From Arthrobacter agilis (lineage in GTDB: Bacteria; Actinomycetota; Actinomycetes; Actinomycetales; Micrococcaceae), in contig NZ_VHIM01000004.1 of assembly GCF_006494655.1 (NCBI RefSeq), forward strand, positions 62,001-126,000: a DNA stretch of 64,000 nt, written 5' to 3'. The notes under the pieces are model-generated. The model was not told the DNA's origin and did not search any database. It saw nothing but the letters and a program-made list of their open reading frames with translations. Position 1 is the first letter of the stretch. Each line of letters opens with the position of its first letter. Made by a program: the position numbers and the translations under genes. Of the stretch, positions 1 through 64,000 are shown one piece after another.

Positions 1-762
1 CGTCGGATCGTCCTTGGTCCTGAGCAGATCGGAACCGGCGGCGGGGCCGGTCACCTCGTACGGCGTCGTGGTCAGGTAGCGGCGGTTGAGCGGCGCACCC
101 TGCACGTAGGACCACGGCTTGTTGGCGTTCTTGCGCTCCAGTTCGACGACGGAGAGGCCGTGGGCGGCCTTGCCGATCCCCCGTACCTCGGCCGCCGGGA
201 GAGTGGGCGGAACCATGATGTTCTCGTTGGTGTACTCGTGATTCGCGAAGAGCACGGCGCGCCGCCCCTTGCTGCCCTCGATCTCGATGATGTCCGTGTA
301 GTCGCAGTTGTAGCCGAACTGCAGTGCCTGCGCGGCGGCCGTCTGGTTGTCCGCGTCGAAGGCGGGCGAGGACGTGAAGAGCGGATCCCCCCAGCGGATC
401 ACGGGCTTCCAGCCGTAGCCCTGCGGCACGGTCATGTCATCCACGAGGGCGTCGACGGGCTCGATCGCCGTGAAGGCGAGCGCTCCTGCAGGCTTGCCCG
501 GCTTCTGCCCGGGGGCGGCGACGGCGGCACCCGCTCCGGCGTGCGTGCCGATGAAGAGCGTCAGCGCTCCGGCGGCACCGGCGCCGAGCGCGCTGCGGCG
601 GGAGAATTCGCTGGAGACGATGTCGCGGAAGTAGTCGTTCTTCGACGTGTTGCAGACAGCTGCGGAGCACGCATTGTCACACTTCAGCGCGCAGGTCACG
701 GCGCTGCGCTTGCCCTTCGTGTGACCGAGCATGGGCAGCAGGCGGCGCGTGATGTCGGTCAT
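1..762 (-). CDS. PhoX-like alkaline phosphatase (DUF839), N-terminal part
   Basis: The gene runs off the window edge, so only the first 254 codons are present. The N-terminus has four cysteines (C24, C28, C32, C37) and then a twin-arginine signal around residues 54-72 (SRRSALGAGAAGA), followed by an Ala/Gly-rich stretch. This is the layout of actinobacterial DUF839/PhoX phosphatases exported folded by Tat. The mature part (GYGWKPVIRWGDPLF, LFANHEYTNE) matches the start of the PhoX beta-propeller. The family uses Ca/Fe to release phosphate from phosphoesters outside the cell. The ATG at 762 is preceded by GAGAGG on the coding strand. PHO-box-like repeats lie about 70-95 nt upstream, so phosphate control is expected. 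The catalytic C-terminus is outside the window. Confidence 0.85.
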   Translation of the reverse strand, partial: MTDITRRLLPMLGHTKGKRSAVTCALKCDNACSAAVCNTSKNDYFRDIVSSEFSRRSALGAGAAGALTLFIGTHAGAGAAVAAPGQKPGKPAGALAFTAIEPVDALVDDMTVPQGYGWKPVIRWGDPLFTSSPAFDADNQTAAAQALQFGYNCDYTDIIEIEGSKGRRAVLFANHEYTNENIMVPPTLPAAEVRGIGKAAHGLSVVELERKNANKPWSYVQGAPLNRRYLTTTPYEVTGPAAGSDLLRTKDDPT

Positions 763-830
763 GGGGTAGTACCTCTCACAGGGATGAACGGGTTCGGGCC
801 CCACCCTTCCGAGGGCAGCTGAACAACCCT

Positions 831-858
831 GGTGACCTGCGGTGAACGAGGCGTGAAC
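831..858 (-). promoter_or_regulatory. PHO box (PhoP-type direct repeats) upstream of the PhoX-like gene
   Basis: Read on the minus strand, GTTCAC begins at 858 and again at 847, 11 nt apart, and a related GGTCAC begins at 837. Direct repeats of about 11 nt with a G(T/G)TCA core are the hallmark of actinobacterial PhoP binding sites. They sit 70-95 nt before the start of the phosphatase. That the site is functional is inferred. Confidence 0.6.
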
Positions 859-885
859 GCCGATCGAACAGCCTGCCGTCCTGGC

Positions 886-1917
886 CTAGGCGATCTGCGC
901 GGCCTGCCGCTCGGACAGCACCGCGTGGACCCGGCCGAGGCGCCCCAGCCACCACGACGTCCGGGAGTCCGTCGCGGCGAACCGCTCCAGCCTGTCCTCG
1001 GACACCACGACGTCGCGGACGGGCAGCCTCCCTGCCTGCGGGACCAGCGATTCCTCCGTGACGTCCCCGTCCATGAGGGAGACGGTCGCCAGTCCGCAGG
1101 CAAAGGGAAGCTCGGGCAGGGCGGCGGCGAGGGCCACACCGGCGCGGATGCCGACGGAGGTGTCGAGGGCGGAGCTGACGACCACGGGCAGTCCCGCCTG
1201 ACCGATGATCCCGAGGGCCTTCCGCACGCCGCCCAGGGGTGCGGACTTGATGACGAGGAGATCGGCGGCGTCCTCCCGCGCCACCAGCAGGGGGTCCTCC
1301 TGCCTCCTCACGCTCTCGTCCGCTGCCACGAGGATGGCGTGACCGCGGCGCCGCAGCTCCGAGCGGACGGCACGAAGACCCGGGATGTCCGGCACCGGCT
1401 GCTCCACGTACTGAAGGTCGAACCGGGCCAGCTCCTCGAGCGCGACGAGCGCACCGGCCACGTCCCACCCGCCGTTCGCATCCACCTTCACGGCGGCGGC
1501 AGGCAGCAGGCGGCGCACCTCGGCGAGCCGTGCGACGTCGTCCGCCAGCGTCTGGCCCCGCTCCGCGACCTTTACCTTGACGGCATGGACGTCGCCGAAC
1601 CGGGACAGGACGCCTTCCACGGCGTCGGGGCCGACGGCGGGCACTGTCGCATTGACCGGGACGCTCGTCCGCACAGGTTCGGGGAACCCCAGCCAGGCGG
1701 CGTCGACCGCTGCCGCGAGCCAGGGCGCCGCCTCGTCGTCGTCGTACTCGAGGAACGGGCAGAACTCGCCCCACCCCGCGGGTCCGCGCACCAGCAGCAC
1801 CTCCCGCTCCAGCACTCCACGGAACTTCACGCGCATCGGGACCGAGACGACGCGCGCCGTGGCCCGCAGCTCCTCGAAGGGCGGGAGCTCGGGTGGGGGT
1901 GGGGTCTGCGTGATCAC
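886..1917 (-). CDS. menC: o-succinylbenzoate synthase
   Basis: This 343-aa enolase-superfamily protein dehydrates SHCHC to o-succinylbenzoate in menaquinone synthesis. The family's catalytic set is visible: KVKV (K114/K116), metal ligands in VDANGG (D146), VEQP (E172) and ADES (D200/E201), and the second-face lysine in IKSAPLGG (K224). Length and motif spacing are typical of actinobacterial MenC. It stands apart from menB, menE and menA, which lie near 55-58 kb of this window. The ATG at 1917 follows a proline-rich N-terminal extension (TPPPPELPP), so a slightly later start is possible. The menD and menF genes are not in the window. Confidence 0.92.
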   Translation of the reverse strand: MITQTPPPPELPPFEELRATARVVSVPMRVKFRGVLEREVLLVRGPAGWGEFCPFLEYDDDEAAPWLAAAVDAAWLGFPEPVRTSVPVNATVPAVGPDAVEGVLSRFGDVHAVKVKVAERGQTLADDVARLAEVRRLLPAAAVKVDANGGWDVAGALVALEELARFDLQYVEQPVPDIPGLRAVRSELRRRGHAILVAADESVRRQEDPLLVAREDAADLLVIKSAPLGGVRKALGIIGQAGLPVVVSSALDTSVGIRAGVALAAALPELPFACGLATVSLMDGDVTEESLVPQAGRLPVRDVVVSEDRLERFAATDSRTSWWLGRLGRVHAVLSERQAAQIA

Positions 1918-2014
1918 GGGTTCAGGCTACGTCAGGCGACCTATGCCGCACGGGCCACGCGGTGGTCACGGGACGGTGACGGCGCTCTCTGGGCGATGTG
2001 GAACGATTGGGGTG

Positions 2015-2932
2015 ATGACCTCGCAGAGACCCTACAGGACCACCGCGCGGGCGGCACGCTCACCGCACGTGTTCCTTCTGGCCGCGGTGGCCTGCGCCGT
2101 GGCGCTGGGCTGGACCTACTGGGCCTTCGTCCGGACCACGACCGGGCAGTTCGCCGACGAGTCCGCGTGGCAGGAGGCCGGGGTCGCCGCACCCGACACG
2201 CAACTGCCGTTCCTCCGGTTCCTCGACACCCTGCCCGTCATCTCGGTGGTCCTCGCCGCTGCGGCCATCCTGTACGTCGTCGTTCGGCGTCAGCGGTATC
2301 TCGCTGCGAGCATTGCCGTCGCGGTCATCGGGACGTCCAATCTGACCACCCAGGTGCTGAAGAATCTTGTCTTCGACCGCCCGGACCGGGGCATCGCCAC
2401 CCTGGATTTCAACTCATTACCTTCAGGGCATACAACGCTCGCGGCCTCTGCGGCTGCAGCCGTCTTCATCATCATGCCGCCACGGTGGCGCCCCTTCGCA
2501 GCGGCGATGGGCGGCGCCTACTCCGTTCTGGCGGGCGTGGCGACCTTCATCAATCTCTGGCACCGCCCCGCGGATGTCGTCGCGGCACTCCTCGTCGTCG
2601 GTACCTGGACCCTGGTCGGCGGCCTGATCATCATGCGCACGGGCGACGGATGGAACAACTGGCAGGGCTTCGGACGCGGGTGGGCCTCGGCCCGGGGCTG
2701 GCTGGCCGGGTGCTGGCTGGTGGGGCTCGGCAGCCTCGTGGTCTCCGGCGTCCTCTACTTCGCCGTGCAGGCCATCGGTCCGGCCCCCGTTCCCGGGACC
2801 GCCACCCTTCCCCTGTTCTTCTGGTGGGGCCTCACCTGGATCGTCGGCGTAGGCTTCACTCTCTCCGCCGCGGCGGGCTGGCTCTTCTCGGCGCAGGCCC
2901 GCCGCACACCGGCCCCCGAGCGTCGCCCGTAA
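2015..2932 (+). CDS. PAP2-family membrane phosphatase
   Basis: This 305-aa integral membrane protein has the three phosphatase motifs of the PAP2 superfamily: KNLVFDRP (KX6RP), PSGH, and NLWHRPADVVAA (the SRX5HXXXD-type block, with His-Arg and Asp present). At least five or six hydrophobic segments flank them. Members dephosphorylate lipid or undecaprenyl pyrophosphates; the substrate here cannot be told. I start at ATG 2015; the adjoining GTG at 2012 is also in frame. The open frame continues upstream to 1577, but that part is antisense to menC and is not expected to be translated. Confidence 0.88.
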   Translation: MTSQRPYRTTARAARSPHVFLLAAVACAVALGWTYWAFVRTTTGQFADESAWQEAGVAAPDTQLPFLRFLDTLPVISVVLAAAAILYVVVRRQRYLAASIAVAVIGTSNLTTQVLKNLVFDRPDRGIATLDFNSLPSGHTTLAASAAAAVFIIMPPRWRPFAAAMGGAYSVLAGVATFINLWHRPADVVAALLVVGTWTLVGGLIIMRTGDGWNNWQGFGRGWASARGWLAGCWLVGLGSLVVSGVLYFAVQAIGPAPVPGTATLPLFFWWGLTWIVGVGFTLSAAAGWLFSAQARRTPAPERRP

Positions 2933-3094
2933 CCGCCGTCGACAGCCGGCACGCAGCCCCGCACGCGCGACCCACACCCGCCCTGCCCTCGGCATCGTTT
3001 CTCCCACAGAGGCTCCTCCGTCGCCGGGGGAGGGGCGTTCGTGCCCGTCGGCCGCGCGCCGCCAGCGGGACCGACCGCAGGGCCGGCCGTGCGG

Positions 3095-4351
3095 TCACCC
3101 CTTCGACACCGCCGCCTCCGCCGAGCCGGGGGCAGCACGCGGGATCCAGTACCAGAGCACCGCCGCTCCGAGGAAGCCGAGGGCGCCCGTGGCCCAGATG
3201 CCGGCCGAGAGGGTGACGAGCGCCGTCACGAGGGAGAGCAGCGCCGGCCCACCCATGGTCCCGACATCGGTGAGCAGACGCCAGATGCCGAGGAACTGGG
3301 GGCGGCCGGGCGACGGCGAGAAATCCGCGCCCAGCGTCATGACGATGCCCGAGCCGATCCCGTTGCCGAACCCGATCAGGAGGGCGACCAGCAGGAGACC
3401 CACCGCACTGCCGGTGAACGGCAGCAGGACCAGGGCCGTCCCCATGATCAGCATGCAGGGGACGGCGATCCAGCGGCGGCCCCTGAGGTCCATGATCTTG
3501 CCGGAGGGGTAGAAAATGAGCATGTCGATGGCACCCGAGAGACCGTAGATCAGCGCTGTCGCGGAGGCGTCCAGCCCGATGCTCTCGGCCCAGAGCGGCA
3601 GCACCGCCTGCCGGGTGGCCCGCACCGCGGCGATGAGCAGCACGCCGATCCCGACCGTGAGGAACACGCGGGAGTGGTGCCGCATGATGGAGCGCACCGT
3701 GGGGGCGTGGTGGGCTGCCGGGTCCGACGTCGGGGACAGCGCGGCTTCCAGCGGTGTTGCGGCCGTCAGGGCGACGCGGCCCGGGGCTCCGAGCTCCGGG
3801 ACGCGCCAGCTGAGTGCTGCGGCAGCGAGGCTTGCACCCCCGCCCACCCAATAGGCCCCGTCGAGGCCGATCCGGCTCATGGCGAGAGCCACCGCGAAGG
3901 GTCCGAGGAAGACGCCGATGCGCGTGACTCCGCCGAGCGTGGAGAGGGCACGCGCCCGGAAGCGGGCCGGCACCGCCTCCGTGAGGTAGCTCTGCCGTGC
4001 GAGCCCGAAGACCGCGCCGGCCATGCCCACCATGAAGATGGCGGCGGCGAAGACCGGCAGGGTCGGAGCCGCGATGGCGAGGAACATCGCCGCCGCGCAC
4101 CACAGGGCTGCCCCCACCAGGGCCTTCCGCTCTCCGAAGCGCGTCGCGATGAGCGTCGCGGGGACGTTCGTGACGAGGGACCCGATGCCCGAGAGGGTGA
4201 TGACGAGGGCGGCCGTCGCGAGGTCGGCACCGAGATCCCGTGCCGTCAGGGCGATGACCGGGAGGATGGCTCCCGTCGCGACCCCGTAGAGCAGCGAGGG
4301 CCCGTAGGCTCCCACCGCGATTCCGCGAAGATCAAAGGTTTCCTTGGGCAC
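3095..4351 (-). CDS. MFS transporter
   Basis: The 418-aa protein has about twelve hydrophobic segments in two halves. An MFS-like loop sequence follows TM2 (ATRFGERK), and the repeat-half equivalent PSGKIMDLRGRRW lies between the later helices. The overall length is that of a drug/metabolite:proton antiporter. No substrate can be assigned. It is transcribed towards the PAP2 gene, with about 160 nt of GC-rich sequence between the stops and no convincing hairpin terminator seen there. Confidence 0.85.
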   Translation of the reverse strand: MPKETFDLRGIAVGAYGPSLLYGVATGAILPVIALTARDLGADLATAALVITLSGIGSLVTNVPATLIATRFGERKALVGAALWCAAAMFLAIAAPTLPVFAAAIFMVGMAGAVFGLARQSYLTEAVPARFRARALSTLGGVTRIGVFLGPFAVALAMSRIGLDGAYWVGGGASLAAAALSWRVPELGAPGRVALTAATPLEAALSPTSDPAAHHAPTVRSIMRHHSRVFLTVGIGVLLIAAVRATRQAVLPLWAESIGLDASATALIYGLSGAIDMLIFYPSGKIMDLRGRRWIAVPCMLIMGTALVLLPFTGSAVGLLLVALLIGFGNGIGSGIVMTLGADFSPSPGRPQFLGIWRLLTDVGTMGGPALLSLVTALVTLSAGIWATGALGFLGAAVLWYWIPRAAPGSAEAAVSKG

Positions 4352-4384
4352 CCTTCGAGCCTAGTCGTGGGGCACCGCGGCGCT

Positions 4385-4765
4385 CTAGGCGATGAGGAGC
4401 CCGAGCCACAGGCCGACGCCGGCAGCGATGAGCGCCGCCACAGCCGTGCCGACGCCGGAGGCGAGGGCCGCCCGCACGGAGCCCGACCGCAGCAGGCGGA
4501 CTGTCTCGTGGCTCGCGGTGCTGAAGGTGGTGTACCCGCCAAGGAATCCCGTGCCGACGACGAGCGTCCACGTCGGCGAAAGGGCCGCCGCCAGCACCAG
4601 GCCCGTCAGGAACCCGAGGAGCAGGGACCCGGTGACGTTGATCGTGATCGTGCCCACGGGGGTGGACGTGCGGACCCGCGACCGGATGACGCCGTCGAGC
4701 ACGAAGCGCGCGACCGAGCCGAGCCCGCCCGCGCCACCGAGGACCAGGACGAGGACGATGCTCAC
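4385..4765 (-). CDS. crcB: CrcB/Fluc fluoride channel subunit (short form)
   Basis: This 126-aa, four-helix protein matches the CrcB family: GGAGGLGSVARF near the N-terminus, INVTGSLLLGFLTG in the second helix (the pore Asn) and GFLGGYTTFSTAS in the third (the signature with the central Na+ site and phenylalanine box). CrcB proteins are dual-topology dimers that export fluoride. The start is GTG at 4765 and overlaps the stop of the neighbouring crcB by 4 nt (GTGA), so the two subunits are translationally coupled. Such adjacent pairs usually form antiparallel heterodimers. Confidence 0.93.
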   Translation of the reverse strand: MSIVLVLVLGGAGGLGSVARFVLDGVIRSRVRTSTPVGTITINVTGSLLLGFLTGLVLAAALSPTWTLVVGTGFLGGYTTFSTASHETVRLLRSGSVRAALASGVGTAVAALIAAGVGLWLGLLIA

Positions 4766-5346
4766 CTGGACTCCGGCCCGGGATCGGGCTCGATCCGGGG
4801 CGTCGACCCCGAATCCCAGGCACCCGTTTCCGTAGCGCCTACCTCCGACGATCCCGCGTCCGGGGCGCCCGCGCCCGACGAACCCGCGTCCGACGACGGA
4901 CCAGCGGCGGCACGCACTCCGCTCCCGGCGGCGATCCCGGCCGCTGTCGCCAGGAGGCCCAGTGCCACCGACAGTGCGAGGTAGCCGACCCCCTCGATGG
5001 CCCGGCCGTCGGAGACCAGGAGCGCGGAGTCGGCCGCGAGCGCGCTGTAGGTCGTGAAGCCGCCGAGGAATCCGGTTCCGGCGAAGAGCCGCAGGGCCCG
5101 GCGCGATCCCACGTCCGGTCCGCGACGCGCGAGGGCCTCGAGGAGCAGGCCCAGGGCGAAGGCGCCTGCCAGATTGACCAGGAGGATGCCGACCGGCAGG
5201 CCTGCAGGCGCTGGGAGGGCCTCGGCGAGCCCGAAGCGGGCCAGTGTGCCGCCCATTCCCCCGAGGAAGACGAGGCCGAGATATGCAGGGCGGAGATGTA
5301 CGGCACGTCCGCCGGGCGCGGTCCGGGCGGCTCCCTGATCAGGCAA
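4762..5346 (-). CDS. crcB: CrcB/Fluc fluoride channel subunit with a low-complexity C-terminal tail
   Basis: The core again has GGMGGTLARFG, LLVNLAGAFALG and GTGFLGGFTTYSALA, the CrcB signatures. After the fourth helix follows a tail of about 50 residues rich in Ser, Gly, Ala, Asp and Glu, absent from its partner. No ATG or GTG lies in a sensible place. The first in-frame option before the conserved core is TTG at 5346, overlapping the stop of the upstream hydrolase by 8 nt, giving 194 aa. A later ATG within GGMGG would cut into helix 1. No good ribosome site is visible, so translation probably depends on read-through coupling. The start is uncertain; the function is not. Confidence 0.85.
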   Translation of the reverse strand: MPDQGAARTAPGGRAVHLRPAYLGLVFLGGMGGTLARFGLAEALPAPAGLPVGILLVNLAGAFALGLLLEALARRGPDVGSRRALRLFAGTGFLGGFTTYSALAADSALLVSDGRAIEGVGYLALSVALGLLATAAGIAAGSGVRAAAGPSSDAGSSGAGAPDAGSSEVGATETGAWDSGSTPRIEPDPGPESR

Positions 5347-6085
5347 GGTGCTGTGCGAGGAAGTCCAGCGTGCGGCGCCAGGCGTCGTCCGCGGGAGCGG
5401 CACGGTAGGCGAAGCGGTTCGAGTCGTTGAAGAAGGCGTGCCCGGCATCGGGGTACACGACCGCCTCGAACCGGACCCCGGCGCGGTGCATTGCAGCCTC
5501 GAGCGCGGGCAGCTCCGCGGTGAGGCCCGTGTCGTCCTGACCGTAGAACGCGAGGACGGGTGCGGCGATGCCGGCGAGCTCCTCGGCCGAGAAGTCTGCG
5601 TGCCCGTAGAAGGGTACGCAGGCGAGGAGGCGCGGCTCGTGCACGGCGAGGGAGAAGCTGTAGCTCCCGCCGAAGCAGAAGCCCGTGATGCCGACCCGCC
5701 CGGCGACCTCCTCGTCGTCGTGGAGGTACGAGAAGCAGGCGCGGACACGCTCGGTCGTGAGCGCGCCGAACCCGGGGTCCTGCAGGGGTGCGAGGAGCGC
5801 GCGGAGCTTCGGCTGCGCCTCGTTCCGGGCCTCGTCGTCGGGTCCTGCGATCGCCTCACCGAGCCCGAGCGTCGTCTCCTCGGTGACGCCCTGGTCCGCG
5901 AGGAGATCGGGGGCGACGACGGCGTAGCCCTCACGCGCGAACCGGTCGGCGACATCGCGCGTGTGGCCCACCAGCCCCCAGACCTCGTGGATCAGCACGA
6001 GCCCGCCCTTCACCGGCCCCTCGGGCCGCGCGACGTAGGCGGAGACTGTTCCGGAGGGGGTCGCGATGTCCTGGAGGGTGTTCAC
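5339..6085 (-). CDS. dienelactone hydrolase family protein
   Basis: This 248-aa alpha/beta hydrolase has the cysteine nucleophile of the dienelactone hydrolase family (GFCFGG, C137), an acid in YGQDD (D184/D185) and a histidine in DAGHAFF (H216). LIHEVWGL supplies the oxyanion-hole region with the family Glu. Members hydrolyse dienelactone in chlorocatechol breakdown, but many have other or unknown esterase roles. No chlorocatechol genes are nearby. Instead it is the first gene of a unit with two crcB genes, which hints at a role connected with halogenated (possibly fluorinated) compounds. That link is only inference from position. Confidence 0.85.
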   Translation of the reverse strand: MNTLQDIATPSGTVSAYVARPEGPVKGGLVLIHEVWGLVGHTRDVADRFAREGYAVVAPDLLADQGVTEETTLGLGEAIAGPDDEARNEAQPKLRALLAPLQDPGFGALTTERVRACFSYLHDDEEVAGRVGITGFCFGGSYSFSLAVHEPRLLACVPFYGHADFSAEELAGIAAPVLAFYGQDDTGLTAELPALEAAMHRAGVRFEAVVYPDAGHAFFNDSNRFAYRAAPADDAWRRTLDFLAQHLA

Positions 6086-6216
6086 CCGCCTAGGCTTGCA
6101 CGCCTGACGATGCCGCGCCAGCCGGCCCTCGGCGGTGAACGACCGGCCATGACCGACGAGGGTCTGCCACGACGGCGGCGCACCGGCCGCGCCGATGCTG
6201 GGCTACAGTTGCGCGG

Positions 6217-6753
6217 GTGTCACGCCCTACCCTGCCGTCCGGGACCGCCCTGCGCCTGCTCACGCCCGCCGACGCGGGCGCACTGGCGGCGGCCTACCGG
6301 GACCACCGGGCGCACCTGGCACCGTGGGAGCCCCTGCGCACCGAGGATTTCTTCACTCCCGCGGGACAGGCCGAGCAGATTGCAGCGAGGCTGGCGGATC
6401 TGGCCGCGGGTACCGAGATCCCCTGGGTCCTGGTGGCGGAGGACGGGATCATCGGCACCATGACCCTCACGGGGATCGTTCGTGGGCCGTTCCTCAGTGC
6501 CCACGTGGGCTATTGGGTGGACACGCGCCTGCAGAACCGGGGGATCGGCTCGACCGCACTGCACCTGGCCCTCCTCCACGCGCAGGAGGAACTCGGCCTG
6601 CATCGCGTGCAGGCATCGGTGCTGCCGCACAACACGCCGTCCCGGGCGGTTCTGCAACGGGCCGGCTTCACGATGATCGGCATGGCGCCGTCCTACCTCC
6701 GGATTGCCGGGCGGTGGCAGGATCACCTGCTCTACCAGCGCCTGCTCTCCTGA
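6217..6753 (+). CDS. GNAT acetyltransferase, RimJ/RimL type
   Basis: The 178-aa protein begins at GTG 6217. It shows the RimJ/RimL arrangement: GTALRLLTPADA at the N-terminus, then IGTMTLTGIVRGPFLSAHVGYWV, the acetyl-CoA pyrophosphate loop LQNRGIGSTAL, and the late HRVQASVLPHNTPSRAVLQRAGF block that carries the conserved Asn. Such enzymes acetylate N-terminal or side-chain amines of proteins or small molecules. The target is unknown. It stands alone between divergent units. Confidence 0.88.
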   Translation: MSRPTLPSGTALRLLTPADAGALAAAYRDHRAHLAPWEPLRTEDFFTPAGQAEQIAARLADLAAGTEIPWVLVAEDGIIGTMTLTGIVRGPFLSAHVGYWVDTRLQNRGIGSTALHLALLHAQEELGLHRVQASVLPHNTPSRAVLQRAGFTMIGMAPSYLRIAGRWQDHLLYQRLLS

Positions 6754-6896
6754 TCGTGCCGCTCGGCGCCACGTGGGAAACCCCTCCGCCGCATCATCAG
6801 TAGCCCGGTCCGCCACCCGACCCTCCAGCCATTGATGCAGGACCACCCGACTGTTAGGTTGTGACGCAACACACAGTGACGTGCGGAGGCTGAACC

Positions 6897-8510
6897 ATGA
6901 GTCATCAGTCCGAAGAAGCAGGGACCAGGAACGGGACGGCGAACGGCAGGCCGGATGCGACGGACCCTCCGCAGTCCGCGGGCAGGCTCTGGCTGATGCG
7001 GGGCCTCGGCCTCGTGATCGCCCTGGCGATCTACCTCCTGCTGGGCGGCTCCGACCTCAGCAACGACGGCAGGATCGTCGCCGCCGTGGCGGGTCTCATG
7101 GCGGTGTGGTGGATGACGGAAGCCCTGCCCCTCCCGGTCACCTCGCTGCTGCCGATCGTCCTCCTACCGATGCTGACGGAGTCGACCGTCGCCGAATCGA
7201 CGGCCCCCTACGCCAACGCCATCGTGTTCCTCTTCCTCGGTGGCTTCCTCATCGCCATCGCGATGCAGAAGTGGAACCTCCACCGACGGATCGCCCTGCT
7301 CACACTCCGCCGCGTGGGGACGCACCCGCGCCGGATCATCCTCGGCATCATGATCTCCACGGCCTTCCTGTCGATGTGGGTCTCCAACACCGCGACGGCC
7401 CTCATGATGCTGCCGATCGCGCTCAGCGTCCTGACGCTCGTCGTCGAGAACAGTCGTGGCAGCACCGCCACCCGCGGGGCCACCGGAGAGGAACTCGCCG
7501 CCGGCAGGGCCGTCAGCGAGGTGGTGGAGGACAGGGAGGTGCGCATCTTCGGCGTCGCCCTGATCCTCAGTGTCGCCTGGGCCGCGACCATCGGAGGGCT
7601 CGGGACCCTGCTCGGCAGCCCACCCAACGCGATCGTCGCCGGCTACATCAGCACCGAACTCGGGGAGGACGTCGGCTTCGTCCAGTGGATGATGCTCGGG
7701 GTGCCGATCGTCATCGTCTTCATCGGGCTCGCCTGGCTGCTCATCACCCGCGTCATGTTCAGGTTCGCGCTGCAGGAGATCCCCGGGGGCAGGGAACTGA
7801 TCGACACCGAGATCGAGAAGCTCGGCCGGATGAGCCAGGGCGAGAAGGTGGTGCTCGCCGTCTTCTCCGGCGCCGCCTTCCTCTGGATCGTGCCCGGGCT
7901 GGTCTCGAACATCGGCTGGGTCGCCGCCGCCCTCCCCTGGCTCGGCTCCTTCGACGACACTGTCATCGCCATCGCCGCCGGAATTGTCCTCTTCATGATC
8001 CCCGCGGACAGGAAGGGGAACATGACACTCGTCTGGAAGGACGCCGAGAACGGCCTGCCGTGGGGCGTGCTCCTGCTCTTCGGCGGAGGCCTCTCCCTGG
8101 CGGGCGCCGTCGCGCGCACGGGCCTCGATGCGTGGTTCGGCGAGCGCGTCAGCGGCCTCGGCGCCCTGCCGATCATCCTCGTGCTGGCGATCGTGGTGAC
8201 CATCGTGCTGTTCCTCACGGAGATCACGAGCAACACCGCGACGGCGGCCACGTTCATCCCGATCCTCGGGGGCGTCGCCGTGGGCATCGGCATCGATCCC
8301 CAGACGCTGCTGATCCCTGCAGCGCTGGCCGCCACCTGCGCCTTCATGCTCCCGGTCGGCACCCCACCGAACGCCATCGTCTACGCCACGGGCAACGTGA
8401 AGATCTCCGAGATGGTGCGGGGCGGCATCGTGCTCAACATCGTCGGCATCATGCTCATCACCCTGTTCACGGTGCTGATCGGACCGTTCGCACTCGGTCT
8501 CGTCCTGTGA
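6897..8510 (+). CDS. DASS/SLC13-family anion:sodium symporter
   Basis: This 537-aa membrane protein has the internal duplication of the divalent anion:Na+ symporter family: SNTATALMM and SNTATAATF (the SNT substrate/Na+ motifs of the two hairpins), each followed later by a proline-asparagine motif, GSPPNAIV and GTPPNAIV. These transporters import dicarboxylates such as succinate, malate or citrate. The region around residues 180-210 is a charged cytoplasmic insert. ATG 6897 is preceded by GGAGG at suitable spacing. The upstream region has a short dyad, GTTG-N5-CAAC, near 6855. The exact substrate cannot be read from sequence. Confidence 0.9.
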   Translation: MSHQSEEAGTRNGTANGRPDATDPPQSAGRLWLMRGLGLVIALAIYLLLGGSDLSNDGRIVAAVAGLMAVWWMTEALPLPVTSLLPIVLLPMLTESTVAESTAPYANAIVFLFLGGFLIAIAMQKWNLHRRIALLTLRRVGTHPRRIILGIMISTAFLSMWVSNTATALMMLPIALSVLTLVVENSRGSTATRGATGEELAAGRAVSEVVEDREVRIFGVALILSVAWAATIGGLGTLLGSPPNAIVAGYISTELGEDVGFVQWMMLGVPIVIVFIGLAWLLITRVMFRFALQEIPGGRELIDTEIEKLGRMSQGEKVVLAVFSGAAFLWIVPGLVSNIGWVAAALPWLGSFDDTVIAIAAGIVLFMIPADRKGNMTLVWKDAENGLPWGVLLLFGGGLSLAGAVARTGLDAWFGERVSGLGALPIILVLAIVVTIVLFLTEITSNTATAATFIPILGGVAVGIGIDPQTLLIPAALAATCAFMLPVGTPPNAIVYATGNVKISEMVRGGIVLNIVGIMLITLFTVLIGPFALGLVL

Positions 8511-8602
8511 GCCGTGCCGCGACACGCGGACCGGGACCCCGCGGCGGGTAGGACGGCGTACCATCGGTGCAACCACCCGCAGTCAACGACGACGGACGCG
8601 TG

Positions 8603-8968
8603 ATGATCGCTCGACTCCCTGTTCCCATCGGCATGCTCTGCATCGCGCTCAGCAGCCTGGCCCTGATGGCCGGCGATCGGGGCATCTCCCTGCTCCTGCT
8701 GGCGCTCGGCGGCTTTCTGCTCGCCCGGTCCTGCTTCACCTGCGGAGGTGCTCCCCCGACGTCCCTGCGGTCGGCCGACGACGCCCGCGCCCCGTTCCCG
8801 GTAGCATCCCTCGGCGACTGCCCGCCCGAACGCCTCCGTGAGGCCCGCGAGCTGGCCGCCCGGGTCGCGGACTCGACCCGTGACGCCCGCCGGAAGGCGC
8901 GCGATGAGCAAGCGGTAGGCCCCAGATCTCGCGCCGGCGAGTCACCCCGGCGCCGAGTAGGCCCGTGA
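8603..8968 (+). CDS. small membrane protein, function unknown
   Basis: This 121-aa frame begins IARLPVPIGMLCIALSSLAL. Two hydrophobic stretches (about residues 7-22 and 28-42) precede a polar, Arg/Ala-rich tail with no recognised domain. I do not recognise a family. Support comes from the arrangement: its stop overlaps the GTG of the next gene in a GTGA quartet, the usual sign of coupled translation. A GTG at 8567 would add 12 residues. The reverse strand here also has long open frames, which are common in this base composition, so the call is moderate. Confidence 0.5.
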   Translation: MIARLPVPIGMLCIALSSLALMAGDRGISLLLLALGGFLLARSCFTCGGAPPTSLRSADDARAPFPVASLGDCPPERLREARELAARVADSTRDARRKARDEQAVGPRSRAGESPRRRVGP

Positions 8969-9954
8969 GGCGCGTCCTGATCCTCGGCGGTACCGCCTGG
9001 CTCGGCCGTGAGCTCGCACGGGTGTTGGTGCGCGACGGCGATCACGTGACCTGCCTGGCGCGCGGGATCGCCGGGCCGCCGGCGGAGGGGGCCGTGCTCG
9101 TCGCCGTCGACCGGGCACAGCCAGGTGCCTACGCAGCAGTGCGCGGTGAGGAGTGGGACGAGGTCATCGAGCTGTCGTGGAACGTGCAGCACGTGACCGA
9201 TGCCCTCGCCGCGCTCGCCCCCGGGGCCGCCCACTGGACGCTGATTTCCTCCTGCTCCGTGTACGCCTCCGATGCGGAGGTGGGCCAGACCGAGGCGGCC
9301 GCCCTGATGGAGCCGGGTCCCGATCCGGACATCGAGGACTACGCAGTCGCGAAAGTGATATGCGAGCGGGTCTCGGAGGCGGCCCTCGGCGGACGCCTCC
9401 TGACCGTGCGGGCAGGGCTCATCGTGGGACCGGGTGACCCGAGCGACCGCTTCGGCTACTGGGTCTCGCGCTTCGGGCTCACGGGCGACGGCGCCGTCCT
9501 CACGCCGACGCTCGCCGGCCGCCACGTCCAGGTGATCGACGTCCGCGACCTCGCCGCGTGGACGGTCGGCGCCGGCCGCAGGGGCACCACCGGCGTGGTC
9601 AACGCCGTCGGCGAGATCCACGCCTTCGGCGAGGTGGTGGCGCAGGCCCGGTCGATCGCCGGCCACACCGGCCCGGTGCTGGAGGCGGCGCCGGGGTGGC
9701 TCGTCGAGCAGGGTGTGGCCTACTGGGCGGGCCCGCGGTCGCTGCCCCTGTGGCTGCCCGAGAGCTTCGGCGGCTTTTTCCGCCGCAGCAACGCCACGTT
9801 GCTCGCAGCCGGCGGCGAGCTGCGGGACATCCGAGGCACTCTCGAGGACACGCTCGACGACGAACGGGCACGGGGACTTGGGCGCGACCGACGGTCCGGA
9901 CTCACCCGACCCGACGAAGTGGAGCTACTCACCGCACTGGTGAGCACCGGGTGA
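8965..9954 (+). CDS. NAD-dependent epimerase/dehydratase-like reductase
   Basis: The 329-aa protein opens with the Rossmann motif VLILGGTAWLGRELA of extended short-chain dehydrogenases. Further on, the expected YXXXK is represented by EDYAVAKVICE, and SSCSVYAS supplies the catalytic-serine strand. These fit an isomerase/reductase acting on a nucleotide-sugar or similar substrate. The start is GTG, overlapping the preceding small gene by 4 nt. No sugar-nucleotide pathway genes are adjacent, so the substrate is unknown. Confidence 0.8.
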   Translation: MRRVLILGGTAWLGRELARVLVRDGDHVTCLARGIAGPPAEGAVLVAVDRAQPGAYAAVRGEEWDEVIELSWNVQHVTDALAALAPGAAHWTLISSCSVYASDAEVGQTEAAALMEPGPDPDIEDYAVAKVICERVSEAALGGRLLTVRAGLIVGPGDPSDRFGYWVSRFGLTGDGAVLTPTLAGRHVQVIDVRDLAAWTVGAGRRGTTGVVNAVGEIHAFGEVVAQARSIAGHTGPVLEAAPGWLVEQGVAYWAGPRSLPLWLPESFGGFFRRSNATLLAAGGELRDIRGTLEDTLDDERARGLGRDRRSGLTRPDEVELLTALVSTG

Positions 9955-10018
9955 CGGGCGGGGAACGGCGCTTCCGTGTGTTCCGTTGAGGGAGTTACCC
10001 GGGTCCGACCGGCCACTC

Positions 10019-10636
10019 ATGAAAGGCACTCCCCTGCGCATCCTCCTCATCGGCATCGACGGTTCCGGCAAGAGCACGGCGGCGCGGAAGCTTGAGGAGG
10101 CCGTCGCAGCCCGGGGCCGGGCTGCCAGGGTCTTCAGGAATCCCGCCGGACGCCGGACGATGGCGGGCTGGTGGGCGGTCCTCTCCTGGACGCCAGGCCC
10201 ACGGGTTCTCGACGCCTTGGAGACCAGCGCCAGGGTGACCAACGTGCTGGTCAACCAGATGCGTCTGCGGAGGTTCGACGGAGTCGCCGTGCTCGACAGG
10301 GGCCTCGAGTGCCAGCTGGCGCTGCGCGCCGCTCGCGGCCTTCCGCGCGGCGTCGTGCTGCCCTGGCTCCTGCGCGCCCTTCCCGCTCCCGACGTCGTCG
10401 TCTTCGTCGATGTCCCCGTCGGGCTGGCGCTGGAACGGGTGGGGACCCGCGCCACGGACCATGAGGACCCTGCCGCGCTCGCAGCGCTGGACGAGGGATA
10501 TCGCGGGCTGCCCGGGTTCTCCTCGTTCACCGCGGTCGACGGAACCCGAACCGCGGCGGAGGTCCTCGGCGACCTGCTCGCACTCGTCGAGGGGACTGCC
10601 CCTGCGGTGTCGACGCACCGTGGGCCGGCCGCCTGA
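10019..10636 (+). CDS. thymidylate-kinase-like P-loop kinase
   Basis: This 205-aa protein has a P-loop at residues 12-20 (GIDGSGKST) and a DRG motif (VLDRGLECQL) where thymidylate kinases have DR(Y/W). VVFVDVPVGLALERV matches the strand and LID region of dTMP kinases. The YxxS substrate segment is poorly conserved, so it may phosphorylate a different nucleotide or nucleoside. Genuine dTMP kinase genes usually neighbour holB or topA, which are absent here. I choose ATG 10019; a TTG at 9986 would add 11 residues. Confidence 0.7.
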   Translation: MKGTPLRILLIGIDGSGKSTAARKLEEAVAARGRAARVFRNPAGRRTMAGWWAVLSWTPGPRVLDALETSARVTNVLVNQMRLRRFDGVAVLDRGLECQLALRAARGLPRGVVLPWLLRALPAPDVVVFVDVPVGLALERVGTRATDHEDPAALAALDEGYRGLPGFSSFTAVDGTRTAAEVLGDLLALVEGTAPAVSTHRGPAA

Positions 10637-10672
10637 CGCTGCAGTGTCCGTCTCCGCGATCGTGGCGCGCGC

Positions 10673-11581
10673 CTACAACGCCGTGATCGTCCAGCCTGTC
10701 CGGTGCGTCTCGCCCTGTGCAAGCACCACGAGGTCCTCGCCGGAGTTGAAGGCCTCGGGCGGGCACGTCATCGGCTCCACGGCGAGACCGAGGCGCGTGC
10801 TCTCGGGCTTCTGCGGGAGGTCGGCCGTGTGGATCTGCACCCAGGGACACGTGGTGTCGAAGATCATGGCGGTCCCCGTGCCGGCCCGCGGGTCCGTGAC
10901 GCGCACGCTGGCGAGACCTGCCGCATCCCGGCGGATTCCCGTGAAGGCATGGTCGATCTGCACGTCGCCGAGCGCATGCGCGGACCGGAAGTCGAAGGGC
11001 GTTCCCGTGACCGGTTCCTTGGCGACCGGCAGCAGCCGGTCGGGCGTCACGGTGAGGACGGTGTCCGCGGGGAGCTCCAGCACCCAGTCGTCGAGCGGAG
11101 ACGTCCCCGCCAGGAGGTAGGGGTGGGGACAGACGCCGTAGGGGGCGCGCGCCGTCCCGGTGTTGAGGGCTGTGACGTCGGTCCGGAAACCCGACCCGTC
11201 CACGGCGAACCGGACCTCGAGCGCCAGCTCGAACGGGTAGGCCTCGGTGGGCCGGATGGTGCAGGACAGCGTCACCGAGGACGCCGTGTGGTCCACGAGG
11301 TCCCAGGGGACATCGAACACCAGCCCGTGCAGGGCCGTGCCGCGTTCGGGCTCGTTGACGGCCAGCTGGTGATCGGCCCCATCGAACGAGTAGCGCCCGT
11401 CGGCGATCCGGTTGGGCCACGGGGCCACGAAGGCACCGCGGAAATTCGGCATCTCCTCGTGGGGCCCGAAACCGACCACGAGCGGACGCCCGCGGTAGGT
11501 GAGTTCGCGGACGGCTGCTCCGAGACCGAGGACGACGGCCGTGTAGCCGTCGCCCTCGATCCTGTATTCGGCGTGGGTCAT
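10673..11581 (-). CDS. aldose 1-epimerase family protein
   Basis: The 302-aa protein matches the galactose mutarotase fold. Key landmarks are VAPWPNRIADGRYSF, GTALHGLVFDVPWDL (the acid/base histidine region), GVCPHPYLLAG (the second histidine) and LGLAVEPMTCPPEAFNSG near the C-terminus with the catalytic Glu. Mutarotases interconvert alpha and beta sugars. It is the last gene of the arabinoside unit; its ATG overlaps the stop of the GH51 gene (ATGA). Processing of released L-arabinose is therefore likely, though the family tolerates many aldoses. Confidence 0.88.
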   Translation of the reverse strand: MTHAEYRIEGDGYTAVVLGLGAAVRELTYRGRPLVVGFGPHEEMPNFRGAFVAPWPNRIADGRYSFDGADHQLAVNEPERGTALHGLVFDVPWDLVDHTASSVTLSCTIRPTEAYPFELALEVRFAVDGSGFRTDVTALNTGTARAPYGVCPHPYLLAGTSPLDDWVLELPADTVLTVTPDRLLPVAKEPVTGTPFDFRSAHALGDVQIDHAFTGIRRDAAGLASVRVTDPRAGTGTAMIFDTTCPWVQIHTADLPQKPESTRLGLAVEPMTCPPEAFNSGEDLVVLAQGETHRTGWTITAL

Positions 11582-13089
11582 GCGAGGGATACAGCCGTCC
11601 ACGACACGGGGGGCAGCGTGACGGTGACGGCGCCGCCGTCGAGCGTCACTGAGGTGTTCGGTGTCATGGTCACGCGCTCGGGCTCCTCGAGAGTGTTCTT
11701 GGCATATACGTCCGAATCGTACAGCGACTCGGCGCTGACCTGCGTGAGGCCGTCGAGGGCGGCGACATCGATCGTCACCGTGAGTTCCTCCGTCTGCGAA
11801 CGGTTGACGAGGAAGACGGCGGCGGCGCCCGTCGTGTCGTCGTGCGTCGCCACGGCGTCCACGAGCGGGACGACGCCGTACTCGCCGGTCTCGTAGGTCC
11901 CGGCGTCGAGCTTGAGCTCGAGGACGGAGCCCTGCGCGAGCCGCGACGTGATGGCGAAGGGGAAGAAGGTGGTCTGGCGCCAGGAGGGGCCGCCGGGCTC
12001 GGTCATGATCGGCGCGATCACGTTGACGAGCTGTGCCAGGGACGCCGAGGTGACGCGGTCGGCGTGCTTGAGCAGGGAGATCATCAGGTTCCCGAACACC
12101 ACGGCGTCGGCGACCGAGTAGTTGTCCTCGAGGAGGCGGGGTGCAACGGGCCAGTTGTCGAGGCCCTCGATCTTGTCGACGTTCTCGAAGCGGCTGATGT
12201 ACCAGACGTTCCACTCGTCGAAGGAGATGTTGATGGTCTTCGAACTGCCGCGGACGGCCTTCACGTGGTCCGCGGTCGCGACGACCGACTCGATGAAGTG
12301 GTCCATGTCGACGGCCGAGGCGAGGAAGGACCCGAGGTCACCGTTCTTCTCCTCGTAGTAGGCGTGGCACGAGATGTAGTCGACGTCGTCGTACGTGTGC
12401 GAGAGGACCACGCGCTCCCATTCGCCGAAGGTGGGCATGTGGGCGCTCGAGGAGCCGCACGCCACGAGTTCGATGGAGGGGTCGAGCTGGCGCATGGCTT
12501 TCGCGGTGCGGGAGGCGATCTTGCCGTAGTCCTCGGCGGAGCGGTGGCCGAGCTGCCATGGCCCGTCCATCTCGTTGCCGAGGCACCAGATCTTCACGTC
12601 GAAGGGGTCGGGGCGGCCGTTCGCCATCCGCTGGTCGGCCAGGGCCGTGCCCTTCGGCAGGTTGGAGTACTCGAGGAGTTCGAGGGCCTCCAGCGTGCCC
12701 CGGGTTCCCAGGTTCACGGCGAGCATGAGGTCGCTGCCGACCTTCTGGAGCCAGGCCGCGAACTCGTGCATGCCCACCTGGTTGGTCTCCGTGGAGTGCC
12801 ATGCGAGGTCCAGGCGCGTGGGTCGTTCGTCGCGCGGGCCCACGCTGTCTTCCCAGCGGAAGCCGGAGACGAAGTTGCCGCCCGGGTAGCGGATGGTCGA
12901 GACGCCCATCTCCTTGACGAGGTCGATCACGTCCTGGCGGAAGCCGTCGTCGTCCGCCGTGGTGTGGCCGGGCTCGTAGATGCCGTCGTACACGTGGCGT
13001 CCGAGGTGCTCGACGAATCCGCCGAAGATGTTGCGGTTGATCCGCCCGACCGTGAAGTGGGGGTCGAGGGTGAGGCGTGCGTTCTGCAT
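11578..13089 (-). CDS. abfA: GH51 alpha-L-arabinofuranosidase
   Basis: The 503-aa protein is full length for intracellular GH51 enzymes and has no signal peptide. The opening IFGGFVEHLGRHVYDGIYEP, the acid/base glutamate in WCLGNEMDGPWQ (E173) and the nucleophile in SFDEWNVWY (E292) are plain. It removes L-arabinofuranosyl residues from imported arabino- or arabinoxylo-oligosaccharides. It follows the two permease genes and is translationally coupled to the epimerase. Substrate supply through the adjacent ABC importer and control by the adjacent LacI protein are inferred from context. Confidence 0.95.
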   Translation of the reverse strand: MQNARLTLDPHFTVGRINRNIFGGFVEHLGRHVYDGIYEPGHTTADDDGFRQDVIDLVKEMGVSTIRYPGGNFVSGFRWEDSVGPRDERPTRLDLAWHSTETNQVGMHEFAAWLQKVGSDLMLAVNLGTRGTLEALELLEYSNLPKGTALADQRMANGRPDPFDVKIWCLGNEMDGPWQLGHRSAEDYGKIASRTAKAMRQLDPSIELVACGSSSAHMPTFGEWERVVLSHTYDDVDYISCHAYYEEKNGDLGSFLASAVDMDHFIESVVATADHVKAVRGSSKTINISFDEWNVWYISRFENVDKIEGLDNWPVAPRLLEDNYSVADAVVFGNLMISLLKHADRVTSASLAQLVNVIAPIMTEPGGPSWRQTTFFPFAITSRLAQGSVLELKLDAGTYETGEYGVVPLVDAVATHDDTTGAAAVFLVNRSQTEELTVTIDVAALDGLTQVSAESLYDSDVYAKNTLEEPERVTMTPNTSVTLDGGAVTVTLPPVSWTAVSLA

Positions 13090-13137
13090 CGAACTACTTT
13101 CTGTGCGGAGGTCGGGGTGGTGTGGCGGTCGGCCGGG

Positions 13138-14067
13138 CTACTTGAGCGAGCCCAGCGAGAGACCGCCCTGCCAGTATTTCTGGAGGGAGAGGAAAGCGAT
13201 GATCAGCGGGATGATCGAGATGAAGGCGCCGGCGGTGATCAGGTTCCACAGGGCCTCGCCACCACTGCCCGCGTTGGACAGGGCCGTCCAGCCGTTGAGC
13301 CCCACGGTGACGGGCAGCAGCAGCGGATCGGTGAGCACGGCGAGCGGCAGGAAGAAGTTGTTCCAGGTTCCGACGACGGACAGCAGGAGCACCGTGACGA
13401 TGCCCGGGCGGAGCAGCGGGAGCGCGATCTGGAGGAACGTCCGGAACTCGCCGGCCCCGTCGATCCGAGCCGCGTCGAGAAGTTCGTCCGGCACGCTCTC
13501 CTGGGCGAAGACCCTCATCAGGTAGACGCCGAAGGGACTGAGGAGCGAGGGCAGGATGACGGCCCAGATGGTGTTGACCAGGCCGACCTCGCTGAGGAGG
13601 ACGAAGGTCGGGATGACGAGGGCCGTGAGGGGCACCATGACGGCGCCGAGGAGGATGCCGAAGAAAGCGGTGCGGCCGCGGAACCTGTACTTCGCGAAGC
13701 CGTATCCCGCGAGGACCGCGAGGACGGTCGCACCCACACCACCGGAGATGGCGTACAGGAAAGAGTTCCCGAGCCACCGCCAGTAGATGCCGTCCTGCCG
13801 TTCGAACAGGCCCTGGACGTTGCTGAAGAAGTGGAACTCGTTGTCGAACCAGAGCGGCCCGCCGCTTCCACCGAACAGTCCGGCGGTGTCCTTGGTGCTC
13901 GCGACGGTCAGCCACCAGAGGGGCGTGATGAAGTAGATGACGAGGATCAGCAGGAAGATGTGCGAGCCGATCCTGGGGCCACCGTTGCGGGCCCGGTTCC
14001 GGGACGCGGTGCCACGGGGCTTCCGCCGTCCGGCCTGCTGCTGGGGGGTTTCTGTGCCGAGTGCCAT
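13138..14067 (-). CDS. sugar ABC transporter permease (MalG type, CUT1)
   Basis: The 309-aa protein has a basic, glutamine-rich N-terminus and six predicted helices. The permease EAA loop lies in DELLDAARIDGAGEFRTFLQIALPLLRPG, which contacts the ATPase. Sequence and length match the MalG subunit of CUT1 oligosaccharide importers. It lies 3 nt downstream of the MalF-type gene. No ATP-binding subunit is encoded nearby, so the complex must use an ATPase encoded elsewhere. Confidence 0.92.
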   Translation of the reverse strand: MALGTETPQQQAGRRKPRGTASRNRARNGGPRIGSHIFLLILVIYFITPLWWLTVASTKDTAGLFGGSGGPLWFDNEFHFFSNVQGLFERQDGIYWRWLGNSFLYAISGGVGATVLAVLAGYGFAKYRFRGRTAFFGILLGAVMVPLTALVIPTFVLLSEVGLVNTIWAVILPSLLSPFGVYLMRVFAQESVPDELLDAARIDGAGEFRTFLQIALPLLRPGIVTVLLLSVVGTWNNFFLPLAVLTDPLLLPVTVGLNGWTALSNAGSGGEALWNLITAGAFISIIPLIIAFLSLQKYWQGGLSLGSLK

Positions 14068-14070
14068 GGC

Positions 14071-15021
14071 TTATTTCAGTCCGCTCTGCTTGCGGGTCAG
14101 GAAGAGGAAGAAGAACGAGAACACGAAGACCACGATGCCGAGGGCGAAGGAGATCGCCGACGCGTAGTTGAACTGGCTGTAGGAGAACGCCAGGGAGAAC
14201 GCGTACATGTTCGGGGTGTAGGACACCGGGATTGCTCCCTGCGCCACGGCGCGGAGGACCTGCGGCTCGGTGAAGAACTGCAGGGTGCCGATCAGGGCGA
14301 AGATGATTACCATGACGAGCGAGGAGGAGATCATCGGGATCTTGATGCGCGCCGCGATCTGCCGGTCCGAGGCGCCGTCGAGCACTGCGGCTTCGTAGAT
14401 CCCGGGGTCGATGCCGCGGAGGGCCGCGTAGATGATGATCATGTAGTACCCGGCCCACTGCCAGGTGACGATGTTCACGAGGCTGCCGAAGATGTTGTCC
14501 TGGGAGAGGAATTCAGGGGCAGCGAGGCCGACGAGGTTGAAGATGTTGGAGGCCGGACCGAACCGGGGGCTGTAGAGGAAGCCCCACATGAGGGCTCCGA
14601 TGACCACCGGTACCGCGTACGGGACGAAGATCATCAGGCGCGAGAACTTCGACGCCCACGTGGCCAGGTTGTCGAGGACGAGCGCCGCCAGCAGGGCGAC
14701 GATCATCTGCGCGGGGATCATGATGAGCGCGAACTTCGCCACCGTGCCGAGGCCCTGGAGGAAGATCGGGTCGGTGAACGCCTTCACGTAGTTGGCCGCG
14801 CCCACGAAGTCGGTGCCCGCGGCGAGGGTGTTGGTGAACAGGCTCATCCGGAAGGCGAAGGCCAGCGGGAGGATGAGGAACGTGACGAAGATGAGCGCGA
14901 AGGGGGCCACGAAGAGCCAGCCCCACCGTTGTCTGCGTCGGTAGTTCCGATCGGGGCGGTGGTCGGCCTTCTGGGGCACATCGGCGCGGTGGGACGACGT
15001 CGGCGCGGTGGTCGTAGCCAT
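14071..15021 (-). CDS. sugar ABC transporter permease (MalF type, CUT1)
   Basis: This 316-aa protein starts at ATG 15021 with a polar, threonine- and arginine-rich N-terminus. Its first transmembrane helix is WGWLFVAPFALIFVTFLILP, and the EAA loop is EAAVLDGASDRQIAARIKIPMI. It is the partner of the MalG-type permease that follows. A strong hairpin (15081-15111) separates it from the upstream binding-protein gene. The likely cargo is an arabinose-containing oligosaccharide, judging by the GH51 enzyme in the same unit. Confidence 0.92.
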   Translation of the reverse strand: MATTTAPTSSHRADVPQKADHRPDRNYRRRQRWGWLFVAPFALIFVTFLILPLAFAFRMSLFTNTLAAGTDFVGAANYVKAFTDPIFLQGLGTVAKFALIMIPAQMIVALLAALVLDNLATWASKFSRLMIFVPYAVPVVIGALMWGFLYSPRFGPASNIFNLVGLAAPEFLSQDNIFGSLVNIVTWQWAGYYMIIIYAALRGIDPGIYEAAVLDGASDRQIAARIKIPMISSSLVMVIIFALIGTLQFFTEPQVLRAVAQGAIPVSYTPNMYAFSLAFSYSQFNYASAISFALGIVVFVFSFFFLFLTRKQSGLK

Positions 15022-15080
15022 GAACAGTCTTTCTCGGGCTGGCGGATGACGCGGGTGGGACGGCCGCTGGGGCCGGGAGG

Positions 15081-15111
15081 GAAGGTGCCCGCGCAGCGCG
15101 CGGGCACCTTC
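15081..15111 (-). terminator. intra-operon hairpin between binding protein and permease genes
   Basis: A 14-bp perfect stem (arm GAAGGTGCCCGCGC at 15081-15094, complement at 15098-15111) closes a 3-nt loop. It lies 8 nt beyond the stop of the binding-protein gene and 60 nt before the permease ATG. Such a hairpin in this place normally blocks 3' decay and causes partial termination, giving much more binding protein than permease. No long T run follows. Confidence 0.75.
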
Positions 15112-15119
15112 TGCTGCAG

Positions 15120-16472
15120 TTACTTGATCGTGAAGCCCTGCTCCGTCGCGTACTGCTCCAGCGACGACTGCAGGTCGTCGAGCGCCTGGTCGGCGTCCTT
15201 CTCGCCCTGGACCATGGCGTAGATCTGCTCGGTGAGCTGATCGTAGGCGTAGTTCTGGAACGGGCTGAAGGTCGCGCCCTCGTAGCCTGCGGCGGCGTCG
15301 AGGAAGACGTCCTTGTTGATCTGCTGACCGCCGAAGAACTCGTACTCCTTGTTCTCGAACTCGGGGGACTCGAGGACGGGGAGGTAGGACGGGAAGAGGG
15401 CTCCCTCGTCCACGCCGAGGTTCATGCGCTCCTCGTTCCCGAAGATCTCCATGGCGACCCGGGCTGCGAGCTCCTTGTTCTCGGCCTGCTCGGTCACCGC
15501 GAAGGTCGAACCGCCCCAGTTGACCTGCACGGGGTTGGCTTCGTCCCACAGGGGAAGCGGAGCCGCACGCCAGACGGCGTCGGGGTCGGAGTCGGACAGG
15601 CCCTGGAGGTAGCCGGGACCCCACGCGGCGGCGAGGTAGACGGCGTAGGAGCCGTCGACCAGCTTGGTGTTGTAGTCCGCGGTGAAGGCGTCATCGGTGG
15701 CGACCAGTCCGTCCTCGACGAGGCCGTTCCAGTACTCGAGGACCTTCTTGGCGCCGTCGTCGTTGACCGTGATGCCGATCTCCTGCGGGTTGGCGGAGTC
15801 GTAGACGAACGGCTCGGAGCCGGCCTGGGCGAACAGTGCCTGATTGAAGGCGCGTCCGTTGGTCGGGAAGTCCGCGATCACGGCCCCGTCGCCCGAGTCC
15901 TTCAGGGTTCGTGCTGCCGCCTCGAACTCTTCCCAGGTCGTGGGGACTTCGATGCCCGCGGCGTCGAAGATGTCCTGTCGGTAGAGCATGCCCATGGGAC
16001 CGCCGTCGACGGGAATCGCGTACACGGCGTCTCCGCTCGATGCGTCCTCCCATGCACCCTCGGCGTAGTCACCCTCGACGTCGTTCGCGCCGTACTCGGT
16101 CAGGTCCACGAGGGCATCGCGGATGGTGAAGCTGGAGAGCACCTCGGACTCGAGCTGGATGACGTCGGGGGCGCCCGAGCCGGACTCGATCGAGGTCGAG
16201 AACTTGGTGTACTCGTCATTGCCCTGGCCGGCGTTCGTCCAGCAGATCTGGACGTCGTCGTTCGCGTTGTTGAAGTTGTCGACCACCTGGTCGAAGGCGG
16301 GGTACCAGGCCCACACTGTCACCTGGGGCGCTTCGGCGTTGACGATCGTGTTGGTGCAGGATGCGGCCTCGGAGCCGCCGCCGTCGCCGCCTCCGTTTCC
16401 TCCGGAGCAGCCGGTCAGTGCTACAGCAGTGGCGGCGACGATGCCTGCCGATGCCAGGAACTTGGCTTTCAT
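15120..16472 (-). CDS. sugar ABC transporter substrate-binding lipoprotein
   Basis: The 450-aa protein starts at ATG 16472 behind a clear GAGAGGAAG ribosome site. The signal sequence AGIVAATAVALTGCSGG carries a lipobox with cysteine near position 22, followed by a Gly-rich linker. The body (QVTVWAWYPAFDQVVDNFN and later GGSTFAVTEQAENKELAARVAMEIF) matches solute-binding protein family 1 for oligosaccharides. It is the first gene of the arabinoside unit. LacI-type operators lie about 190-210 nt upstream. Confidence 0.92.
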   Translation of the reverse strand: MKAKFLASAGIVAATAVALTGCSGGNGGGDGGGSEAASCTNTIVNAEAPQVTVWAWYPAFDQVVDNFNNANDDVQICWTNAGQGNDEYTKFSTSIESGSGAPDVIQLESEVLSSFTIRDALVDLTEYGANDVEGDYAEGAWEDASSGDAVYAIPVDGGPMGMLYRQDIFDAAGIEVPTTWEEFEAAARTLKDSGDGAVIADFPTNGRAFNQALFAQAGSEPFVYDSANPQEIGITVNDDGAKKVLEYWNGLVEDGLVATDDAFTADYNTKLVDGSYAVYLAAAWGPGYLQGLSDSDPDAVWRAAPLPLWDEANPVQVNWGGSTFAVTEQAENKELAARVAMEIFGNEERMNLGVDEGALFPSYLPVLESPEFENKEYEFFGGQQINKDVFLDAAAGYEGATFSPFQNYAYDQLTEQIYAMVQGEKDADQALDDLQSSLEQYATEQGFTIK

Positions 16473-16658
16473 ATCTCTTGCTTCCTCTCGCGGTGGCGTT
16501 CCACCGTGGTCCGCCCGCAGGCGGCCGGTCCAGGTGCTGCAGGGAGGAGGATCGCTCGGGGCAGCTACGCCACCCGCTCGAATCTTCCTTGATCCGGGTC
16601 CGTCCTCCTGCAGGAGCACCTCGTGATGAGAGGGTTCCGCAGGCGTCCGTCCGTCATT

Positions 16659-16683
16659 TACATCGTTGTAGGTAAACGATGTA
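16659..16683. promoter_or_regulatory. operator(s) for the adjacent LacI regulator, upstream of the ABC operon
   Basis: A 9-bp perfect inverted repeat (TACATCGTT and AACGATGTA) is separated by 7 nt. It can also be read as two overlapping copies of one 12-bp box: TACATCGTTGTA at 16659-16670 and GTAAACGATGTA at 16672-16683. The first differs by one base from the perfect palindrome TACAACGTTGTA in front of the LacI gene. The flanks are AT-richer than the surroundings, as expected of a promoter. Confidence 0.7.
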
Positions 16684-16755
16684 GAAGAAGCATGCAGAGT
16701 GAGGCGGGTCACTGTCAAGCATCGTGGGCTCACGAAGCGGGCCGCAACCGAACCG

Positions 16756-17784
16756 TTATGGTCGCCGCTCCCCCGGCAGCTGCGAGGATTCGCGCTCGAT
16801 GACCTCGAAGCGCGCCTCGAATTCGCGGGGCGCGGCATCGCTGTCACGGCGGGAGATCCGCTCCTGCAGCACCCTGACCGCGGTGTCCGCGATCTCGACA
16901 CGACCGGGATCGATCGTGGACAGCGTGGGCAGCGAGTACCGGCCCTCGTCCAGATCGTCGAACCCGATCACGGCGACGTCGTCCGGGATGCGGCGGCCCG
17001 CCTCCTGCAGCACGCGCATGGCACCCAGCGCCAGGGTGTCGTTCATACCGAACATCGCGTCGAAGGCGACCCCCGACTCGAGGAGCTCGCGCATCGAGGT
17101 GGCGCCGTTCGCCCTGTGCCAGAACGTCGTGTAGGCCACGAGCGCGGGGTCGAAGGGGATTCCCGCCTCCTCCAGCGCCTGCTGGTAGCCGCGCAGCCGG
17201 AGGCCGGCGGAACCGATCACCTCGCCCCGGTGTCCGCCGACGACGGCGATGCGCCGTCGTCCCTTCGAGATGAGGTGTGCCGTCGCAGCCCGAGCGGACT
17301 CGACATTGCTCATGGTCACGTGGTCCGTGGGACCACCGAAGATCCGTTCTCCGAGGAGGACGAGCGGGAAGTTGACGTTCAGGTAGTGGGCGTCCTCGTT
17401 CGCCATCCCGAGCGGGCTGAAGAGGAGGCCGTCCGTCATCTGCAGACGCGGGCTCGAGAGGATCTCGAGTTCGTGCGCGCGGTCGCCGCCCGTCTGCTCG
17501 ATCAGCACCTTCAGGCCGCGGCGCTCGGCCGCCTTGATGATCGAGTCCGCGAGTTCGGCGAAATAGCTGAGGGACAGCTCCGGCACGGCGAGACCGATGA
17601 CACCGGTCTTCCCCGAGCGCAGGCTGCGCGCGGAGAGATTGGGGCTGTAGCCCAGCTCGGAGATGGCCTCCATGACGCGTTGCTTGGTGTCGGCGCGGAT
17701 GTGCTGGTAGTCGTTGATGACGTTCGAGACGGTCTTGATCGAGACACCGGCCGCCAGCGCAACGTCCTTCAGTGTGGCAGCCAT
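16756..17784 (-). CDS. LacI-family regulator of the arabinoside locus
   Basis: This 342-aa protein has the LacI helix-turn-helix at residues 5-25 (LKDVALAAGVSIKTVSNVIND), the hinge-helix segment NLSARSLRSGKTG and a periplasmic-binding-protein-type effector domain (GLAVPELSLSYFAELA to VIGFDDLDEGRYSLPTLSTI). It lies just upstream of, and in the same direction as, the binding-protein operon. A palindrome, TACAACGTTGTA, in its own leader recurs with one change before the transporter operon, indicating autoregulation and control of arabinoside uptake. The inducer is inferred to be arabinose or an arabino-oligosaccharide. Confidence 0.92.
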   Translation of the reverse strand: MAATLKDVALAAGVSIKTVSNVINDYQHIRADTKQRVMEAISELGYSPNLSARSLRSGKTGVIGLAVPELSLSYFAELADSIIKAAERRGLKVLIEQTGGDRAHELEILSSPRLQMTDGLLFSPLGMANEDAHYLNVNFPLVLLGERIFGGPTDHVTMSNVESARAATAHLISKGRRRIAVVGGHRGEVIGSAGLRLRGYQQALEEAGIPFDPALVAYTTFWHRANGATSMRELLESGVAFDAMFGMNDTLALGAMRVLQEAGRRIPDDVAVIGFDDLDEGRYSLPTLSTIDPGRVEIADTAVRVLQERISRRDSDAAPREFEARFEVIERESSQLPGERRP

Positions 17785-17837
17785 GCCGCTCCCTCGATCC
17801 ACCGGTGATGCCCTGTACGTCACGCGTCCAGCGAGTG

Positions 17838-17849
17838 TACAACGTTGTA
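17838..17849. promoter_or_regulatory. perfect LacI-type operator palindrome between lacI and the alditol oxidase gene
   Basis: TACAACGTTGTA is a perfect 12-bp palindrome with the central CG typical of LacI operators. It lies 54-65 nt before the lacI start and about 80 nt before the divergent flavoenzyme, so one site could control both. Confidence 0.7.
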
Positions 17850-17928
17850 AGATGGCCGGGCACCTACCGCACGTGTTGTCGCAGCGTCCACTCACCGGAG
17901 GCACGGCACCGGCCAGAGAAGGACCACC

Positions 17929-19194
17929 ATGATCGAGGAACAGGTACGGGACCGGCTCAACTGGGCAGGCAACTACGAATACCGCGCCCGGAGCCTCGAG
18001 CGGCCCACGTCCCTCGCCGAACTGCAGCGGGCCGTCGGAGAAGCCGGCACCGTCAGCGCCCTCGGCTCCCGCCACTCGTTCAACGACATCGCGGACTCTC
18101 CGGGAACCCTCGTCTCACTCGACCTCCTGGACCCGGCGGTGGACATCGACGAGGCGGCACTCACCGTCACGGTCGGCGCCGGGGTGCGCTACGGGGTCCT
18201 CGCCGAACACCTGCAGCGCCGGGGGTTCGCCCTGCACAACCTGGCCTCACTCCCCCACATCTCCGTCGGCGGCGCCATCGCGACGGCCACCCACGGCTCC
18301 GGCGACGGGAACGGGAACCTGGCCACGGCCGTCGTCGCGCTGGAACTCGTCACCGCGTCCGGGGACGTCCTCACGGTCGCGGCGGGTGATCCCGACTTCG
18401 AGGGGATGGTGGTGGGTCTCGGGGCCCTCGGCGTCACCCATCGCGTGACCCTCCGGGTGGAACCGACGTTCGACGTGCGGCAGGACGTCTTCACGGGCGT
18501 GCCGTGGGACGCGGTCCTGGCGGACTACGACGCCGCCACCTCCTCGGCCTACAGCGTCAGCCTCTTCACCGACTGGGCGGGTGACACGATCGGGCAGGCC
18601 TGGCTGAAGAGCCGTCTGGACGGCGGGCCCGTTCCCGCCGAGTACTTCGGAGGCATCGCGGCTGACCGTGCCCTGCACCCGGTTCCCGGGGTCGCCGCGG
18701 ATCACTGCACGCAGCAGCTGGGCGTCGCCGGACCGTGGTCCGACCGGCTGGCGCACTTCCGTCTCGCGTTCACCCCGAGCAACGGGGAGGAGCTGCAGAC
18801 CGAGTACCTCGTGGGCCGGGAGCACGCCGTCGAGGCCATCCAGGCGATGCGCTCCCTCGCACCGCGCATCACGCCCCTGCTGCAGGTGTCGGAGATCCGC
18901 TCGATGGCCGCCGACGAGCTCTGGCTCAGCAACAACTACCAGCGGGCCGGGATCGGCCTGCACTTCACCTGGAAGCCGGCGCAGCCCGAGGTCGAGGCCC
19001 TCCTGCCGGAGATCGAGGCCGCGCTCGCGCCGTTCGCGATGCGGCCGCACTGGGGCAAGCTCTTCGTGGCGGACGCCGCCCAGCTCGCGCCCCTCTACCC
19101 GCGCTTCGACGACTTCCGCGCCCTGGCCCACCGCATGGACCCCGACGGCAAGTTCCGCAATGCGTTCCTCGACCGCACGGTCTTCGGGCAGTAG
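17929..19194 (+). CDS. alditol oxidase-like FAD-dependent oxidoreductase
   Basis: The 421-aa protein matches the VAO-type alditol/xylitol oxidases of actinobacteria in length and motifs. ALGSRHSFNDIA holds the histidine (H49) that takes the covalent FAD in these enzymes. HNLASLPHISVGGAIATATHGSG is the FAD-binding region, and MRPHWGKLF is the C-terminal active-site signature. The family oxidises the terminal alcohol of polyols such as xylitol, sorbitol or arabitol to aldoses, producing hydrogen peroxide. It is divergent from the LacI regulator and shares its operator region, so arabitol or another pentitol is an attractive but unproven substrate. Confidence 0.85.
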   Translation: MIEEQVRDRLNWAGNYEYRARSLERPTSLAELQRAVGEAGTVSALGSRHSFNDIADSPGTLVSLDLLDPAVDIDEAALTVTVGAGVRYGVLAEHLQRRGFALHNLASLPHISVGGAIATATHGSGDGNGNLATAVVALELVTASGDVLTVAAGDPDFEGMVVGLGALGVTHRVTLRVEPTFDVRQDVFTGVPWDAVLADYDAATSSAYSVSLFTDWAGDTIGQAWLKSRLDGGPVPAEYFGGIAADRALHPVPGVAADHCTQQLGVAGPWSDRLAHFRLAFTPSNGEELQTEYLVGREHAVEAIQAMRSLAPRITPLLQVSEIRSMAADELWLSNNYQRAGIGLHFTWKPAQPEVEALLPEIEAALAPFAMRPHWGKLFVADAAQLAPLYPRFDDFRALAHRMDPDGKFRNAFLDRTVFGQ

Positions 19195-19224
19195 GGGCAC
19201 GGAGCGGGGATTCCGCCCTGGCTC

Positions 19225-20088
19225 CTAGTGCTTGCGCGTCAGCCACTTCCAGTGCGCGAGGGTGCGCAGCCGGATGAGGAGGGCACGCGACTGCTCGGGG
19301 CCGTACGGAAGGATCGGGATGGCCTTGGTCATGTCCACCGAGGCCTCGTCCATGGCGAGCCGTGTCACCCGGACGGCACTGCGCATCTTGTTCATCTGCG
19401 TCGTCACCTCCGTCACGCCGACGGGCGCCCCGTGGCCGGGAACGAAGACGTCGTAGAGGTCCTCGAGTGCCACCATCTTGCCGAGAGTCCGCACCCAGTC
19501 GATGGGGAAGGAGTCCTCGAAGGCGGGATCGGTGCCCTCCTCGACGAGGTCACCGGCGAAGAGGACGTTTCCTGCACCCACGAGGAGATCGTGGTCGGTG
19601 TGGCCGCGGCCCAGGTGGAAGAGGGTCACGGACACCCCGCCCAGGTCCAGGTCCACGGGCTTGCCCTCCACGAGCCGCGTGGCGGGGACGATCGCGGTGT
19701 GCTCGCCGTCGCCGGCCGCCATGGCGGGTTCGACGGCGGCGACGAGTGAACGCTGCTCCTCCCCCGTCTCGGCCTGCACCGCGCTGCAGCGGGACGTCGC
19801 CCAGAAGTCCTCGACCCCGTGCCCGGCGAGATAGGCATTACCGAAGAAGTGGTCCGCGTGGGCGTGCGTGTTGACCGCGATGACGGGAAGATCGGTGACC
19901 TCGCGGACGTGGGCGAAGATCCGGGCGGCGGCGGCGGGGCCGGCACCCGTGTCGACGACCAGCGCGCGGTCGGCGCCGACCACGAGTCCGACGTTCATGC
20001 GGAAGCCGGCCGTTGTCAGGACATAGATTCCCGGTGCCAGCTCGCGCCAGGGACGGTCGGTCTCGGCGCTGGGTGCCTCGGTGGTCAT
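19225..20088 (-). CDS. metallo-beta-lactamase-fold hydrolase
   Basis: This 287-aa protein has the zinc motif NTHAHADH (HXHXDH), later metal ligands in HLGRGHTDHDLLV and LFAGDLVEEG, and VPGHGAP near the C-terminus. Start ATG 20088 follows CGAGAGGACTCC. It belongs to the glyoxalase II/cyclase-like group of the superfamily, which act on thioesters, lactones or similar bonds. No specific substrate is evident. It converges on the alditol-oxidase-like gene with a 30-nt gap. Confidence 0.85.
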   Translation of the reverse strand: MTTEAPSAETDRPWRELAPGIYVLTTAGFRMNVGLVVGADRALVVDTGAGPAAAARIFAHVREVTDLPVIAVNTHAHADHFFGNAYLAGHGVEDFWATSRCSAVQAETGEEQRSLVAAVEPAMAAGDGEHTAIVPATRLVEGKPVDLDLGGVSVTLFHLGRGHTDHDLLVGAGNVLFAGDLVEEGTDPAFEDSFPIDWVRTLGKMVALEDLYDVFVPGHGAPVGVTEVTTQMNKMRSAVRVTRLAMDEASVDMTKAIPILPYGPEQSRALLIRLRTLAHWKWLTRKH

Positions 20089-20183
20089 GGAGTCCTCTCG
20101 GTGACGGCGGGGATTCCAGTCTAGGTGGGAGCCCACGGGGCAGGACCGTCGCGCCGCGGCGGTCCTCGACGCCCGCGACGTCG

Positions 20184-20810
20184 TCAGGTGCCGGTGACCA
20201 CCGTGTCCGGAACGGCGGAGGGCCGCTCGGGAACCCGGAACACAGGCAGCATGAGATTGATCAACGGTCCGATCAGCAGCGCGAAGGCCACGGTCCCGAC
20301 ACCCACCGTGCCGCCGAGCAGCCAGCCCAGGAGGAGGACGGTCCCTTCGATGCCCGTGCGGACCAGCCAGATCGGGAGACCGAACCGCGCGTGGAGCCCG
20401 GTCATGAGGCCGTCGCGCGGGCCGGGGCCGAGGCGCGCCCCGATGTACAGGCCGCTCGCGACCGCGAGGAGCACCAGGCCACCCGTGAAGAGCAGGATCC
20501 GCGCCCACAGCGCCGAGGGTTCGCCGAGCAGGGCAAGTCCCACTTCGGCGCTCGGCCCGACGAGCAGCACATTGAGGATGGTCCCCACGCCGGGTCGCTG
20601 GCGGAGCGGGATCCAGAGCAGGAGGACGATCAGGCCGATGATGTTGGTCATGAAGCCGAACGGGATGCCGGTCTGCAGCGACCCGCCCTGGCTCAGGACG
20701 TCCCAGGGGGAGACGCCGAGGGTGGCGCGGATCATCATAGCGAGCGAGAAACCGTAGAGGAAGAGGCCGATCAGCAGTTGCAGGCCGCGTCGGACACCGA
20801 GGAAGGTCAT
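20184..20810 (-). CDS. yczE: YczE-like integral membrane protein
   Basis: The 208-aa protein has about five hydrophobic helices. GVSPWDVLSQG after the first helix and GLYIGARLGPGPRDGLMTGL in the middle are typical of the YczE/YitT-like membrane family of unknown transport function. It is divergent from a MocR-type regulator across a 60-bp gap. That arrangement is the known yczE-yczR pairing, where the regulator is thought to control only the membrane protein. The ligand or substrate is not established. Confidence 0.82.
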   Translation of the reverse strand: MTFLGVRRGLQLLIGLFLYGFSLAMMIRATLGVSPWDVLSQGGSLQTGIPFGFMTNIIGLIVLLLWIPLRQRPGVGTILNVLLVGPSAEVGLALLGEPSALWARILLFTGGLVLLAVASGLYIGARLGPGPRDGLMTGLHARFGLPIWLVRTGIEGTVLLLGWLLGGTVGVGTVAFALLIGPLINLMLPVFRVPERPSAVPDTVVTGT

Positions 20811-20826
20811 ACCTCAGTAGAACCGG

Positions 20827-20855
20827 TGATTGGACTGACAACAAGAGGCCAATCA
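20827..20855. promoter_or_regulatory. inverted repeat, candidate YczR operator
   Basis: TGATTGG (20827-20833) and its exact complement CCAATCA (20849-20855) are separated by 15 nt in the 60-bp gap between the divergent yczE and yczR genes. The segment is AT-richer than its surroundings. The distance between half-site centres is 22 bp, two helical turns, which suits a dimeric GntR-type DNA-binding protein. Confidence 0.6.
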
Positions 20856-20870
20856 TGGCATCGTGGCCTG

Positions 20871-22283
20871 ATGATGATTCTCCCGGCCCGTCGCCTCGCC
20901 GCCGATCTCGGCTCCTGGCGGACCTCCGGACCGGCCTATGCGGCGCTTGCCGATCGGATCCGCCTGCTCACCCTCGACGGCCGGATCCCGCTGGGGACCC
21001 GGCTGCCGGCGGAGCGGGAACTCGCAGCACACCTGGCCGTCAGCCGCACGCTCGTGGCAGCTGCCTACGGGCGGCTCCGCGACGCCGGGTACGTCGAGAG
21101 TACGCGCGGCTCGGGCAGCGTGGTCGCCATGCCGGGCAGGGGTACTCCCGAGCACGACGACGGCGGGGCCGCCGTCGTGCTCGATCTCAGCAAGGCGGCG
21201 CTTCCCGCCGCACCCCAGGTCGGCGAGGCGGCGGCGCGGGCCGCCCTCCACCTTCCCGCCTACCTGAACGGCGACGGCTACGATCTGCTGGGGCTCCCCC
21301 GCCTGCGCCGGGCGTTGGCCGACCGCTACACCGCGCGCGGGGTGGCGACGTCACCCGAGCAGGTGATGGTGACCCTCGGCGCCCAACATGCCATCTCCCT
21401 TCTCGCCCGGACCCTCCTGACGCGCAGCGACACCGTGCTCGTCGAGGCGCCGAGCTACCCGCATGCCTACGAGGCACTCCGCTCCGCCGCGCGCCGACTG
21501 GTTCCCGTCAGCGTTGACGCGTCGGAGGGCTGGGACGAGGACGGCCTGCACCAGGCGATCGCCCGCGCGAACCCTGCCCTCGCCTACCTGATGCCGGACT
21601 TCCACAATCCCACCGGGGCCGTGATGCCGGCTGTGCAGCGCGAGCGCCTGATGGCCGCGGCCGTCCGCCAGGGCACGATCGTGGTGGCCGACGAGACGAT
21701 GGCCGAGCTGCGCATCGAGGGTGGCACCGAGCTGCCGCTGGCCGCGTTCGGCCCGGCCGTGCTGATCGGCTCGATGGGCAAGACGGTCTGGGGTGGCCTG
21801 CGCATCGGCTGGATCCGGGCGGAGCCGGAGCTGATCCAGCGGCTGCACCAGGCCCGGTACGGGCAGGATCTGGGAACCCCCATCCTGGAACAGCTGATCG
21901 CCCTGGAGATGCTCGGGGACTACGACGCACTGCTGCGGTTCCGCGCCCAGCAGCTCGCCGACGGCCAAAAGGCCCTCGCGCAGCTCCTGGCGAATACGTT
22001 CCCTGCGTGGGAGGTCCCGAAGGTCGCGGGAGGACTCTCCACCTGGGTCAACCTCGGGGCTCCGCGGAGCTCCGACCTGGCGCTCGCGGCTCGGGATCGC
22101 GGGCTGCTGCTCGGCGCCGGCCCCCGCTTCGGCCTGAACGGGGTGTTCGAGCGGTTCCTCCGCATTCCCTTCAGCTATCCCGCCGAGGACACCCGGCGCG
22201 CGGTCGCGATCCTCTCCGAGGCGTGGCTCTCGCTGGGTGATCATGTACCGGCGTGCGACGACTTCGCACCGGCCCTGGTGTAG
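20871..22283 (+). CDS. yczR: MocR-family regulator (GntR HTH fused to aminotransferase fold), YczR type
   Basis: The 470-aa protein has an N-terminal GntR winged helix (about residues 20-85: YAALADRIRLLTLDGRIPLG, LPAERELAAHLAVSRTLVAAAY). A long linker leads to a fold-type I aminotransferase domain containing HNPTG and the PLP-lysine region IGSMGKTVWGGLRIGW. MocR proteins sense PLP or PLP adducts. The ATG doublet at 20871/20874 is the likely start. Pairing with the divergent yczE identifies the YczR subgroup. Confidence 0.88.
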   Translation: MMILPARRLAADLGSWRTSGPAYAALADRIRLLTLDGRIPLGTRLPAERELAAHLAVSRTLVAAAYGRLRDAGYVESTRGSGSVVAMPGRGTPEHDDGGAAVVLDLSKAALPAAPQVGEAAARAALHLPAYLNGDGYDLLGLPRLRRALADRYTARGVATSPEQVMVTLGAQHAISLLARTLLTRSDTVLVEAPSYPHAYEALRSAARRLVPVSVDASEGWDEDGLHQAIARANPALAYLMPDFHNPTGAVMPAVQRERLMAAAVRQGTIVVADETMAELRIEGGTELPLAAFGPAVLIGSMGKTVWGGLRIGWIRAEPELIQRLHQARYGQDLGTPILEQLIALEMLGDYDALLRFRAQQLADGQKALAQLLANTFPAWEVPKVAGGLSTWVNLGAPRSSDLALAARDRGLLLGAGPRFGLNGVFERFLRIPFSYPAEDTRRAVAILSEAWLSLGDHVPACDDFAPALV

Positions 22284-22358
22284 CTCCTCCTCGCCGGCAC
22301 CACCTCGGGGCGGCCGCCGTCCCTGGAAGCCAGCCGGGCTAGCGACCACCCCGAGTCC

Positions 22359-24941
22359 CTACCCGATAAGGGCGGACGAGTCGACGCAACGGGCCGCGGA
22401 GCCGGCCTCGAGGTGGGCCGCGAGATAGGGCGCCGTGATGCTCGTGCCGGCATCGAGCCGCGCGATCTGCCCCGGCGTTCCGGTGGCGACGATCGTCCCG
22501 CCCGCGGAACCGCCGCCCGGCCCGAGGTCGATCACCCAGTCCGCCGCCGCGACGACGGCCATGGTGTGCTCCACCACCACCACCGTGTTCCCGGCCTCCA
22601 CGAGCCGGTGCAGCTGGGCAAGGAGCAGCACCACGTCTGCCGGGTGGAGCCCGGTGGTCGGTTCGTCCAGCAGGTAGAGCGTGTGGCCGCGTCGCGCTCG
22701 CTGGAGCTCCGTGGCGAGCTTGATGCGCTGGGCCTCACCGCCCGACAGTTCGGTGGCAGGCTGGCCGAGCCGGAGGTACCCCAGGCCCACTTCGCGGAGC
22801 GTCCCGAGGGCACGTGCTGCTGCCGGGATGCCACCGAGGAACTCCGCCGCGTCGTCGACCGTCATGGCGAGCACGTCGGCGATGCTGCGGCCGTCGAGCG
22901 TGACCGCGAGCGTCTCCTCGTTGTAGCGAGCTCCGTGGCACGTGGGGCACGGCCCGTAGCTGCCGGGCAGGAAGAGCAGCTCGACGGATACGAACCCCTC
23001 GCCCTGGCATGTCTCGCAACGGCCGCCCTGCACGTTGAAGGAGAAGCGCCCGGCGCCGAAGCCCCGAGTGCGGGCCTCCTCGGTGGCCGCGAAGGCCTTG
23101 CGGACGGCGTCGAAGAGGCCCGTGTAGGTTGCGAGGTTGGATCGGGGCGTCCGGCCGATCGGCTTCTGGTTGACGCTGACCAGGCGGTCGATGGCGTCGA
23201 GCCCCGTGATCCCCCCGACCACTGCCTCGCCGCCCGTGTCCGTCTGCTCCTCGGTGTCGTCTCCCTCGTCCGGGGTGTCGTTCCGGACGTGCGCGCCCAC
23301 GGCTTCGGCGAGGACGGTGCTGACGAGGGTCGATTTCCCCGAACCGGACACACCGGTCACCGCGGTCAGGACACCCACCGGGATGTCGGCGTCGAGCCCC
23401 GCCAGGTTGTGGCGGTGGATACCGGTGAGGCCGAGCCAGGCCGACGGCGAGCGCGGCTCGCGCCCGTCTGTGCCCGCCGTGCCGCTCCGGGAGAGGAACG
23501 GCGCGGTGAGCGATTCCGGCACCGAGGCGAGGCCGCCCACCGGGCCGCTGTAGAGGACCGTGCCGCCGCCCTCGCCCGCGCCGGGTCCCACGTCGACGAT
23601 CCAGTCGGCACGGCGTACCACGTCCATGTTGTGCTCGACGACGAACACGGAGTTCCCGGCGTCCTTCAGCGCTGCGAGGACGGCGAGGAGCGGCTCGACG
23701 TCGGCCGGGTGCAGGCCGGCCGAGGGCTCGTCGAGGACGTAGACGACGCCGAACAGGCCGGAGCGCAGCTGCGTGGCGATCCGGAGTCGCTGCATCTCGC
23801 CGGGAGAGAGCGTGGGTGTGGCCCGGTCCAGGCTAAGATAGCCGAGTCCGAGGTCCACCAGGACGGTGAGCCGCTGGACGAGGTCCCGGCTGATGGTGAC
23901 GGATACCTCCGTCCCCTCCCCCGAGGTCCAGGACCGGTGGGCGGCGGACGGGTGTTCGAGGGTCGCCGCGGGGCCGAGGTGCGCGGCGAGGTCGGCGAGC
24001 GGCAGGGCGTTGGCGTGCGCGATCGAGCGGCCGGCGAAGGTGACCGCCAGGGCTTCGGGGCGCAGTCCGCTCCCGCCGCAGAGCCCGCACGGCCCGGACT
24101 CCATGAACGGCAGCACGCGGTCGCGCATCTGCGGGCTCTTCGAATCGTGCAGGGTGTGCAGGACGTAGCTCTTCGCACTCCAGAAGCGCCCCTTGTAGGG
24201 CTTGGCCACACGGTCCCGCTGCGGCGTGACCTCCACGACCGGCTGCTCCTCCGTGAACAGGAGCCATGTCCGAGCGTCCTCGGGCAGGTCCTGCCAGGGG
24301 ACGTCGATGTCGTACCCGAGTTCGCTGACGACGTCGCGCAGGTTCTTGCCCTGCCAGGCGCCCGGCCAGGCGGCGATGGCACCGTCGCGGATGCTCAGTG
24401 TCGGATCCGGTACGAGGGACTGCTCCGTGACGTCCCGCGCGATCCCGAGGCCGTGGCACCGCGGGCAGGCACCCGTGGCGGTGTTCGGCGAGAAGGCGTC
24501 CGATTCCAGCCGGCCGGCGGCATCGGCCGGATACGTACCGGCACGCGAATAGAGCATGCGGAGCGAGTTCGAGATGGTGGTCAGCGTACCGACGGTGGAG
24601 CGGGCGCTCGGCGTCCCGCGGCGTTGCTGGAGCGCGACGGCGGGGGGAAGCCCTGTGATCGATCCGACGTGCGGCGTGTGCCCCTGCTGGATGAGGCGCC
24701 GCGCGTAGGGCGCCACCGACTCGAGGTACCGCCGCTGGGCCTCCGCGTAGATGGTGCCGAACGCGAGGGAGGACTTGCCCGAGCCTGAGACGCCTGTGAA
24801 GGCGACGACGGCGTCACGCGGGCAATCGACGTCCACGCCGCGCAGATTGTTCTCGGTGGCGCCGAGCACCCGGACGAAGCCGCCCCGGGTGGCCTGCTTC
24901 TCGGAGGGTGCGGTTTCTTTTGATTCGATCACTGGTCCCAC
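22359..24941 (-). CDS. UvrA-like ABC ATPase (class II UvrA paralogue)
   Basis: This 860-aa protein has two ABC ATPase halves. Walker A motifs are GVSGSGKSS (from residue 50) and GVSGSGKST in the second half; signatures LSPGEMQRL and [11 protein letters not shown] follow. Zinc-finger cysteines appear as CPRCHG, CGLCGG and the CETCQG...CPTCHG module. It is about 100 residues shorter than true UvrA. After the first Walker motif the sequence runs to the first zinc-finger cysteines without a recognisable UvrB-binding domain. Such paralogues occur in actinobacteria and are linked to tolerance of DNA-binding drugs. Start is GTG 24941; an in-frame GTG shortly downstream is an alternative. Confidence 0.88.
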
Positions 24942-25022
24942 CCTACGGCCCTCAGGACGCCGGGCTCCGTCACGACGGCGGACAGGCGCTGACAGCCTGA
25001 GCCGCCCATAACGGTGCTGTTG

Positions 25023-25050
25023 CGGATCACCCGTTCCGGGGTGATCTGCA
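25023..25050. repeat. inverted repeat in the divergent uvrA-like/membrane-protein gap
   Basis: GATCACCC (25026-25033) pairs exactly with GGGTGATC (25040-25047) around a 6-nt loop; the stem extends by three more positions with one wobble. It lies 57-84 nt before the small membrane-protein gene and 82 nt before the UvrA-like start. Because the genes diverge, an operator or 5'-leader hairpin is more likely than a terminator. Confidence 0.5.
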
Positions 25051-25106
25051 GCACGGGGTTGCTATCGTCGGACGCATCGCCGGCCGGCACCAACCAGGGG
25101 AACACC

Positions 25107-25442
25107 ATGAATGCATCGACCTTGACCCGGAAGACTCTTCGTGCCGGCATCCTCGTGGGACTTGTCGGACTGGCCGTGATGATCGCCACCGGTCCCTGGC
25201 TGAACGGGCTGTACCAGAACGGATCGATCCAACCCGGAACGTTGATGCTCCTCAGCTCCCTGATCTCCGCGATCGGCTCGTTCTGCCTGCCCTTCAGCGC
25301 CGCCCTCATCGCGGCGTCGCTGGTCATGAGGCACAGGGACGGCTCGGAGGGCGGAGCGGTGGGCGACCGGCGAAATCCGGAGGGCGCCTCCGAGGACGCG
25401 ACGCGTGGCGTTCCCGCAGCACCGAAGGACCACGGATCATAG
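25107..25442 (+). CDS. small two-helix membrane protein, function unknown
   Basis: This 111-aa protein is chosen from ATG 25107, which follows AGGGG at good spacing; upstream in-frame codons lack a ribosome site. It has two clear transmembrane stretches (about 14-30 and 48-72; AGILVGLVGLAVMIATGPWL and SLISAIGSFCLPFSAALIAA) and a hydrophilic C-terminal tail of about 35 residues. I recognise no family. It diverges from the UvrA-like gene, with an inverted repeat in the shared gap. Confidence 0.65.
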   Translation: MNASTLTRKTLRAGILVGLVGLAVMIATGPWLNGLYQNGSIQPGTLMLLSSLISAIGSFCLPFSAALIAASLVMRHRDGSEGGAVGDRRNPEGASEDATRGVPAAPKDHGS

Positions 25443-25524
25443 GTCGCCGCGCTCGCGGGTGGAAGGCCCGGCGCGGAGGCAGCAATCCGTCGCGGAGCGT
25501 GATGCCCCTTCCTAGGGTGGAGGG

Positions 25525-25800
25525 ATGGCTGACATCAACGAAGAGTTCCCGACCCTGGACGACCTCAACCCCGACAACGACGCCCTGCCGCAGCCCTCAC
25601 CCCGGACCCACGGCAAGTCCGACGACCACGTGGACGACGACGCCCTGGCGCTCGCGACGGAGCGCGAGGAAGTGGCCCTGGGCCTGAAGAACTACGTCCC
25701 GGACGACGTTCCCGACGCCACGGATCCACTGCCCGAGGAGGCCGCGCCGGACGCCGACCTCGCGCAGCGCGGGCTCCTCGGCGACCCGGACGGGACCTGA
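25525..25800 (+). CDS. small acidic protein, function unknown
   Basis: This 91-aa protein is strongly acidic (many Asp and Glu, few basic residues) and proline-rich, with no hydrophobic segment. It should be soluble and probably disordered (MADINEEFPTLDDLNPDND, ...DADLAQRGLLGDPDGT). The ATG follows AGGGTGGAGGG. Nothing similar in function comes to mind. It is immediately upstream of the rhodopsin promoter but separated by about 190 nt, so co-transcription is doubtful. Confidence 0.6.
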   Translation: MADINEEFPTLDDLNPDNDALPQPSPRTHGKSDDHVDDDALALATEREEVALGLKNYVPDDVPDATDPLPEEAAPDADLAQRGLLGDPDGT

Positions 25801-25872
25801 CGCCTCGACCTCGGACGGCTCCTTCGCACCGGAGGGACCGGCAGTACGCCGTCCTCACCTGCAGCTGAGACC

Positions 25873-25900
25873 TTTACTTTGTTTCTACAGAGCGTAGAAT
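25873..25900 (+). promoter_or_regulatory. predicted rhodopsin promoter with overlapping dyad operator
   Basis: A -35-like TTTACT (25873-25878) and a -10 TAGAAT (25895-25900) are 16 nt apart. A perfect dyad, TTCTAC-N5-GTAGAA (25883-25899), covers the spacer and most of the -10 element, the geometry of a repressor site. The same CTACA-N3-CGTAGAA string recurs in front of the resA operon (63657-63671, minus strand). Confidence 0.6.
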
Positions 25901-25904
25901 ACCC

Positions 25905-25919
25905 CCACACACTGTGTGG
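25905..25919. promoter_or_regulatory. palindrome at the predicted rhodopsin transcription start
   Basis: CCACACA and TGTGTGG flank a single C, making a perfect 15-nt palindrome located 5-20 nt after the predicted -10 element. It could be a second operator or a hairpin at the 5' end of the mRNA, whose leader would be about 80 nt long. Confidence 0.5.
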
Positions 25920-25987
25920 AACAGGACAGTTTCCATTGTCCACCGTTGTGCAGGGTTCATTCCGATTCTGTGCAAAGGAGCACCATC

Positions 25988-26821
25988 ATGATCCCAGACA
26001 GCCTCACGCAGGCCCAGTTCGATACCGTCTACAACTCCCTGTCCCTCGTGATCGCGTCGCAGTTGTTCACCGCGATCTTCCTCATCCTCGCTCTGCCCCG
26101 GGTGCTGCCCCGATACCGCCAGGCGATGGTCATCGCCGCCGTGGTGTGCGGCATAGCGGCCTACCACTACTTCCGCATCTTCGACTCCTTCAAGGGCGCC
26201 TTCGTCACTGACGCCGTGGGTGGGCGGGGAACCTACACCCAGGCCGAGGGCGTCTCCTTCAATGAGGGCTACCGATACGTGGACTGGCTGCTCACCGTGC
26301 CACTGCTCCTCGTGGAGCTGATCGCCGTCCTCGCGCTCGCGCGACGCGTTCAGGCGTCGCTTCTCCGGAAACTCATCCCGGCTGCCACCCTCATGATCGT
26401 GCTCGGGTATCCGGGGGAGATCAGTTCGACGGATGGCGCCCGCGTGCTCTGGGGAGTGCTCTCGACCATCCCCTTCCTCTTCATCCTCTACGTCCTGTTC
26501 GTCGAGCTGACCAGATCCCTGGACCGCCAGCCCGTCGCCGTGAGGGCGCTGATCAGCCGGCTGCGCATCCTGCTGCTGGCGAGCTGGCTCGTCTACCCGC
26601 TGGCCTACGCCCTCCCCGTGCTGGGCATCTCCGGCGCCGACGCCTGGGTGCTCAAGCAGGGCGGCTACTCCCTCGCGGACATCGCAGCCAAGGCGGTCTA
26701 CGCACTGATCATCTATCGGATCGCGCGGCTGAAGTCCTACGAGGATGACCCGGCCTTCGCCGCCGTCGAAGGCGAGCCGACGGAAGGGAGCACGACAGTG
26801 TCCACTCCGACGGCCGGGTAG
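25988..26821 (+). CDS. light-driven proton-pump rhodopsin (xanthorhodopsin/proteorhodopsin group)
   Basis: This 277-aa seven-helix protein is a type I rhodopsin. Helix C reads RYVDWLLTVPLLLVE, giving the outward proton-pump triad D99 (acceptor), T103 and E110 (donor). Helix G has the retinal lysine K235 with counter-ion D231 (LADIAAKAVYAL), and helix B has H60 (AAYHYF). L107 occupies the spectral-tuning site that in proteorhodopsin favours green absorption. G156 in helix E (VLWGVLSTIPF) aligns with the small residue that in xanthorhodopsin opens the window for a carotenoid antenna, where proteorhodopsin has Phe. ATG 25988 follows AAAGGAG. Carotenoid and retinal synthesis genes are not in the window. 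Confidence 0.97.
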   Translation: MIPDSLTQAQFDTVYNSLSLVIASQLFTAIFLILALPRVLPRYRQAMVIAAVVCGIAAYHYFRIFDSFKGAFVTDAVGGRGTYTQAEGVSFNEGYRYVDWLLTVPLLLVELIAVLALARRVQASLLRKLIPAATLMIVLGYPGEISSTDGARVLWGVLSTIPFLFILYVLFVELTRSLDRQPVAVRALISRLRILLLASWLVYPLAYALPVLGISGADAWVLKQGGYSLADIAAKAVYALIIYRIARLKSYEDDPAFAAVEGEPTEGSTTVSTPTAG

Positions 26822-26834
26822 GAGGTCCCAGCAG

Positions 26835-26874
26835 CAGAGCCGCGCGAAACTCCGAAGGGTTTCGCGCGGCTCTG
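26835..26874. terminator. bidirectional terminator between rhodopsin and bkd genes
   Basis: A 16-bp perfect stem (left arm 26835-26850 CAGAGCCGCGCGAAAC, right arm 26859-26874) closes an 8-nt loop. It is placed 14 nt after the rhodopsin stop and 34 nt after the convergent acyltransferase stop, so it can serve both units. Confidence 0.88.
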
Positions 26875-26907
26875 TCCGGGCAGGATATCCATGCGGTCAG
26901 GACCGGG

Positions 26908-28422
26908 TTAGAGGTCGGCCAGCATCCCGCCCGGATTCTCCATGGCATCGGCGACGAAGCGGAGGAAGCCCCCCGCCGTTCCGCCGTCGCAGACGCGGTG
27001 ATCGAACGCGAGCGTCAGCTCGGTCACCTTGCGGACCGCCAGCTGACCGTCGACCACCCAGGGCCGGTCCATGATGCGCCCCATGCCGAGGATCGCTGAT
27101 TCCGGGTAGTTGATGATCGCGGCGCTGCCGTCCACACCGAAGACCCCGTAGTTGTTGAGCGTGAAGGTGCCGGAGGACAAGTCTGACGGCGTCGCCTTCC
27201 CCTCCCGGGCCAGCGTGGCCAGCCGTCGGATCTCCAGGTCGAGCTCGCGCGCGGTCATGGTGTCGGCCCGGCGGACGCTCGGGACCACGAGGCCGCGTCC
27301 GGTCTGCGCGGCGATGCCGAGATTCACACCGTCCACACGCACGAGTTCCTGGCTGCCGTCGTCGCCCGTGGCGATCCTGCTGTTGAGTTCCGGGTAGCGG
27401 GCCAGCCCGGCCACCACGAAACGCGCGACGAACGCGAGGATGCCGGGGACGCCGTCCGGCGTGCGGCGCTTCAATCCCTCACGGAGGTCGACGAGAGCCG
27501 TGACGTCGACGTCCACCCAGACGGTCGCCTCGGGGATCTCGCGACGACTGCGCGACATGGCGTCGGCGATGGTCCGGCGGACCCCGCGCAGGGGCGCCCG
27601 GTCGAGGACAACCAGGCCGGAGCGGGAGTCCCGCCCGGCGGCGGGGGCCGCGGTCTCGGCGGGTGACCCGTCCCGGGCAGAACCCGCCGGTCCGGATCCT
27701 CCCTCGATCTCGGCAGCCACCGGGGCACCCGGCCGCGCCTCGATGAGGGCATCGATGTCCCGTCGGAGAATGAGCCCCTCGTCGCCCGACCCCGCGACGT
27801 CGGCGAGCCGGATCGCATGATCACGGGCGAGCTTGCGGACCAGCGGCGAGATGCAGAGGGGCGCCCGCCGGTCCGACGGTTCCCCGGCAGGCGCCGGGAT
27901 ATCAGCGTGCGGCGCCTGACCATCACCCGGCACGGCGCCGACCTCACGGCTCCTCCGTGCGGCGCCCTTCCGTGGACGCGTCCGCCCTCCGGTCGGACCT
28001 CCGGGCGTGCCGTAGCCGATCAGGACGTTGCCGGAGCCCTCGCTCACGGTGGGCGCGTGATCGTCGGGGCGCGTAGCCGTGGTCGGGACCCCTGCATCCT
28101 CACGCAGACCGGCCGCGGCGTCCTCGATCTGCTCCTCAGCCGGAGCGGGCGCCTCCATACCCTCGGGCCGGACGGTCAGGAACGGCGCCCCCACATCGAG
28201 CACTTCCCCCGGCCGCCCGTGCAGCACGGCGACCGTCCCGGCGAAGGGCGACGGCACCTCCACGACGGACTTCGCGGTCTCGACCTCTGCGACGGGCTGG
28301 TCGACGGCGACCGCGTCCCCTTCCGCGACGAGCCAGGACACCAGTTCCGCCTCGGTCAGACCCTCCCCCAGGTCAGGGAGCAGGAAGACGAGAAGCTGCT
28401 GGGCAACGGTGGGCGTGGTCAT
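26908..28422 (-). CDS. bkdC: branched-chain 2-oxoacid dehydrogenase E2, dihydrolipoyl acyltransferase
   Basis: This 504-aa protein has one lipoyl domain (residues about 10-86; the lipoyl lysine is K51 in VETAKSVVEV), a Pro/Ala-rich linker, a peripheral-subunit-binding domain (PLVRKLARDHAIRLADVAGSG) and a catalytic domain ending in LAFDHRVCDGGTAGGF with the HXXXDG active site. It transfers acyl groups from lipoamide to CoA. It is the third gene of an E1alpha-E1beta-E2 set. The E3 gene is not here. With an Lrp regulator next door, branched-chain 2-oxoacids are more likely substrates than pyruvate. Confidence 0.92.
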   Translation of the reverse strand: MTTPTVAQQLLVFLLPDLGEGLTEAELVSWLVAEGDAVAVDQPVAEVETAKSVVEVPSPFAGTVAVLHGRPGEVLDVGAPFLTVRPEGMEAPAPAEEQIEDAAAGLREDAGVPTTATRPDDHAPTVSEGSGNVLIGYGTPGGPTGGRTRPRKGAARRSREVGAVPGDGQAPHADIPAPAGEPSDRRAPLCISPLVRKLARDHAIRLADVAGSGDEGLILRRDIDALIEARPGAPVAAEIEGGSGPAGSARDGSPAETAAPAAGRDSRSGLVVLDRAPLRGVRRTIADAMSRSRREIPEATVWVDVDVTALVDLREGLKRRTPDGVPGILAFVARFVVAGLARYPELNSRIATGDDGSQELVRVDGVNLGIAAQTGRGLVVPSVRRADTMTARELDLEIRRLATLAREGKATPSDLSSGTFTLNNYGVFGVDGSAAIINYPESAILGMGRIMDRPWVVDGQLAVRKVTELTLAFDHRVCDGGTAGGFLRFVADAMENPGGMLADL

Positions 28423-28423
28423 C

Positions 28424-29485
28424 TCAGTCCTCCCACTGCAGGCTGTCCACCGCATCGAGGATGCGGTCCACGCTCGGCAGATGGAAGTGCTCGAGCTTCG
28501 GCGAGGGGTACGGGATGTCGAAGCCTGTCACGCGGAGTACGGGAGCCGCGAGTGAGTGGAAGCATCTCTCCTGCACCCGCGCGACGATCTCGGAGGCCAC
28601 GGAGGCGAAACCGGGAGCCTCGGCGACGACGACGGCGCGTCCGGTGCGCCGCACGCTCTCACAGACGGTCTCGTCGTCGAAGGGCACGATGGATCGGAGA
28701 TCGATGACCTCGATCGAGCGTCCCTCCTCGGCGGCAGCTGCCGCCGCGGCGAGCGCCGTGGGGACCGAGGGTCCGTACGTGATCAGGGTTGCGTCGGCAC
28801 CTGCGCGGGCGACCACGGCCCGGCCGATGCGTCGCGGCGCCTCCCCCTCGTCGTAGGTCCTGCGGAGTTCGGCGAGGTCCACGTCCTCCTTGGACCAGTA
28901 CAGCTTCTTGGGTTCGAGGAAGACGACAGGGTCGGGTGACGCGATGGCTTCGCGGAGCATCACGTAGGCGTCACGGACCGTCGCGGGGGCCAGCACGGTC
29001 AGCCCGGGTGTGTGCGCGTAGTACGCCTCGGAGGAGTCGCAGTGATGCTCCACCCCGCCGATGCCGCCCGCGTACGGGATACGGATCACGATCGGCAGGC
29101 GCACCTTGCCGCGCGTCCGGTTCGCCATCTTCGCGACGTGACTGACCACCTGCTCGAAGGCCGGGTAGGCGAAGGCGTCGAACTGCATCTCGACGACAGG
29201 CTTCATCCCGTTCATCGCCATGCCCACAGCCATGCCCATGATGCCGGCCTCGGCGAGGGGGGTGTCGAAGCAGCGTTCCTCGCCGAACCGCGCGGTGAGG
29301 CCGTCGGTGATGCGGAAGACGCCGCCGAGCACCCCCACGTCCTCGCCGAACATCAGGACCGAGGCGTCAGCCTCCATGGCATCCGCGAGCGCCGCGTTGA
29401 GTGCCTTCGCGAAGGTGGAGGTGGAGGTGGATCGGGATGCCGCCGCTGTGGTCTCGCGTACAGGCGCGTCCGTGGTCTGCGTCAT
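28424..29485 (-). CDS. bkdB: 2-oxoacid dehydrogenase E1 component, beta subunit
   Basis: The 353-aa protein matches E1beta of the BCKDH/PDH type: LMFGEDVGVLGGVFRITDGL near the N-terminus, DTPLAEAGIMGMAVGMAMNG in the thiamine-binding half and VVVAEAPGFASVASEIVARV in the transketolase C-domain. With E1alpha it decarboxylates the 2-oxoacid using thiamine pyrophosphate. It is coupled to the E1alpha stop by a 4-nt overlap, and one nucleotide separates its stop from the E2 start. A run of serines and threonines precedes the conserved start of the domain. Confidence 0.93.
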   Translation of the reverse strand: MTQTTDAPVRETTAAASRSTSTSTFAKALNAALADAMEADASVLMFGEDVGVLGGVFRITDGLTARFGEERCFDTPLAEAGIMGMAVGMAMNGMKPVVEMQFDAFAYPAFEQVVSHVAKMANRTRGKVRLPIVIRIPYAGGIGGVEHHCDSSEAYYAHTPGLTVLAPATVRDAYVMLREAIASPDPVVFLEPKKLYWSKEDVDLAELRRTYDEGEAPRRIGRAVVARAGADATLITYGPSVPTALAAAAAAAEEGRSIEVIDLRSIVPFDDETVCESVRRTGRAVVVAEAPGFASVASEIVARVQERCFHSLAAPVLRVTGFDIPYPSPKLEHFHLPSVDRILDAVDSLQWED

Positions 29486-30678
29486 GGCGTGTCCCCCTCC
29501 GTGCCGTCACCGGGCTGCTCGCCGGCGCCCGCGGCGTCCCGCGCGAGTTCCTCGCGCAACTGCTCCGCCTGCTCACGCAGCTGCGATGTCTTCTCGGCGT
29601 ACACGTACTCGAAGAGCTCTGCCGGGTTCACCTCGACCTCCAGATTGAGTCCGTTGCGGATGGCGGCAGCGATGCTGTCCGCCTGGTCGCTGAACGACCG
29701 CTCGCCGTCGCCGTCCAGCAGGTTGAGCGCCGTGAGGTAGGTGCGCATCCGCAGGACCGGGTCCCTGGGCACCCACCGCTCGACGTCGTCGGCCGATCTG
29801 TAGCGCGTGGCGTCGTCCGCATTGGTGTGCGCCTGCATCCGATACGTGTGTGCCTCGATCAGCGAGGGTCCGCCGCCGTCCCGGGCGCGGTCGACGGCGA
29901 TACCGAGCACCGACAGGAGCGCCGCGAGGTCGTTGCCGTCCACCCGCTCGCCGGGCATGCCGTACCCGATGGCCTTGTGCGCGAGCGACGGCGCGACGGA
30001 CTGGTGCTTGAGCGGCACGGAGATCGCAAACTCGTTGTTCTGGATGAAGAACACCACGGGGACGTGGAACACGGCGGCGAAATTGAGGGCCTCATGGAAG
30101 TCCCCCTCACTGGTGGCACCGTCACCGCACATGGCGAGGACCACGGTCGATTCCCCGCGCAGCTTCGCGGCATGCGCCACTCCGACCGCGTGCAGCAACT
30201 GGGTGGCCAGTGGCGTGGCCTGCGTGGCGACCCTGTGCTCGTACGGGTCGTAGCCGCCGTGCCAGTCGCCGCGGAGGAGCGTCAGCACCTCGAGCGGGTC
30301 CACGCCGCGGGTGATCACCGCCACCGTGTCGCGGTAGGTGGGAAACAGCCAGTCCTGGTCGTCGAGGACGACGGCGGCAGCGACCTGGCACGCCTCCTGT
30401 CCGTGCGACGACGGGTAGACGGCCATGCGGCCCTGGCGGACGAGGGCGTTCGCCTGGTCATTGATGCGGCGCCCGGTCACGAGGCGACCGTAGGCACTGA
30501 GCAGGCTCTCGCCGTCGGGCAGGGGATAGCGATCGTCATGGACGTGCCGCCCGTCCGCGTCGATCAGCTGAACCGGAGTGGACGACGGCAGCAGGGCGGT
30601 ATCCGCCGTCGGCTCTGTGGCGCCGATGGGCATCTCGCCCATCAGCCGTCCGCGGTCCTCGTTGGTCGCCGTGCTCAT
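29482..30678 (-). CDS. bkdA: 2-oxoacid dehydrogenase E1 component, alpha subunit
   Basis: This 398-aa protein begins at ATG 30678 behind GGAGGCGAG. The thiamine-diphosphate fold is marked by CGDGATSEGDFHEALNFAAV and FFIQNNEFAIS. The phosphorylation-loop region AHTYRMQAHTNADDATRYR is of the branched-chain (BCKDH E1alpha) kind. PSSHGQEACQVAAA is also typical. It leads the bkd operon, with a promoter region shared with the divergent Lrp-type regulator. Together the operon converts valine, leucine and isoleucine keto acids to acyl-CoAs, the primers for branched fatty acids. Confidence 0.93.
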   Translation of the reverse strand: MSTATNEDRGRLMGEMPIGATEPTADTALLPSSTPVQLIDADGRHVHDDRYPLPDGESLLSAYGRLVTGRRINDQANALVRQGRMAVYPSSHGQEACQVAAAVVLDDQDWLFPTYRDTVAVITRGVDPLEVLTLLRGDWHGGYDPYEHRVATQATPLATQLLHAVGVAHAAKLRGESTVVLAMCGDGATSEGDFHEALNFAAVFHVPVVFFIQNNEFAISVPLKHQSVAPSLAHKAIGYGMPGERVDGNDLAALLSVLGIAVDRARDGGGPSLIEAHTYRMQAHTNADDATRYRSADDVERWVPRDPVLRMRTYLTALNLLDGDGERSFSDQADSIAAAIRNGLNLEVEVNPAELFEYVYAEKTSQLREQAEQLREELARDAAGAGEQPGDGTEGDTP

Positions 30679-30740
30679 CTCGCCTCCATCGCCGGCCGCT
30701 GACGCGGCACCTCCACCGTGCGCCGGCAGGAGCCGACGCG

Positions 30741-30790
30741 CTGGATACTGTGTGGCTCCAGTATGGCCATTCGTCCCGTTTTGTATCCAG
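30741..30790. promoter_or_regulatory. divergent bkd/lrp control region with an 8-bp inverted repeat
   Basis: CTGGATAC (30741-30748) and its exact complement GTATCCAG (30783-30790) lie 34 nt apart in the gap between bkdA and the Lrp-type gene; a partial copy, CCAGTAT, falls between them. Lrp proteins bind several spaced half-sites and wrap DNA, which fits. Base composition is markedly AT-richer than the genes on either side. Confidence 0.5.
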
Positions 30791-30884
30791 AGAAGGTGCG
30801 AAGTGTGGATATTGCATGAGCTGGAGGCGTAGTGTGTGGACGAAACGGCAGTGTGAGCTGGATTACGCGAAGGAGCGTGGACAC

Positions 30885-31328
30885 GTGGTGGACGGCAGGC
30901 TGGACGACGTCGATCGGAAGATCCTCGCGGAGCTGACCCGGGACGGCCGCGCATCTGTCACCGCTGTCGCCGAGCGCGTCCACATCTCCCGGGCGCACGC
31001 GTACTCGCGGATCGCCAGACTGACGGAGGACGGGGTCCTGACGCGGTTCACGGCGATCATCGATCCGACGAAGGCCGGCCTGCGCTCGTCGGCCTACGTC
31101 ACCCTGAAGGTCCGGCAGCACTCCTGGCGCGAACTCCGGGACACCCTGCGGAATGTGCCGGAAATCCACCACATCGCCCTGGTCGGTGGGGACTTCGACG
31201 TCATCCTCCTGGTGCGCGCCGAGGACAACGTCGGCCTGCGGCGCGTGATCTTCGACCAGCTGCAGTCGATGCCCGGCGTGCTCGACACGCAGACCTTTCT
31301 GGTGTTCGAGGACCTCGACACGCGCTGA
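30885..31328 (+). CDS. Lrp/AsnC-family regulator (BkdR-like)
   Basis: This 147-aa protein has an N-terminal winged helix-turn-helix (LDDVDRKILAELTRDGRASV, AERVHISRAHAYSRIARL) and a C-terminal RAM/ligand-binding domain (HHIALVGGDFDVILLVRAED). Two GTG codons, 30885 and 30888, are possible starts behind AAGGAG; both give nearly the same protein. It diverges from the bkd operon. By analogy with BkdR proteins it probably activates branched-chain keto acid dehydrogenase in response to branched-chain amino acids. The effector is inferred. Confidence 0.88.
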   Translation: MVDGRLDDVDRKILAELTRDGRASVTAVAERVHISRAHAYSRIARLTEDGVLTRFTAIIDPTKAGLRSSAYVTLKVRQHSWRELRDTLRNVPEIHHIALVGGDFDVILLVRAEDNVGLRRVIFDQLQSMPGVLDTQTFLVFEDLDTR

Positions 31329-31481
31329 GGCCGTCGCGGCTCCACGCTGTCGCGCTTCCCCCACGGCGGGGTGGCCGCGCAATCGTCGTGCTGGGAGCAC
31401 TGGTCCGGCAGTCCCGAGCTGTGCGCGTTCACCCTCTGGCAGGCATGAAGTACAGCAGCAGCCGCCGAGTGACCGATCAGC

Positions 31482-32318
31482 CTATTGGCCCCCGAAGCGG
31501 GGCTGGCGCTTCTCGCGGAAGGCTGCGAGGCCCTCGCGGTAGTCCTCGGAGCTGCCGAGCACTCCCTGGGCGTCGTTCTCCCCGCGGATCGCCTCCCACA
31601 GGCCCAGGCGCTCGTCGCGGATACGCCCGACGAGCTGATGGGAGGCGACGAGCGACTGCAGCGGACCGCGCGCGGCCCGGTCAGCCTTGGTCCGTGTGAA
31701 CTCGAGGAGGTCGGCCGCGGGGACGGCGCGGCTGAAGAGGCCACCGGCCACGGCGTCGGCTCCGGTCATGAGATCGCCCGTGTACATCAGGTCGAGGGCA
31801 CGGTGCGAGCCGAGCCGTTCCGTGAACAGCCAGTGCCCGCCGGAGTCCAGCATGAGCCCGAGATTGGCGAAGGGCGAGCCGATCTTGGCGTCCTCGGCGA
31901 CATAGACGACGTCGGTCGCGATGAGCAGCCCGAGCCCGACGCCGAGGCATGCGCCCTGTGCTGCGGCGAACGTCGGCGCGGGGAAGGCGGCCATGGTCCG
32001 GAGCAGGGGAGTCAGCGTCGCGTCGAGGAACTCGTACGCGTCGTCGTCCTCGAAGGTGATGGCTCCGAGGTTCCTGCCGGCGCAGAACGCGCGCCCCTCG
32101 CCCCGCAGCACCAGGGCCCGGACCGTACCCTCCTGCACCCCGGCTGCGGCCTCGTCGTAGGCGGCGGCGAGGTCCTCGAGCGCCCGGACGTCGACGGCAT
32201 TGAGCCGGTAGGGCGCATCCAGCACCACCTCGGCGATGCCGTCCGCGATCACCAGCCGGACCATGCTGTCCGCGCTGTTCCCGCCGCTGGTCGATGGATC
32301 TGCAGGTGCCGCGTTCAT
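31482..32318 (-). CDS. paaG: enoyl-CoA hydratase/isomerase, PaaG-like
   Basis: The 278-aa crotonase-fold protein lacks the usual first catalytic glutamate (GVGLGLLIATD rather than GGGAEL). It keeps an acid in LGLMLDSGGHWLF, as in PaaG, which isomerises ring-1,2-epoxyphenylacetyl-CoA to the oxepin. It is the last gene after paaABCDE, 8 nt beyond paaE, which favours this role over ordinary beta-oxidation. The start ATG 32318 was chosen over longer frames because translation upstream would overlap paaE. The substrate is inferred from context and active site. Confidence 0.8.
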   Translation of the reverse strand: MNAAPADPSTSGGNSADSMVRLVIADGIAEVVLDAPYRLNAVDVRALEDLAAAYDEAAAGVQEGTVRALVLRGEGRAFCAGRNLGAITFEDDDAYEFLDATLTPLLRTMAAFPAPTFAAAQGACLGVGLGLLIATDVVYVAEDAKIGSPFANLGLMLDSGGHWLFTERLGSHRALDLMYTGDLMTGADAVAGGLFSRAVPAADLLEFTRTKADRAARGPLQSLVASHQLVGRIRDERLGLWEAIRGENDAQGVLGSSEDYREGLAAFREKRQPRFGGQ

Positions 32319-32326
32319 GGCTGCTC

Positions 32327-33457
32327 CTAGGCGTCGTAGTCGACGGTGACGGCGTCGCTGGTGGGGTGGGCCTGACAGGTCAGCACGAAGCCCTTCGCCA
32401 CCTCGTCGGGCTCCAGCGCATAGTTCTCCGTCATGTCCACGGTGCCTTCCACGACCTTCGCGCGGCACGTGCCGCACACTCCGCCGGCGCAGGCGAACGG
32501 TACGTCGGGGCGGACGCGCAGGGCTGCGTTGAGAATGGACTCGCGGGCGTGGGTGGGGCTCTGGACGGATCCCTGGAGGCCGTCCAGGTTGAACGAGATG
32601 GTGTAGTTCTCACCACTCTCCGCGGGCGCGACCGGACGCCCGATGCTGCCCTCCGGGCGTGTTGGCTCGCCCGTCGTGAACAGCTCGAATCGGATCTTCT
32701 CCGCGGGGACGCCGCGCTCAGCGAGCGAATCCCGGCAGAGCTGCACCAGCTCGAAGGGGCCGCAGAGGAACCATTCGTCCACCCGCTCGGCGGCCAGGAC
32801 CGTCCCGAGCAGCTTCTCCAGCTTCTCGGCGTCGATCCGTCCGGACAGCAGCGGCGAGATGCGCTGTTCGCGGGACAGGACGTGGTGCAGCGCGAACCGC
32901 GAGGGGTAGCGGTCCTTGAGGTCGGCGAGTTCTTCGAGGAACATCACGTCCATCGCGGCCCGGTTCGCATAGATGAGGTCGAAGCGCGCATTCGGGTTTC
33001 CCGCGAGCATGGAGCGGGCGATCGCGATGACCGGCGTGATCCCGGACCCGGCAGCTACGGCGACGAGCGAGACGGCCTGCTCCCCCGGCGTCGTCCGCGG
33101 GGTGAACTGCCCCCGCGGACTCATGACGTCCAGGGTGTCCCCCGCCGCCAGCGACTCGTTGGCCCACGTCGAGAACACCCCGCCGAGATCGCGTTTCACG
33201 GCGACACGGAGCTCGCCCGGCCGGGGATCCGCGCAGATCGAGTAGCTGCGGCGAACCTCCTTCAGTTCGCCGTCGACGTCGAGCGTCGTCCGGAGCGCCA
33301 CATACTGCCCCGGGAGGTAGTCGTACCTGTCCTGGAGCTCGGCGGGCACGTCGAGGGTCACCTCCACGGCGTCCTCGGTGAGGCGACGCACCGCACGCAC
33401 CGTGAGGCTGTTGAAGGCGCTCCTCCGCTTGGTGGAGGGGGCGAGGACGACGGCCAT
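32327..33457 (-). CDS. paaE: phenylacetyl-CoA epoxidase reductase subunit PaaE
   Basis: This 376-aa protein has an FAD domain (YLPGQYVALR, RSYSIC), an NAD(P) domain (VAAGSGITPVIAIA, EWFLCGPFELV) and a C-terminal plant-type 2Fe-2S domain (CAGGVCGTCRAKV and a late VLTC). It passes electrons from NADPH to the di-iron epoxidase PaaABC. The ATG overlaps the stop of paaD (ATGA), so translation is coupled. Length and domain order are those of PaaE. Confidence 0.95.
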   Translation of the reverse strand: MAVVLAPSTKRRSAFNSLTVRAVRRLTEDAVEVTLDVPAELQDRYDYLPGQYVALRTTLDVDGELKEVRRSYSICADPRPGELRVAVKRDLGGVFSTWANESLAAGDTLDVMSPRGQFTPRTTPGEQAVSLVAVAAGSGITPVIAIARSMLAGNPNARFDLIYANRAAMDVMFLEELADLKDRYPSRFALHHVLSREQRISPLLSGRIDAEKLEKLLGTVLAAERVDEWFLCGPFELVQLCRDSLAERGVPAEKIRFELFTTGEPTRPEGSIGRPVAPAESGENYTISFNLDGLQGSVQSPTHARESILNAALRVRPDVPFACAGGVCGTCRAKVVEGTVDMTENYALEPDEVAKGFVLTCQAHPTSDAVTVDYDA

Positions 33458-33969
33458 CAGTGCACCTTGAAGTAGTCGAAGGGTTCCCGGCAGTCGTTGC
33501 AGACGTACAGGGCCTTGCAGGAGGTGGAGCCGAAGCGCGTCATCTCGCGCGTGTTCAGCGACGAACACTGCGGGCACTTCACGCTCAGCCCGATCCGGAC
33601 GGGGCCGGCGGCGGCCGTACCCGTGGGCGGGGCGATGCCGTACTCGGCGAGCTTCGCCCTGCCGTCGTCGCTCATCCAGTCCGTGGTCCAGGCCGGGGCG
33701 AGAACCAGGCGCACGGCGACGTCGTCGTACCCGGCGCCCGTCAGCGCGGCGGTCACGTCGTCGCGGATGGCATCCATGGCGGGACAGCCCGAATAGGTGG
33801 GCGTGATGGTCACAAGCACCTGCCCGGTCGCGGCCACGTGGGCGTCGCGCAGGATCCCGAGGTCCTCGATGGTGAGGACGGGAATCTCCGGATCGCAGAC
33901 CGTCGCCGCGATGTCCCACGCAGCAGCATCGACGGCGGAGGCGGGTCGCAGGTCGGTGACGGTCACCAT
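33457..33969 (-). CDS. paaD: phenylacetate degradation protein PaaD (metal-cluster assembly type)
   Basis: The 170-aa protein has a DUF59/MIP18-like N-terminal domain (WDIAATVCDPEIPVLTIEDLG) and a C-terminal four-cysteine knuckle (CPQCSSLN, then CKALYVCNDC). PaaD is needed for epoxidase maturation, probably in Fe-S or di-iron assembly, rather than catalysis. It overlaps paaC by 7 nt and paaE by 1-3 nt inside the tight paaABCDE array. Confidence 0.94.
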   Translation of the reverse strand: MVTVTDLRPASAVDAAAWDIAATVCDPEIPVLTIEDLGILRDAHVAATGQVLVTITPTYSGCPAMDAIRDDVTAALTGAGYDDVAVRLVLAPAWTTDWMSDDGRAKLAEYGIAPPTGTAAAGPVRIGLSVKCPQCSSLNTREMTRFGSTSCKALYVCNDCREPFDYFKVH

Positions 33970-34787
33970 GACGCTCCGGGATACTCCCTCGCGAGCACCT
34001 GGAGCTCGGCGAGGATGTAGCCGAGGTGTTCGCTGTGCCGGCCGAGGCGCCCACCGCCCACGGAGCCGGGCACCTGCGGCACCTCCAACTCCGCCTCTGC
34101 GAGGACGGCCTGCACGGCCGCGTCGAACGGCTCCCTGAGGCTGCTCGGCCGGACTCCCGCGTCACCGAGCTCGTCGACGAGCGGGTGGTCGGCGAAGAGT
34201 TCCTCGACGTAGGGCCAGGTCAGCGAGAGACCGGCGACCATCCTGCGGCGTGACTCCTCGGTGCCCTGGCCGAGGCGGAGGACCCACTGGATGCTGTGGT
34301 CCCGGTGATAGTCGACCTCCTTCACGGCCTTCGCGGCGATGGCGGCGAGGGTCGGGTCGCTGGAGTGGACCAGGCGCGAATACAGCTCCCACTGGTAGAG
34401 CGCGACGACGAACTGCCGCGCGATGGTGCGCGCGAAGTCCCCGTTGGGCTGCTCGACGAGGTGTACGGAACGGAACTCGGGTTCCCGCCGGAAGTAGGCG
34501 AGATCGTCCTCGGTCCTGTCCCACGCCCGGCCCGCGTAAGTGAGGAACGAGCGTGCGTGGCCGATCTGGTCCAGTGCGATGTTGGCGAGCGCCACGTCCT
34601 CCTCGAGTTCGGGCGCGCGGGAGATCCACCAGCCGAGCCGCTGGGCGAGGATCAGGGCGTCGTCACCGAGCCACAGCGCGTACTGCGCGACGGCGTCCGC
34701 AGGCTTCGTGTCCAGCAGCGCGATGTCCTCGGGCCGCAGGGCGTTGCCCGGGGTGATGCGGGTGGCACTGGCATTGGCCTCGCTCAC
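33963..34787 (-). CDS. paaC: phenylacetyl-CoA epoxidase structural subunit PaaC
   Basis: This 274-aa ferritin-like subunit forms a heterodimer with the catalytic PaaA. Characteristic stretches are YALWLGDDALILAQRLGWWI, ALANIALDQIGHARSFLTYAG and KAVKEVDYHRDHSIQWVLRLGQG. It has lost the full set of iron ligands, as expected of the structural subunit. The start is GTG 34787 and shares a GTGA overlap with the stop of paaB. Confidence 0.95.
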   Translation of the reverse strand: MSEANASATRITPGNALRPEDIALLDTKPADAVAQYALWLGDDALILAQRLGWWISRAPELEEDVALANIALDQIGHARSFLTYAGRAWDRTEDDLAYFRREPEFRSVHLVEQPNGDFARTIARQFVVALYQWELYSRLVHSSDPTLAAIAAKAVKEVDYHRDHSIQWVLRLGQGTEESRRRMVAGLSLTWPYVEELFADHPLVDELGDAGVRPSSLREPFDAAVQAVLAEAELEVPQVPGSVGGGRLGRHSEHLGYILAELQVLAREYPGASW

Positions 34788-35131
34788 AGGTGCTTCACTC
34801 CCTCGCTCTTCGTGTAGTACGTGGCATGCCGATAGTCCTTGCCCTGCGGGGACTCGAAGAACTGGTCCTTCGCATAGGGATCACTGGTGATGATCGCGGT
34901 GGCCGGGACCACCCACAGGCTGACTCCCTCGTTGCGGCGCGTGTAGAGGTCACGTGCGTTGCGCACCGCCATCTCGGCGTCGGGCGCGTGCAACGACCCG
35001 GCGTGGACGTGCGAGAGACCGCGAGAGGACCGCACGAACACTTCCCACAGCGGCCATGCAGCGCGCGGTTCCTGCGGGCCCGACGACGGTGCGGTCGCGC
35101 CGTCGTCTCCCGTGGTCGATCCGCCGGTCAT
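34784..35131 (-). CDS. paaB: phenylacetyl-CoA epoxidase subunit PaaB
   Basis: The 115-aa protein contains the PaaB core: WPLWEVFVRSSRGLSHVHAGSLHAPDAEMA, ARDLYTRRNEGVSLWVVPA and ITSDPYAKDQFFESP. It bridges PaaAC heterodimers in the epoxidase complex. An N-terminal Ser/Thr/Gly-rich extension of about 20 residues is less conserved. It starts directly before the paaA stop region (ATG 35131; paaA stop 35132-35134). Confidence 0.95.
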   Translation of the reverse strand: MTGGSTTGDDGATAPSSGPQEPRAAWPLWEVFVRSSRGLSHVHAGSLHAPDAEMAVRNARDLYTRRNEGVSLWVVPATAIITSDPYAKDQFFESPQGKDYRHATYYTKSEGVKHL

Positions 35132-36112
35132 CTAGGCCGCCTGAGCGTGCTTGAGTGCCTGCTTCTCCGCGTACGCCGCCGCGGCCTCGCGCACCCAGGC
35201 GCCGTCCTCGTGCGCCTCGCGGCGCCGTTCCATGCGCTGGGCGTTGCAGGGCCCGCGACCGGCGAGCACTTCCTTGAACTCGTTCCAGTCCAGGGGCCCG
35301 TGCTCCCAGCGGCCGGTCTCCTCGTTGAAGCGGACGTCCTTGTCGGGGAGTTCGAGGCCGAGAACCCGGACCTGCTCGACCATCATGCCGACGAAGCGCG
35401 AGCGCAGCTCGTCGTTGGAGAAGCGCTTGATGTTCCACAGCATCGACTGCTGCGAGTTGGGCGAATCCTCGTCGGGAGGGCCGAACATCATGAGCGACGG
35501 CGCGTACCAGCGGTTGACGGCGTCCTGGGCCATGGCGCGCTGTTCCGGGGTGCCGTTGGCCAGTTCGAGCAGGATCTCGAATCCCTGCCGCTGGTGGAAC
35601 GACTCCTCCTTGCAGATGCGCACCATCGCGCGCCCGTAGGGCCCGTAGGACGCGCGGCAGAGGGGCACCTGGTTGCAGATGGCGGCGCCGTCGACGAGCC
35701 AGCCGATCGCACCGATGTCGGCCCAGGTCAGCACGGGGTAGTTGAAGATGCTGGAGTAGCGGGCCTTGCCGGCGATCAGGTCCTCCGTCATCCTGTCGCG
35801 TGGCGTCCCGAGGGTCTCCGCTGCGGAGTAGAGGTAGAGGCCGTGCCCGGCTTCGTCCTGCACCTTCGCCATCAGGACGGCCTTGCGCTTGAGCGACGGC
35901 GCCCGCGTGATCCAGTTGGCCTCGGGCTGCATCCCGATGATCTCGGAGTGCGCGTGCTGGGAGATCTGGCGCGTCAGCGACTTGCGGTAGTCGGCCGGCA
36001 TCCAGTCGCGCGGTTCTATCCGGGAGTCCTGGGCGATGAGTTCGTCGAACTGCCGCTTGCCGGCGGCGTCGTGGTCCTCGCGGCTCCGCGCGTCAATTGC
36101 TGTCGTCGTCAT
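35132..36112 (-). CDS. paaA: phenylacetyl-CoA 1,2-epoxidase catalytic subunit PaaA
   Basis: The 326-aa ferritin-fold protein carries the di-iron ligands in [12 protein letters not shown] (EXXH) and [11 protein letters not shown] (a second E...H pair). It epoxidises the ring of phenylacetyl-CoA with oxygen. It is the first gene of paaABCDE-paaG. ATG 36112 is preceded by GAGGTAGC; upstream in-frame codons reach into the promoter. A palindromic TetR-type box lies 37-54 nt ahead of the start and should mediate phenylacetyl-CoA-responsive repression. Confidence 0.96.
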
Positions 36113-36148
36113 CGTGCTACCTCGCTCGTCTGGGCATCGGGCGTATTT

Positions 36149-36166
36149 ACCGACCGTTCGTTCAGT
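36149..36166. promoter_or_regulatory. TetR/PaaR-type operator upstream of paaA
   Basis: ACCGACCG-TT-CGTTCAGT is an imperfect 18-bp palindrome in the paaA leader. The half-site CGTTCaGT recurs before the TetR gene (37267) and before paaJ (44416), both parts of the same pathway. Confidence 0.65.
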
Positions 36167-36189
36167 ATAGGGAGCGGGGCGAGTGCCAG

Positions 36190-36594
36190 TCAACGAATCG
36201 GATCGTCTCCGGGCATGGATCGCCTCTCCTTGAGACGCTCCTCCAGCCAGCAGCAGGCCTGCTCGGCCGAGGTGAAGTAGCGGGTCGGATGGACGGCCTT
36301 GCAGGCGCCCGCCGCCAGCACCTCGTCCATCGGTCCGTCGCCGAGCAGTGCTGCGGCGACGACGAGCGTCTCCCCATTGAACACCTCGCGTGCACGGGGT
36401 GGGAGATCCACCGTCGTCGTCATGTCGACGAGGATCGCGTAGGGACGACCGCGCGAGATGCGTCGGCTCGCGGCGAGGACCGACAGCGCGTCACCACGGT
36501 CGATGTGGACACGCGGGCTCCAGACGAGATGGTGCAGGTCAGGCGCGACGACGGAGAGTGTCGCCCGTCCGCTCGCCGCCACAACTGTCTCCAT
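36190..36594 (-). CDS. STAS-like domain protein, function unknown
   Basis: This 134-aa protein has no signal or membrane segment. Its pattern, beta-strand [23 protein letters not shown], then [23 protein letters not shown], then [17 protein letters not shown] with a late [18 protein letters not shown]-like helix, resembles SpoIIAA/STAS-fold proteins. The last helix is the one that often binds partners in that fold. I do not recognise a precise family. It lies between paaA and a helicase-associated-domain gene, all in the same direction, but the paaA operator downstream of its stop suggests separate transcription. Confidence 0.65.
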
Positions 36595-36709
36595 GGACTT
36601 CCTCGCCGGCCGCCCTGCCGGCCCCGGGGACGTCCGGGCCCTTGCTGCGCTGCACGTGCGCAGAAACTATCACGGCCGACCGCGCTCCGTAAGGGGTGCC
36701 GGAACAGGC

Positions 36710-37156
36710 TCAGACGGTGTGGGAGAGCCCGCCGACGGCAACAGCATCGAGGATCGAACGCAGCGCACGCAGCGGCTCGGTCTCGGCGCCGCGGCCGGAG
36801 AGTTGCGCGTGCATCCACAGAGCGAGGCGCTTCTCGCCCGCCGACGTCGGCGATGCCAGGGAGGGCAACCGCCCCTCCTCCTCGAGGAATTCCGCCAGAC
36901 TGGCGACCCTCAACCAGGCGGTCCCCGTCCGCGGCGCGGCTCCGTCGTCGCCGGCGGCAAGGACGCCAGCCTCGCGCAGTCGGTCCTGGCGAAGGATCGC
37001 GAGGCGGCCGGATCGAGCCGCCTTACGCTGCTCGTCCAGCCACAGCGCCAGCCGGTGCTCGCCGGGTACCACCGATCGCGTCGAGGGCTCGCGGCCCTCG
37101 GCTTCGCGGAATGCGGTAAGGGCGTGCAGGCGGAGGTCCCAGGATGTGGTCGGCAC
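36710..37156 (-). CDS. protein of two helicase-associated-domain repeats
   Basis: This 148-aa protein consists of two copies of the small three-helix helicase-associated module. Copy one spans about residues 5-68 (WDLRLHALTAFREAEGREPS, EHRLALWLDEQRKAARSGRL). Copy two spans about 80-140 (AWLRVASLAEFLEEEGRLPS, EKRLALWMHAQLSGRGAE). Such modules usually sit at the ends of large helicases and bind nucleic acid; here they stand alone. A low-GC promoter-like stretch (37185-37240) precedes it, shared with the divergent TetR gene. A free-standing nucleic-acid-binding or regulatory role is likely but unknown. Confidence 0.72.
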   Translation of the reverse strand: MPTTSWDLRLHALTAFREAEGREPSTRSVVPGEHRLALWLDEQRKAARSGRLAILRQDRLREAGVLAAGDDGAAPRTGTAWLRVASLAEFLEEEGRLPSLASPTSAGEKRLALWMHAQLSGRGAETEPLRALRSILDAVAVGGLSHTV

Positions 37157-37266
37157 GGATGCGCCCTTTCAGAGATGGTGCGGAGTGACGATAGTAAGGC
37201 TACTACTAGCTAGGCAAACGAAGGATTATGTTGGAATGTGACGGGACGCCCTGGTCGGGCTTCCTG

Positions 37267-37284
37267 ACTGAACGTTCGTGCAAA
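37267..37284. promoter_or_regulatory. TetR/PaaR-type operator at the regulator's own promoter
   Basis: ACTGAACG-TT-CGTGCAAA overlaps the likely transcription start of the TetR gene, ending 9 nt before its ATG. The ACTGAACG half equals those near paaJ, and GAACGTTC is a perfect inner palindrome. Autoregulation is expected. Confidence 0.65.
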
Positions 37285-37293
37285 AATGGGCCT

Positions 37294-37908
37294 ATGACCG
37301 TCGCCGGAGCCTCGCCATCCCCCACCGCGCGGAGAGGGAGACCCGGCTACGACCAGCAGTCGGTCCTCGCCGTGGCCGTGGCGGCTTTCAACCGGTACGG
37401 CTACGAGGCCACCTCGATGGGCATGCTGGCCGAGGAACTAGGCATCAGCAAGTCGGCGATCTACCACCACGTCCCGTCCAAGGGTGACCTGCTGCGGCTC
37501 GCCCTCGACCACGCCCTCGGCGGCCTGGAGTCCATCCTCGACGACCCCCGCGCGGGCGAGGGCGCCGCCGATGCCCGTCTCGAATTCGTCCTCCGCGGCA
37601 CCATCGCCGTGCTGACGGAGCGGCTTCCCTTCGTCACCCTGCTGCTGAGGCTGCGCGGAAACACGGAGATCGAGAGGGAAGCCCTCGAACGCCGTCGGAC
37701 CTTCGACCGGCAGATCGCCGCGCTCGTCGATGCGGCGCGTCAGGAGGGCTCCATCCGCGACGACATCGACCCGCGAACCACCACGCGACTCATCTTCGGG
37801 ACCATCAACTCGATCGTCGAGTGGTACCGGCCCGGAGGCCCGCTCACCGCGGACAAACTGGCCGACGACGTCATCCTGATGGTGTTCGACGGCCTGCACC
37901 GCCGCTGA
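37294..37908 (+). CDS. paaR: TetR-family regulator of phenylacetate degradation (PaaR type)
   Basis: This 204-aa protein has a TetR helix-turn-helix (about residues 23-65: VLAVAVAAFNRYGYEATSM, LAEELGISKSAIYHHVPSKG) and a C-terminal ligand domain with ILTERLPFVTLLLRLRGNTEIE, the pattern of TetR/PaaR and acyl-CoA-sensing regulators. It lies between the two paa blocks. Boxes of the same sequence occur before paaA, paaJ and its own gene. Phenylacetyl-CoA is the inferred effector. I start at ATG 37294 because the operator covers the upstream part of the frame. Confidence 0.85.
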   Translation: MTVAGASPSPTARRGRPGYDQQSVLAVAVAAFNRYGYEATSMGMLAEELGISKSAIYHHVPSKGDLLRLALDHALGGLESILDDPRAGEGAADARLEFVLRGTIAVLTERLPFVTLLLRLRGNTEIEREALERRRTFDRQIAALVDAARQEGSIRDDIDPRTTTRLIFGTINSIVEWYRPGGPLTADKLADDVILMVFDGLHRR

Positions 37909-37942
37909 CCGGGGCCCGTCCGGCTCTTCCGCGGCGTCGTTC

Positions 37943-38256
37943 GCTCCCACGCGCCGGCGCCTTGAGTGGGAATGTTCGAACACTCCCACCCACACAGGCA
38001 CGAAGTGGGACACTGCCACACGTCCGACGGCGATCAGGCGCCGCTCCCACGCGCCGGCGCCTCGGATGGGAATGTTCGAAAACTCCCGCCCACGCAGGCA
38101 CGACGTGGGACACCGCCGCACGTCCGACGTCGATCAGCGCCGCTCCCACGCACCGGCGCCTCGAATGGGAATGTTCGAACACTCCGCCCACCGAGGCACG
38201 GAGCGGGACTCTGCCGCACGTCCGACGTCGATCAGGCGTCTCTCCCACGCACCGGG
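37943..38256. repeat. tandem array of about 100-bp palindromic repeats (three copies plus a partial)
   Basis: Three near-identical units start at 37943, 38043 and 38142 (100, 99 and 99 bp). A fourth begins at 38241 and decays after about 15 bp. Each opens with GCTCCCACGC(G/A)CCGGCGCC, has a palindromic core GGGAATGTTCGAA(C/A)ACTCC about 30 bp in, and ends with CACGTCCGACG(T/G)CGATCAG. Within a unit TCCCACG near the start can pair with CGTGGGA about 60 bp later, enclosing the core, so each copy can form a nested hairpin. The copies differ at scattered positions and the unit is not a multiple of three, so it is not coding. This fills the gap between the TetR gene and the DUF559 gene. Confidence 0.92.
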
Positions 38257-38314
38257 TGTCCACATAGCGCTTGTCCCGACGCCGGACGTACCGCATGCTG
38301 ACCAAGCTGACCCC

Positions 38315-39187
38315 ATGGATATTGTTCGGTTGCTGACGGAGCGCGGTGGTTCCGCACGCGCCAGGGATCTCGTCGCCGCAGGAGCAAGCGGCTCGGCTCT
38401 CACGAGGGCCTGTCGGCAAGGAGACGTCGTCCGGGTCGTGCGCGGTGTGTACGCGCTTTCTGAACGGGACGAGGACGCACTCACGGCGCTGCGCGTCGGA
38501 GCTCACCTCACATGCATCAGCGCCGCCGTGCAGCGGGGGCTGTGGGTGCTGCGCGCACCCGGGTTGGTCCATGTCGCCGTCGATCACGGCCGGCCGCTCG
38601 GCTCCGACCGGCTTCGCAGACATCGATGGGAGGGACCTGTCTCGGCGTTGACATTTTGCGTGCACGCGGTCCGCTGCCTCCCCGAACTCGACGCCCTGTG
38701 CATCGTCGAGTCCGCCGTCGTACTCGGGCAGGTGCGCCTGGGCGACCTACGGACGCACGCAGATCGACCGCGGGCACGCGCCCTTCGCACCGTCGTCGAG
38801 CTCATCGACCCTCACGCGCAGTCCATTCTCGAGACCGCAGCCCGGTACCTCCTGGTACAGGCCGGTTTCACCGTGGCATCCCAGGTGCACGTTCCTGGCG
38901 TCGGTCGGATCGATCTCTTCGTCGACGGCGTCCTCGGGATCGAAGTAGACGGACGCCACTTCCACAGCGACCGTCGTGAATTCGAGGAGGATCGACGCCG
39001 ATGGAACCTCCTGACCGCTCGCGGCATCCCGATCCTGCGCGTCACCAGACAGCTTCTTCTCGGCGAACCCGGCCGCTTCGTCCTCGTGATTCGCGCCGCC
39101 CTGGCGGCACAGCAGGCGTCCAGACCCAAGGACTCGCCTGCCAGCATCCCAGTGGCTCCGACGTCGCGAGGACCTGTCGCGCGATGA
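38315..39187 (+). CDS. AbiEi-like/DUF559 nuclease-fold protein
   Basis: This 290-aa protein has an N-terminal winged-helix of the AbiEi antitoxin-like kind (residues 1-50: VRLLTERGGSARARDLVAAG, VVRVVRGVYAL). A C-terminal DUF559/Vsr-like endonuclease fold follows (about 190-265), with VGRIDLFVDGVLGIEVDGR, FHSDRREFEEDRRRWNLLT and GIPILRVT. The D...E-V-D sequence matches the PD-(D/E)XK active site. Such genes are frequent singletons in actinobacteria and their role is not known; defence or repeat maintenance has been suggested for relatives. It is bracketed by repeats sharing one palindromic core. ATG 38315 is chosen because the longer frame runs through the repeat array. Confidence 0.8.
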   Translation: MDIVRLLTERGGSARARDLVAAGASGSALTRACRQGDVVRVVRGVYALSERDEDALTALRVGAHLTCISAAVQRGLWVLRAPGLVHVAVDHGRPLGSDRLRRHRWEGPVSALTFCVHAVRCLPELDALCIVESAVVLGQVRLGDLRTHADRPRARALRTVVELIDPHAQSILETAARYLLVQAGFTVASQVHVPGVGRIDLFVDGVLGIEVDGRHFHSDRREFEEDRRRWNLLTARGIPILRVTRQLLLGEPGRFVLVIRAALAAQQASRPKDSPASIPVAPTSRGPVAR

Positions 39188-39316
39188 TGAACGATGCGGT
39201 CCGCTGGTCCGTGGTGCGCGGCTCAGCGGACCCTGCGACCCTGCGACCCTGGGCCCTCGTCGACCACACCATCCACTCGCCCGCCAAGCGCCCGGCGACG
39301 CGCCCATCGCCGCCCG

Positions 39317-39352
39317 GCAGGGATGGGAATGTTCGAACATTCCCATCCCTGC
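39317..39352. repeat. 36-bp perfect palindrome sharing the core of the upstream repeats
   Basis: Two 18-nt arms meet without a loop at 39334/39335, centred on GTTCGAAC. The inner 20 bp, GGGAATGTTCGAACATTCCC, match the core of the 37943-38256 units, but here the symmetry is complete and extends through GGGAT...ATCCC. It lies 130 nt after the DUF559 gene and 60 nt before the paaZ stop. Confidence 0.95.
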
Positions 39353-39411
39353 GATTCCAGCGCGGGATCGACGGACCGATCGCTCCGAGTCGTCCCCCGG
39401 CAGGAACGGGG

Positions 39412-41499
39412 CTACTTCTGCACGAGGGTCAGGACGTCGTAGGTCGCCACGATCTCGTCGTCCTGGTTGTGCAGCACGGCGTCCCAGGCGACCTCCCCGT
39501 ATTCGTCCGTCTCCCGCGGCGTGATCCGCTTCGCCGTGAGCGTCACCCGGATCGAGTCGCCCGCGGCGACCGGCGTGATGAAACGCAGGTTCTCCAGGCC
39601 GTAGTTGGCCAGCACGGGTCCGGGCTCGGGATCGACGAACAGCCCCGCACCCCAGGAGAGGAGCAGATACCCGTGTGCCACGATGCCCGGGAAGAACGGA
39701 TTGGCGGCGGCGGCCTCCTGGTTGGTGTGCGCGTAGAAGGTGTCACCCGTGGTCTCGGCGAAGGCGCTGATATCCGCCAGCGTGACCTGGCGGAGGTCGG
39801 AACGGACGCTGTCGCCGATGCGTAGCGTCGCCAGGTCCTTGCGGAACGGGTGGACGTCGTCGAACCGGCGGTCGGCACCCGTGTGCCACTCCCCCGTGAT
39901 GCTCGTGAGCATGTTCGGGGACCCCTGGACGGCGGTGCGCTGCATGTGGTGCAGCACGGACCGCATGCCGCCGAGCTCCTCGCCGCCGCCCGCGCGTCCC
40001 GGCCCGCCGTGCACGAGGTGCGGGACGGGCGAGCCGTGGCCCGTCGAGGAGCGCGCGTCCTCGCGGTTCAGGATCAGGACACGGCCGTGGTGCGCGGCGA
40101 TGCCGAGGACCAGCTCCTGCGCGACGGCGGGATCGTTGGTGCAGACCGTGGCGACGAGCGATCCCGATCCGAGGGCCGCGAGGCGGACGGCGTGCTGGAC
40201 GTCGTCGTACCCGATCACCGAGGCAACCGGACCGAAGGCCTCGACCGAGTGCAGCGCGCCGGCCTCGACGTCCTTCCAGGTCAGGAGCACGGGCTCCATG
40301 AAGGCCCCGTCGGGCGCCTTGCCGGACGTGTTGTCCCCGAGGACGACGTCGGGCGCGTCGAGCGAGCCGAAAGCGAGGGACGCACCGCCGTCGAGCAGTG
40401 CGCGCACGGCGTCCTGCACCCCCTCGAGCTGGCCGAGGGAGGCAAGCGCTCCCATCGTGACGCCCTCGGCACGCGGATCCCCGAGTGTCACCCGTTCCCG
40501 GATGCGGTCGCCGGCCGCACGGACGACGTCCTCCACGAGGGCCTCGGGCACGATGGACCGGCGGATGCTCGTGCACTTCTGGCCCGCCTTGACCGTGATC
40601 TCGGTGACCAGTGACTTCACGAAGGCGTCGAACTCGGGGGTGCCGGGGACGGCGTCGGGGCCGAGGATCGCGGCGTTCAGCGAATCCGTCTCGCACGTGA
40701 AGCGGACGCCGCCGCGGGCGATCGACGCGTGCGACTTGAGGTGGTTGGCCGTGGAGGCAGACCCCGTGAAGGACACGAGGTCGCGGTAGTCGAGGTGGTC
40801 GAGGACGTCGCGTGCCGGTCCGGAGATGAGCTGCAGCGCGCCCTTGGGCAGGATCGCCGAGCCGATGATGAGCTTCACGACGGCGGCGGTCAGGAATCCC
40901 GTGGGGGTCGCGGGCTTGACGAGGGTCGGCACGCCGGCGAGGAACGCGGGGGCCAGCTTCTCGAGCATCCCCCAGACGGGGAAGTTGAAGGCGTTGATCT
41001 GCACGGCCACGCCGGGGATACGCGTGTGGATGTGCGTGCCGAGGAAGGAGCCGTCCTTGGAGAGCACCTCGGGCGGTCCGTCCACGATCACGTGCGAGTT
41101 CGGGAGTTCGCGGCGGCCCTTGGACCCGAAGGTGAAGAGCACGCCGATGCCGCCGTCGATGTCCACCATGGAGTCGATCCTCGTGGCGCCGGTCTTCGCG
41201 GACAGCTCGTACAGCGGCTCGCGGTGCGCGTTGAGGTACTGCGCGAGCTCCTTGAGCTTGAGGGCACGCTCGTGGAACGTGAAGCGGCCCAGCTCGGCCT
41301 GCCCGGTGGTGCGTGCGAAGCCGATGGCAGCTGCGGTGTCGAGCCCCGCGGTGCTGACGATCGCGAGTTCCTCGCCGGTGCTGGCATCCCGCACCACGGT
41401 CCCGTCGCCGTCGGCCGCGGAGCGCTCGGGCGTCCACCAGGCGTCCTCGATGAAGCTGGGGACGACGTCGATCTGTACTCGTTCCGGGGCGGTTGTCAT
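39412..41499 (-). CDS. paaZ: bifunctional oxepin-CoA hydrolase / 3-oxo-5,6-dehydrosuberyl-CoA semialdehyde dehydrogenase PaaZ
   Basis: The 695-aa protein joins an aldehyde dehydrogenase domain (to about residue 520; catalytic cysteine in KAGQKCTSIRR, oxidoreductase Glu in RFTCETDSLN) to a C-terminal MaoC-type hotdog hydratase (about 550-690; DTFYAHTNQE and FFPGIVAHGYLLLSW). The hydratase opens the oxepin ring and the dehydrogenase oxidises the resulting aldehyde. It is the last gene of paaJ-paaF-paaH-paaZ; its ATG overlaps the paaH stop. Confidence 0.95.
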   Translation of the reverse strand: MTTAPERVQIDVVPSFIEDAWWTPERSAADGDGTVVRDASTGEELAIVSTAGLDTAAAIGFARTTGQAELGRFTFHERALKLKELAQYLNAHREPLYELSAKTGATRIDSMVDIDGGIGVLFTFGSKGRRELPNSHVIVDGPPEVLSKDGSFLGTHIHTRIPGVAVQINAFNFPVWGMLEKLAPAFLAGVPTLVKPATPTGFLTAAVVKLIIGSAILPKGALQLISGPARDVLDHLDYRDLVSFTGSASTANHLKSHASIARGGVRFTCETDSLNAAILGPDAVPGTPEFDAFVKSLVTEITVKAGQKCTSIRRSIVPEALVEDVVRAAGDRIRERVTLGDPRAEGVTMGALASLGQLEGVQDAVRALLDGGASLAFGSLDAPDVVLGDNTSGKAPDGAFMEPVLLTWKDVEAGALHSVEAFGPVASVIGYDDVQHAVRLAALGSGSLVATVCTNDPAVAQELVLGIAAHHGRVLILNREDARSSTGHGSPVPHLVHGGPGRAGGGEELGGMRSVLHHMQRTAVQGSPNMLTSITGEWHTGADRRFDDVHPFRKDLATLRIGDSVRSDLRQVTLADISAFAETTGDTFYAHTNQEAAAANPFFPGIVAHGYLLLSWGAGLFVDPEPGPVLANYGLENLRFITPVAAGDSIRVTLTAKRITPRETDEYGEVAWDAVLHNQDDEIVATYDVLTLVQK

Positions 41500-42410
41500 G
41501 GCCGCTCGCCTTTCGCTGGTTGTGCCGGGGATACGGGAGCGGACGCGCCGTCCTCCCAGTCGAAGAAACCGCGGCCGCTCTTGCGTCCGAGGTGTCCGCG
41601 GGCCACGGTGTCGCGCAGGATGGCCGGCGGGGTGAAACGGGGGCCGAGCGTGGACTCGAGGTACTCGGCGATGCCGAGGCGGACGTCGAGGCCCACCATG
41701 TCCGTGGTGCGCAGTGGTCCGACCGGGTGGCGGTATCCGAGCACCATGGCGGCGTCGATGTCCTCCGCCGTCGCGACGCCCTCCTCGAGCATGCGCATGG
41801 CCTCGAGCGCGAGTGCGACACCGAGCCGCGAGCTGGCGAAGCCGGGAGTATCCCGGACGACGACGGCTGTCTTGCCGAGCGCGCCCACCCAGGCCCTGGC
41901 CGCTTCCTCGAGCTCCGTCGAGGTCCGCGCGCCGAGCACCACCTCAATCAGGGTCGACGCCGGCACCGGGTTGAAGAAGTGGAGGCCGCAGAACCGTTCC
42001 GGTCGCTGCAAGGCAGCGGCCAGCTCGTCGACCGAGAGCGAGGACGTGTTCGTGGCGAGCCAGGCGCCGTCGTCGAGCACGTCCTCCACGGCCCGAAGCG
42101 CATGCCGCTTGAGCTCGGGGTCCTCGGGGACCGCCTCGACGACGAGCCCGCAGGCGGCGAAGGCGGCGTGGTCCGTGGACACGGAGACGCGGGCGGTCAG
42201 CGCGGCGAGGTCCTCCGGTGTGGTGCCGCGATCCACGCTGCGGCCGAGGGCCTGGGTGACGCGTTCCAGCCCGGCCTCCGCCGCGGCGCCGTCCCGCTCG
42301 ACGACGACGACGTCGGCGCCCGCGAGGCAGAAGGCGTGCGCGATGCCGGCGCCCATGCGCCCCCCTCCGAGGACGCCGACGTGCGCCGGGATGCCGGTCG
42401 GCGTCGTCAT
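41496..42410 (-). CDS. paaH: 3-hydroxyadipyl-CoA dehydrogenase PaaH
   Basis: The 304-aa protein has the NAD-binding GVLGGGRMGAGIAHAF, the hydroxyacyl-CoA dehydrogenase signature NTSSLSVDELA and HFFNPVPASTLIEVV (catalytic His), and a C-terminal dimer domain ending GRGFFDW. It oxidises 3-hydroxyadipyl-CoA with NAD. It is coupled by 4-nt overlaps to paaF upstream and paaZ downstream, so four genes are one translational unit. Its assignment to phenylacetate over general beta-oxidation rests on this context. Confidence 0.9.
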   Translation of the reverse strand: MTTPTGIPAHVGVLGGGRMGAGIAHAFCLAGADVVVVERDGAAAEAGLERVTQALGRSVDRGTTPEDLAALTARVSVSTDHAAFAACGLVVEAVPEDPELKRHALRAVEDVLDDGAWLATNTSSLSVDELAAALQRPERFCGLHFFNPVPASTLIEVVLGARTSTELEEAARAWVGALGKTAVVVRDTPGFASSRLGVALALEAMRMLEEGVATAEDIDAAMVLGYRHPVGPLRTTDMVGLDVRLGIAEYLESTLGPRFTPPAILRDTVARGHLGRKSGRGFFDWEDGASAPVSPAQPAKGERP

Positions 42411-43147
42411 GAGCCCTTCTTCCTGTCGAGGAACTGCTGCATGCGGTCGAACTTGGCGTCCGACTCGAACAGGATGGCCTGGGCCAGCTGATCGATCATG
42501 GGGTGGGCCTCCCGGGGCGCGTGGAACACGCTCTTGGTGATGCGGACGGCCAGGGGATCCTGGCGTGCGATGCGGTCCGCGAGGTCGTGGGCTGCCCGGA
42601 GGAGCTCGTCGGGTTCGTGGATCGAGGTGATGAGTCTCGCGTCGAGGGCTTCCTCCGCGGTGAGGATGCGCCCGGCCAGGAGGATCTCCTTCGCCAGGGG
42701 CTCCCCCACGAGTTCCTTCAGCCGCCAGGTGGCGCCGGCGGCCGGCAGGATGCCGAGCCCCGTCTCCGGGTTGCCGATCCGGAGTCGCGGTGTGGCGATC
42801 CGGAAGTCCGCGGCGAAGGCCAGTTCCGCACCGCCGCCGAGGGCGTACCCGTCCAGTGCCGCGATCACGGGCATGGGAAGGGCCGCGATGCGCGCGAAAA
42901 GGGTCGAGTTGATGCCAGCCAGGGCGTCGTCGCGCCGGCGCTCCCGCAGTTCCGCGATGTCGGCGCCCGAGGCGAAGATCCCGCCGGAGCCGGTGATGAT
43001 CAGCGTCCGGGGTCGCTCCTCGAGGTCGCCGCAGACGCCGTGCAGGTCGTCCACCATCCTGCGGTCGATCGCATTGCGGACCTCGGGCCGGTGGAGTTCG
43101 ACGACGAGGCGGTCCTCGGTCTCCGTGACGTGCAGCGCCGCGGGCAT
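42407..43147 (-). CDS. paaF: 2,3-dehydroadipyl-CoA hydratase PaaF-like (crotonase)
   Basis: This 246-aa crotonase keeps both catalytic glutamates of true hydratases (ALGGGAELAFAADFRIA and NPETGLGILPAAGATWRL), unlike the PaaG-like protein upstream in the cluster. ASGADIAELRER supplies the oxyanion-hole region. It hydrates 2,3-dehydroadipyl-CoA. The ATG at 43147 overlaps the thiolase stop; a longer open frame upstream is antisense noise within the thiolase gene. Confidence 0.88.
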   Translation of the reverse strand: MPAALHVTETEDRLVVELHRPEVRNAIDRRMVDDLHGVCGDLEERPRTLIITGSGGIFASGADIAELRERRRDDALAGINSTLFARIAALPMPVIAALDGYALGGGAELAFAADFRIATPRLRIGNPETGLGILPAAGATWRLKELVGEPLAKEILLAGRILTAEEALDARLITSIHEPDELLRAAHDLADRIARQDPLAVRITKSVFHAPREAHPMIDQLAQAILFESDAKFDRMQQFLDRKKGS

Positions 43148-44355
43148 CAGATCCCCTCGACGAGCATGGCCGTTCCCTGGCCGACACCCACGCACATGGT
43201 CGCGAGGCCGATCCGGCGGGAGGCGCCGGCGAGTTCCCGCTCCATGCGCCCGAGCAGCGTGACGGCGATGCGGGACCCGGAGGAGCCGAGGGGGTGACCG
43301 AGAGCGATGGCACCGCCGTCCCGGTTCACGAGCTCCTCGTCGAGCCCGAGGCGGCGGATGCACGCGAGCGACTGCGTCGCGAACGCCTCGTTGAGTTCGA
43401 CCGCGCCGAGATCCGCGATGGAGAGTCCGGTGCGGTCGAGCACTTTCCGGGTGGCCGGGACGGGGCCGATGCCCATGGTCTCGGGCGGCACACCGGCCGA
43501 GGCGCCGTCGAGGATGCGCGCCCGGGGCGTCAGCCCGTAGCGCTGCAGTGCCGCCTCCGAGGCGACGATCACGGCGGAGGCGCCGTCATTGAGCGAACTA
43601 GAGTTGCCGGCCGTGACGATCCCGTCCGGCCGGACGACGGGCCGGAGCTTCCCGAGCACCTCGAGGGTCGTGTCGACCCGCGGTCCCTCGTCGGCATCGA
43701 CGGCGAACGACGTCCGGCCGCGATTGACCTGGACGGACACGATCTCGTCGTCGAAGCGCCCGGCCTCCATGGCGGCCAGCGCCCGCTGGTGCGACCGGAG
43801 AGCGAAGGCGTCGGCGTCGTCGCGCGTGATGCCGTCCACCGCGGCGACTTCCTCGGCCGTCTCGGGCATCGAGTACGTGGTCTTGTCCTGGGCCGCGAGC
43901 AGCGGGTTGGTGAAGCGCCAGCCGATGGACGTGTCGAACACGTCGCCAGGTTTCGCGAAGGCCCGGTCCGGCTTCTCCATGACCCAGGGCGCGCGGCTCA
44001 TGGACTCGACGCCGCCGGCGATCACGATGTCCGCGGCACCCGCCTTGATCATGTGCGAGGCCATGATGATGGCCGAGAGTCCCGACGCGCAGAGACGGTT
44101 GACGGTGATACCCGGGACCGTGACGGGGAATCCCGCGAGCAGTGACGCAAGACGGGCCACGTTGCGGTTCTCCTCGCCGGCGCCGTTGGCGTTCCCGAGG
44201 ATCACCTCGTCGACGGCGGCGGGGTCGAGCCCGGCACGCTGCACCACGGAGGAGAGCACCAGGGCTGCGAGGTCATCGGGGCGGACCCCGGAGAGGGCAC
44301 CGCCGTACCGCCCCACGGGTGTGCGGACTCCCCCCACCAGGAATGCCTCGGCCAT
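43147..44355 (-). CDS. paaJ: beta-ketoadipyl-CoA thiolase PaaJ
   Basis: This 402-aa thiolase has the nucleophilic cysteine C89 (NRLCASGLSAI), the signature GGVESMSRAPWV, the histidine motif GGAIALGHPLGSSGSR and the second cysteine in MCVGVGQG. In the pathway it cleaves 3-oxoadipyl-CoA and 3-oxo-5,6-dehydrosuberyl-CoA to acetyl-CoA plus the shortened acyl-CoA. It heads the second paa block; a PaaR-type palindrome lies 61-82 nt upstream. Confidence 0.92.
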   Translation of the reverse strand: MAEAFLVGGVRTPVGRYGGALSGVRPDDLAALVLSSVVQRAGLDPAAVDEVILGNANGAGEENRNVARLASLLAGFPVTVPGITVNRLCASGLSAIIMASHMIKAGAADIVIAGGVESMSRAPWVMEKPDRAFAKPGDVFDTSIGWRFTNPLLAAQDKTTYSMPETAEEVAAVDGITRDDADAFALRSHQRALAAMEAGRFDDEIVSVQVNRGRTSFAVDADEGPRVDTTLEVLGKLRPVVRPDGIVTAGNSSSLNDGASAVIVASEAALQRYGLTPRARILDGASAGVPPETMGIGPVPATRKVLDRTGLSIADLGAVELNEAFATQSLACIRRLGLDEELVNRDGGAIALGHPLGSSGSRIAVTLLGRMERELAGASRRIGLATMCVGVGQGTAMLVEGI

Positions 44356-44415
44356 GGTCGTCTCCCTCGTCGTCTCGGCCCCGTCACCGTCACCGTCCCC
44401 GTCGCCGGGATCGAA

Positions 44416-44437
44416 TTACTGAACGCTCGTTCTGTAA
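44416..44437. promoter_or_regulatory. TetR/PaaR-type operator upstream of paaJ
   Basis: TTACTGAACG-CT-CGTTCTGTAA is a 22-bp palindrome with one mismatch between arms, the best copy of the box also seen at 36149 and 37267. It lies between paaJ and the divergent peptidase gene, 61 nt before the paaJ start. Confidence 0.75.
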
Positions 44438-44551
44438 AAGCCTGCTCCAGAATTGCATGCCCGTCCGGTCGGGTCAACCGGTCCACAACGCTGGGCCGGG
44501 ACAGCGCCGGCGGTCCGTGGGGCCCGCACCCGCGGTGGCAAGATGGGAGCC

Positions 44552-46747
44552 ATGACCGCTGACACCACCGCACCTGTTGTCCCCGTCCCGCCCGCAGCCA
44601 CGAAGGTCCCCCTCGAACGCACGCATCACGGTGACACCGTCGTGGACGACTACGAGTGGATGCGGGACAAGGAGAGCCCGGAACTGATCGAGTACCTCCA
44701 GCGCGAGAACGCGTACACGGAAGCCGTCACCGCTCACCAGGCCACGCTGCGCGAAGCCATCTTCGCCGAAATCAAGGACCGGACGCAGGAGACGGATCTC
44801 TCGGTGCCGGCGCGCAAGAAGGGCTGGTGGTACTACTCCCGCACCGAGGAGGGACGGCAGTACGGCATCCAGTGCCGTGTCGCCGCCGAGGACACGGGCG
44901 ATCTCACCCGCGACTGGACCCCGCCCGAGGTGGTGCCCGGCCGTCCCGTACCCGGTGAGCAGGTTCTGCTGGACGGCAACGAGCTCGCCGAGGGCAAGCC
45001 TTTCTTCTCCCTCGGCGGGCTGTCGGTGACCGAGGACGGCACACTGCTCGCGTACTGCGAGGACAACGCCGGCGACGAGCGCTTCACGCTGCGCGTCAAG
45101 GATCTCGCAACCGGTGAGCTCCTGCCGGACGAGGTACCGAACATCTTCTACGGTGTGTCCTTCTCCCCCGACGGATCGCGCGTCTACTACACCGTCGTCG
45201 ACGACTCGTGGCGCCCGTATCAGGTGCGCTCGCACACGCTCGGCACGCCGGTGGCTGACGACGTCGTCGTCTTCCAGGAGGACGACGTCGCCATGTGGAC
45301 CGGTTTCGAGATCTCGGCCGACCGGACGCAGCTGCTCATCAGCATCGGCTGCTCCGAGTACAGCGAGTACCGCGTGCTGGATCTCGCGCACCCGGATGGC
45401 GGCCTGACCACCCTGGTATCCCGGGACGAGCGGATCCTGTACGACGCCGAGCCCGTCACGATCGGCGGCGTCCCGCACTACCTCCTCACCCACAACCGCG
45501 ACGCGACGAACTCGATGGTGAGTCTGGTCGCCGCGGAGCAGTTCACCCGGCCGCTCGCCGACCAGGAGTGGACGACCGTCGTTCCGCATGACGACGCCGT
45601 CCGCGTGAACGGCCTGACGGTCACACAGACGCACGTGGTGCTGTCGGTACGCAAGGACACCATCGAGCGCGTGCAGGTCCTGCCGCTGGCAGGGCTCGGA
45701 ACGGCGGAGCAGGATCTGCCGACGGAGCCCGACTTCGACGAGGAGCTCTTCACGAGCAATCTGGCGAATGCGGAGTTCGACTTCCCGATCATCCGTTTGT
45801 CCTATGCCTCGTACCTGACCCCTCCGCGCGTCTACGACTACGTGCTCGAGGACGGATCCCTGGAGCTGCGCAAGGAGACCGAGGTGCGGGGCGGCTACGA
45901 TCCCGCCGACTACGTGGCGGAGCGCCGGTGGGCGCCGGCCGCCGACGGCACGCTGATCCCGCTCTCGGTGGTCCGCCGCGCGGATCTCGCGCAGGACGGC
46001 ACGAATCCCGCGGTCATCTACGCGTACGGCAGCTACGAGGCCAGCATGGACCCGGCTTTCTCCATCGCACGGCTCTCGCTGCTGGACCGCGGGATCCTCT
46101 TCGTGACCGCGCACATCCGCGGCGGCGGCGAGATGGGACGGACCTGGTACGAGCAGGGCAAGAAGCTCACGAAGAAGAACACGTTCACGGACTTCGTGGA
46201 CGCCACCACGTATCTCGGCACGTCGGGCTGGGCCGACCCGGAACGCATCGCGGCCATCGGCGGGTCGGCAGGGGGCCTGCTCATGGGTGCCGTCGCGAAC
46301 CTCGCACCGGAGAAGTACCGGGCCATCGTGGCGCAGGTGCCGTTCGTGGACGCCCTGACCACGATCCTCGACCCTGAACTGCCGCTCTCCGCGCTCGAGT
46401 GGGAGGAATGGGGCGACCCCATCACCGATGCCGAGGTCTACCGGTACATGAAGGAGTACACGCCGTACGAGAACGTGCGGCCCGTGGCCTATCCGCGCAT
46501 CGCGGCCGTCACCAGCTTCAACGACACGCGGGTGCTCTACGTCGAACCGGCCAAGTGGGTTGCGCGGCTGAGGGAGACGACGACCGGCTCGGAGCCGATC
46601 GTGCTGAAGACCGAGATGGACGGCGGCCACGGCGGCGCCAGCGGCCGCTACTCGCGCTGGCGCGACGTGGCCTGGGACTACGCGTTCGCCGCGGACGCGG
46701 TCGGCGCCACGGAGGTGCTGGCACGTTCCACGAGCTCGGTCGAGTAG
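44552..46747 (+). CDS. ptrB: oligopeptidase B (S9A serine peptidase)
   Basis: The 731-aa cytoplasmic protein has an N-terminal beta-propeller (VDDYEWMRDKESPELIEYL at the start is typical) and a C-terminal alpha/beta-hydrolase domain. The serine is in AAIGGSAGGLLMGAV and the histidine in MDGGHGGASGRYSRW; RGGGEMGRTWYEQGK is also a family block. It cleaves short peptides after basic residues. ATG 44552 follows GGGAGCC. Its 3' end overlaps the convergent cebR gene by 70 nt. Confidence 0.93.
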   Translation: MTADTTAPVVPVPPAATKVPLERTHHGDTVVDDYEWMRDKESPELIEYLQRENAYTEAVTAHQATLREAIFAEIKDRTQETDLSVPARKKGWWYYSRTEEGRQYGIQCRVAAEDTGDLTRDWTPPEVVPGRPVPGEQVLLDGNELAEGKPFFSLGGLSVTEDGTLLAYCEDNAGDERFTLRVKDLATGELLPDEVPNIFYGVSFSPDGSRVYYTVVDDSWRPYQVRSHTLGTPVADDVVVFQEDDVAMWTGFEISADRTQLLISIGCSEYSEYRVLDLAHPDGGLTTLVSRDERILYDAEPVTIGGVPHYLLTHNRDATNSMVSLVAAEQFTRPLADQEWTTVVPHDDAVRVNGLTVTQTHVVLSVRKDTIERVQVLPLAGLGTAEQDLPTEPDFDEELFTSNLANAEFDFPIIRLSYASYLTPPRVYDYVLEDGSLELRKETEVRGGYDPADYVAERRWAPAADGTLIPLSVVRRADLAQDGTNPAVIYAYGSYEASMDPAFSIARLSLLDRGILFVTAHIRGGGEMGRTWYEQGKKLTKKNTFTDFVDATTYLGTSGWADPERIAAIGGSAGGLLMGAVANLAPEKYRAIVAQVPFVDALTTILDPELPLSALEWEEWGDPITDAEVYRYMKEYTPYENVRPVAYPRIAAVTSFNDTRVLYVEPAKWVARLRETTTGSEPIVLKTEMDGGHGGASGRYSRWRDVAWDYAFAADAVGATEVLARSTSSVE

Positions 46748-47772
46748 ATCACGGGCTCCGGGTGGGAGCCCGGAGCCTCGATCTCCTCGAGGAGCATGGT
46801 GCCGGCTTTGACCGCCATCTCGACCATGGGCTGGGTGATGGTGGTCAGCGGGGTCGAGGCGGTCTCCGCAACGGCATGGTTGTCGTAGCCCATCAGCGCG
46901 ATATCGCCCGGCACCGTCTTGCCTGCCGCCTGGATCGCCTCCATGACGCCGAGGGCCATCAGGTCGGAGGCAGCGAAGATCCCGTCGATGTCCGGGTGCT
47001 CGGCGAGCAGCCTCCGCGCTGCCGCGGCTGCGCCCTCGGTCGTGAAGTCGGCGTGGACCACCGGGCCCGCGGGCAGGCCCGCCGCTGCGAGTCCCGACGT
47101 CCAGCCTCGCAGCCGGTCGACGGCCGCGGTCATGTCGGCGGGCCCGGCAACGGTCGCGAGATGTCGTCGGCCGATACCCGCGAGATGGCGGGCCGCCAGC
47201 CGGCCGCCGCCCTCGTTGTCGGTATCCACATAGGTGACGTCGGCCTGCATGTCCCAGGGGCGTCCGATGAAGATGGTCGGGAGCCCGGTCTCGGCGAGTG
47301 ATCTCGCCCAGGAATCGGACTCGTGGTGCGAGACCACGATCGCGCCGTCGACGTGCCCGCCGCGCAGGTACCGCAGGGTGCGCGCCGAGTCGTCGTTGGT
47401 CCTCGACATCAGCAGCACCAGCTGGACGTCGGTCTCCCGGAGCGCCTCGGTGATACCGGTGATCACGACGGCGAAGAAAGGGTCCATCATGACGCGGACA
47501 TCGGGCTCGGGGATGACGAGCGCGATGGACGATGTGCGGCGGGTCACGAGGCTCCGCGCGGCCCTGTTCGGGATGTACCCGAGCGCCAGGACCGCACGAT
47601 CCACTGCGGCCTGCGCTTCCGGGCTCACCCGGTCCCCGCCGTTGATCGCCCTCGAGGCCGTGGAGCGCGACACCCCTGCGGCCAGCGCCAGGTCCTCGAG
47701 CGTGGGGCTCGGGCGGCCTGGCACCTGGCGCAGTGCCCGGGGCAGTGATCGGGTCGGAGACGTGTCCATCAC
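46678..47772 (-). CDS. cebR: LacI-family cellobiose regulator
   Basis: The 364-aa protein has the LacI helix-turn-helix after a 22-residue extension (LEDLALAAGVSRSTASRAIN), the hinge PNRAARSLVTRRTSSIALVI and a sugar-sensing domain (PFFAVVITGITEAL, GIFAASDLMALGVMEAI, ALMGYDNHAVAETASTPL). It is the last gene of the transporter-glucosidase cluster; its ATG overlaps the glucosidase stop region by 4 nt. Two copies of the TGGGAGCGCT(C)CCA-type box before cebE match the CebR operator known from Streptomyces, which identifies it. Cellobiose relieves repression in that system. Confidence 0.88.
   Translation of the reverse strand: MMDTSPTRSLPRALRQVPGRPSPTLEDLALAAGVSRSTASRAINGGDRVSPEAQAAVDRAVLALGYIPNRAARSLVTRRTSSIALVIPEPDVRVMMDPFFAVVITGITEALRETDVQLVLLMSRTNDDSARTLRYLRGGHVDGAIVVSHHESDSWARSLAETGLPTIFIGRPWDMQADVTYVDTDNEGGGRLAARHLAGIGRRHLATVAGPADMTAAVDRLRGWTSGLAAAGLPAGPVVHADFTTEGAAAAARRLLAEHPDIDGIFAASDLMALGVMEAIQAAGKTVPGDIALMGYDNHAVAETASTPLTTITQPMVEMAVKAGTMLLEEIEAPGSHPEPVIYSTELVERASTSVAPTASAANA
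46754..46777 (+). terminator. hairpin after ptrB, inside the cebR 3' coding region
   Basis: GGCTCCGGG (46754-46762) and CCCGGAGCC (46769-46777) form a 9-bp perfect stem around 6 nt. It starts 7 nt after the ptrB stop, where a terminator is expected, yet it is also coding for cebR on the other strand. Confidence 0.55.
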
Positions 47773-49310
47773 CTCGACAATACGACACCCACCTTGCCGG
47801 CGTCGGGCTCCGCGGAGTCGGGGGACGCCTCGTCCTCGGCCTGCCCGCGGCCCGCGGCGTCAGCGTCAGCGTCAGCGTCAGCGTCAGCGTCAGCGGGGAT
47901 CGTGTTCGACGCGGCCAGGCGTGCGTACCAGAGAGCGCTGGCCTTGGGAGTGCGCTCCTGGGTCTCGTAGTCCACCCGCACCAGGCCGAAGCGCTGGTGG
48001 TACCCCCAGGCCCACTCGAAGTTGTCCAGCAGGGACCACGCCAGATAGCCCCGCAGGTCCACGCCGTCGTCGATCGCGTCCTTCATCGCCCGCACGTGGA
48101 CGTCGAAGAAGGACAGCCGCTCCTGGTCGTCGACGAACCCCGCCTCGTCCGGGGAGTCGTCGTAGGCCGCCCCGTTCTCGGTGATGTAGATCGGGATTCC
48201 CGCCGGCCCCGTGTACTCGTGCTGCAGCCGGTTCAGCAGTCGGCGCAGCCCGTCGGGCTGCACTTCCCAGTCCATGGCGGTGACCGGCAGACCGCGCGGC
48301 ACCGAGCGTACGCCGTGGGCGGCGACGTAGGGCGAGGACACCGGCCGTTCGAGCGGCGCGTGGCCCTCCTGCGGCGCGGACCCGCCCGACGGCGTCCTGG
48401 TCACGGCCTCGCCGTGGTAGTAGTTCACGCCCAGGACGTCGATCGGGGCCGAGATGATCTCGAGGTCGCCCGCGCGGACGTGGTCGGTCAGGCCCAGGTG
48501 CCCGACATCGCGGAGGACATCCTCCGGATAGGACCCGCGCAGCACCGGGTCCAGGAAGATCCGGTTGAACTGTCCGTCGATGCGACGCGCTGCATCGCGA
48601 TCGGCGTCGCTCTGCGGATCGAGCGGGTCCGGCACCGTGAGGTTCAGGGTGATCCCGAGCGTGGCCTCGGCGTCCCGGCGCCGCAGCTCCTGCGTCGCCA
48701 GCCCGTGGCCGAGGAGGAGATGATGCGCCGCCGCGAGTGCCGCCATCGGCTCCTGCCGCCCCGGCGCGTGGACACCGGCCGCGTAGCCGAGGAAGGCCGC
48801 GCACCACGGTTCGTTCAGCGTCGTCCAGATCCGCACGCGGTCTCCGAGCGCCTCGTGCAGCACGGCTGCGTACTCGGCGAAGCGGTAGGCGGTGTCCCGG
48901 TTCGTCCACCCTCCCTTGTCCTCCAGGGCCTGCGGGAGGTCCCAGTGGTACAGGGTGAGCCAGGGCTTGATACCGGCTGCCAGCAACTGGTCCACCAGGT
49001 CGGAGTAGAAGCGGATTCCCTCGACGTTCGGGGTCACGCCGTCCGCCATGCAGCGGGACCACGACGTCGAGAATCGGTAGGCCTGCAGGTTGAGGTTCTT
49101 CATCATGGCGACGTCGTCGGCCGACCGGTGGTAGTGGTCGCACGCCACGTCGCCGTTGTGTGCATCCGCCACGGCTCCCGGGACCCGCGAGAAGGTGTCC
49201 CAGATGGAGGGCCCCCTGCCGCCCTCGTCCGCCGCGCCCTCGATCTGGTACGCGGCCGTCGCTGCTCCCCAGAGGAAACCCTCGGGGAAGGTGATGTCCT
49301 TGCTGCTCAT
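47769..49310 (-). CDS. bglC: GH1 beta-glucosidase, cellobiose-hydrolysing
   Basis: This 513-aa cytoplasmic GH1 enzyme has FPEGFLWGAATAAYQIEGA at its start, the acid/base glutamate in WTTLNEPWCA, the nucleophile in IYITENGAAYDD and the aglycone/glycone block SLLDNFEWAWGYHQRFGLV. It splits cellobiose and short cello-oligosaccharides to glucose. The last 40 residues or so form a low-complexity acidic tail containing an Ala-Asp run coded by a 6-bp tandem repeat. It sits between cebG and cebR, all coupled by 4-nt overlaps. Confidence 0.94.
   Translation of the reverse strand: MSSKDITFPEGFLWGAATAAYQIEGAADEGGRGPSIWDTFSRVPGAVADAHNGDVACDHYHRSADDVAMMKNLNLQAYRFSTSWSRCMADGVTPNVEGIRFYSDLVDQLLAAGIKPWLTLYHWDLPQALEDKGGWTNRDTAYRFAEYAAVLHEALGDRVRIWTTLNEPWCAAFLGYAAGVHAPGRQEPMAALAAAHHLLLGHGLATQELRRRDAEATLGITLNLTVPDPLDPQSDADRDAARRIDGQFNRIFLDPVLRGSYPEDVLRDVGHLGLTDHVRAGDLEIISAPIDVLGVNYYHGEAVTRTPSGGSAPQEGHAPLERPVSSPYVAAHGVRSVPRGLPVTAMDWEVQPDGLRRLLNRLQHEYTGPAGIPIYITENGAAYDDSPDEAGFVDDQERLSFFDVHVRAMKDAIDDGVDLRGYLAWSLLDNFEWAWGYHQRFGLVRVDYETQERTPKASALWYARLAASNTIPADADADADADADAAGRGQAEDEASPDSAEPDAGKVGVVLSR
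47857..47892. repeat. hexanucleotide tandem repeat within bglC
   Basis: Six perfect copies of GCGTCA encode an alternating Ala-Asp run in the C-terminal tail of the beta-glucosidase. The unit is two codons long, so slippage changes tail length without a frameshift. Confidence 0.95.
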
Positions 49311-50221
49311 CCTTTGACTGCTCCTTGCATGATTCCTGAAACGAGTTGGCGTCCCGCGACGGCGAAGAGGAGCAGCAGCGGGATGGTGGACAGCACCGCA
49401 CCGGCGAGCACGATCGAGTAATCGACGAAGTGCGCGGCCTGAAGCAGCTGCAGCGCCACCGGGAGGGTGGGGTTGGAGGGATCCAGCACGATGAACGGCC
49501 AGAAGAAGTTGGTCCACGTGGCGACGAACGTGAACAGCGCCAGCATGGCCGCGGCCGGCCGGGCCGCCGGCAGACCAACGTACCAGAACGCCTGGATCAT
49601 CGAGGCGCCGTCGATGCGGACGGCCTCGATCAGTTCATCCGGCAGCGCGTCCCGCAGGTACTGGGTCATCCAGAAGACGCCGAAGGCCGTGACGACACCG
49701 GGCACGATGACGGCCCAGAGAGAGCCGGTCCACCCCAGCTTGGCCATGACGATGAACAGGGGCACCACACCGAGCTGCGTGGGGACCGCCATCGTCGCGA
49801 TCACGAAGACCAGCAGCACCTTGCTGCCCCGGAATCGGAGCTTGGCGAAGGCGAACCCGGCGAGGGTGGAGAACAGCACCACGGATGCTGCCGTCACCGT
49901 GGACACGATGATGCTGTTACCGAGTGCCTTCCAGAACGGGATGCTGTCCAGGACCGTGGATGCGTTGGCGAGGAAGTTGCCGCCCGGGATGAGGGGGACT
50001 CCCTTGCTGATCACCGAGCTGTCGTGGGTTCCCACCAGGAACGACCACCAGAGTGGAAAGACCGAACCGAGGATGACGGCCCCGAGGAATCCGTAGGTGA
50101 GCGCGCCGGGCCGGCGCATCGTACCGCCTGGGCCACCCCGGCGTTTCCCGCCGAGGCCCCTCTGCGCAGCGCGGGCGGCCCCCTTGCCCGCGGTCTGCTC
50201 GATCATGGGGATGGAGCTCAT
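49307..50221 (-). CDS. cebG: cello-oligosaccharide ABC transporter permease CebG (MalG type)
   Basis: The 304-aa protein has six helices; the EAA loop is ELIEAVRIDGASMIQAFWYVGLPAARP. A basic, Gly-rich N-terminus (KGAARAAQRGLGGKRRGG) precedes the first helix. It is the third gene of cebE-cebF-cebG-bglC-cebR and overlaps its neighbours by 4 nt on both sides. Assignment to cellobiose uptake follows from the CebR boxes and the glucosidase. As in Streptomyces, no ATPase gene accompanies it. Confidence 0.9.
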   Translation of the reverse strand: MSSIPMIEQTAGKGAARAAQRGLGGKRRGGPGGTMRRPGALTYGFLGAVILGSVFPLWWSFLVGTHDSSVISKGVPLIPGGNFLANASTVLDSIPFWKALGNSIIVSTVTAASVVLFSTLAGFAFAKLRFRGSKVLLVFVIATMAVPTQLGVVPLFIVMAKLGWTGSLWAVIVPGVVTAFGVFWMTQYLRDALPDELIEAVRIDGASMIQAFWYVGLPAARPAAAMLALFTFVATWTNFFWPFIVLDPSNPTLPVALQLLQAAHFVDYSIVLAGAVLSTIPLLLLFAVAGRQLVSGIMQGAVKG

Positions 50222-51204
50222 CGTCGACCTCCCTGGGTTGCGATGCGGCGGGTGATCAGGAAGTTAGCCATCGCGATGATGATGATGATCAGGAAGAGGA
50301 GCCAGGCGACCGCCGAGGCCCTGCCGAAGTTCCGCTGCCCCCAGCCGAGCTCCCAGATGTACATGGTGAGCGTCTGCCACTGGCGGTCGGCCCCACCGAG
50401 ACCCGCCTGGTCGAAGACCCGTGCCTCGTCGAAGATCTGGAGTCCGCCGATGGTGGCGGTGATGACCACGAAGATGATGGTCGGCCGCAGCATCGGGACG
50501 GTGACGGAGAAGAACTGCCGAAGGCGTCCTGCGCCGTCGATGGTCGCCGCCTCGTAGACGTCCCTGGGGACGGCCTGCATCGCGGCGAGGAAGATGAGGG
50601 CGTTGTAGCCCGTCCAGCGGAAGTTGACCATCGTCGCGATGGCCGCGTGACTCGCGAGCGAGTCGGCGTGCCAGCGGACCGGCTCCAGCCCCAGCCCCGT
50701 CAACATCTCGTTGAACAGGCCTGCCTGGTCAGCGAAGAGGTTGTTGAAGATCAGCCCGACGGCCACGGGGGCCACCACGAAAGGTACGAGCACGCCCATC
50801 CGCCAGAACGTCCTGGCCCTCAGGTTGGCGTCGAGCACCGCGGCGATGGCGATGGCGAGAACGACCTGCGGGACGGACGAGAGGAGGAAGATGCTGAACG
50901 TATTGCCTACGGCATTCCAGAAGAACGGCTGCGAGAGCACGAACTGGAAATTCTCGAATCCTGTGAACGCGCCCTGGCCACCGATGAGGTTCCACTCATG
51001 GAGCGAGACCCATGCCGTGTACAGCAGGGGGAACAGCCCCGTGATGGCGAAGAGCAGGAAGAACGGCGAGATGTAGAGATACGGGGACAGTTTGACGTCC
51101 CATGTCGATACCTTCTGGGAGAACGCCAGCCGCTTCACGTGCGTGGTGCGCGGCCGCTGGTTCGTGTCGGGGGGTGGGGTCTGGACCCGGTCCGTGACTG
51201 CCAT
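50218..51204 (-). CDS. cebF: cello-oligosaccharide ABC transporter permease CebF (MalF type)
   Basis: This 328-aa MalF-type permease has a hydrophilic N-terminus of about 35 residues, then LSPYLYISPFFLLFAITGLFP as first helix and the EAA loop EAATIDGAGRLRQFFSVTVPMLRP. It begins 3 nt after the binding-protein stop and overlaps the cebG start by 4 nt. Function is assigned by operon context and CUT1 family membership. Confidence 0.9.
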   Translation of the reverse strand: MAVTDRVQTPPPDTNQRPRTTHVKRLAFSQKVSTWDVKLSPYLYISPFFLLFAITGLFPLLYTAWVSLHEWNLIGGQGAFTGFENFQFVLSQPFFWNAVGNTFSIFLLSSVPQVVLAIAIAAVLDANLRARTFWRMGVLVPFVVAPVAVGLIFNNLFADQAGLFNEMLTGLGLEPVRWHADSLASHAAIATMVNFRWTGYNALIFLAAMQAVPRDVYEAATIDGAGRLRQFFSVTVPMLRPTIIFVVITATIGGLQIFDEARVFDQAGLGGADRQWQTLTMYIWELGWGQRNFGRASAVAWLLFLIIIIIAMANFLITRRIATQGGRR

Positions 51205-51207
51205 GCG

Positions 51208-52509
51208 CTACAGGGCGTTCACAGCGGTGACGAACTTGTCCCAGGAGGACGCGGCGTCGTCGGTGTTGTCGACGTCGACCCGGGTGAGGGCCTGCTGCAT
51301 CGCATCGTTGATCGCGAAGTACTTGGGTCCCTTGAACGGGGTGACTTCGACGGCGGTCGCGCGGTTGGCCAGGATCTCGCCGGTCGGTGCGTCATTGAAG
51401 AACGGATCGACCTGGCCCAGGAGTTCGTCGCTGTCGAGCGCATCGACCTGGCTCGGGAACGTGCCCTTGGACTCGAAAGCCTTGATCTGCTGCTCCGGAG
51501 CGGTGAGCCATTCGGCGAGCTTCTTGGCTTCGGCCTGGTGAGCACCCTGGGTGGGAACGGTCAGGTAGGAACCGCCCCAGTTGCCGCCGCCACCGGGGAA
51601 GACATCGGCGATGTCCCAGCCCTCGATCCCCTCGGCGTTGCCCTCGATAATGCCGAGCATCCAGCCGGGGCAGAGCTTCGTGGCGAAGGCGTCGGACTGG
51701 AAGCTCGCGGTCCAGTCGTCCTCCCACTGCGTGAGGTGGGCCGAGAGGTCGTCCTCGACGGACGCCTGCAGGACCTGCTCGTAGATGTCCTTGACCTCGG
51801 AATTCTCCGTGGCCATGACGGTTCCGTCGTCCTCCTCATAGGCGTTCTGGACCTGGTTGATCATGCCCTGGTAGGTGGCTCCTGCCGAGTCGAACCAGGC
51901 CACGCCGTCGCTGGCGGCGACGAACTCCTTGCCGGCGTCGAAGTAGTTCTGCCAGTCACCCTCGAGCATCTTCGCGACGGACTCCCGATCGCTCGGCAAC
52001 CCGGCTGCCTCGAAGAGGTCGGCGCGATAGCAGACGCCCTGGGGCCCGACGTCCGTTCCGTACCCGATGAGCTGTCCGTCCTCGGTGGTGGCCGCGGCGG
52101 TCTTCCAGTCGAGCCATCGCCCCTCGACCGCGGGGTCGGTCAGGTCGACGAACTGGTCGGGGTACTCGAGGAGCTCGGGAAGCCAATCGACCTCGATGCC
52201 CTCGATGTCCGAGAGTCCGGACCCGGCGGCGAGCCGCGTGGTCAGATTGTCGCGGGCCTCGTTCGACGTCGCGGCCTTCTTGTGCTGGATGGTGACGTTC
52301 GGGTTGAGCTCCTCGTATTCGCCGAAGAGTTCCTCGTAGCCGAATTCGTTGAACGTGCCGATGGAGAGGGTGACGTCCTCGGTCCCGGTCTCGCCTTCGA
52401 CGCCGGCGCTGTCGGAGCCGTCGGATCCGCCCGAACCGCAGGCGGTCAGGGCCATGGCGAGGCATGCGGCGGCGGCGGACAGTGCGGTGATGCGTGCTCT
52501 GCTGTGCAC
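51208..52509 (-). CDS. cebE: cello-oligosaccharide-binding lipoprotein CebE
   Basis: The 433-aa protein starts at GTG 52509, six nucleotides after AAGGAG. Its signal ITALSAAAACLAMALTACGSGG has a lipobox (LTAC, cysteine near residue 24) and a Ser/Gly/Asp-rich linker. The rest matches solute-binding family 1 (GTFNEFGYEELFGEYEELNP; GGNWGGSYLTVPTQGAHQAEAKKLAEWL). It captures cello-oligosaccharides for CebFG. The promoter and two CebR boxes lie 210-280 nt upstream, leaving a leader of about 230 nt in which I see nothing but GC-rich sequence. Confidence 0.9.
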   Translation of the reverse strand: MHSRARITALSAAAACLAMALTACGSGGSDGSDSAGVEGETGTEDVTLSIGTFNEFGYEELFGEYEELNPNVTIQHKKAATSNEARDNLTTRLAAGSGLSDIEGIEVDWLPELLEYPDQFVDLTDPAVEGRWLDWKTAAATTEDGQLIGYGTDVGPQGVCYRADLFEAAGLPSDRESVAKMLEGDWQNYFDAGKEFVAASDGVAWFDSAGATYQGMINQVQNAYEEDDGTVMATENSEVKDIYEQVLQASVEDDLSAHLTQWEDDWTASFQSDAFATKLCPGWMLGIIEGNAEGIEGWDIADVFPGGGGNWGGSYLTVPTQGAHQAEAKKLAEWLTAPEQQIKAFESKGTFPSQVDALDSDELLGQVDPFFNDAPTGEILANRATAVEVTPFKGPKYFAINDAMQQALTRVDVDNTDDAASSWDKFVTAVNAL

Positions 52510-52720
52510 GGGTGACTCCTTTGTCAGATTGATGCCCTGCGAGCGCAGGGAATCGGGGTGTATCGGCGGGCGATGGTGCCTGGTCCGGGGTTCCCTGCGC
52601 TCGGCAGGGGAGCCCGGTGTCCTGGGGGTTGCGGCGGCGGATCGCGGAGCACCCGCGACCCACCGCCGGTGCGAGTGGATGGCAGTCGCGGAGCTTTCCC
52701 TGCAGGATGATCAGTCCCGG

Positions 52721-52734
52721 TGGGAGCGCTCTCA
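52721..52734. promoter_or_regulatory. CebR operator, promoter-proximal
   Basis: TGGGAGCGCTCTCA differs at one position from the perfect palindrome TGGGAGCGCTCCCA, the CebR box of Streptomyces. It lies just downstream of the predicted transcription start of cebE, in a position to block elongation or promoter escape. Confidence 0.85.
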
Positions 52735-52746
52735 CTCTGTGCGATC

Positions 52747-52775
52747 ATCCTGACTATGACCTACACCACTGTCAA
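52747..52775 (-). promoter_or_regulatory. cebE promoter
   Basis: On the minus strand TTGACA (52775-52770) is followed after exactly 17 nt by CAGGAT (52752-52747). The -35 is a perfect consensus; the -10 keeps the AxxxT positions. CebR boxes flank it on both sides. Confidence 0.65.
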
Positions 52776-52776
52776 G

Positions 52777-52790
52777 TGGGAGCGCTTCCA
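52777..52790. promoter_or_regulatory. CebR operator, upstream of the -35
   Basis: TGGGAGCGCTTCCA is a second near-perfect CebR palindrome, immediately upstream of the -35 element of the cebE promoter and 56 bp (centre to centre) from the first box. A looped or cooperative repression complex is plausible. Confidence 0.85.
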
Positions 52791-52963
52791 CCGAGGGTGG
52801 GCGGGATCGGAAACCGCGCATCACCGCAGGTCAGAAGCACCTCGCTGGTCTGTACGACACCGAATCGTTACCGGTCCGTCGATTTTTCGGGCCGACCACG
52901 GGCACGCGCCAACCCGCTAGAGTGGCCGACGACCGACCCCTCGAACCTCGCCTGGAGCATGTC

Positions 52964-53371
52964 ATGACGCACGAGCCCCTCCCCCCGTGGACCATCACCC
53001 TCGGCGAGCTCGACGAGAAGATGGGCGTCCAGATCCTCGAACAGTCAGTGGACCGCGTCGTCGCGACCATGCCGGTCGAGGGCAACCGCCAGTCGTTCGG
53101 CCTTCTCCACGGCGGGGCCTCGCTCGCGGTGGGCGAGGCCGTCGGCTCCTGGGCCGCCGTCATCCATGCCTCCACCCTCGGCCGGACCGCCGTCGGCGTC
53201 GACGTCTCGGCGACCCATCACAAGGGGGCACGGGAGGGCTCCGTGACGATCACCGCCACCCCCCTCCACCTGGGCAGAACGCTGACCACGCACCAGGTGC
53301 TGATCACCAATGCGGCAGGTCAGCGCCTGTGTACCCTGCGGATCACGAATCTCCTGCTGGACAAGCACTGA
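52964..53371 (+). CDS. hotdog-fold acyl-CoA thioesterase (PaaI/YdiI type)
   Basis: The 135-aa protein has the hotdog motif FGLLHGGASLAVGEAVGSWAA with the HGG loop and the catalytic acid, and VGVDVSATHHKGAREGSVTI. This is the branch of small acyl-CoA thioesterases containing PaaI, YdiI and DHNA-CoA thioesterases. ATG 52964 follows TGGAGC; a GTG at 52922 would add 14 residues. Two roles are possible: salvage of phenylacetate pathway thioesters, or DHNA-CoA hydrolysis for menaquinone, since menB, menE and menA lie 2 kb away. I cannot decide between them. Confidence 0.85.
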   Translation: MTHEPLPPWTITLGELDEKMGVQILEQSVDRVVATMPVEGNRQSFGLLHGGASLAVGEAVGSWAAVIHASTLGRTAVGVDVSATHHKGAREGSVTITATPLHLGRTLTTHQVLITNAAGQRLCTLRITNLLLDKH

Positions 53372-53391
53372 TCCGCGAGTACCGTTGGGCC

Positions 53392-54252
53392 ATGACTCCC
53401 CCCGCGCGCACCCCCCGGAAGCACCTCCTCAGGTTCATCACGTTCGCCGCGACAGCGGGCATCCTCCTGTCCGGTGGTGCCGGACCGGCCGTTGCCGCCC
53501 CGAAAGCCCCCCTCTCCTACGTGGCGCTCGGGGACTCCTACGCCTCCGGTTTCGGCGCGGGCTCCTATGCGGCCTGCGGCCAGTCACCGCTCGGCCTGCC
53601 GGGGCTCCTCGACCGCAAGAAGCAGGTGGAGCTCATCGGGAACGCGACCTGCGCCGGAGCGAAGGTCGTGACGGAGCCGGGAGGCGCGCTCGACCTCCCG
53701 GAGCAGGTCACGCGGGCGCGAGGGGCCGGAGCGCTGTCCCCCGCCACGGATCTGGTCACCATCTCGGCGGGTGGGAACGACGCCGGCTTCGGAGAGGTCG
53801 CCGGTGTCTGCGCCACCCAGCCCACCGAGGTCTGCATCCGGGTCATCGCGGGCCAGAACGCGGCCGCCCTGCCGGTCCTGAGCCGGAATCTCGACACCCT
53901 CTACACTTCGATCGAGTCGGCCGCCCCCGGCGCCACGGTGGTGGTCACCGGATACCCGCACCTGTTCTCCCCGGAGTTCGGGAACCCCGTCATTCCCCTC
54001 GCCTCCCAGACGGCGTTCAATGCGGGTACCGATGCGCTCAACAGCGTCATCCGCCAGCAGGCCGAAGCACACGGCTTCACCTTCGTCGACGTCGTCCCGA
54101 AGTTCCGGGGCCACGGACTCGGTTCCCCGGATGCCTGGATCACGTTCCGCGTCGGTGCGGAGGACAACCTGCATCCCACGGCCGAGGGCTACGCGTCGGG
54201 CTACTTCCCTGCTGTGCGCAGCTCGGTCAACCTCGCCCAGCTCCAGCGCTGA
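53392..54252 (+). CDS. secreted SGNH-hydrolase esterase/lipase
   Basis: This 286-aa protein has a Sec signal peptide (residues about 1-36; basic start, FITFAATAGILLSGGAG, cleavage near AVAA). The SGNH blocks follow: ALGDSYASG with nucleophile S49, the Asn/Gly block ISAGGNDAGF, and DNLHPTAEGY with H261. Paired cysteines suit an extracellular enzyme. It resembles actinomycete SGNH lipases that release fatty or acyl esters outside the cell. The substrate is open. It follows the thioesterase gene with a 20-nt gap and may be co-transcribed. Confidence 0.9.
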   Translation: MTPPARTPRKHLLRFITFAATAGILLSGGAGPAVAAPKAPLSYVALGDSYASGFGAGSYAACGQSPLGLPGLLDRKKQVELIGNATCAGAKVVTEPGGALDLPEQVTRARGAGALSPATDLVTISAGGNDAGFGEVAGVCATQPTEVCIRVIAGQNAAALPVLSRNLDTLYTSIESAAPGATVVVTGYPHLFSPEFGNPVIPLASQTAFNAGTDALNSVIRQQAEAHGFTFVDVVPKFRGHGLGSPDAWITFRVGAEDNLHPTAEGYASGYFPAVRSSVNLAQLQR

Positions 54253-54288
54253 CCGCTCACGGGGCGGGAGTCCTGCCCAACCGGATCG

Positions 54289-55101
54289 TCACGGCCGGCG
54301 AGGCACCGGGCCCGGTCCGGTGAGCCGTTCCCTGAGCAGGCGGAGATCGCGGTCGCTCACTCCGGCGTGGGCGAGGAAGCGGCCGGCATCGAGCGCTGCG
54401 AGGAACTCCGCGAGGTGTGCCCGCGTGTGCGCAAGCCACGCGTCGAGTTCCTCGTCCGAGCGCGGCCTCTCGTGGGGCACCTCCTGCGTCCGGTACCGAT
54501 CGTTGATCGCCCTGACCGCAGCGGCGTAGTCCTCGACGATCGCCGCGTGGGGCACTCCCACGGCGTCGAGCAGCAGCGCCACCACCATGCCGGTGCGGTC
54601 CCTGCCCGCCGCACAGTGGATGACCACGCCACCCGGTGGCGCAGAGATCACGGCCCGGACGATCTCCGCGAACTTGGCGGGCCATCGGTCGAGGTTCTCG
54701 CGGTAGTGCTCGGGAGTGCTCAGATAGGGGCCGGTGAGTGCCAGGAATTCCTCGTTCGAGCGGTCCTCCGTGGGCAGGTTCAGCACCGAGAAACGCTCGA
54801 GCACACCTGGCTCGACCACGGGGTCGGCCTGTCGCCTCCCGAGCTCGAAAGGATTTCGCAGGTCGATGACGGTGCGCACGCCCTGGTCCCAGGCCTGGTC
54901 CCAACCCGTCGCAGTCAGCCACTCGTGACGGCCCATGCGGTAGAGGCACCCGGGAACCACCGTCCCGGTCCCGCCGAGATCCCGGGCGTTGACGGCTCCC
55001 TCCCACAGCGGACCGCGAGGGCCGGGCGTGGCGATCGGTGCGGCGGCGCCGGACAGAGCCTGCGCCACCGCCGGGGACGGGGAGACGGGAGTGGCTTCCA
55101 T
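54289..55101 (-). CDS. protein-tyrosine/serine phosphatase family protein
   Basis: The 270-aa protein contains the CX5R active site in VIHCAAGRDRTGMVVALLL (C153, R159) and the N-terminal NARDLGGTG block shared with MptpB/IphP-type phosphatases. A helix-rich insertion (EEFLALTGPYLSTPEHYREN) precedes the active site. These enzymes dephosphorylate Tyr/Ser/Thr or phosphoinositides. ATG 55101 is preferred, since longer frames run antisense to the upstream leader. Start is divergent from menB. Confidence 0.85.
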   Translation of the reverse strand: MEATPVSPSPAVAQALSGAAAPIATPGPRGPLWEGAVNARDLGGTGTVVPGCLYRMGRHEWLTATGWDQAWDQGVRTVIDLRNPFELGRRQADPVVEPGVLERFSVLNLPTEDRSNEEFLALTGPYLSTPEHYRENLDRWPAKFAEIVRAVISAPPGGVVIHCAAGRDRTGMVVALLLDAVGVPHAAIVEDYAAAVRAINDRYRTQEVPHERPRSDEELDAWLAHTRAHLAEFLAALDAGRFLAHAGVSDRDLRLLRERLTGPGPVPRRP

Positions 55102-55229
55102 GGGCGAAGCGTAGCAAGCACGATCCCGCGCGCGAGGGGCAGGCACAGGGCGGACAGACGTTCGCGGCCGGCTCCATCCGTCGCACACCGGGCGGGCGTG
55201 GGCCGGTCCCGCGCGGCTAGACTCGTCGG

Positions 55230-56183
55230 GTGACTTCAGAGCTCCCGCCGACGGTATCCGACATCTTCGACCCCTTGCGGTGGAGGCTCGTGGCGGGGTT
55301 CGAGGACTTCGCGGACATGACCTACCACCGCGAGGTGGAGCGCGACGCGGACGGCACCGTGATCCGGGACCTGCCGACCGTCCGGATCGCGTTCGACCGG
55401 CCCGAGGTCCGCAACGCCTTCCGGCCCGGGACCGTCGACGAGCTCTACCGGGCCCTCGACCACGCACGCATGACACCGGACGTCGCCACCGTCCTGCTCA
55501 CGGGCAACGGGCCGAGCCCCCGCGATGGCGGCCACTCGTTCTGTTCGGGCGGCGACCAGCGCATCCGGGGCCGTGACGGCTACCGCTACGCGGAGGGCGA
55601 GACCAGGGAGACCATCGACCCCGCGCGGGCGGGCCGCCTCCACATCCTCGAGGTGCAGCGCCTCATCCGGACCATGCCGAAGGTCGTGATCGCCGTCGTC
55701 AACGGGTGGGCGGCGGGGGGCGGGCACAGTCTCCACGTCGTGGCCGACCTCACCATCGCTTCCGCCCAGCACGGGAAGTTCAAGCAGACGGATGCAACCG
55801 TGGGAAGCTTCGACGCCGGCTACGGGTCCGCCCTCCTCGCACGGCAGATCGGTCAGAAGAAGGCGCGGGAGATCTTCTTCCTCGCGCGGGCGTACTCGGC
55901 AGCCGAGATGGTGGAGATGGGCGCCGTCAACGAAGCCGTGGACCACGCCGAGCTGGAAACCGTGGCACTCGGTTACGCGGCCGACATCGCACGGCAGAGC
56001 CCCCAGGCCCTCCGGATGCTCAAGTTCGCCTTCAACCTCGCGGACGACGGCCTCGCGGGCCAGCAGGTCTTCGCAGGGGAGGCGACACGCCTGGCCTACA
56101 TGACGGACGAGGCGGTGGAGGGCAAGGAGGCCTTCCTCGACAAACGCGCGCCCGACTGGTCCTCGTTCCCCTACTACTTCTAG
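55230..56183 (+). CDS. menB: 1,4-dihydroxy-2-naphthoyl-CoA synthase
   Basis: This 317-aa crotonase-family enzyme has the MenB-specific features: RIAFDRPEVRNAFRPGTVDEL, the long loop FCSGGDQRIRGRDGYRYAEG, VNGWAAGGGHSLHVVADLTIAS and QTDATVGSFDAGYGSA, with the Asp residues MenB uses in place of the crotonase Glu. It closes the second ring of o-succinylbenzoyl-CoA. The start is GTG 55230. menE follows after 7 nt. Confidence 0.95.
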   Translation: MTSELPPTVSDIFDPLRWRLVAGFEDFADMTYHREVERDADGTVIRDLPTVRIAFDRPEVRNAFRPGTVDELYRALDHARMTPDVATVLLTGNGPSPRDGGHSFCSGGDQRIRGRDGYRYAEGETRETIDPARAGRLHILEVQRLIRTMPKVVIAVVNGWAAGGGHSLHVVADLTIASAQHGKFKQTDATVGSFDAGYGSALLARQIGQKKAREIFFLARAYSAAEMVEMGAVNEAVDHAELETVALGYAADIARQSPQALRMLKFAFNLADDGLAGQQVFAGEATRLAYMTDEAVEGKEAFLDKRAPDWSSFPYYF

Positions 56184-56190
56184 GAGCGGC

Positions 56191-57321
56191 GTGGAACTTC
56201 TTCCCGTCCACACCCCCGACGGCTACGACCCCCTCGAGCTGCTGAAGCCGCTTGCGGCTGCCCTCGCCGGAGAGGGACCCGCCGTCGCACCGCATGCGGT
56301 GCCCGGCCAGGTGTTCGAGGGCACCCTGCCGAATGACGAGATAGCCGCCGTGATCAGCACCTCGGGGTCCACGGGCACCCCGAAACAGACCATGCTGAGC
56401 GTCGATGCCCTCGCGGCGTCCGCCATGGGCACCGCCTTCGCCCTGAAGGCCGAAGGCCAGTGGCTCCTCACGCTGCCCGTCCACTACGTCGCAGGGTTCC
56501 AGGTCCTGGTCCGTTCACTCTTCGCCGGCACGCAGCCCTGGGTCATGGACGCCTCCCACGGCTTCACTCCGGAGTCCTTCACCAAGGCCGCGGCCGAACT
56601 GACGGACCGCGTCCGCTTCACCTCGCTGGTCCCCACGCAACTCCACAGGCTCTTGACCGACCCGACTCCCGAGACCCTGCGCCTGTTGCGCCGGTTCGAC
56701 CGCATCCTGCTCGGTGGAGCGCCGGCCGGTGCTGCACTGCGGTCCCTCGCACGGAGCCATGACCTGAAGATCACGGAGACCTACGGCATGAGTGAGACGT
56801 GCGGCGGGTGCGTCTACGACGGCACCCCGCTCGACGGCGTCGAAATCACCTCGGTGGGCGGCCGCCTGCGCATCGGCGGGGGCGTCCTCGCGGACGGCTA
56901 CCTCGGCTCGGCCTCCCTGACCGAGGAGAAGTTCGTCTTCAACAGCGGACGGCGCTGGTTCGTCACCGACGACGCCGGCGACGTGGCCCTGGACGGTACC
57001 GTCACCGTGCACGGACGGCTCGACGACGTCATCATCACAGGCGCCCTCAAGGTGTCGGCCGCCAGGGTGACCGACGTCATCGAGGAGCTTCCCGGCGTCG
57101 AACAGGCCATGGTCATCGGCATCAGCAGCGAGGAATGGGGGTCTGCCGTCGCTGCGGCGATCGTCGGCGACGTCGACGCGGAGGTCATCCGCCAGGCCGT
57201 GCACGTCGAACTGGGTGCGCATGCGGTGCCGAAGGCGATCGTGACGCTGGATGCGTTCCCGCTGCTGCCCGGCGGCAAGCCAGACCGCAGGACCGTCCGC
57301 GCCCTGCTCGAGCGCGCCTAG
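56191..57321 (+). CDS. menE: o-succinylbenzoate-CoA ligase
   Basis: The 376-aa member of the adenylate-forming family is short, as actinobacterial MenE proteins are. The ATP loop is STSGSTGTPKQ, the core motif ITETYGMSETCGG, and the hinge VHGRLDDVIITGALKV with the C-terminal lysine in PGGKPDRRT. It activates o-succinylbenzoate for menB. The start GTG 56191 follows TAGGAGCG. Confidence 0.94.
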   Translation: MELLPVHTPDGYDPLELLKPLAAALAGEGPAVAPHAVPGQVFEGTLPNDEIAAVISTSGSTGTPKQTMLSVDALAASAMGTAFALKAEGQWLLTLPVHYVAGFQVLVRSLFAGTQPWVMDASHGFTPESFTKAAAELTDRVRFTSLVPTQLHRLLTDPTPETLRLLRRFDRILLGGAPAGAALRSLARSHDLKITETYGMSETCGGCVYDGTPLDGVEITSVGGRLRIGGGVLADGYLGSASLTEEKFVFNSGRRWFVTDDAGDVALDGTVTVHGRLDDVIITGALKVSAARVTDVIEELPGVEQAMVIGISSEEWGSAVAAAIVGDVDAEVIRQAVHVELGAHAVPKAIVTLDAFPLLPGGKPDRRTVRALLERA

Positions 57322-57424
57322 GACACTGCCCGGGGGAACCCCCACCAGCACTCTCACCAGCACGGATCTCCAACACCGACTTCCGCCCCGCTCGACCCGT
57401 TCGACCGACCCGAAGGACTTTCCT

Positions 57425-58309
57425 GTGGCAACTGCCGCCCAGTGGCTCGAAGGAGCCCGTCCCCGCACGCTGCCCCTGGCGTTCGCCCCCGTGATCATCG
57501 GGAGCGCCGCGGCCTTCGGACTCGGCTCGTTCGCGCCGGTCAACGCCGTCCTCGCCGCGGTCGTCTCCGTTCTGCTGCAGGTGGGCGTCAACTACGCGAA
57601 CGACTACTCGGACGGCATCCGCGGGACCGACGACGAACGTGTGGGTCCCCTGCGACTGACCGGCTCCGGCGCAGCCGAGCCCCGCCAGGTGAAGCTCGCA
57701 GCCTTTGCCAGTTTCGGCGTCGCCATGCTGGCCGGACTGGTGCTGATCATCCTGTCCGGCGCGTGGTTCGGCCTCCTCGTCGGCGTGGGCTGCATCGCGG
57801 CGGCCTGGGGCTACACGGGCGGCAAGAACCCCTATGGTTACCGCGGCCTCGGTGACGTCTTCGTCTTCGTGTTCTTCGGGCTCGTCGCCACGCTCGGCAT
57901 CACCTTCACGCAGGCCGACCGGTTGAGCGCCGCCGCCTGGGTGGGCGCCGTCTGCACGGGGCTCATAGCGACCGCCCTCCTGATGGCCAACAACGTCCGT
58001 GACATCCCGACGGACAGCGTGGTGGGCAAGAAGACGCTCGCAGTGCGGCTCGGGGACACCGCCGCGCGTGCCAGCTACGTGGTGATGCTCGCCGTCGCCA
58101 TCCTGCTGCCACTGCTGCTCAGCCCCACGTATCCCTGGATACTCCTGGTCCTGCTGCTCGTCCCGGTATGCGTGGTGCCGATCAGGCTGATGCTCACCGG
58201 AGACAAGCGTGCGAGCCTGATCCCCGTGCTGAAGCAGACGGGACTCATCAATCTCGCCTTCAGCCTGCTGTTCGCCGCAGGCATCGTCCTCACCGTGGTC
58301 ATCGCGTAG
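57425..58309 (+). CDS. menA: 1,4-dihydroxy-2-naphthoate polyprenyltransferase
   Basis: This 294-aa membrane protein has eight or nine hydrophobic segments, the prenyl-diphosphate motif NYANDYSDG (N56-D63) and a second Asp motif NNVRDIPTD. It attaches the polyprenyl tail to DHNA, giving demethylmenaquinone. GTG 57425 follows AAGGACTTTC at suitable spacing and matches the usual MenA start (ATAAQWLEGARPRTLP). It lies 103 nt after menE. Confidence 0.95.
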   Translation: MATAAQWLEGARPRTLPLAFAPVIIGSAAAFGLGSFAPVNAVLAAVVSVLLQVGVNYANDYSDGIRGTDDERVGPLRLTGSGAAEPRQVKLAAFASFGVAMLAGLVLIILSGAWFGLLVGVGCIAAAWGYTGGKNPYGYRGLGDVFVFVFFGLVATLGITFTQADRLSAAAWVGAVCTGLIATALLMANNVRDIPTDSVVGKKTLAVRLGDTAARASYVVMLAVAILLPLLLSPTYPWILLVLLLVPVCVVPIRLMLTGDKRASLIPVLKQTGLINLAFSLLFAAGIVLTVVIA

Positions 58310-58383
58310 CCGGTCCCGCGCTCAGCCGATGTGCGGAGTGACGCTCGCACCGGGCTCCTCCGATCGCGCGCGTCCGGGGCAGC

Positions 58384-58677
58384 TCACCGCCGCTTGCGGT
58401 CCGTGTTGACCGGGGTGTTCGGGTCCAGGGCGTCCTCCGCCGCGGCGTCGTCGAGTTCCACGGCCGTCCGGACCGGAGGGGCGCCGGGCGTGAGCCTTCG
58501 CTGCAGGGTAGCCGCTGCGGCGTCCCTGAGATCGCGGGCGAAGAGGTAGGTCACGCACCAGGCGAGGATCGCCGCCACGACGGCGGAGAAGAAGATGCCC
58601 AGACCCAGCAGCATGCAGGCTACATAGAACACGACGATCAGCAGGAGGCGCAGGGCGCTGAATTTGAGGAAGGCCAC
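58384..58677 (-). CDS. DUF4229 small membrane protein
   Basis: The 97-aa protein has two close transmembrane stretches (SALRLLLIVVFYVACMLLGL and FFSAVVAAILAWCVTYLFA), then a basic and acidic tail. This is the pattern of DUF4229, a small actinobacterial family usually located beside menaquinone and cytochrome c biogenesis genes. No function is known. It converges on menA and diverges from the PLDc_N gene. Confidence 0.85.
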   Translation of the reverse strand: MAFLKFSALRLLLIVVFYVACMLLGLGIFFSAVVAAILAWCVTYLFARDLRDAAAATLQRRLTPGAPPVRTAVELDDAAAEDALDPNTPVNTDRKRR

Positions 58678-58707
58678 GCTTCAAGGTTACTCGCCTACAC
58701 TTGGCAG

Positions 58708-59166
58708 ATGCCCCGCCTCCTGCTCTTCGCCGCGATCCTGGGGGTCGCCGTCATCATCTACGCGCTGATCGATTGCGTGATGAGCCGCAAACACGAGGTG
58801 CGGAGCATCTCCAAGACGGCCTGGTTCATCACCATCCTGGTCCTGCCGATCATCGGGGCCGGTATGTGGTTCCTCTTCGGCCGGCCCCGGGGGGAAGGGC
58901 CCTCCGGTCCGCGCCGTCCCGCACCACGGAAGCCGACCGCGCCGGACGATGATCCCGCCTTCCTGCAGAACCTGGAGACACAGCGCCGGCAGCAGGCCCG
59001 CGAGCAGGAACGGCGGCGTCGGGAACGCGAGGAGCGGGATCGTGCGGCCGAGTCGAAGGAGAACGGCCAGGACAAACCCGTGCAGGACGGAAAACAGGAC
59101 GGAAAGCCGGACGGCGAGGGCAACGACGACGCCGGATCGGGGTCCACCGGCGCTCACCGGCCCTGA
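58708..59166 (+). CDS. PLDc_N-domain membrane protein
   Basis: This 152-aa protein begins with the phospholipase D nuclease N-terminal (PLDc_N) domain: two helices (LLLFAAILGVAVIIYALID and AWFITILVLPIIGAGMWFLFG) linked by a short basic loop. No catalytic HKD follows. The remaining 90 residues are highly charged; one stretch (QRRQQAREQERRRREREERD) probably forms a helix. Such proteins are common in actinobacteria with unknown role. A clear terminator lies about 90 nt after the stop. Confidence 0.85.
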   Translation: MPRLLLFAAILGVAVIIYALIDCVMSRKHEVRSISKTAWFITILVLPIIGAGMWFLFGRPRGEGPSGPRRPAPRKPTAPDDDPAFLQNLETQRRQQAREQERRRREREERDRAAESKENGQDKPVQDGKQDGKPDGEGNDDAGSGSTGAHRP

Positions 59167-59253
59167 GGGATCGCGGCGCCCGCCTCCCGAACGAACGAAG
59201 GCAGGGGACGAGACGGCCCTCGCCCATGCACACGAACCGAGCAGACCCACCAC

Positions 59254-59283
59254 GAAGCCCCGCGGCTGCAGTCGCGGGGCTTC
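59254..59283 (+). terminator. Rho-independent-type terminator
   Basis: An 11-bp perfect stem (GAAGCCCCGCG and complement) closes an 8-nt loop between the PLDc_N gene and ccsB. It is followed by TCATT rather than a long T run, as is usual in this group. Confidence 0.8.
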
Positions 59284-59298
59284 GTCATTCGGTAGCCG

Positions 59299-59363
59299 TC
59301 CTCAATATCGGTCCTCGGTATCGGTCTTCAGTGTCGATATTCAGTGTCGATACTCAGTGTCGA
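59299..59363. repeat. five tandem copies of a 13-bp repeat
   Basis: Units of the form TNCTC(A/G)(G/A)T(G/A)TCG(A/G) start at 59299, 59312, 59325, 59338 and 59351; the last three share TTCAGTGTCGA-type sequence almost exactly. They lie between the terminator and the ccsB stop, in untranslated DNA that is AT-richer than its surroundings. Confidence 0.85.
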
Positions 59364-59392
59364 TCCGGTCCGTCGAGGCTGCACAGCTACTC

Positions 59393-60424
59393 CTAGACGC
59401 CGGAGTAGCTGTGCAGTCCCGAGAAGTAGATGTTGACGATCGTGAAGTTGAACACGATGCAGAGGTAGCCGACGATCGAGAGCCATGCCGCGCGCGTACC
59501 CGTCCACCCGCGGGTGGCCCGGGCATGCAGGTACCCCGCGTAGACGGTCCAGATCACGAACGTCCAGACCTCCTTGGTGTCCCAGCCCCAGTACCGGCCC
59601 CAGGCCTGCTCCGCCCAGATGGCACCCGCCATGAGGGTGAACGTCCAGCCGACGAAGGCGATGGCGTTGAGACGGTAGGAGAGGTTCTCCAAACTCAGGG
59701 CGGACGGCACGAGGCGGAGGAACCTGGCCGTGTCCGTCCTGCCGGCGAGCAGCTTCGCCTCGCGGGACGTCTGCAGGAGCTGCAGGACCGACATGGCGAA
59801 GGTGATGGTGAACAGGGCCGAGGAAGCGACGGCGATGGAGACGTGCACGATCAGCCAGTAGCTCTGCAGGGCCGGGATGAGCCGGGCGACGGGTGTGGGG
59901 AAGCCCACGGTGGCCGCACACAGCATGACGACCACGAGCCCCAGGACGAACGAACCGACGAAACGCAGGTCCTTGCGCGTGAGCGTGATCAGGAAGATGG
60001 CCGCGACGAGGAAGGCGCCCGTGGTGCAGAACTCGTACATGTTGCCCCACGGAACGCGGTGAGCAGCGATGCCCCGGGTGACGACGGCGGAGCCGTGGAT
60101 GATCGCCGCGACGACCGTCAGGGCGACGGCGATGCGGGCTGCTCCACGGCGTGGGCCGGCGCCGTAGTCCATCGAGTCGTCGGCCGTGGCCGGCATGGAT
60201 GACGGGACGGACTCCGCGGTGCCGCCGCGTCCGCCGACCCCTGCGAGGCTGCGCTCCGGAGCGGCCTTCCCGCTCGCGAGCCCGGACTCGAGGGTGCCGA
60301 TGGTCGTACTGGACTTCACGAGGTCCAGGACGAAGAAGATGAGGGCCACCACATAGGCGATGGAGGCCAGCAGCATGAAGAGCTCGCTGATCTGCCCGAG
60401 CTCGGCGTTGACGGGTTGTGGCAT
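59393..60424 (-). CDS. ccsB: cytochrome c biogenesis protein CcsB/ResC
   Basis: The 343-aa membrane protein has the tryptophan-rich haem-handling segment WGRYWGWDTKEVWTFVIWTVYAGYLH and several conserved histidines in loops. These are hallmarks of CcsA/CcsB proteins that export haem and attach it to apocytochrome c with ResB (system II). It overlaps the resB stop by 1 nt and ends the resA-ccdA-resB-ccsB unit. Confidence 0.94.
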   Translation of the reverse strand: MPQPVNAELGQISELFMLLASIAYVVALIFFVLDLVKSSTTIGTLESGLASGKAAPERSLAGVGGRGGTAESVPSSMPATADDSMDYGAGPRRGAARIAVALTVVAAIIHGSAVVTRGIAAHRVPWGNMYEFCTTGAFLVAAIFLITLTRKDLRFVGSFVLGLVVVMLCAATVGFPTPVARLIPALQSYWLIVHVSIAVASSALFTITFAMSVLQLLQTSREAKLLAGRTDTARFLRLVPSALSLENLSYRLNAIAFVGWTFTLMAGAIWAEQAWGRYWGWDTKEVWTFVIWTVYAGYLHARATRGWTGTRAAWLSIVGYLCIVFNFTIVNIYFSGLHSYSGV

Positions 60425-62142
60425 CAGTTGTCCTTAGTCATGGTGCGTGAGTCCCCCGTGCCGGCGGCCGTCGGAACGGTCTCCTGCACGCTATTTTCCC
60501 CTGCGGTGCCGCTCGGCACCAACCAGTGATCCGCGAGCAGCTTCTCGACGGCCTCGCCCTCACCGGACAGCCGGTGGTCCTCACCGCGTGCGAGCAGTCC
60601 GTACTCCACCAGGATCCGGCCGTCCGGGTGTTCGCCCGTCCGGACCCAGAGCCGGCGGCGCCCGATGAACAGGGACGCCGTCAGGCCGAGCAGGGCCGAG
60701 GTCGAGAACACGAGCGCCCCGACCTCCCCGGGGTCGTGGTGGATGTCGAGGGCCACGTAGCGCCTCAGCCCGTCGAAGGTGACCGAGCCCTTGCCCTCCG
60801 GGAGGTCGTAGGTCTCGCCGACACCGAGGACGATGCCGCCGTCGTCGTTGTTGCGGCTGTTCAGCTCCGTCAGGCTCTCGGTGTCGAGGACGTACACGTT
60901 CTCCGGCGTTCCGTCGTCGAGCCCGAGATCACCGTAGTAGGAGTTGAGGTTGAGCTGCGGGTTGAACGGATCGGGATCCCGCGAGAAGGAGACCCCCTCG
61001 TCGTCGACGAAGGCGGTGGGCAGGAAGAACCCCACGAAGCCGAGCTGGTCCGGCTTCGCATCGGGTGCCTTGATCACGATCAGCGAGGTGTAGAGACCGT
61101 CCGACGGCACGGAGACGACCGGTCCCTCGGATGCGATGTTCCCCTCGCCGTCGCGCACGGTCACCATGGGCGCGTAGCCGTTGCCCACGAGGTACACGTT
61201 CGTTCCCCCGATGGTCACGGGTGCGTTGACCTTGAGGACCTGCTGCTCCTCCGCGGCGCCCGGCCCGTCCTGCGTGGTGATGTTGGCGGTGAAGTCCAGC
61301 GGCTGGCCGTAATGGCTCGTCTGCTCGCGATCGAACCGCACGTCGAAGGAATCCAGGGTGATGGAGTAGGGCTCGAGCCGGTTCGCCGAGAAGTTGGAGC
61401 CGGGGTTGAAGCTGTCGTAGCCGATCAGGGTGTTGACGAAGCTGTCGCCCTCCACGACCACCTTCTGCCCGTTGTAGCCGAAGAGGCCGCCGATCGCGAC
61501 CGACACGAGCACACCGATGAGGGAGGTGTGGAACACCAGATTGCCGAGTTCCTTGGCGAGCCCGCGTTCCGCACCGACCGAGGGTCTGTCGGTCGCCGCA
61601 TCACGCACGTCCACCCGGTAGCCGCGCTTCTTGAGGAGGACTGCGGCCTGCTCGGCCGCGCCGGACGGCGTGAGGCCCGCCGCGCGCGCGCGCTCGGCAG
61701 GTACCTCGAGCGTCCCGTGGACGGGAAGCCGTGACAACCGCTTGGGCGTGCGTGGGGGCGTGGAGCGTACGGCCCGGAAGTGTGCCCGGGCCCGGGGCAC
61801 CACACAGCCGATGAGGGAGATGAAGAGCAGGAGGTAGATCGCGGAGAACCAGACCGACGAATAGACGTCGAAGAGCTGGAACCAGTCGAGGACCGGGCCG
61901 GTGTCCGGGTTGTCCTGGATGTACTGCGTGACCACCGCGGGATTCGCGGGCCGCTGCGGGAAGAGTGATCCGGGGACGGCCGCGACGGCCAGCAGCAGCA
62001 GGAGGAAGAGCGCCGTGCGCATGCTCGTGAGCTGCGTCCACGCCCAGCGGAGGGTGCCGAAGAATCCGAGGGAGGGCAGGACGACGTCGGCCCGGGCGGT
62101 AGCCGCCCTGCCCTCCGTGCCCTCTGCGGCGTCCTGCTTCAC
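60424..62142 (-). CDS. resB: cytochrome c biogenesis protein ResB/Ccs1
   Basis: This 572-aa protein has three N-terminal helices, the first preceded by RWAWTQLTSMRTALFLLLLLAV, the ResB signature. A large extracytoplasmic domain follows, then a last helix (VGALVFSTSALLGLTASLFIG) near residue 490. It works with CcsB in haem delivery. The start is GTG 62142. The segment between helices 2 and 3 (HFRAVRSTPPRTPKRLSRLP) is typical for actinobacteria. Confidence 0.93.
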   Translation of the reverse strand: MKQDAAEGTEGRAATARADVVLPSLGFFGTLRWAWTQLTSMRTALFLLLLLAVAAVPGSLFPQRPANPAVVTQYIQDNPDTGPVLDWFQLFDVYSSVWFSAIYLLLFISLIGCVVPRARAHFRAVRSTPPRTPKRLSRLPVHGTLEVPAERARAAGLTPSGAAEQAAVLLKKRGYRVDVRDAATDRPSVGAERGLAKELGNLVFHTSLIGVLVSVAIGGLFGYNGQKVVVEGDSFVNTLIGYDSFNPGSNFSANRLEPYSITLDSFDVRFDREQTSHYGQPLDFTANITTQDGPGAAEEQQVLKVNAPVTIGGTNVYLVGNGYAPMVTVRDGEGNIASEGPVVSVPSDGLYTSLIVIKAPDAKPDQLGFVGFFLPTAFVDDEGVSFSRDPDPFNPQLNLNSYYGDLGLDDGTPENVYVLDTESLTELNSRNNDDGGIVLGVGETYDLPEGKGSVTFDGLRRYVALDIHHDPGEVGALVFSTSALLGLTASLFIGRRRLWVRTGEHPDGRILVEYGLLARGEDHRLSGEGEAVEKLLADHWLVPSGTAGENSVQETVPTAAGTGDSRTMTKDN

Positions 62143-62194
62143 TGTGCCCTTCCCGTTCGTCGATTCCCGTACCGGCCTGCTCCGCTGACACGCG

Positions 62195-62998
62195 TCATAT
62201 CGGCAGCACCACGTTCCCGATCAGGAGGTCCTGCAGCCGGGTGATCCAGGTGTTCCAGAGTCCCGTGACCATGAGCACGCCGACCAGGACCAGCAGGCCT
62301 CCCCCGGTGCGCTGCAACAGCAGCCGGTGCCTGCGGAAGAAGGCGAGCGCTCCCATGCCCCGCCGCACTCCGAGCGCGATGAGGAGGAACGGCACACCGA
62401 GTCCGAGGCAGTAGGCGAACGTCAGCAAGGCGCCTTTGAGCGCCGTCGCGTCGTTGCCCGAGATGGCCAGGAGCTGGACGGCGCCGAGGGTCGGGCCGAT
62501 GCAGGGCGCCCAGCCGAGACCGAACGTGAGGCCGAGCAGCGGGGCTCCCAGGAGACCTGCCGGCACCCTGGCGTGGACGCGGCTCTCGCGCTGGAACCAG
62601 GAGAAACCACCCATGAACACGATGCCGAGGAGGATCACCACCACGCCGAACACCTGGATGAGCCAGCCCTGCGAGACGCGCAGGAAGGCGCCGAGTTGGC
62701 CGAACAGCGTGCCATAGGCCATGAAGATCACGGAGAAACCGAGCACGAACAGCCCGATGCCGGCGAACATCCGTCCCCTGCGCTGCTTCTCGAGGTCCAC
62801 TCCGGTCAGTCCGGTGACGTAGCCGAGGTAGCCGGGGACGAGGGGCAGCACGCAGGGCGAGGCGAACGAGACGAAACCCGCCAACAGCGCGACCGGCAGG
62901 GCGAGGAGCATGGAACCGTTGAGGACGGCGTCGGCGAAGGCGTTCCCCACGGTGAGGGGAACGACGGCGGAGGACGACACTGCACTCGCCAGGATCAC
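62195..62998 (-). CDS. ccdA: thiol-disulfide transmembrane protein CcdA
   Basis: The 267-aa protein has six transmembrane helices and the CcdA/DsbD-beta motif FASPCVLPLVPGYLGYVTG with the first redox cysteine; the second lies in LGWAPCIGPTLGA. It carries reducing power from cytoplasmic thioredoxin across the membrane to keep the haem-binding cysteines of apocytochrome c reduced, through the ResA protein upstream. It starts 22 nt after the resA stop. Confidence 0.94.
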   Translation of the reverse strand: MILASAVSSSAVVPLTVGNAFADAVLNGSMLLALPVALLAGFVSFASPCVLPLVPGYLGYVTGLTGVDLEKQRRGRMFAGIGLFVLGFSVIFMAYGTLFGQLGAFLRVSQGWLIQVFGVVVILLGIVFMGGFSWFQRESRVHARVPAGLLGAPLLGLTFGLGWAPCIGPTLGAVQLLAISGNDATALKGALLTFAYCLGLGVPFLLIALGVRRGMGALAFFRRHRLLLQRTGGGLLVLVGVLMVTGLWNTWITRLQDLLIGNVVLPI

Positions 62999-63019
62999 GG
63001 GTGCCGTTCGCGCGGAGCG

Positions 63020-63640
63020 CTACTCGGCGAGAGCATCGGTGATCAGTGCCTTGAGCGTGCTGCGGTCCGCGAGGCCGAGGATCCGCGCGGCCACCCGACC
63101 CTCCTTGTCGAGGACGATCGTGGTGGGGACGGCCTGCGGCGGCACGTACTGCGTCATGTCCAGCAGCACCCCGCCGTCCTTGTCCTCGAAGCTCTGGTAC
63201 GGGATGCCGAAGCTCCGCTCGAAGGCCTCGGCGGTGGCCTGTTCGTCCCGGATGTTCACGCCGTAGAACTCCGCCCCCTGGGGAGCGTACTCGTCGTGCA
63301 GGGAGACCAGGTCGGGGGCTTCCGCGCGGCAGGGGGCGCAGGACGCGTACCAGAAGTTGAGGACGGTCACCTGGCCGTCCCACTCCGTGCTCGACACCGT
63401 GGTGCCGTCGAAGAGTGTTCCGGTGACGTCCACCGGCTCCCCACGGTCGTCGGCCGCGTACTCGGTCACGGATCCATCGCCCGCGATGTAGTTCTTGCCG
63501 TCGCCGGCTGCCGCCTGCTGTGCCAGCGGGTCCTCCGCGGCGCAGGACGTCATGACCAGCGACACGGGCACGCTGAGGGCCAGAGCCACGCCCAGCCTGA
63601 GCAGGGGGCGGCGCCTCGTGGAGCGGGCGTTATCGGTCAC
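63020..63640 (-). CDS. resA: thioredoxin-like lipoprotein ResA/TlpA
   Basis: The 206-aa protein has a basic start, a signal segment with lipobox LVMTSC (C33) and a thioredoxin fold. The active site is CAPC (C101, C104) in FWYASCAPCRAEAPD, followed by the cis-proline region VPTTIVLD. It reduces the CXXCH disulfide of apocytochromes c outside the membrane. It is the first gene of the cytochrome c assembly unit. The start is GTG 63640. A dyad (63659-63671) similar to that at the rhodopsin promoter lies directly upstream. Confidence 0.93.
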   Translation of the reverse strand: MTDNARSTRRRPLLRLGVALALSVPVSLVMTSCAAEDPLAQQAAAGDGKNYIAGDGSVTEYAADDRGEPVDVTGTLFDGTTVSSTEWDGQVTVLNFWYASCAPCRAEAPDLVSLHDEYAPQGAEFYGVNIRDEQATAEAFERSFGIPYQSFEDKDGGVLLDMTQYVPPQAVPTTIVLDKEGRVAARILGLADRSTLKALITDALAE

Positions 63641-63658
63641 GGCTTCTTCCGTTGATTT

Positions 63659-63671
63659 CTACGACGTGTAG
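63659..63671. promoter_or_regulatory. dyad operator upstream of resA
   Basis: CTAC-GACGT-GTAG is a dyad in the 39-nt gap before resA. Read on the minus strand it is CTACACGTCGTAGAA, matching the rhodopsin operator CTACAGAGCGTAGAA at 12 of 15 positions. Both half-sites resemble the TAC/GTA dyads of BlaI/CopY-type repressors, although no such repressor is in the window. Confidence 0.55.
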
Positions 63672-63679
63672 TAATTCTA

Positions 63680-64000
63680 TTACGCGCCGGGGACATTCGC
63701 GGCACCGGGGAGCAGGTCCGAACAGGGCTCGCTGTAGCGCACGCGCCGGATGGCCTCCCCGTCGAAATCGAGGGACGTCACCGATGTCAGTGTGCACTCG
63801 CGCTGACGCGGGTCGTGCCAGAGCCTGCGGTGCTCGGCCGCGAGCCGCGTCACCCAGATGGGGAGCTGGTGGCTCACGAGGATTGCCTCGGGCGGCGCTT
63901 CGCCCCCGGCCGAGCCGGCGCCGGGGCCGGCGAGCGCCAGGGCGGCACGGCGCGCGGACTGCACTCCCTCCAGGACGCGGGAGACCTGCTGGCTGTAGGG
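63680..64000 (-). CDS. histidine phosphatase superfamily protein, C-terminal part
   Basis: The gene enters from beyond the window; about 106 codons remain. EAILVSHQLPIWVTRL is the second-histidine motif of the phosphoglycerate-mutase-like (histidine phosphatase) superfamily, and QQVSRVLEG belongs to the preceding helix. The active-site RHG motif is outside. In actinobacteria such a gene is commonly found upstream of resA, as here. The stop at 63680 lies 39 nt before resA, which may share its transcript or have its own promoter at the dyad. Confidence 0.82.
   Translation of the reverse strand, partial: PYSQQVSRVLEGVQSARRAALALAGPGAGSAGGEAPPEAILVSHQLPIWVTRLAAEHRRLWHDPRQRECTLTSVTSLDFDGEAIRRVRYSEPCSDLLPGAANVPGA

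Follow-up and report, generated by a model that had tools for sequence, protein, structure and literature searches.

The window, by which we mean the whole 64-kb stretch of DNA that was analysed, contains a nuclease gene on the forward strand (38315..39187, 290 aa) that lies between the gene for a TetR-family regulator on its left (37294..37908, forward strand) and, on its right, a long reverse-strand frame that has no domain call and that we take from its sequence to be PaaZ-like (39412..41499); these neighbours are context and stand outside the system proposed below. A tandem array of palindromic repeats (37942..38255) occupies the DNA upstream of the nuclease gene. We describe this AbiEi_4/MTES_1575 gene as bracketed because a near-perfect copy of the repeat unit, overlooked in the original prediction, sits 3' of it at 39302..39367. 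Homologues back the ATG at 38315 as the start of the gene; a longer frame from 38066 is also present.

The nuclease and its relatives

The protein has an AbiEi-like wHTH and a second AbiEi-like domain (approximately residues 1-170), followed by an MTES_1575/EDxHD-like nuclease domain (approximately residues 170-270). Pfam gives AbiEi_4 at 31.2 bits, above the cut-off of 25, and MTES_1575 (PF18741, residues 179-249) at 37.3 bits, just below the cut-off of 38.2, and the AbiEi models of PADLOC also match the protein. AlphaFold2, given an alignment of 34 sequences, predicted the fold with high confidence (pLDDT 87.7, pTM 0.81); its top match in Foldseek is 6y8q, the AbiEi antitoxin of S. agalactiae (191 alignment columns, TM 0.51 on target), and its third is 3r3p, the catalytic domain of I-Bth0305I (prob 1.0, TM 0.78 on target, E 2.3e-3). 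The sequence profile agrees weakly with these fold matches (3hrl 8.2e-4, 3r3p 0.038, 6y8q 0.15). Among the candidate active-site residues, E173, E210 and D226 are invariant in the sequences of 38 proteins and D200, D212 and H217 are nearly so. In the model, then, an antitoxin of the AbiEi type is joined to a homing-endonuclease domain of the EDxHD type. An HUH/Y1 tyrosine transposase was not found, the Pfam matches being MTES_1575 and AbiEi_4 only and the folds those of AbiEi and I-Bth0305I, and no AbiEii toxin gene adjoins the nuclease gene, whose neighbours are the TetR gene and the PaaZ-like frame.

The nearest named relatives of the protein are from Arthrobacter and are at most 65% identical to it, which makes Arthrobacter or a near relative the probable source of the window. 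A phage or plasmid origin was rejected: viral contigs held no confirmed relative and plasmids two weak ones. The genome has two further members of this nuclease family (L006 on C41 and L007 on C44, about 35% identity), paralogues that are flanked by unrelated repeats of their own (49 bp at 84% and 88 bp at 82%), with 41- and 39-bp tandem repeats in addition. Relatives in G004, G007, G019 and G024, as well as one of those in G017, match as two pieces in different frames and appear to be broken; around the apparently broken gene of G004 the bracketing palindromes are still there.

Structure of the repeat units

Tandem Repeats Finder assigns the array a period of 100, 3.2 copies and 88% matches, with a score (481) that is the highest of its nine rows in the window, and a separate repeat search gave spacings of 98-100. 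The core TGGGAATGTTCGAACA, at up to three mismatches and with both strands counted, matches eight times in the window against 0.18 expected, a count that none of 100 shuffles equalled. On this evidence the tandem palindromic repeats of about 100 bp noticed in the original prediction are real. Each period consists of a nested palindromic unit of about 66 bp and a similar linker of 33-34 bp, so the statement that the units are contiguous and lack spacers was right in part only. Within the unit, the outer arms TCCCAC (left) and GTGGGA (right) are each separated by a gap from a central palindrome around GTGGGAATGTTCGAACACTCCCAC, and the linker follows the right arm. Unit 1 (37945..38010) has its outer arms at 37945-37950 (TCCCAC) and 38005-38010 (GTGGGA) and its central palindrome at 37967-37988; unit 2 (38045..38110) has its centre at 38067-38088 and is decayed on one side; unit 3 (38144..38208), with its centre at 38166-38187, has CGGGA as its outer right arm. 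The larger TCCCAC...GTGGGA hairpin frame that had been described thus holds for units 1 and 2 and differs on the right in unit 3. The decayed fourth copy amounts to the left outer arm of a unit, its first 14 or so bases (38243..38256). The downstream unit (39302..39367) includes a perfect 36-bp palindrome at 39317-39352 and folds strongly as a single DNA strand (z -4.89); the three units of the array fold moderately (z -1.80, -1.15 and -2.27).

Several familiar identities for the array were rejected. CRISPR, tRNA or a known RNA was set aside, since Rfam gave no match in the window at its gathering score and no tRNA genes were found there. An intrinsic terminator was rejected because a simple scan of 37800-39500 found no terminator-like site with a T-run. 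The LexA/SOS box of actinobacteria is GAAC-N4-GTTC and the order in the core, GTTC-GAAC, is the reverse, so this too was set aside. Decay of a simple tandem repeat was rejected because the unit recurs 3' of the gene, in the intergene between the groEL-like and RNase J-like genes described below, and in relatives. The window also has two small tandem repeats, GCGTCA (6.5 copies, 100%) at 47857-47895 and TTCAGTGTCGATA (2.9 copies, 96%) at 59327-59364.

The four-half-site geometry is common to the unit alignments. Over 37 dispersed units from the genus (the 38 classified below minus the one from the window's own genome), 87% of the cells in the nested stem are paired, and both sides of the stem have changed in 62 cells against 25.5 in shuffled data, a value matched in none of 500 shuffles; the unit rows are related, so this figure is not a probability. 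Sliding the partner arm abolishes the signal, and G-U pairs are seen. Palindrome correction during replication could yield the same covariation. A pair of side hairpins in place of the nested stem was rejected, the 9 both-side cells being no excess over the 11.7 found on shuffling. By eye, no conserved end tag of the GTAG (or CGTC) type was found in two unit alignments.

Repeats around nuclease genes and elsewhere in the genome

The genus has 21 orthologous nuclease loci at about 50% identity or more, each from a different genome, and we compared them for the core TGGGnnTGTnnnnACAnnCCCA at up to two mismatches. This core was present on both sides of the gene at eight loci, among them that of the window, on one side at four and on neither at nine, and some of the nine core-less loci carry palindromes of other sequence. 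Unit pairs surround the nuclease gene in G000, G014, G028, G031 and G035, for example. The centre of the unit differs among the orthologous loci (TTCGAA, TCTAGA, TCCGGA).

Bracketing was then scored with a test that seeks a repeat common to the upstream and downstream flanks and assumes no motif. By this measure 37 of 73 loci were above 15.9, a score reached by 1.4% of 215 neighbouring ORFs, and 36 were not. When a simple gene caller was used to confine the flanks to intergenic DNA, 37 of 48 loci exceeded the 95th percentile of 47 control genes and 25 the 99th; against 33 unit-free control genes, which partly share stretches with the set of 47, 38 of the 48 exceeded the 95th percentile (ten did not) and 30 the maximum. 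When unit-bearing controls were kept (62 in total) the numbers fell: 22 of the 48 loci then exceeded the 95th percentile and no locus the 99th, because other genes in the unit-rich genome G281 are also bracketed. There (L225, L227 and L228) soil-type units are found around amylase-like, glycosyltransferase-like and inositol-phosphatase-like genes. With 60 shuffles per locus, p was at most 0.05 at 21 loci in each of three sets, one of the family (29 loci), one of a soil genus (27) and one class-wide (26). The class-wide set comprises 24 loci from other families, one paralogue from the window's own genome and one locus from the same family, two loci having been dropped as too short; 17 of its 26 members beat all 60 shuffles. 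Set against 644 mismatched flank pairs, 17 of these 26 were above the 95th percentile and one above the 99th, a threshold that related genomes probably raise.

In ten examples that were read, the repeats were unrelated in sequence between lineages and several had the same paired half-site layout. The nucleases of soil Arthrobacter, for instance, sit within arrays of GGACATG[CT]CC half-sites around the palindrome TGGACATAnnnGCAnTATGTCCA. When crude motif labels were placed on the nuclease tree, repeat type B was clustered and type A was not (8 changes, 8.6 when shuffled). Repeat types vary between nuclease lineages on sequence comparison.

The nuclease gene is flanked by the TetR gene and the PaaZ-like gene at 13 of 62 named loci. 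At 12 of 30 loci in the genus the same two genes are 31-223 bp apart with the nuclease absent, the distance here being 1.5 kb, and four of these 12 genomes (G014, G023, G028 and G033) have the nuclease elsewhere. None of the 12 nuclease-free TetR-PaaZ sites has a strict-pattern unit match, and the gene and its units therefore appear to have been gained or lost together. At one of them (L165 in G003, with an interval of 223 bp) a different, GC-rich tandem repeat was seen by eye. In G012, G031 and G035 (L178, L184 and L183) the nuclease, beside the PaaZ-like gene, points the other way, as if inverted between its palindromes.

The original prediction had asked whether copies of the core, counted genome-wide, cluster near DUF559 genes. 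Searched with the 22-base core at up to three mismatches, the genome of the window (3.24 Mb, 48 contigs) has five places, and four of them are at the nuclease gene: three in the array and one in the downstream unit. The fifth lies between two genes that, from their translations, are presumably groEL-like and RNase J-like; a looser half-core search produced three weak extra places (2 mismatches in 15 bases) that were left uncounted. Across the genus, the pattern TGGGANTGTYYRRACANTCCCA at up to two mismatches has 63 sites in 17 of 38 genomes, 48 of them away from the nuclease, and a reversed control pattern matched one genome among the 38. Each of the 17 unit-positive genomes holds 1-11 strict-pattern sites, looser copies being uncounted.

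We classified 38 of the 48 dispersed units by their neighbouring genes: 21 are between convergent genes, ten are in a +/+ and four in a -/- arrangement, two are in a doubtful gene call, one has an unknown gene on one side and none is between divergent genes. The dispersed copies are mostly at the 3' ends of genes. In a background of 53 the numbers are 22 convergent, 17 +/+, 7 -/- and 7 divergent, so that the shortage of divergent sites is weak (0/35 against 7/53, Fisher 0.039) and the surplus of convergent ones is not significant (Fisher 0.13). Many dispersed copies have a counterpart at the same position in other species (the longer flank pieces are 76-96% identical); the locations of the units are therefore old, recent movement is not seen, and the impression that the repeats are expanding and diverging gains no support from this comparison between species. 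The signal of concerted evolution is mixed: when G026 is compared with G028, orthologous cores resemble each other more closely than paralogous ones do, and when G031 is compared with G037 or G035 the reverse is true.

The soil-type palindrome, at up to two mismatches, is found in seven of 25 soil genomes, with 5-48 strand-matches in each among the matches listed. In 20 stretches from two of the soil genomes the palindromes are often in tandem, at spacings of 95-220 bp and commonly 103-128. The 26 soil unit clusters comprise 12 convergent, five -/-, five +/+ and two divergent cases and two in doubtful calls, against a background of 15, 8, 10 and 5, and avoidance of promoters is not seen among the 24 classified (2/24 divergent against 5/38, Fisher 0.70).

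Units and nuclease tend to occur in the same genomes. When the soil genomes are ranked by their nuclease match, seven of the top eight have soil-type units and none of the 17 others does (Fisher 1.7e-5, with a cut set post hoc); with the cut placed at a wide E-value gap the numbers are 7/12 and 0/13 (0.0016). The eighth best-match genome, G330, has a palindrome with a variant centre, as seen by eye. In the window's own genus 14 genomes have both, three have units only, seven have the nuclease only and 14 have neither (Fisher 0.0035, with a short fragment in G002 left out of the nuclease count), and both tables are confounded by shared ancestry. The three of 17 unit genomes that have no close nuclease orthologue and the seven of 21 nuclease genomes that lack this type of unit count against the pairing. 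The orphan copies are the dispersed units of G021, G026 and G037. In relatives, then, the copies are dispersed yet linked to the nuclease family, and therefore the contrary outcome named in the original prediction, a core scattered with no link to DUF559 genes, did not occur. The opinion that nothing in the neighbouring genes explains the repeats has been reversed, the next gene now being their likely partner, and the earlier interpretation as a whole (a DNA substrate, an RNA array or a binding platform) is partly supported.

Possible roles of the nuclease and its repeats

Our preferred reading, which we hold with somewhat more confidence than doubt, is that the AbiEi-EDxHD nuclease and its cognate compound palindromic repeat form a system like that of REP and RAYT but built on an unrelated enzyme; the novel part would be the partner enzyme. 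From the bracketing of the gene, the class-wide sharing of flanks, the dispersal of the units, their covariation and the predicted fold we infer that the protein binds and cleaves the repeat. The AbiEi wHTH, probably as a dimer, would recognise the unit by its GTGGGAnTGT half-sites, and nicking or cutting of the unit, perhaps as an extruded hairpin, would fall to the EDxHD-like domain. Repair of such breaks could duplicate units in tandem, and the same repair could seed copies elsewhere and keep the copies matched to the enzyme. The adjacent units may, in addition, govern expression of the gene. The orthologous positions of the units and the mixed concerted evolution speak against mobility, so the units may now serve the gene as an operator or the chromosome as a 3'-end structure, with the nuclease keeping them matched.

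Regulation alone might account for the array if the units were binding sites for autorepression by the AbiEi wHTH, the array being a multi-site operator, the dispersed copies regulated or decoy sites, and the nuclease inactive on them. AbiEi antitoxins do autoregulate via inverted repeats (PMC7319586, in part), several relatives have a shared repeat some 85-170 bp before the start codon, and the soil clusters are not clearly below background between divergent genes; but a unit also sits 3' of the nuclease gene, the own-genus dispersed units are absent from the divergent intergenes where operators are expected (a weak result, as given above), and the arms beyond the core covary although double-stranded binding does not need them. 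We think an operator of this kind unlikely, though its chance is appreciable. Distinctly less credit goes to the proposal that these are REP-like elements of the ordinary kind, or bidirectional hairpin terminators, that lie at 3' ends of genes and are made in some other way, with the nuclease gene merely among them. It draws on the 3'-end placement of most dispersed copies (21/38 convergent, not significant against background), on the strong hairpins of some units, on the three genomes that hold copies without a close nuclease and on the other bracketed genes of G281. It is at odds with the recurrence of flank sharing, with unrelated repeats, in other nuclease lineages and families, with the location of 4/5 own-genome copies at the nuclease gene, with the results of the terminator scan and the Rfam search, and with the 12 genomes in which the nuclease-free TetR-PaaZ site has no strict-pattern unit.

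The covarying nested stem, the 3'-end placement and the G-U pairs would also suit a structured RNA (a 3'-UTR stabiliser, a processing site or a small RNA), in which case the protein, if involved, would cut RNA. Because a palindrome folds on either strand, the covariation cannot separate RNA from DNA; Rfam gave no match, and the nearest solved relatives of the domain are endonuclease-like and include a DNA homing endonuclease, so we regard a role in RNA as very unlikely. Quasi-palindrome correction during replication is known in general, and a mutational origin of this sort would keep the units symmetrical with no need of function, the link to the nuclease being the hitch-hiking of a long-lived insertion. 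The age of the unit locations is in keeping with it, as are the nucleases of G004, G007, G019 and G024, whose matches are each split between two frames; the sharing of flanks across the class by different repeats and the shared four-half-site geometry are left unexplained, and we give this origin scarcely any weight.

The preferred reading, of a nuclease that acts on its own palindromes, can be extended to a second kind of REP across the Actinomycetes, in which each AbiEi-EDxHD lineage makes, spreads and homogenises its own four-half-site element through hairpin cutting and repair copying, as an independent homing-endonuclease answer to RAYT and REP. We advance this extension tentatively and consider it rather doubtful. 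REP-like palindromes are common in bacteria and, to our knowledge, RAYT and its close kin are the only dedicated enzymes known for them. A second, unrelated class of enzyme with its own palindromes would suggest that the arrangement of nuclease plus palindrome arose more than once, and it would offer the first functional lead for the stand-alone AbiEi/MTES_1575 genes of the Actinomycetes. One small protein and a defined substrate of about 70 bp would then be enough to test the spread and upkeep of REP-like repeats. Among the matches listed in a search of the openly licensed PMC literature, outside which most subscription papers and preprints lie, no paper ties DUF559, MTES_1575 or AbiEi nucleases to repeats.

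Known systems resemble this one in separate respects. A survey of REP sequences has one Arthrobacter in its table, and the words nuclease and RAYT are absent from the available part of its text (PMC12306157). The window protein resembles the MTES_1575/Vsr-like REase family (PF18741) over residues 179-249, at a score just short of the cut-off; the protein for which that family is named differs in being a multidomain HEPN fusion, for which the available part of the source mentions no repeats (PMC3710099). The AbiE type IV toxin-antitoxin systems share the AbiEi fold, to judge from the top structural match of the model, and in them AbiEi recognises inverted repeats in its own promoter (PMC7319586, in part), whereas here no AbiEii is beside the gene, a nuclease domain is fused to the antitoxin-like part, and the repeats are also downstream and dispersed. 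The target on which I-Bth0305I dimerises is nearly 60 bp long (PMC3943268, in part); the modelled catalytic fold is similar, and by analogy a long target would be expected for the protein in the window. Unlike the EDxHD homing endonucleases, however, the gene here sits between units and interrupts none of them, no intron was seen in the Rfam search, and the DNA-binding part is AbiEi-like.

The closest parallel is with RAYT (the REP-associated tyrosine transposases) and REP, a group that includes REPtrons and BIMEs. The enzyme here is AbiEi plus an EDxHD/MTES_1575-like domain, whereas RAYT is an HUH tyrosine transposase; the GTAG tag is absent and the unit is a nested palindrome of four half-sites; and copy number, usually over 100 there, is 1-11 strict-pattern sites here. 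RAYT genes are nonetheless bracketed by inverted REPs (PMC2817692, in part), and the two arrangements have in common a chromosomal gene between palindromic repeats, further copies that are scattered through intergenic DNA and also clustered, classes of repeat that vary with the enzyme, and compensatory changes in the stem (PMC2817692 and PMC3733652, each in part).
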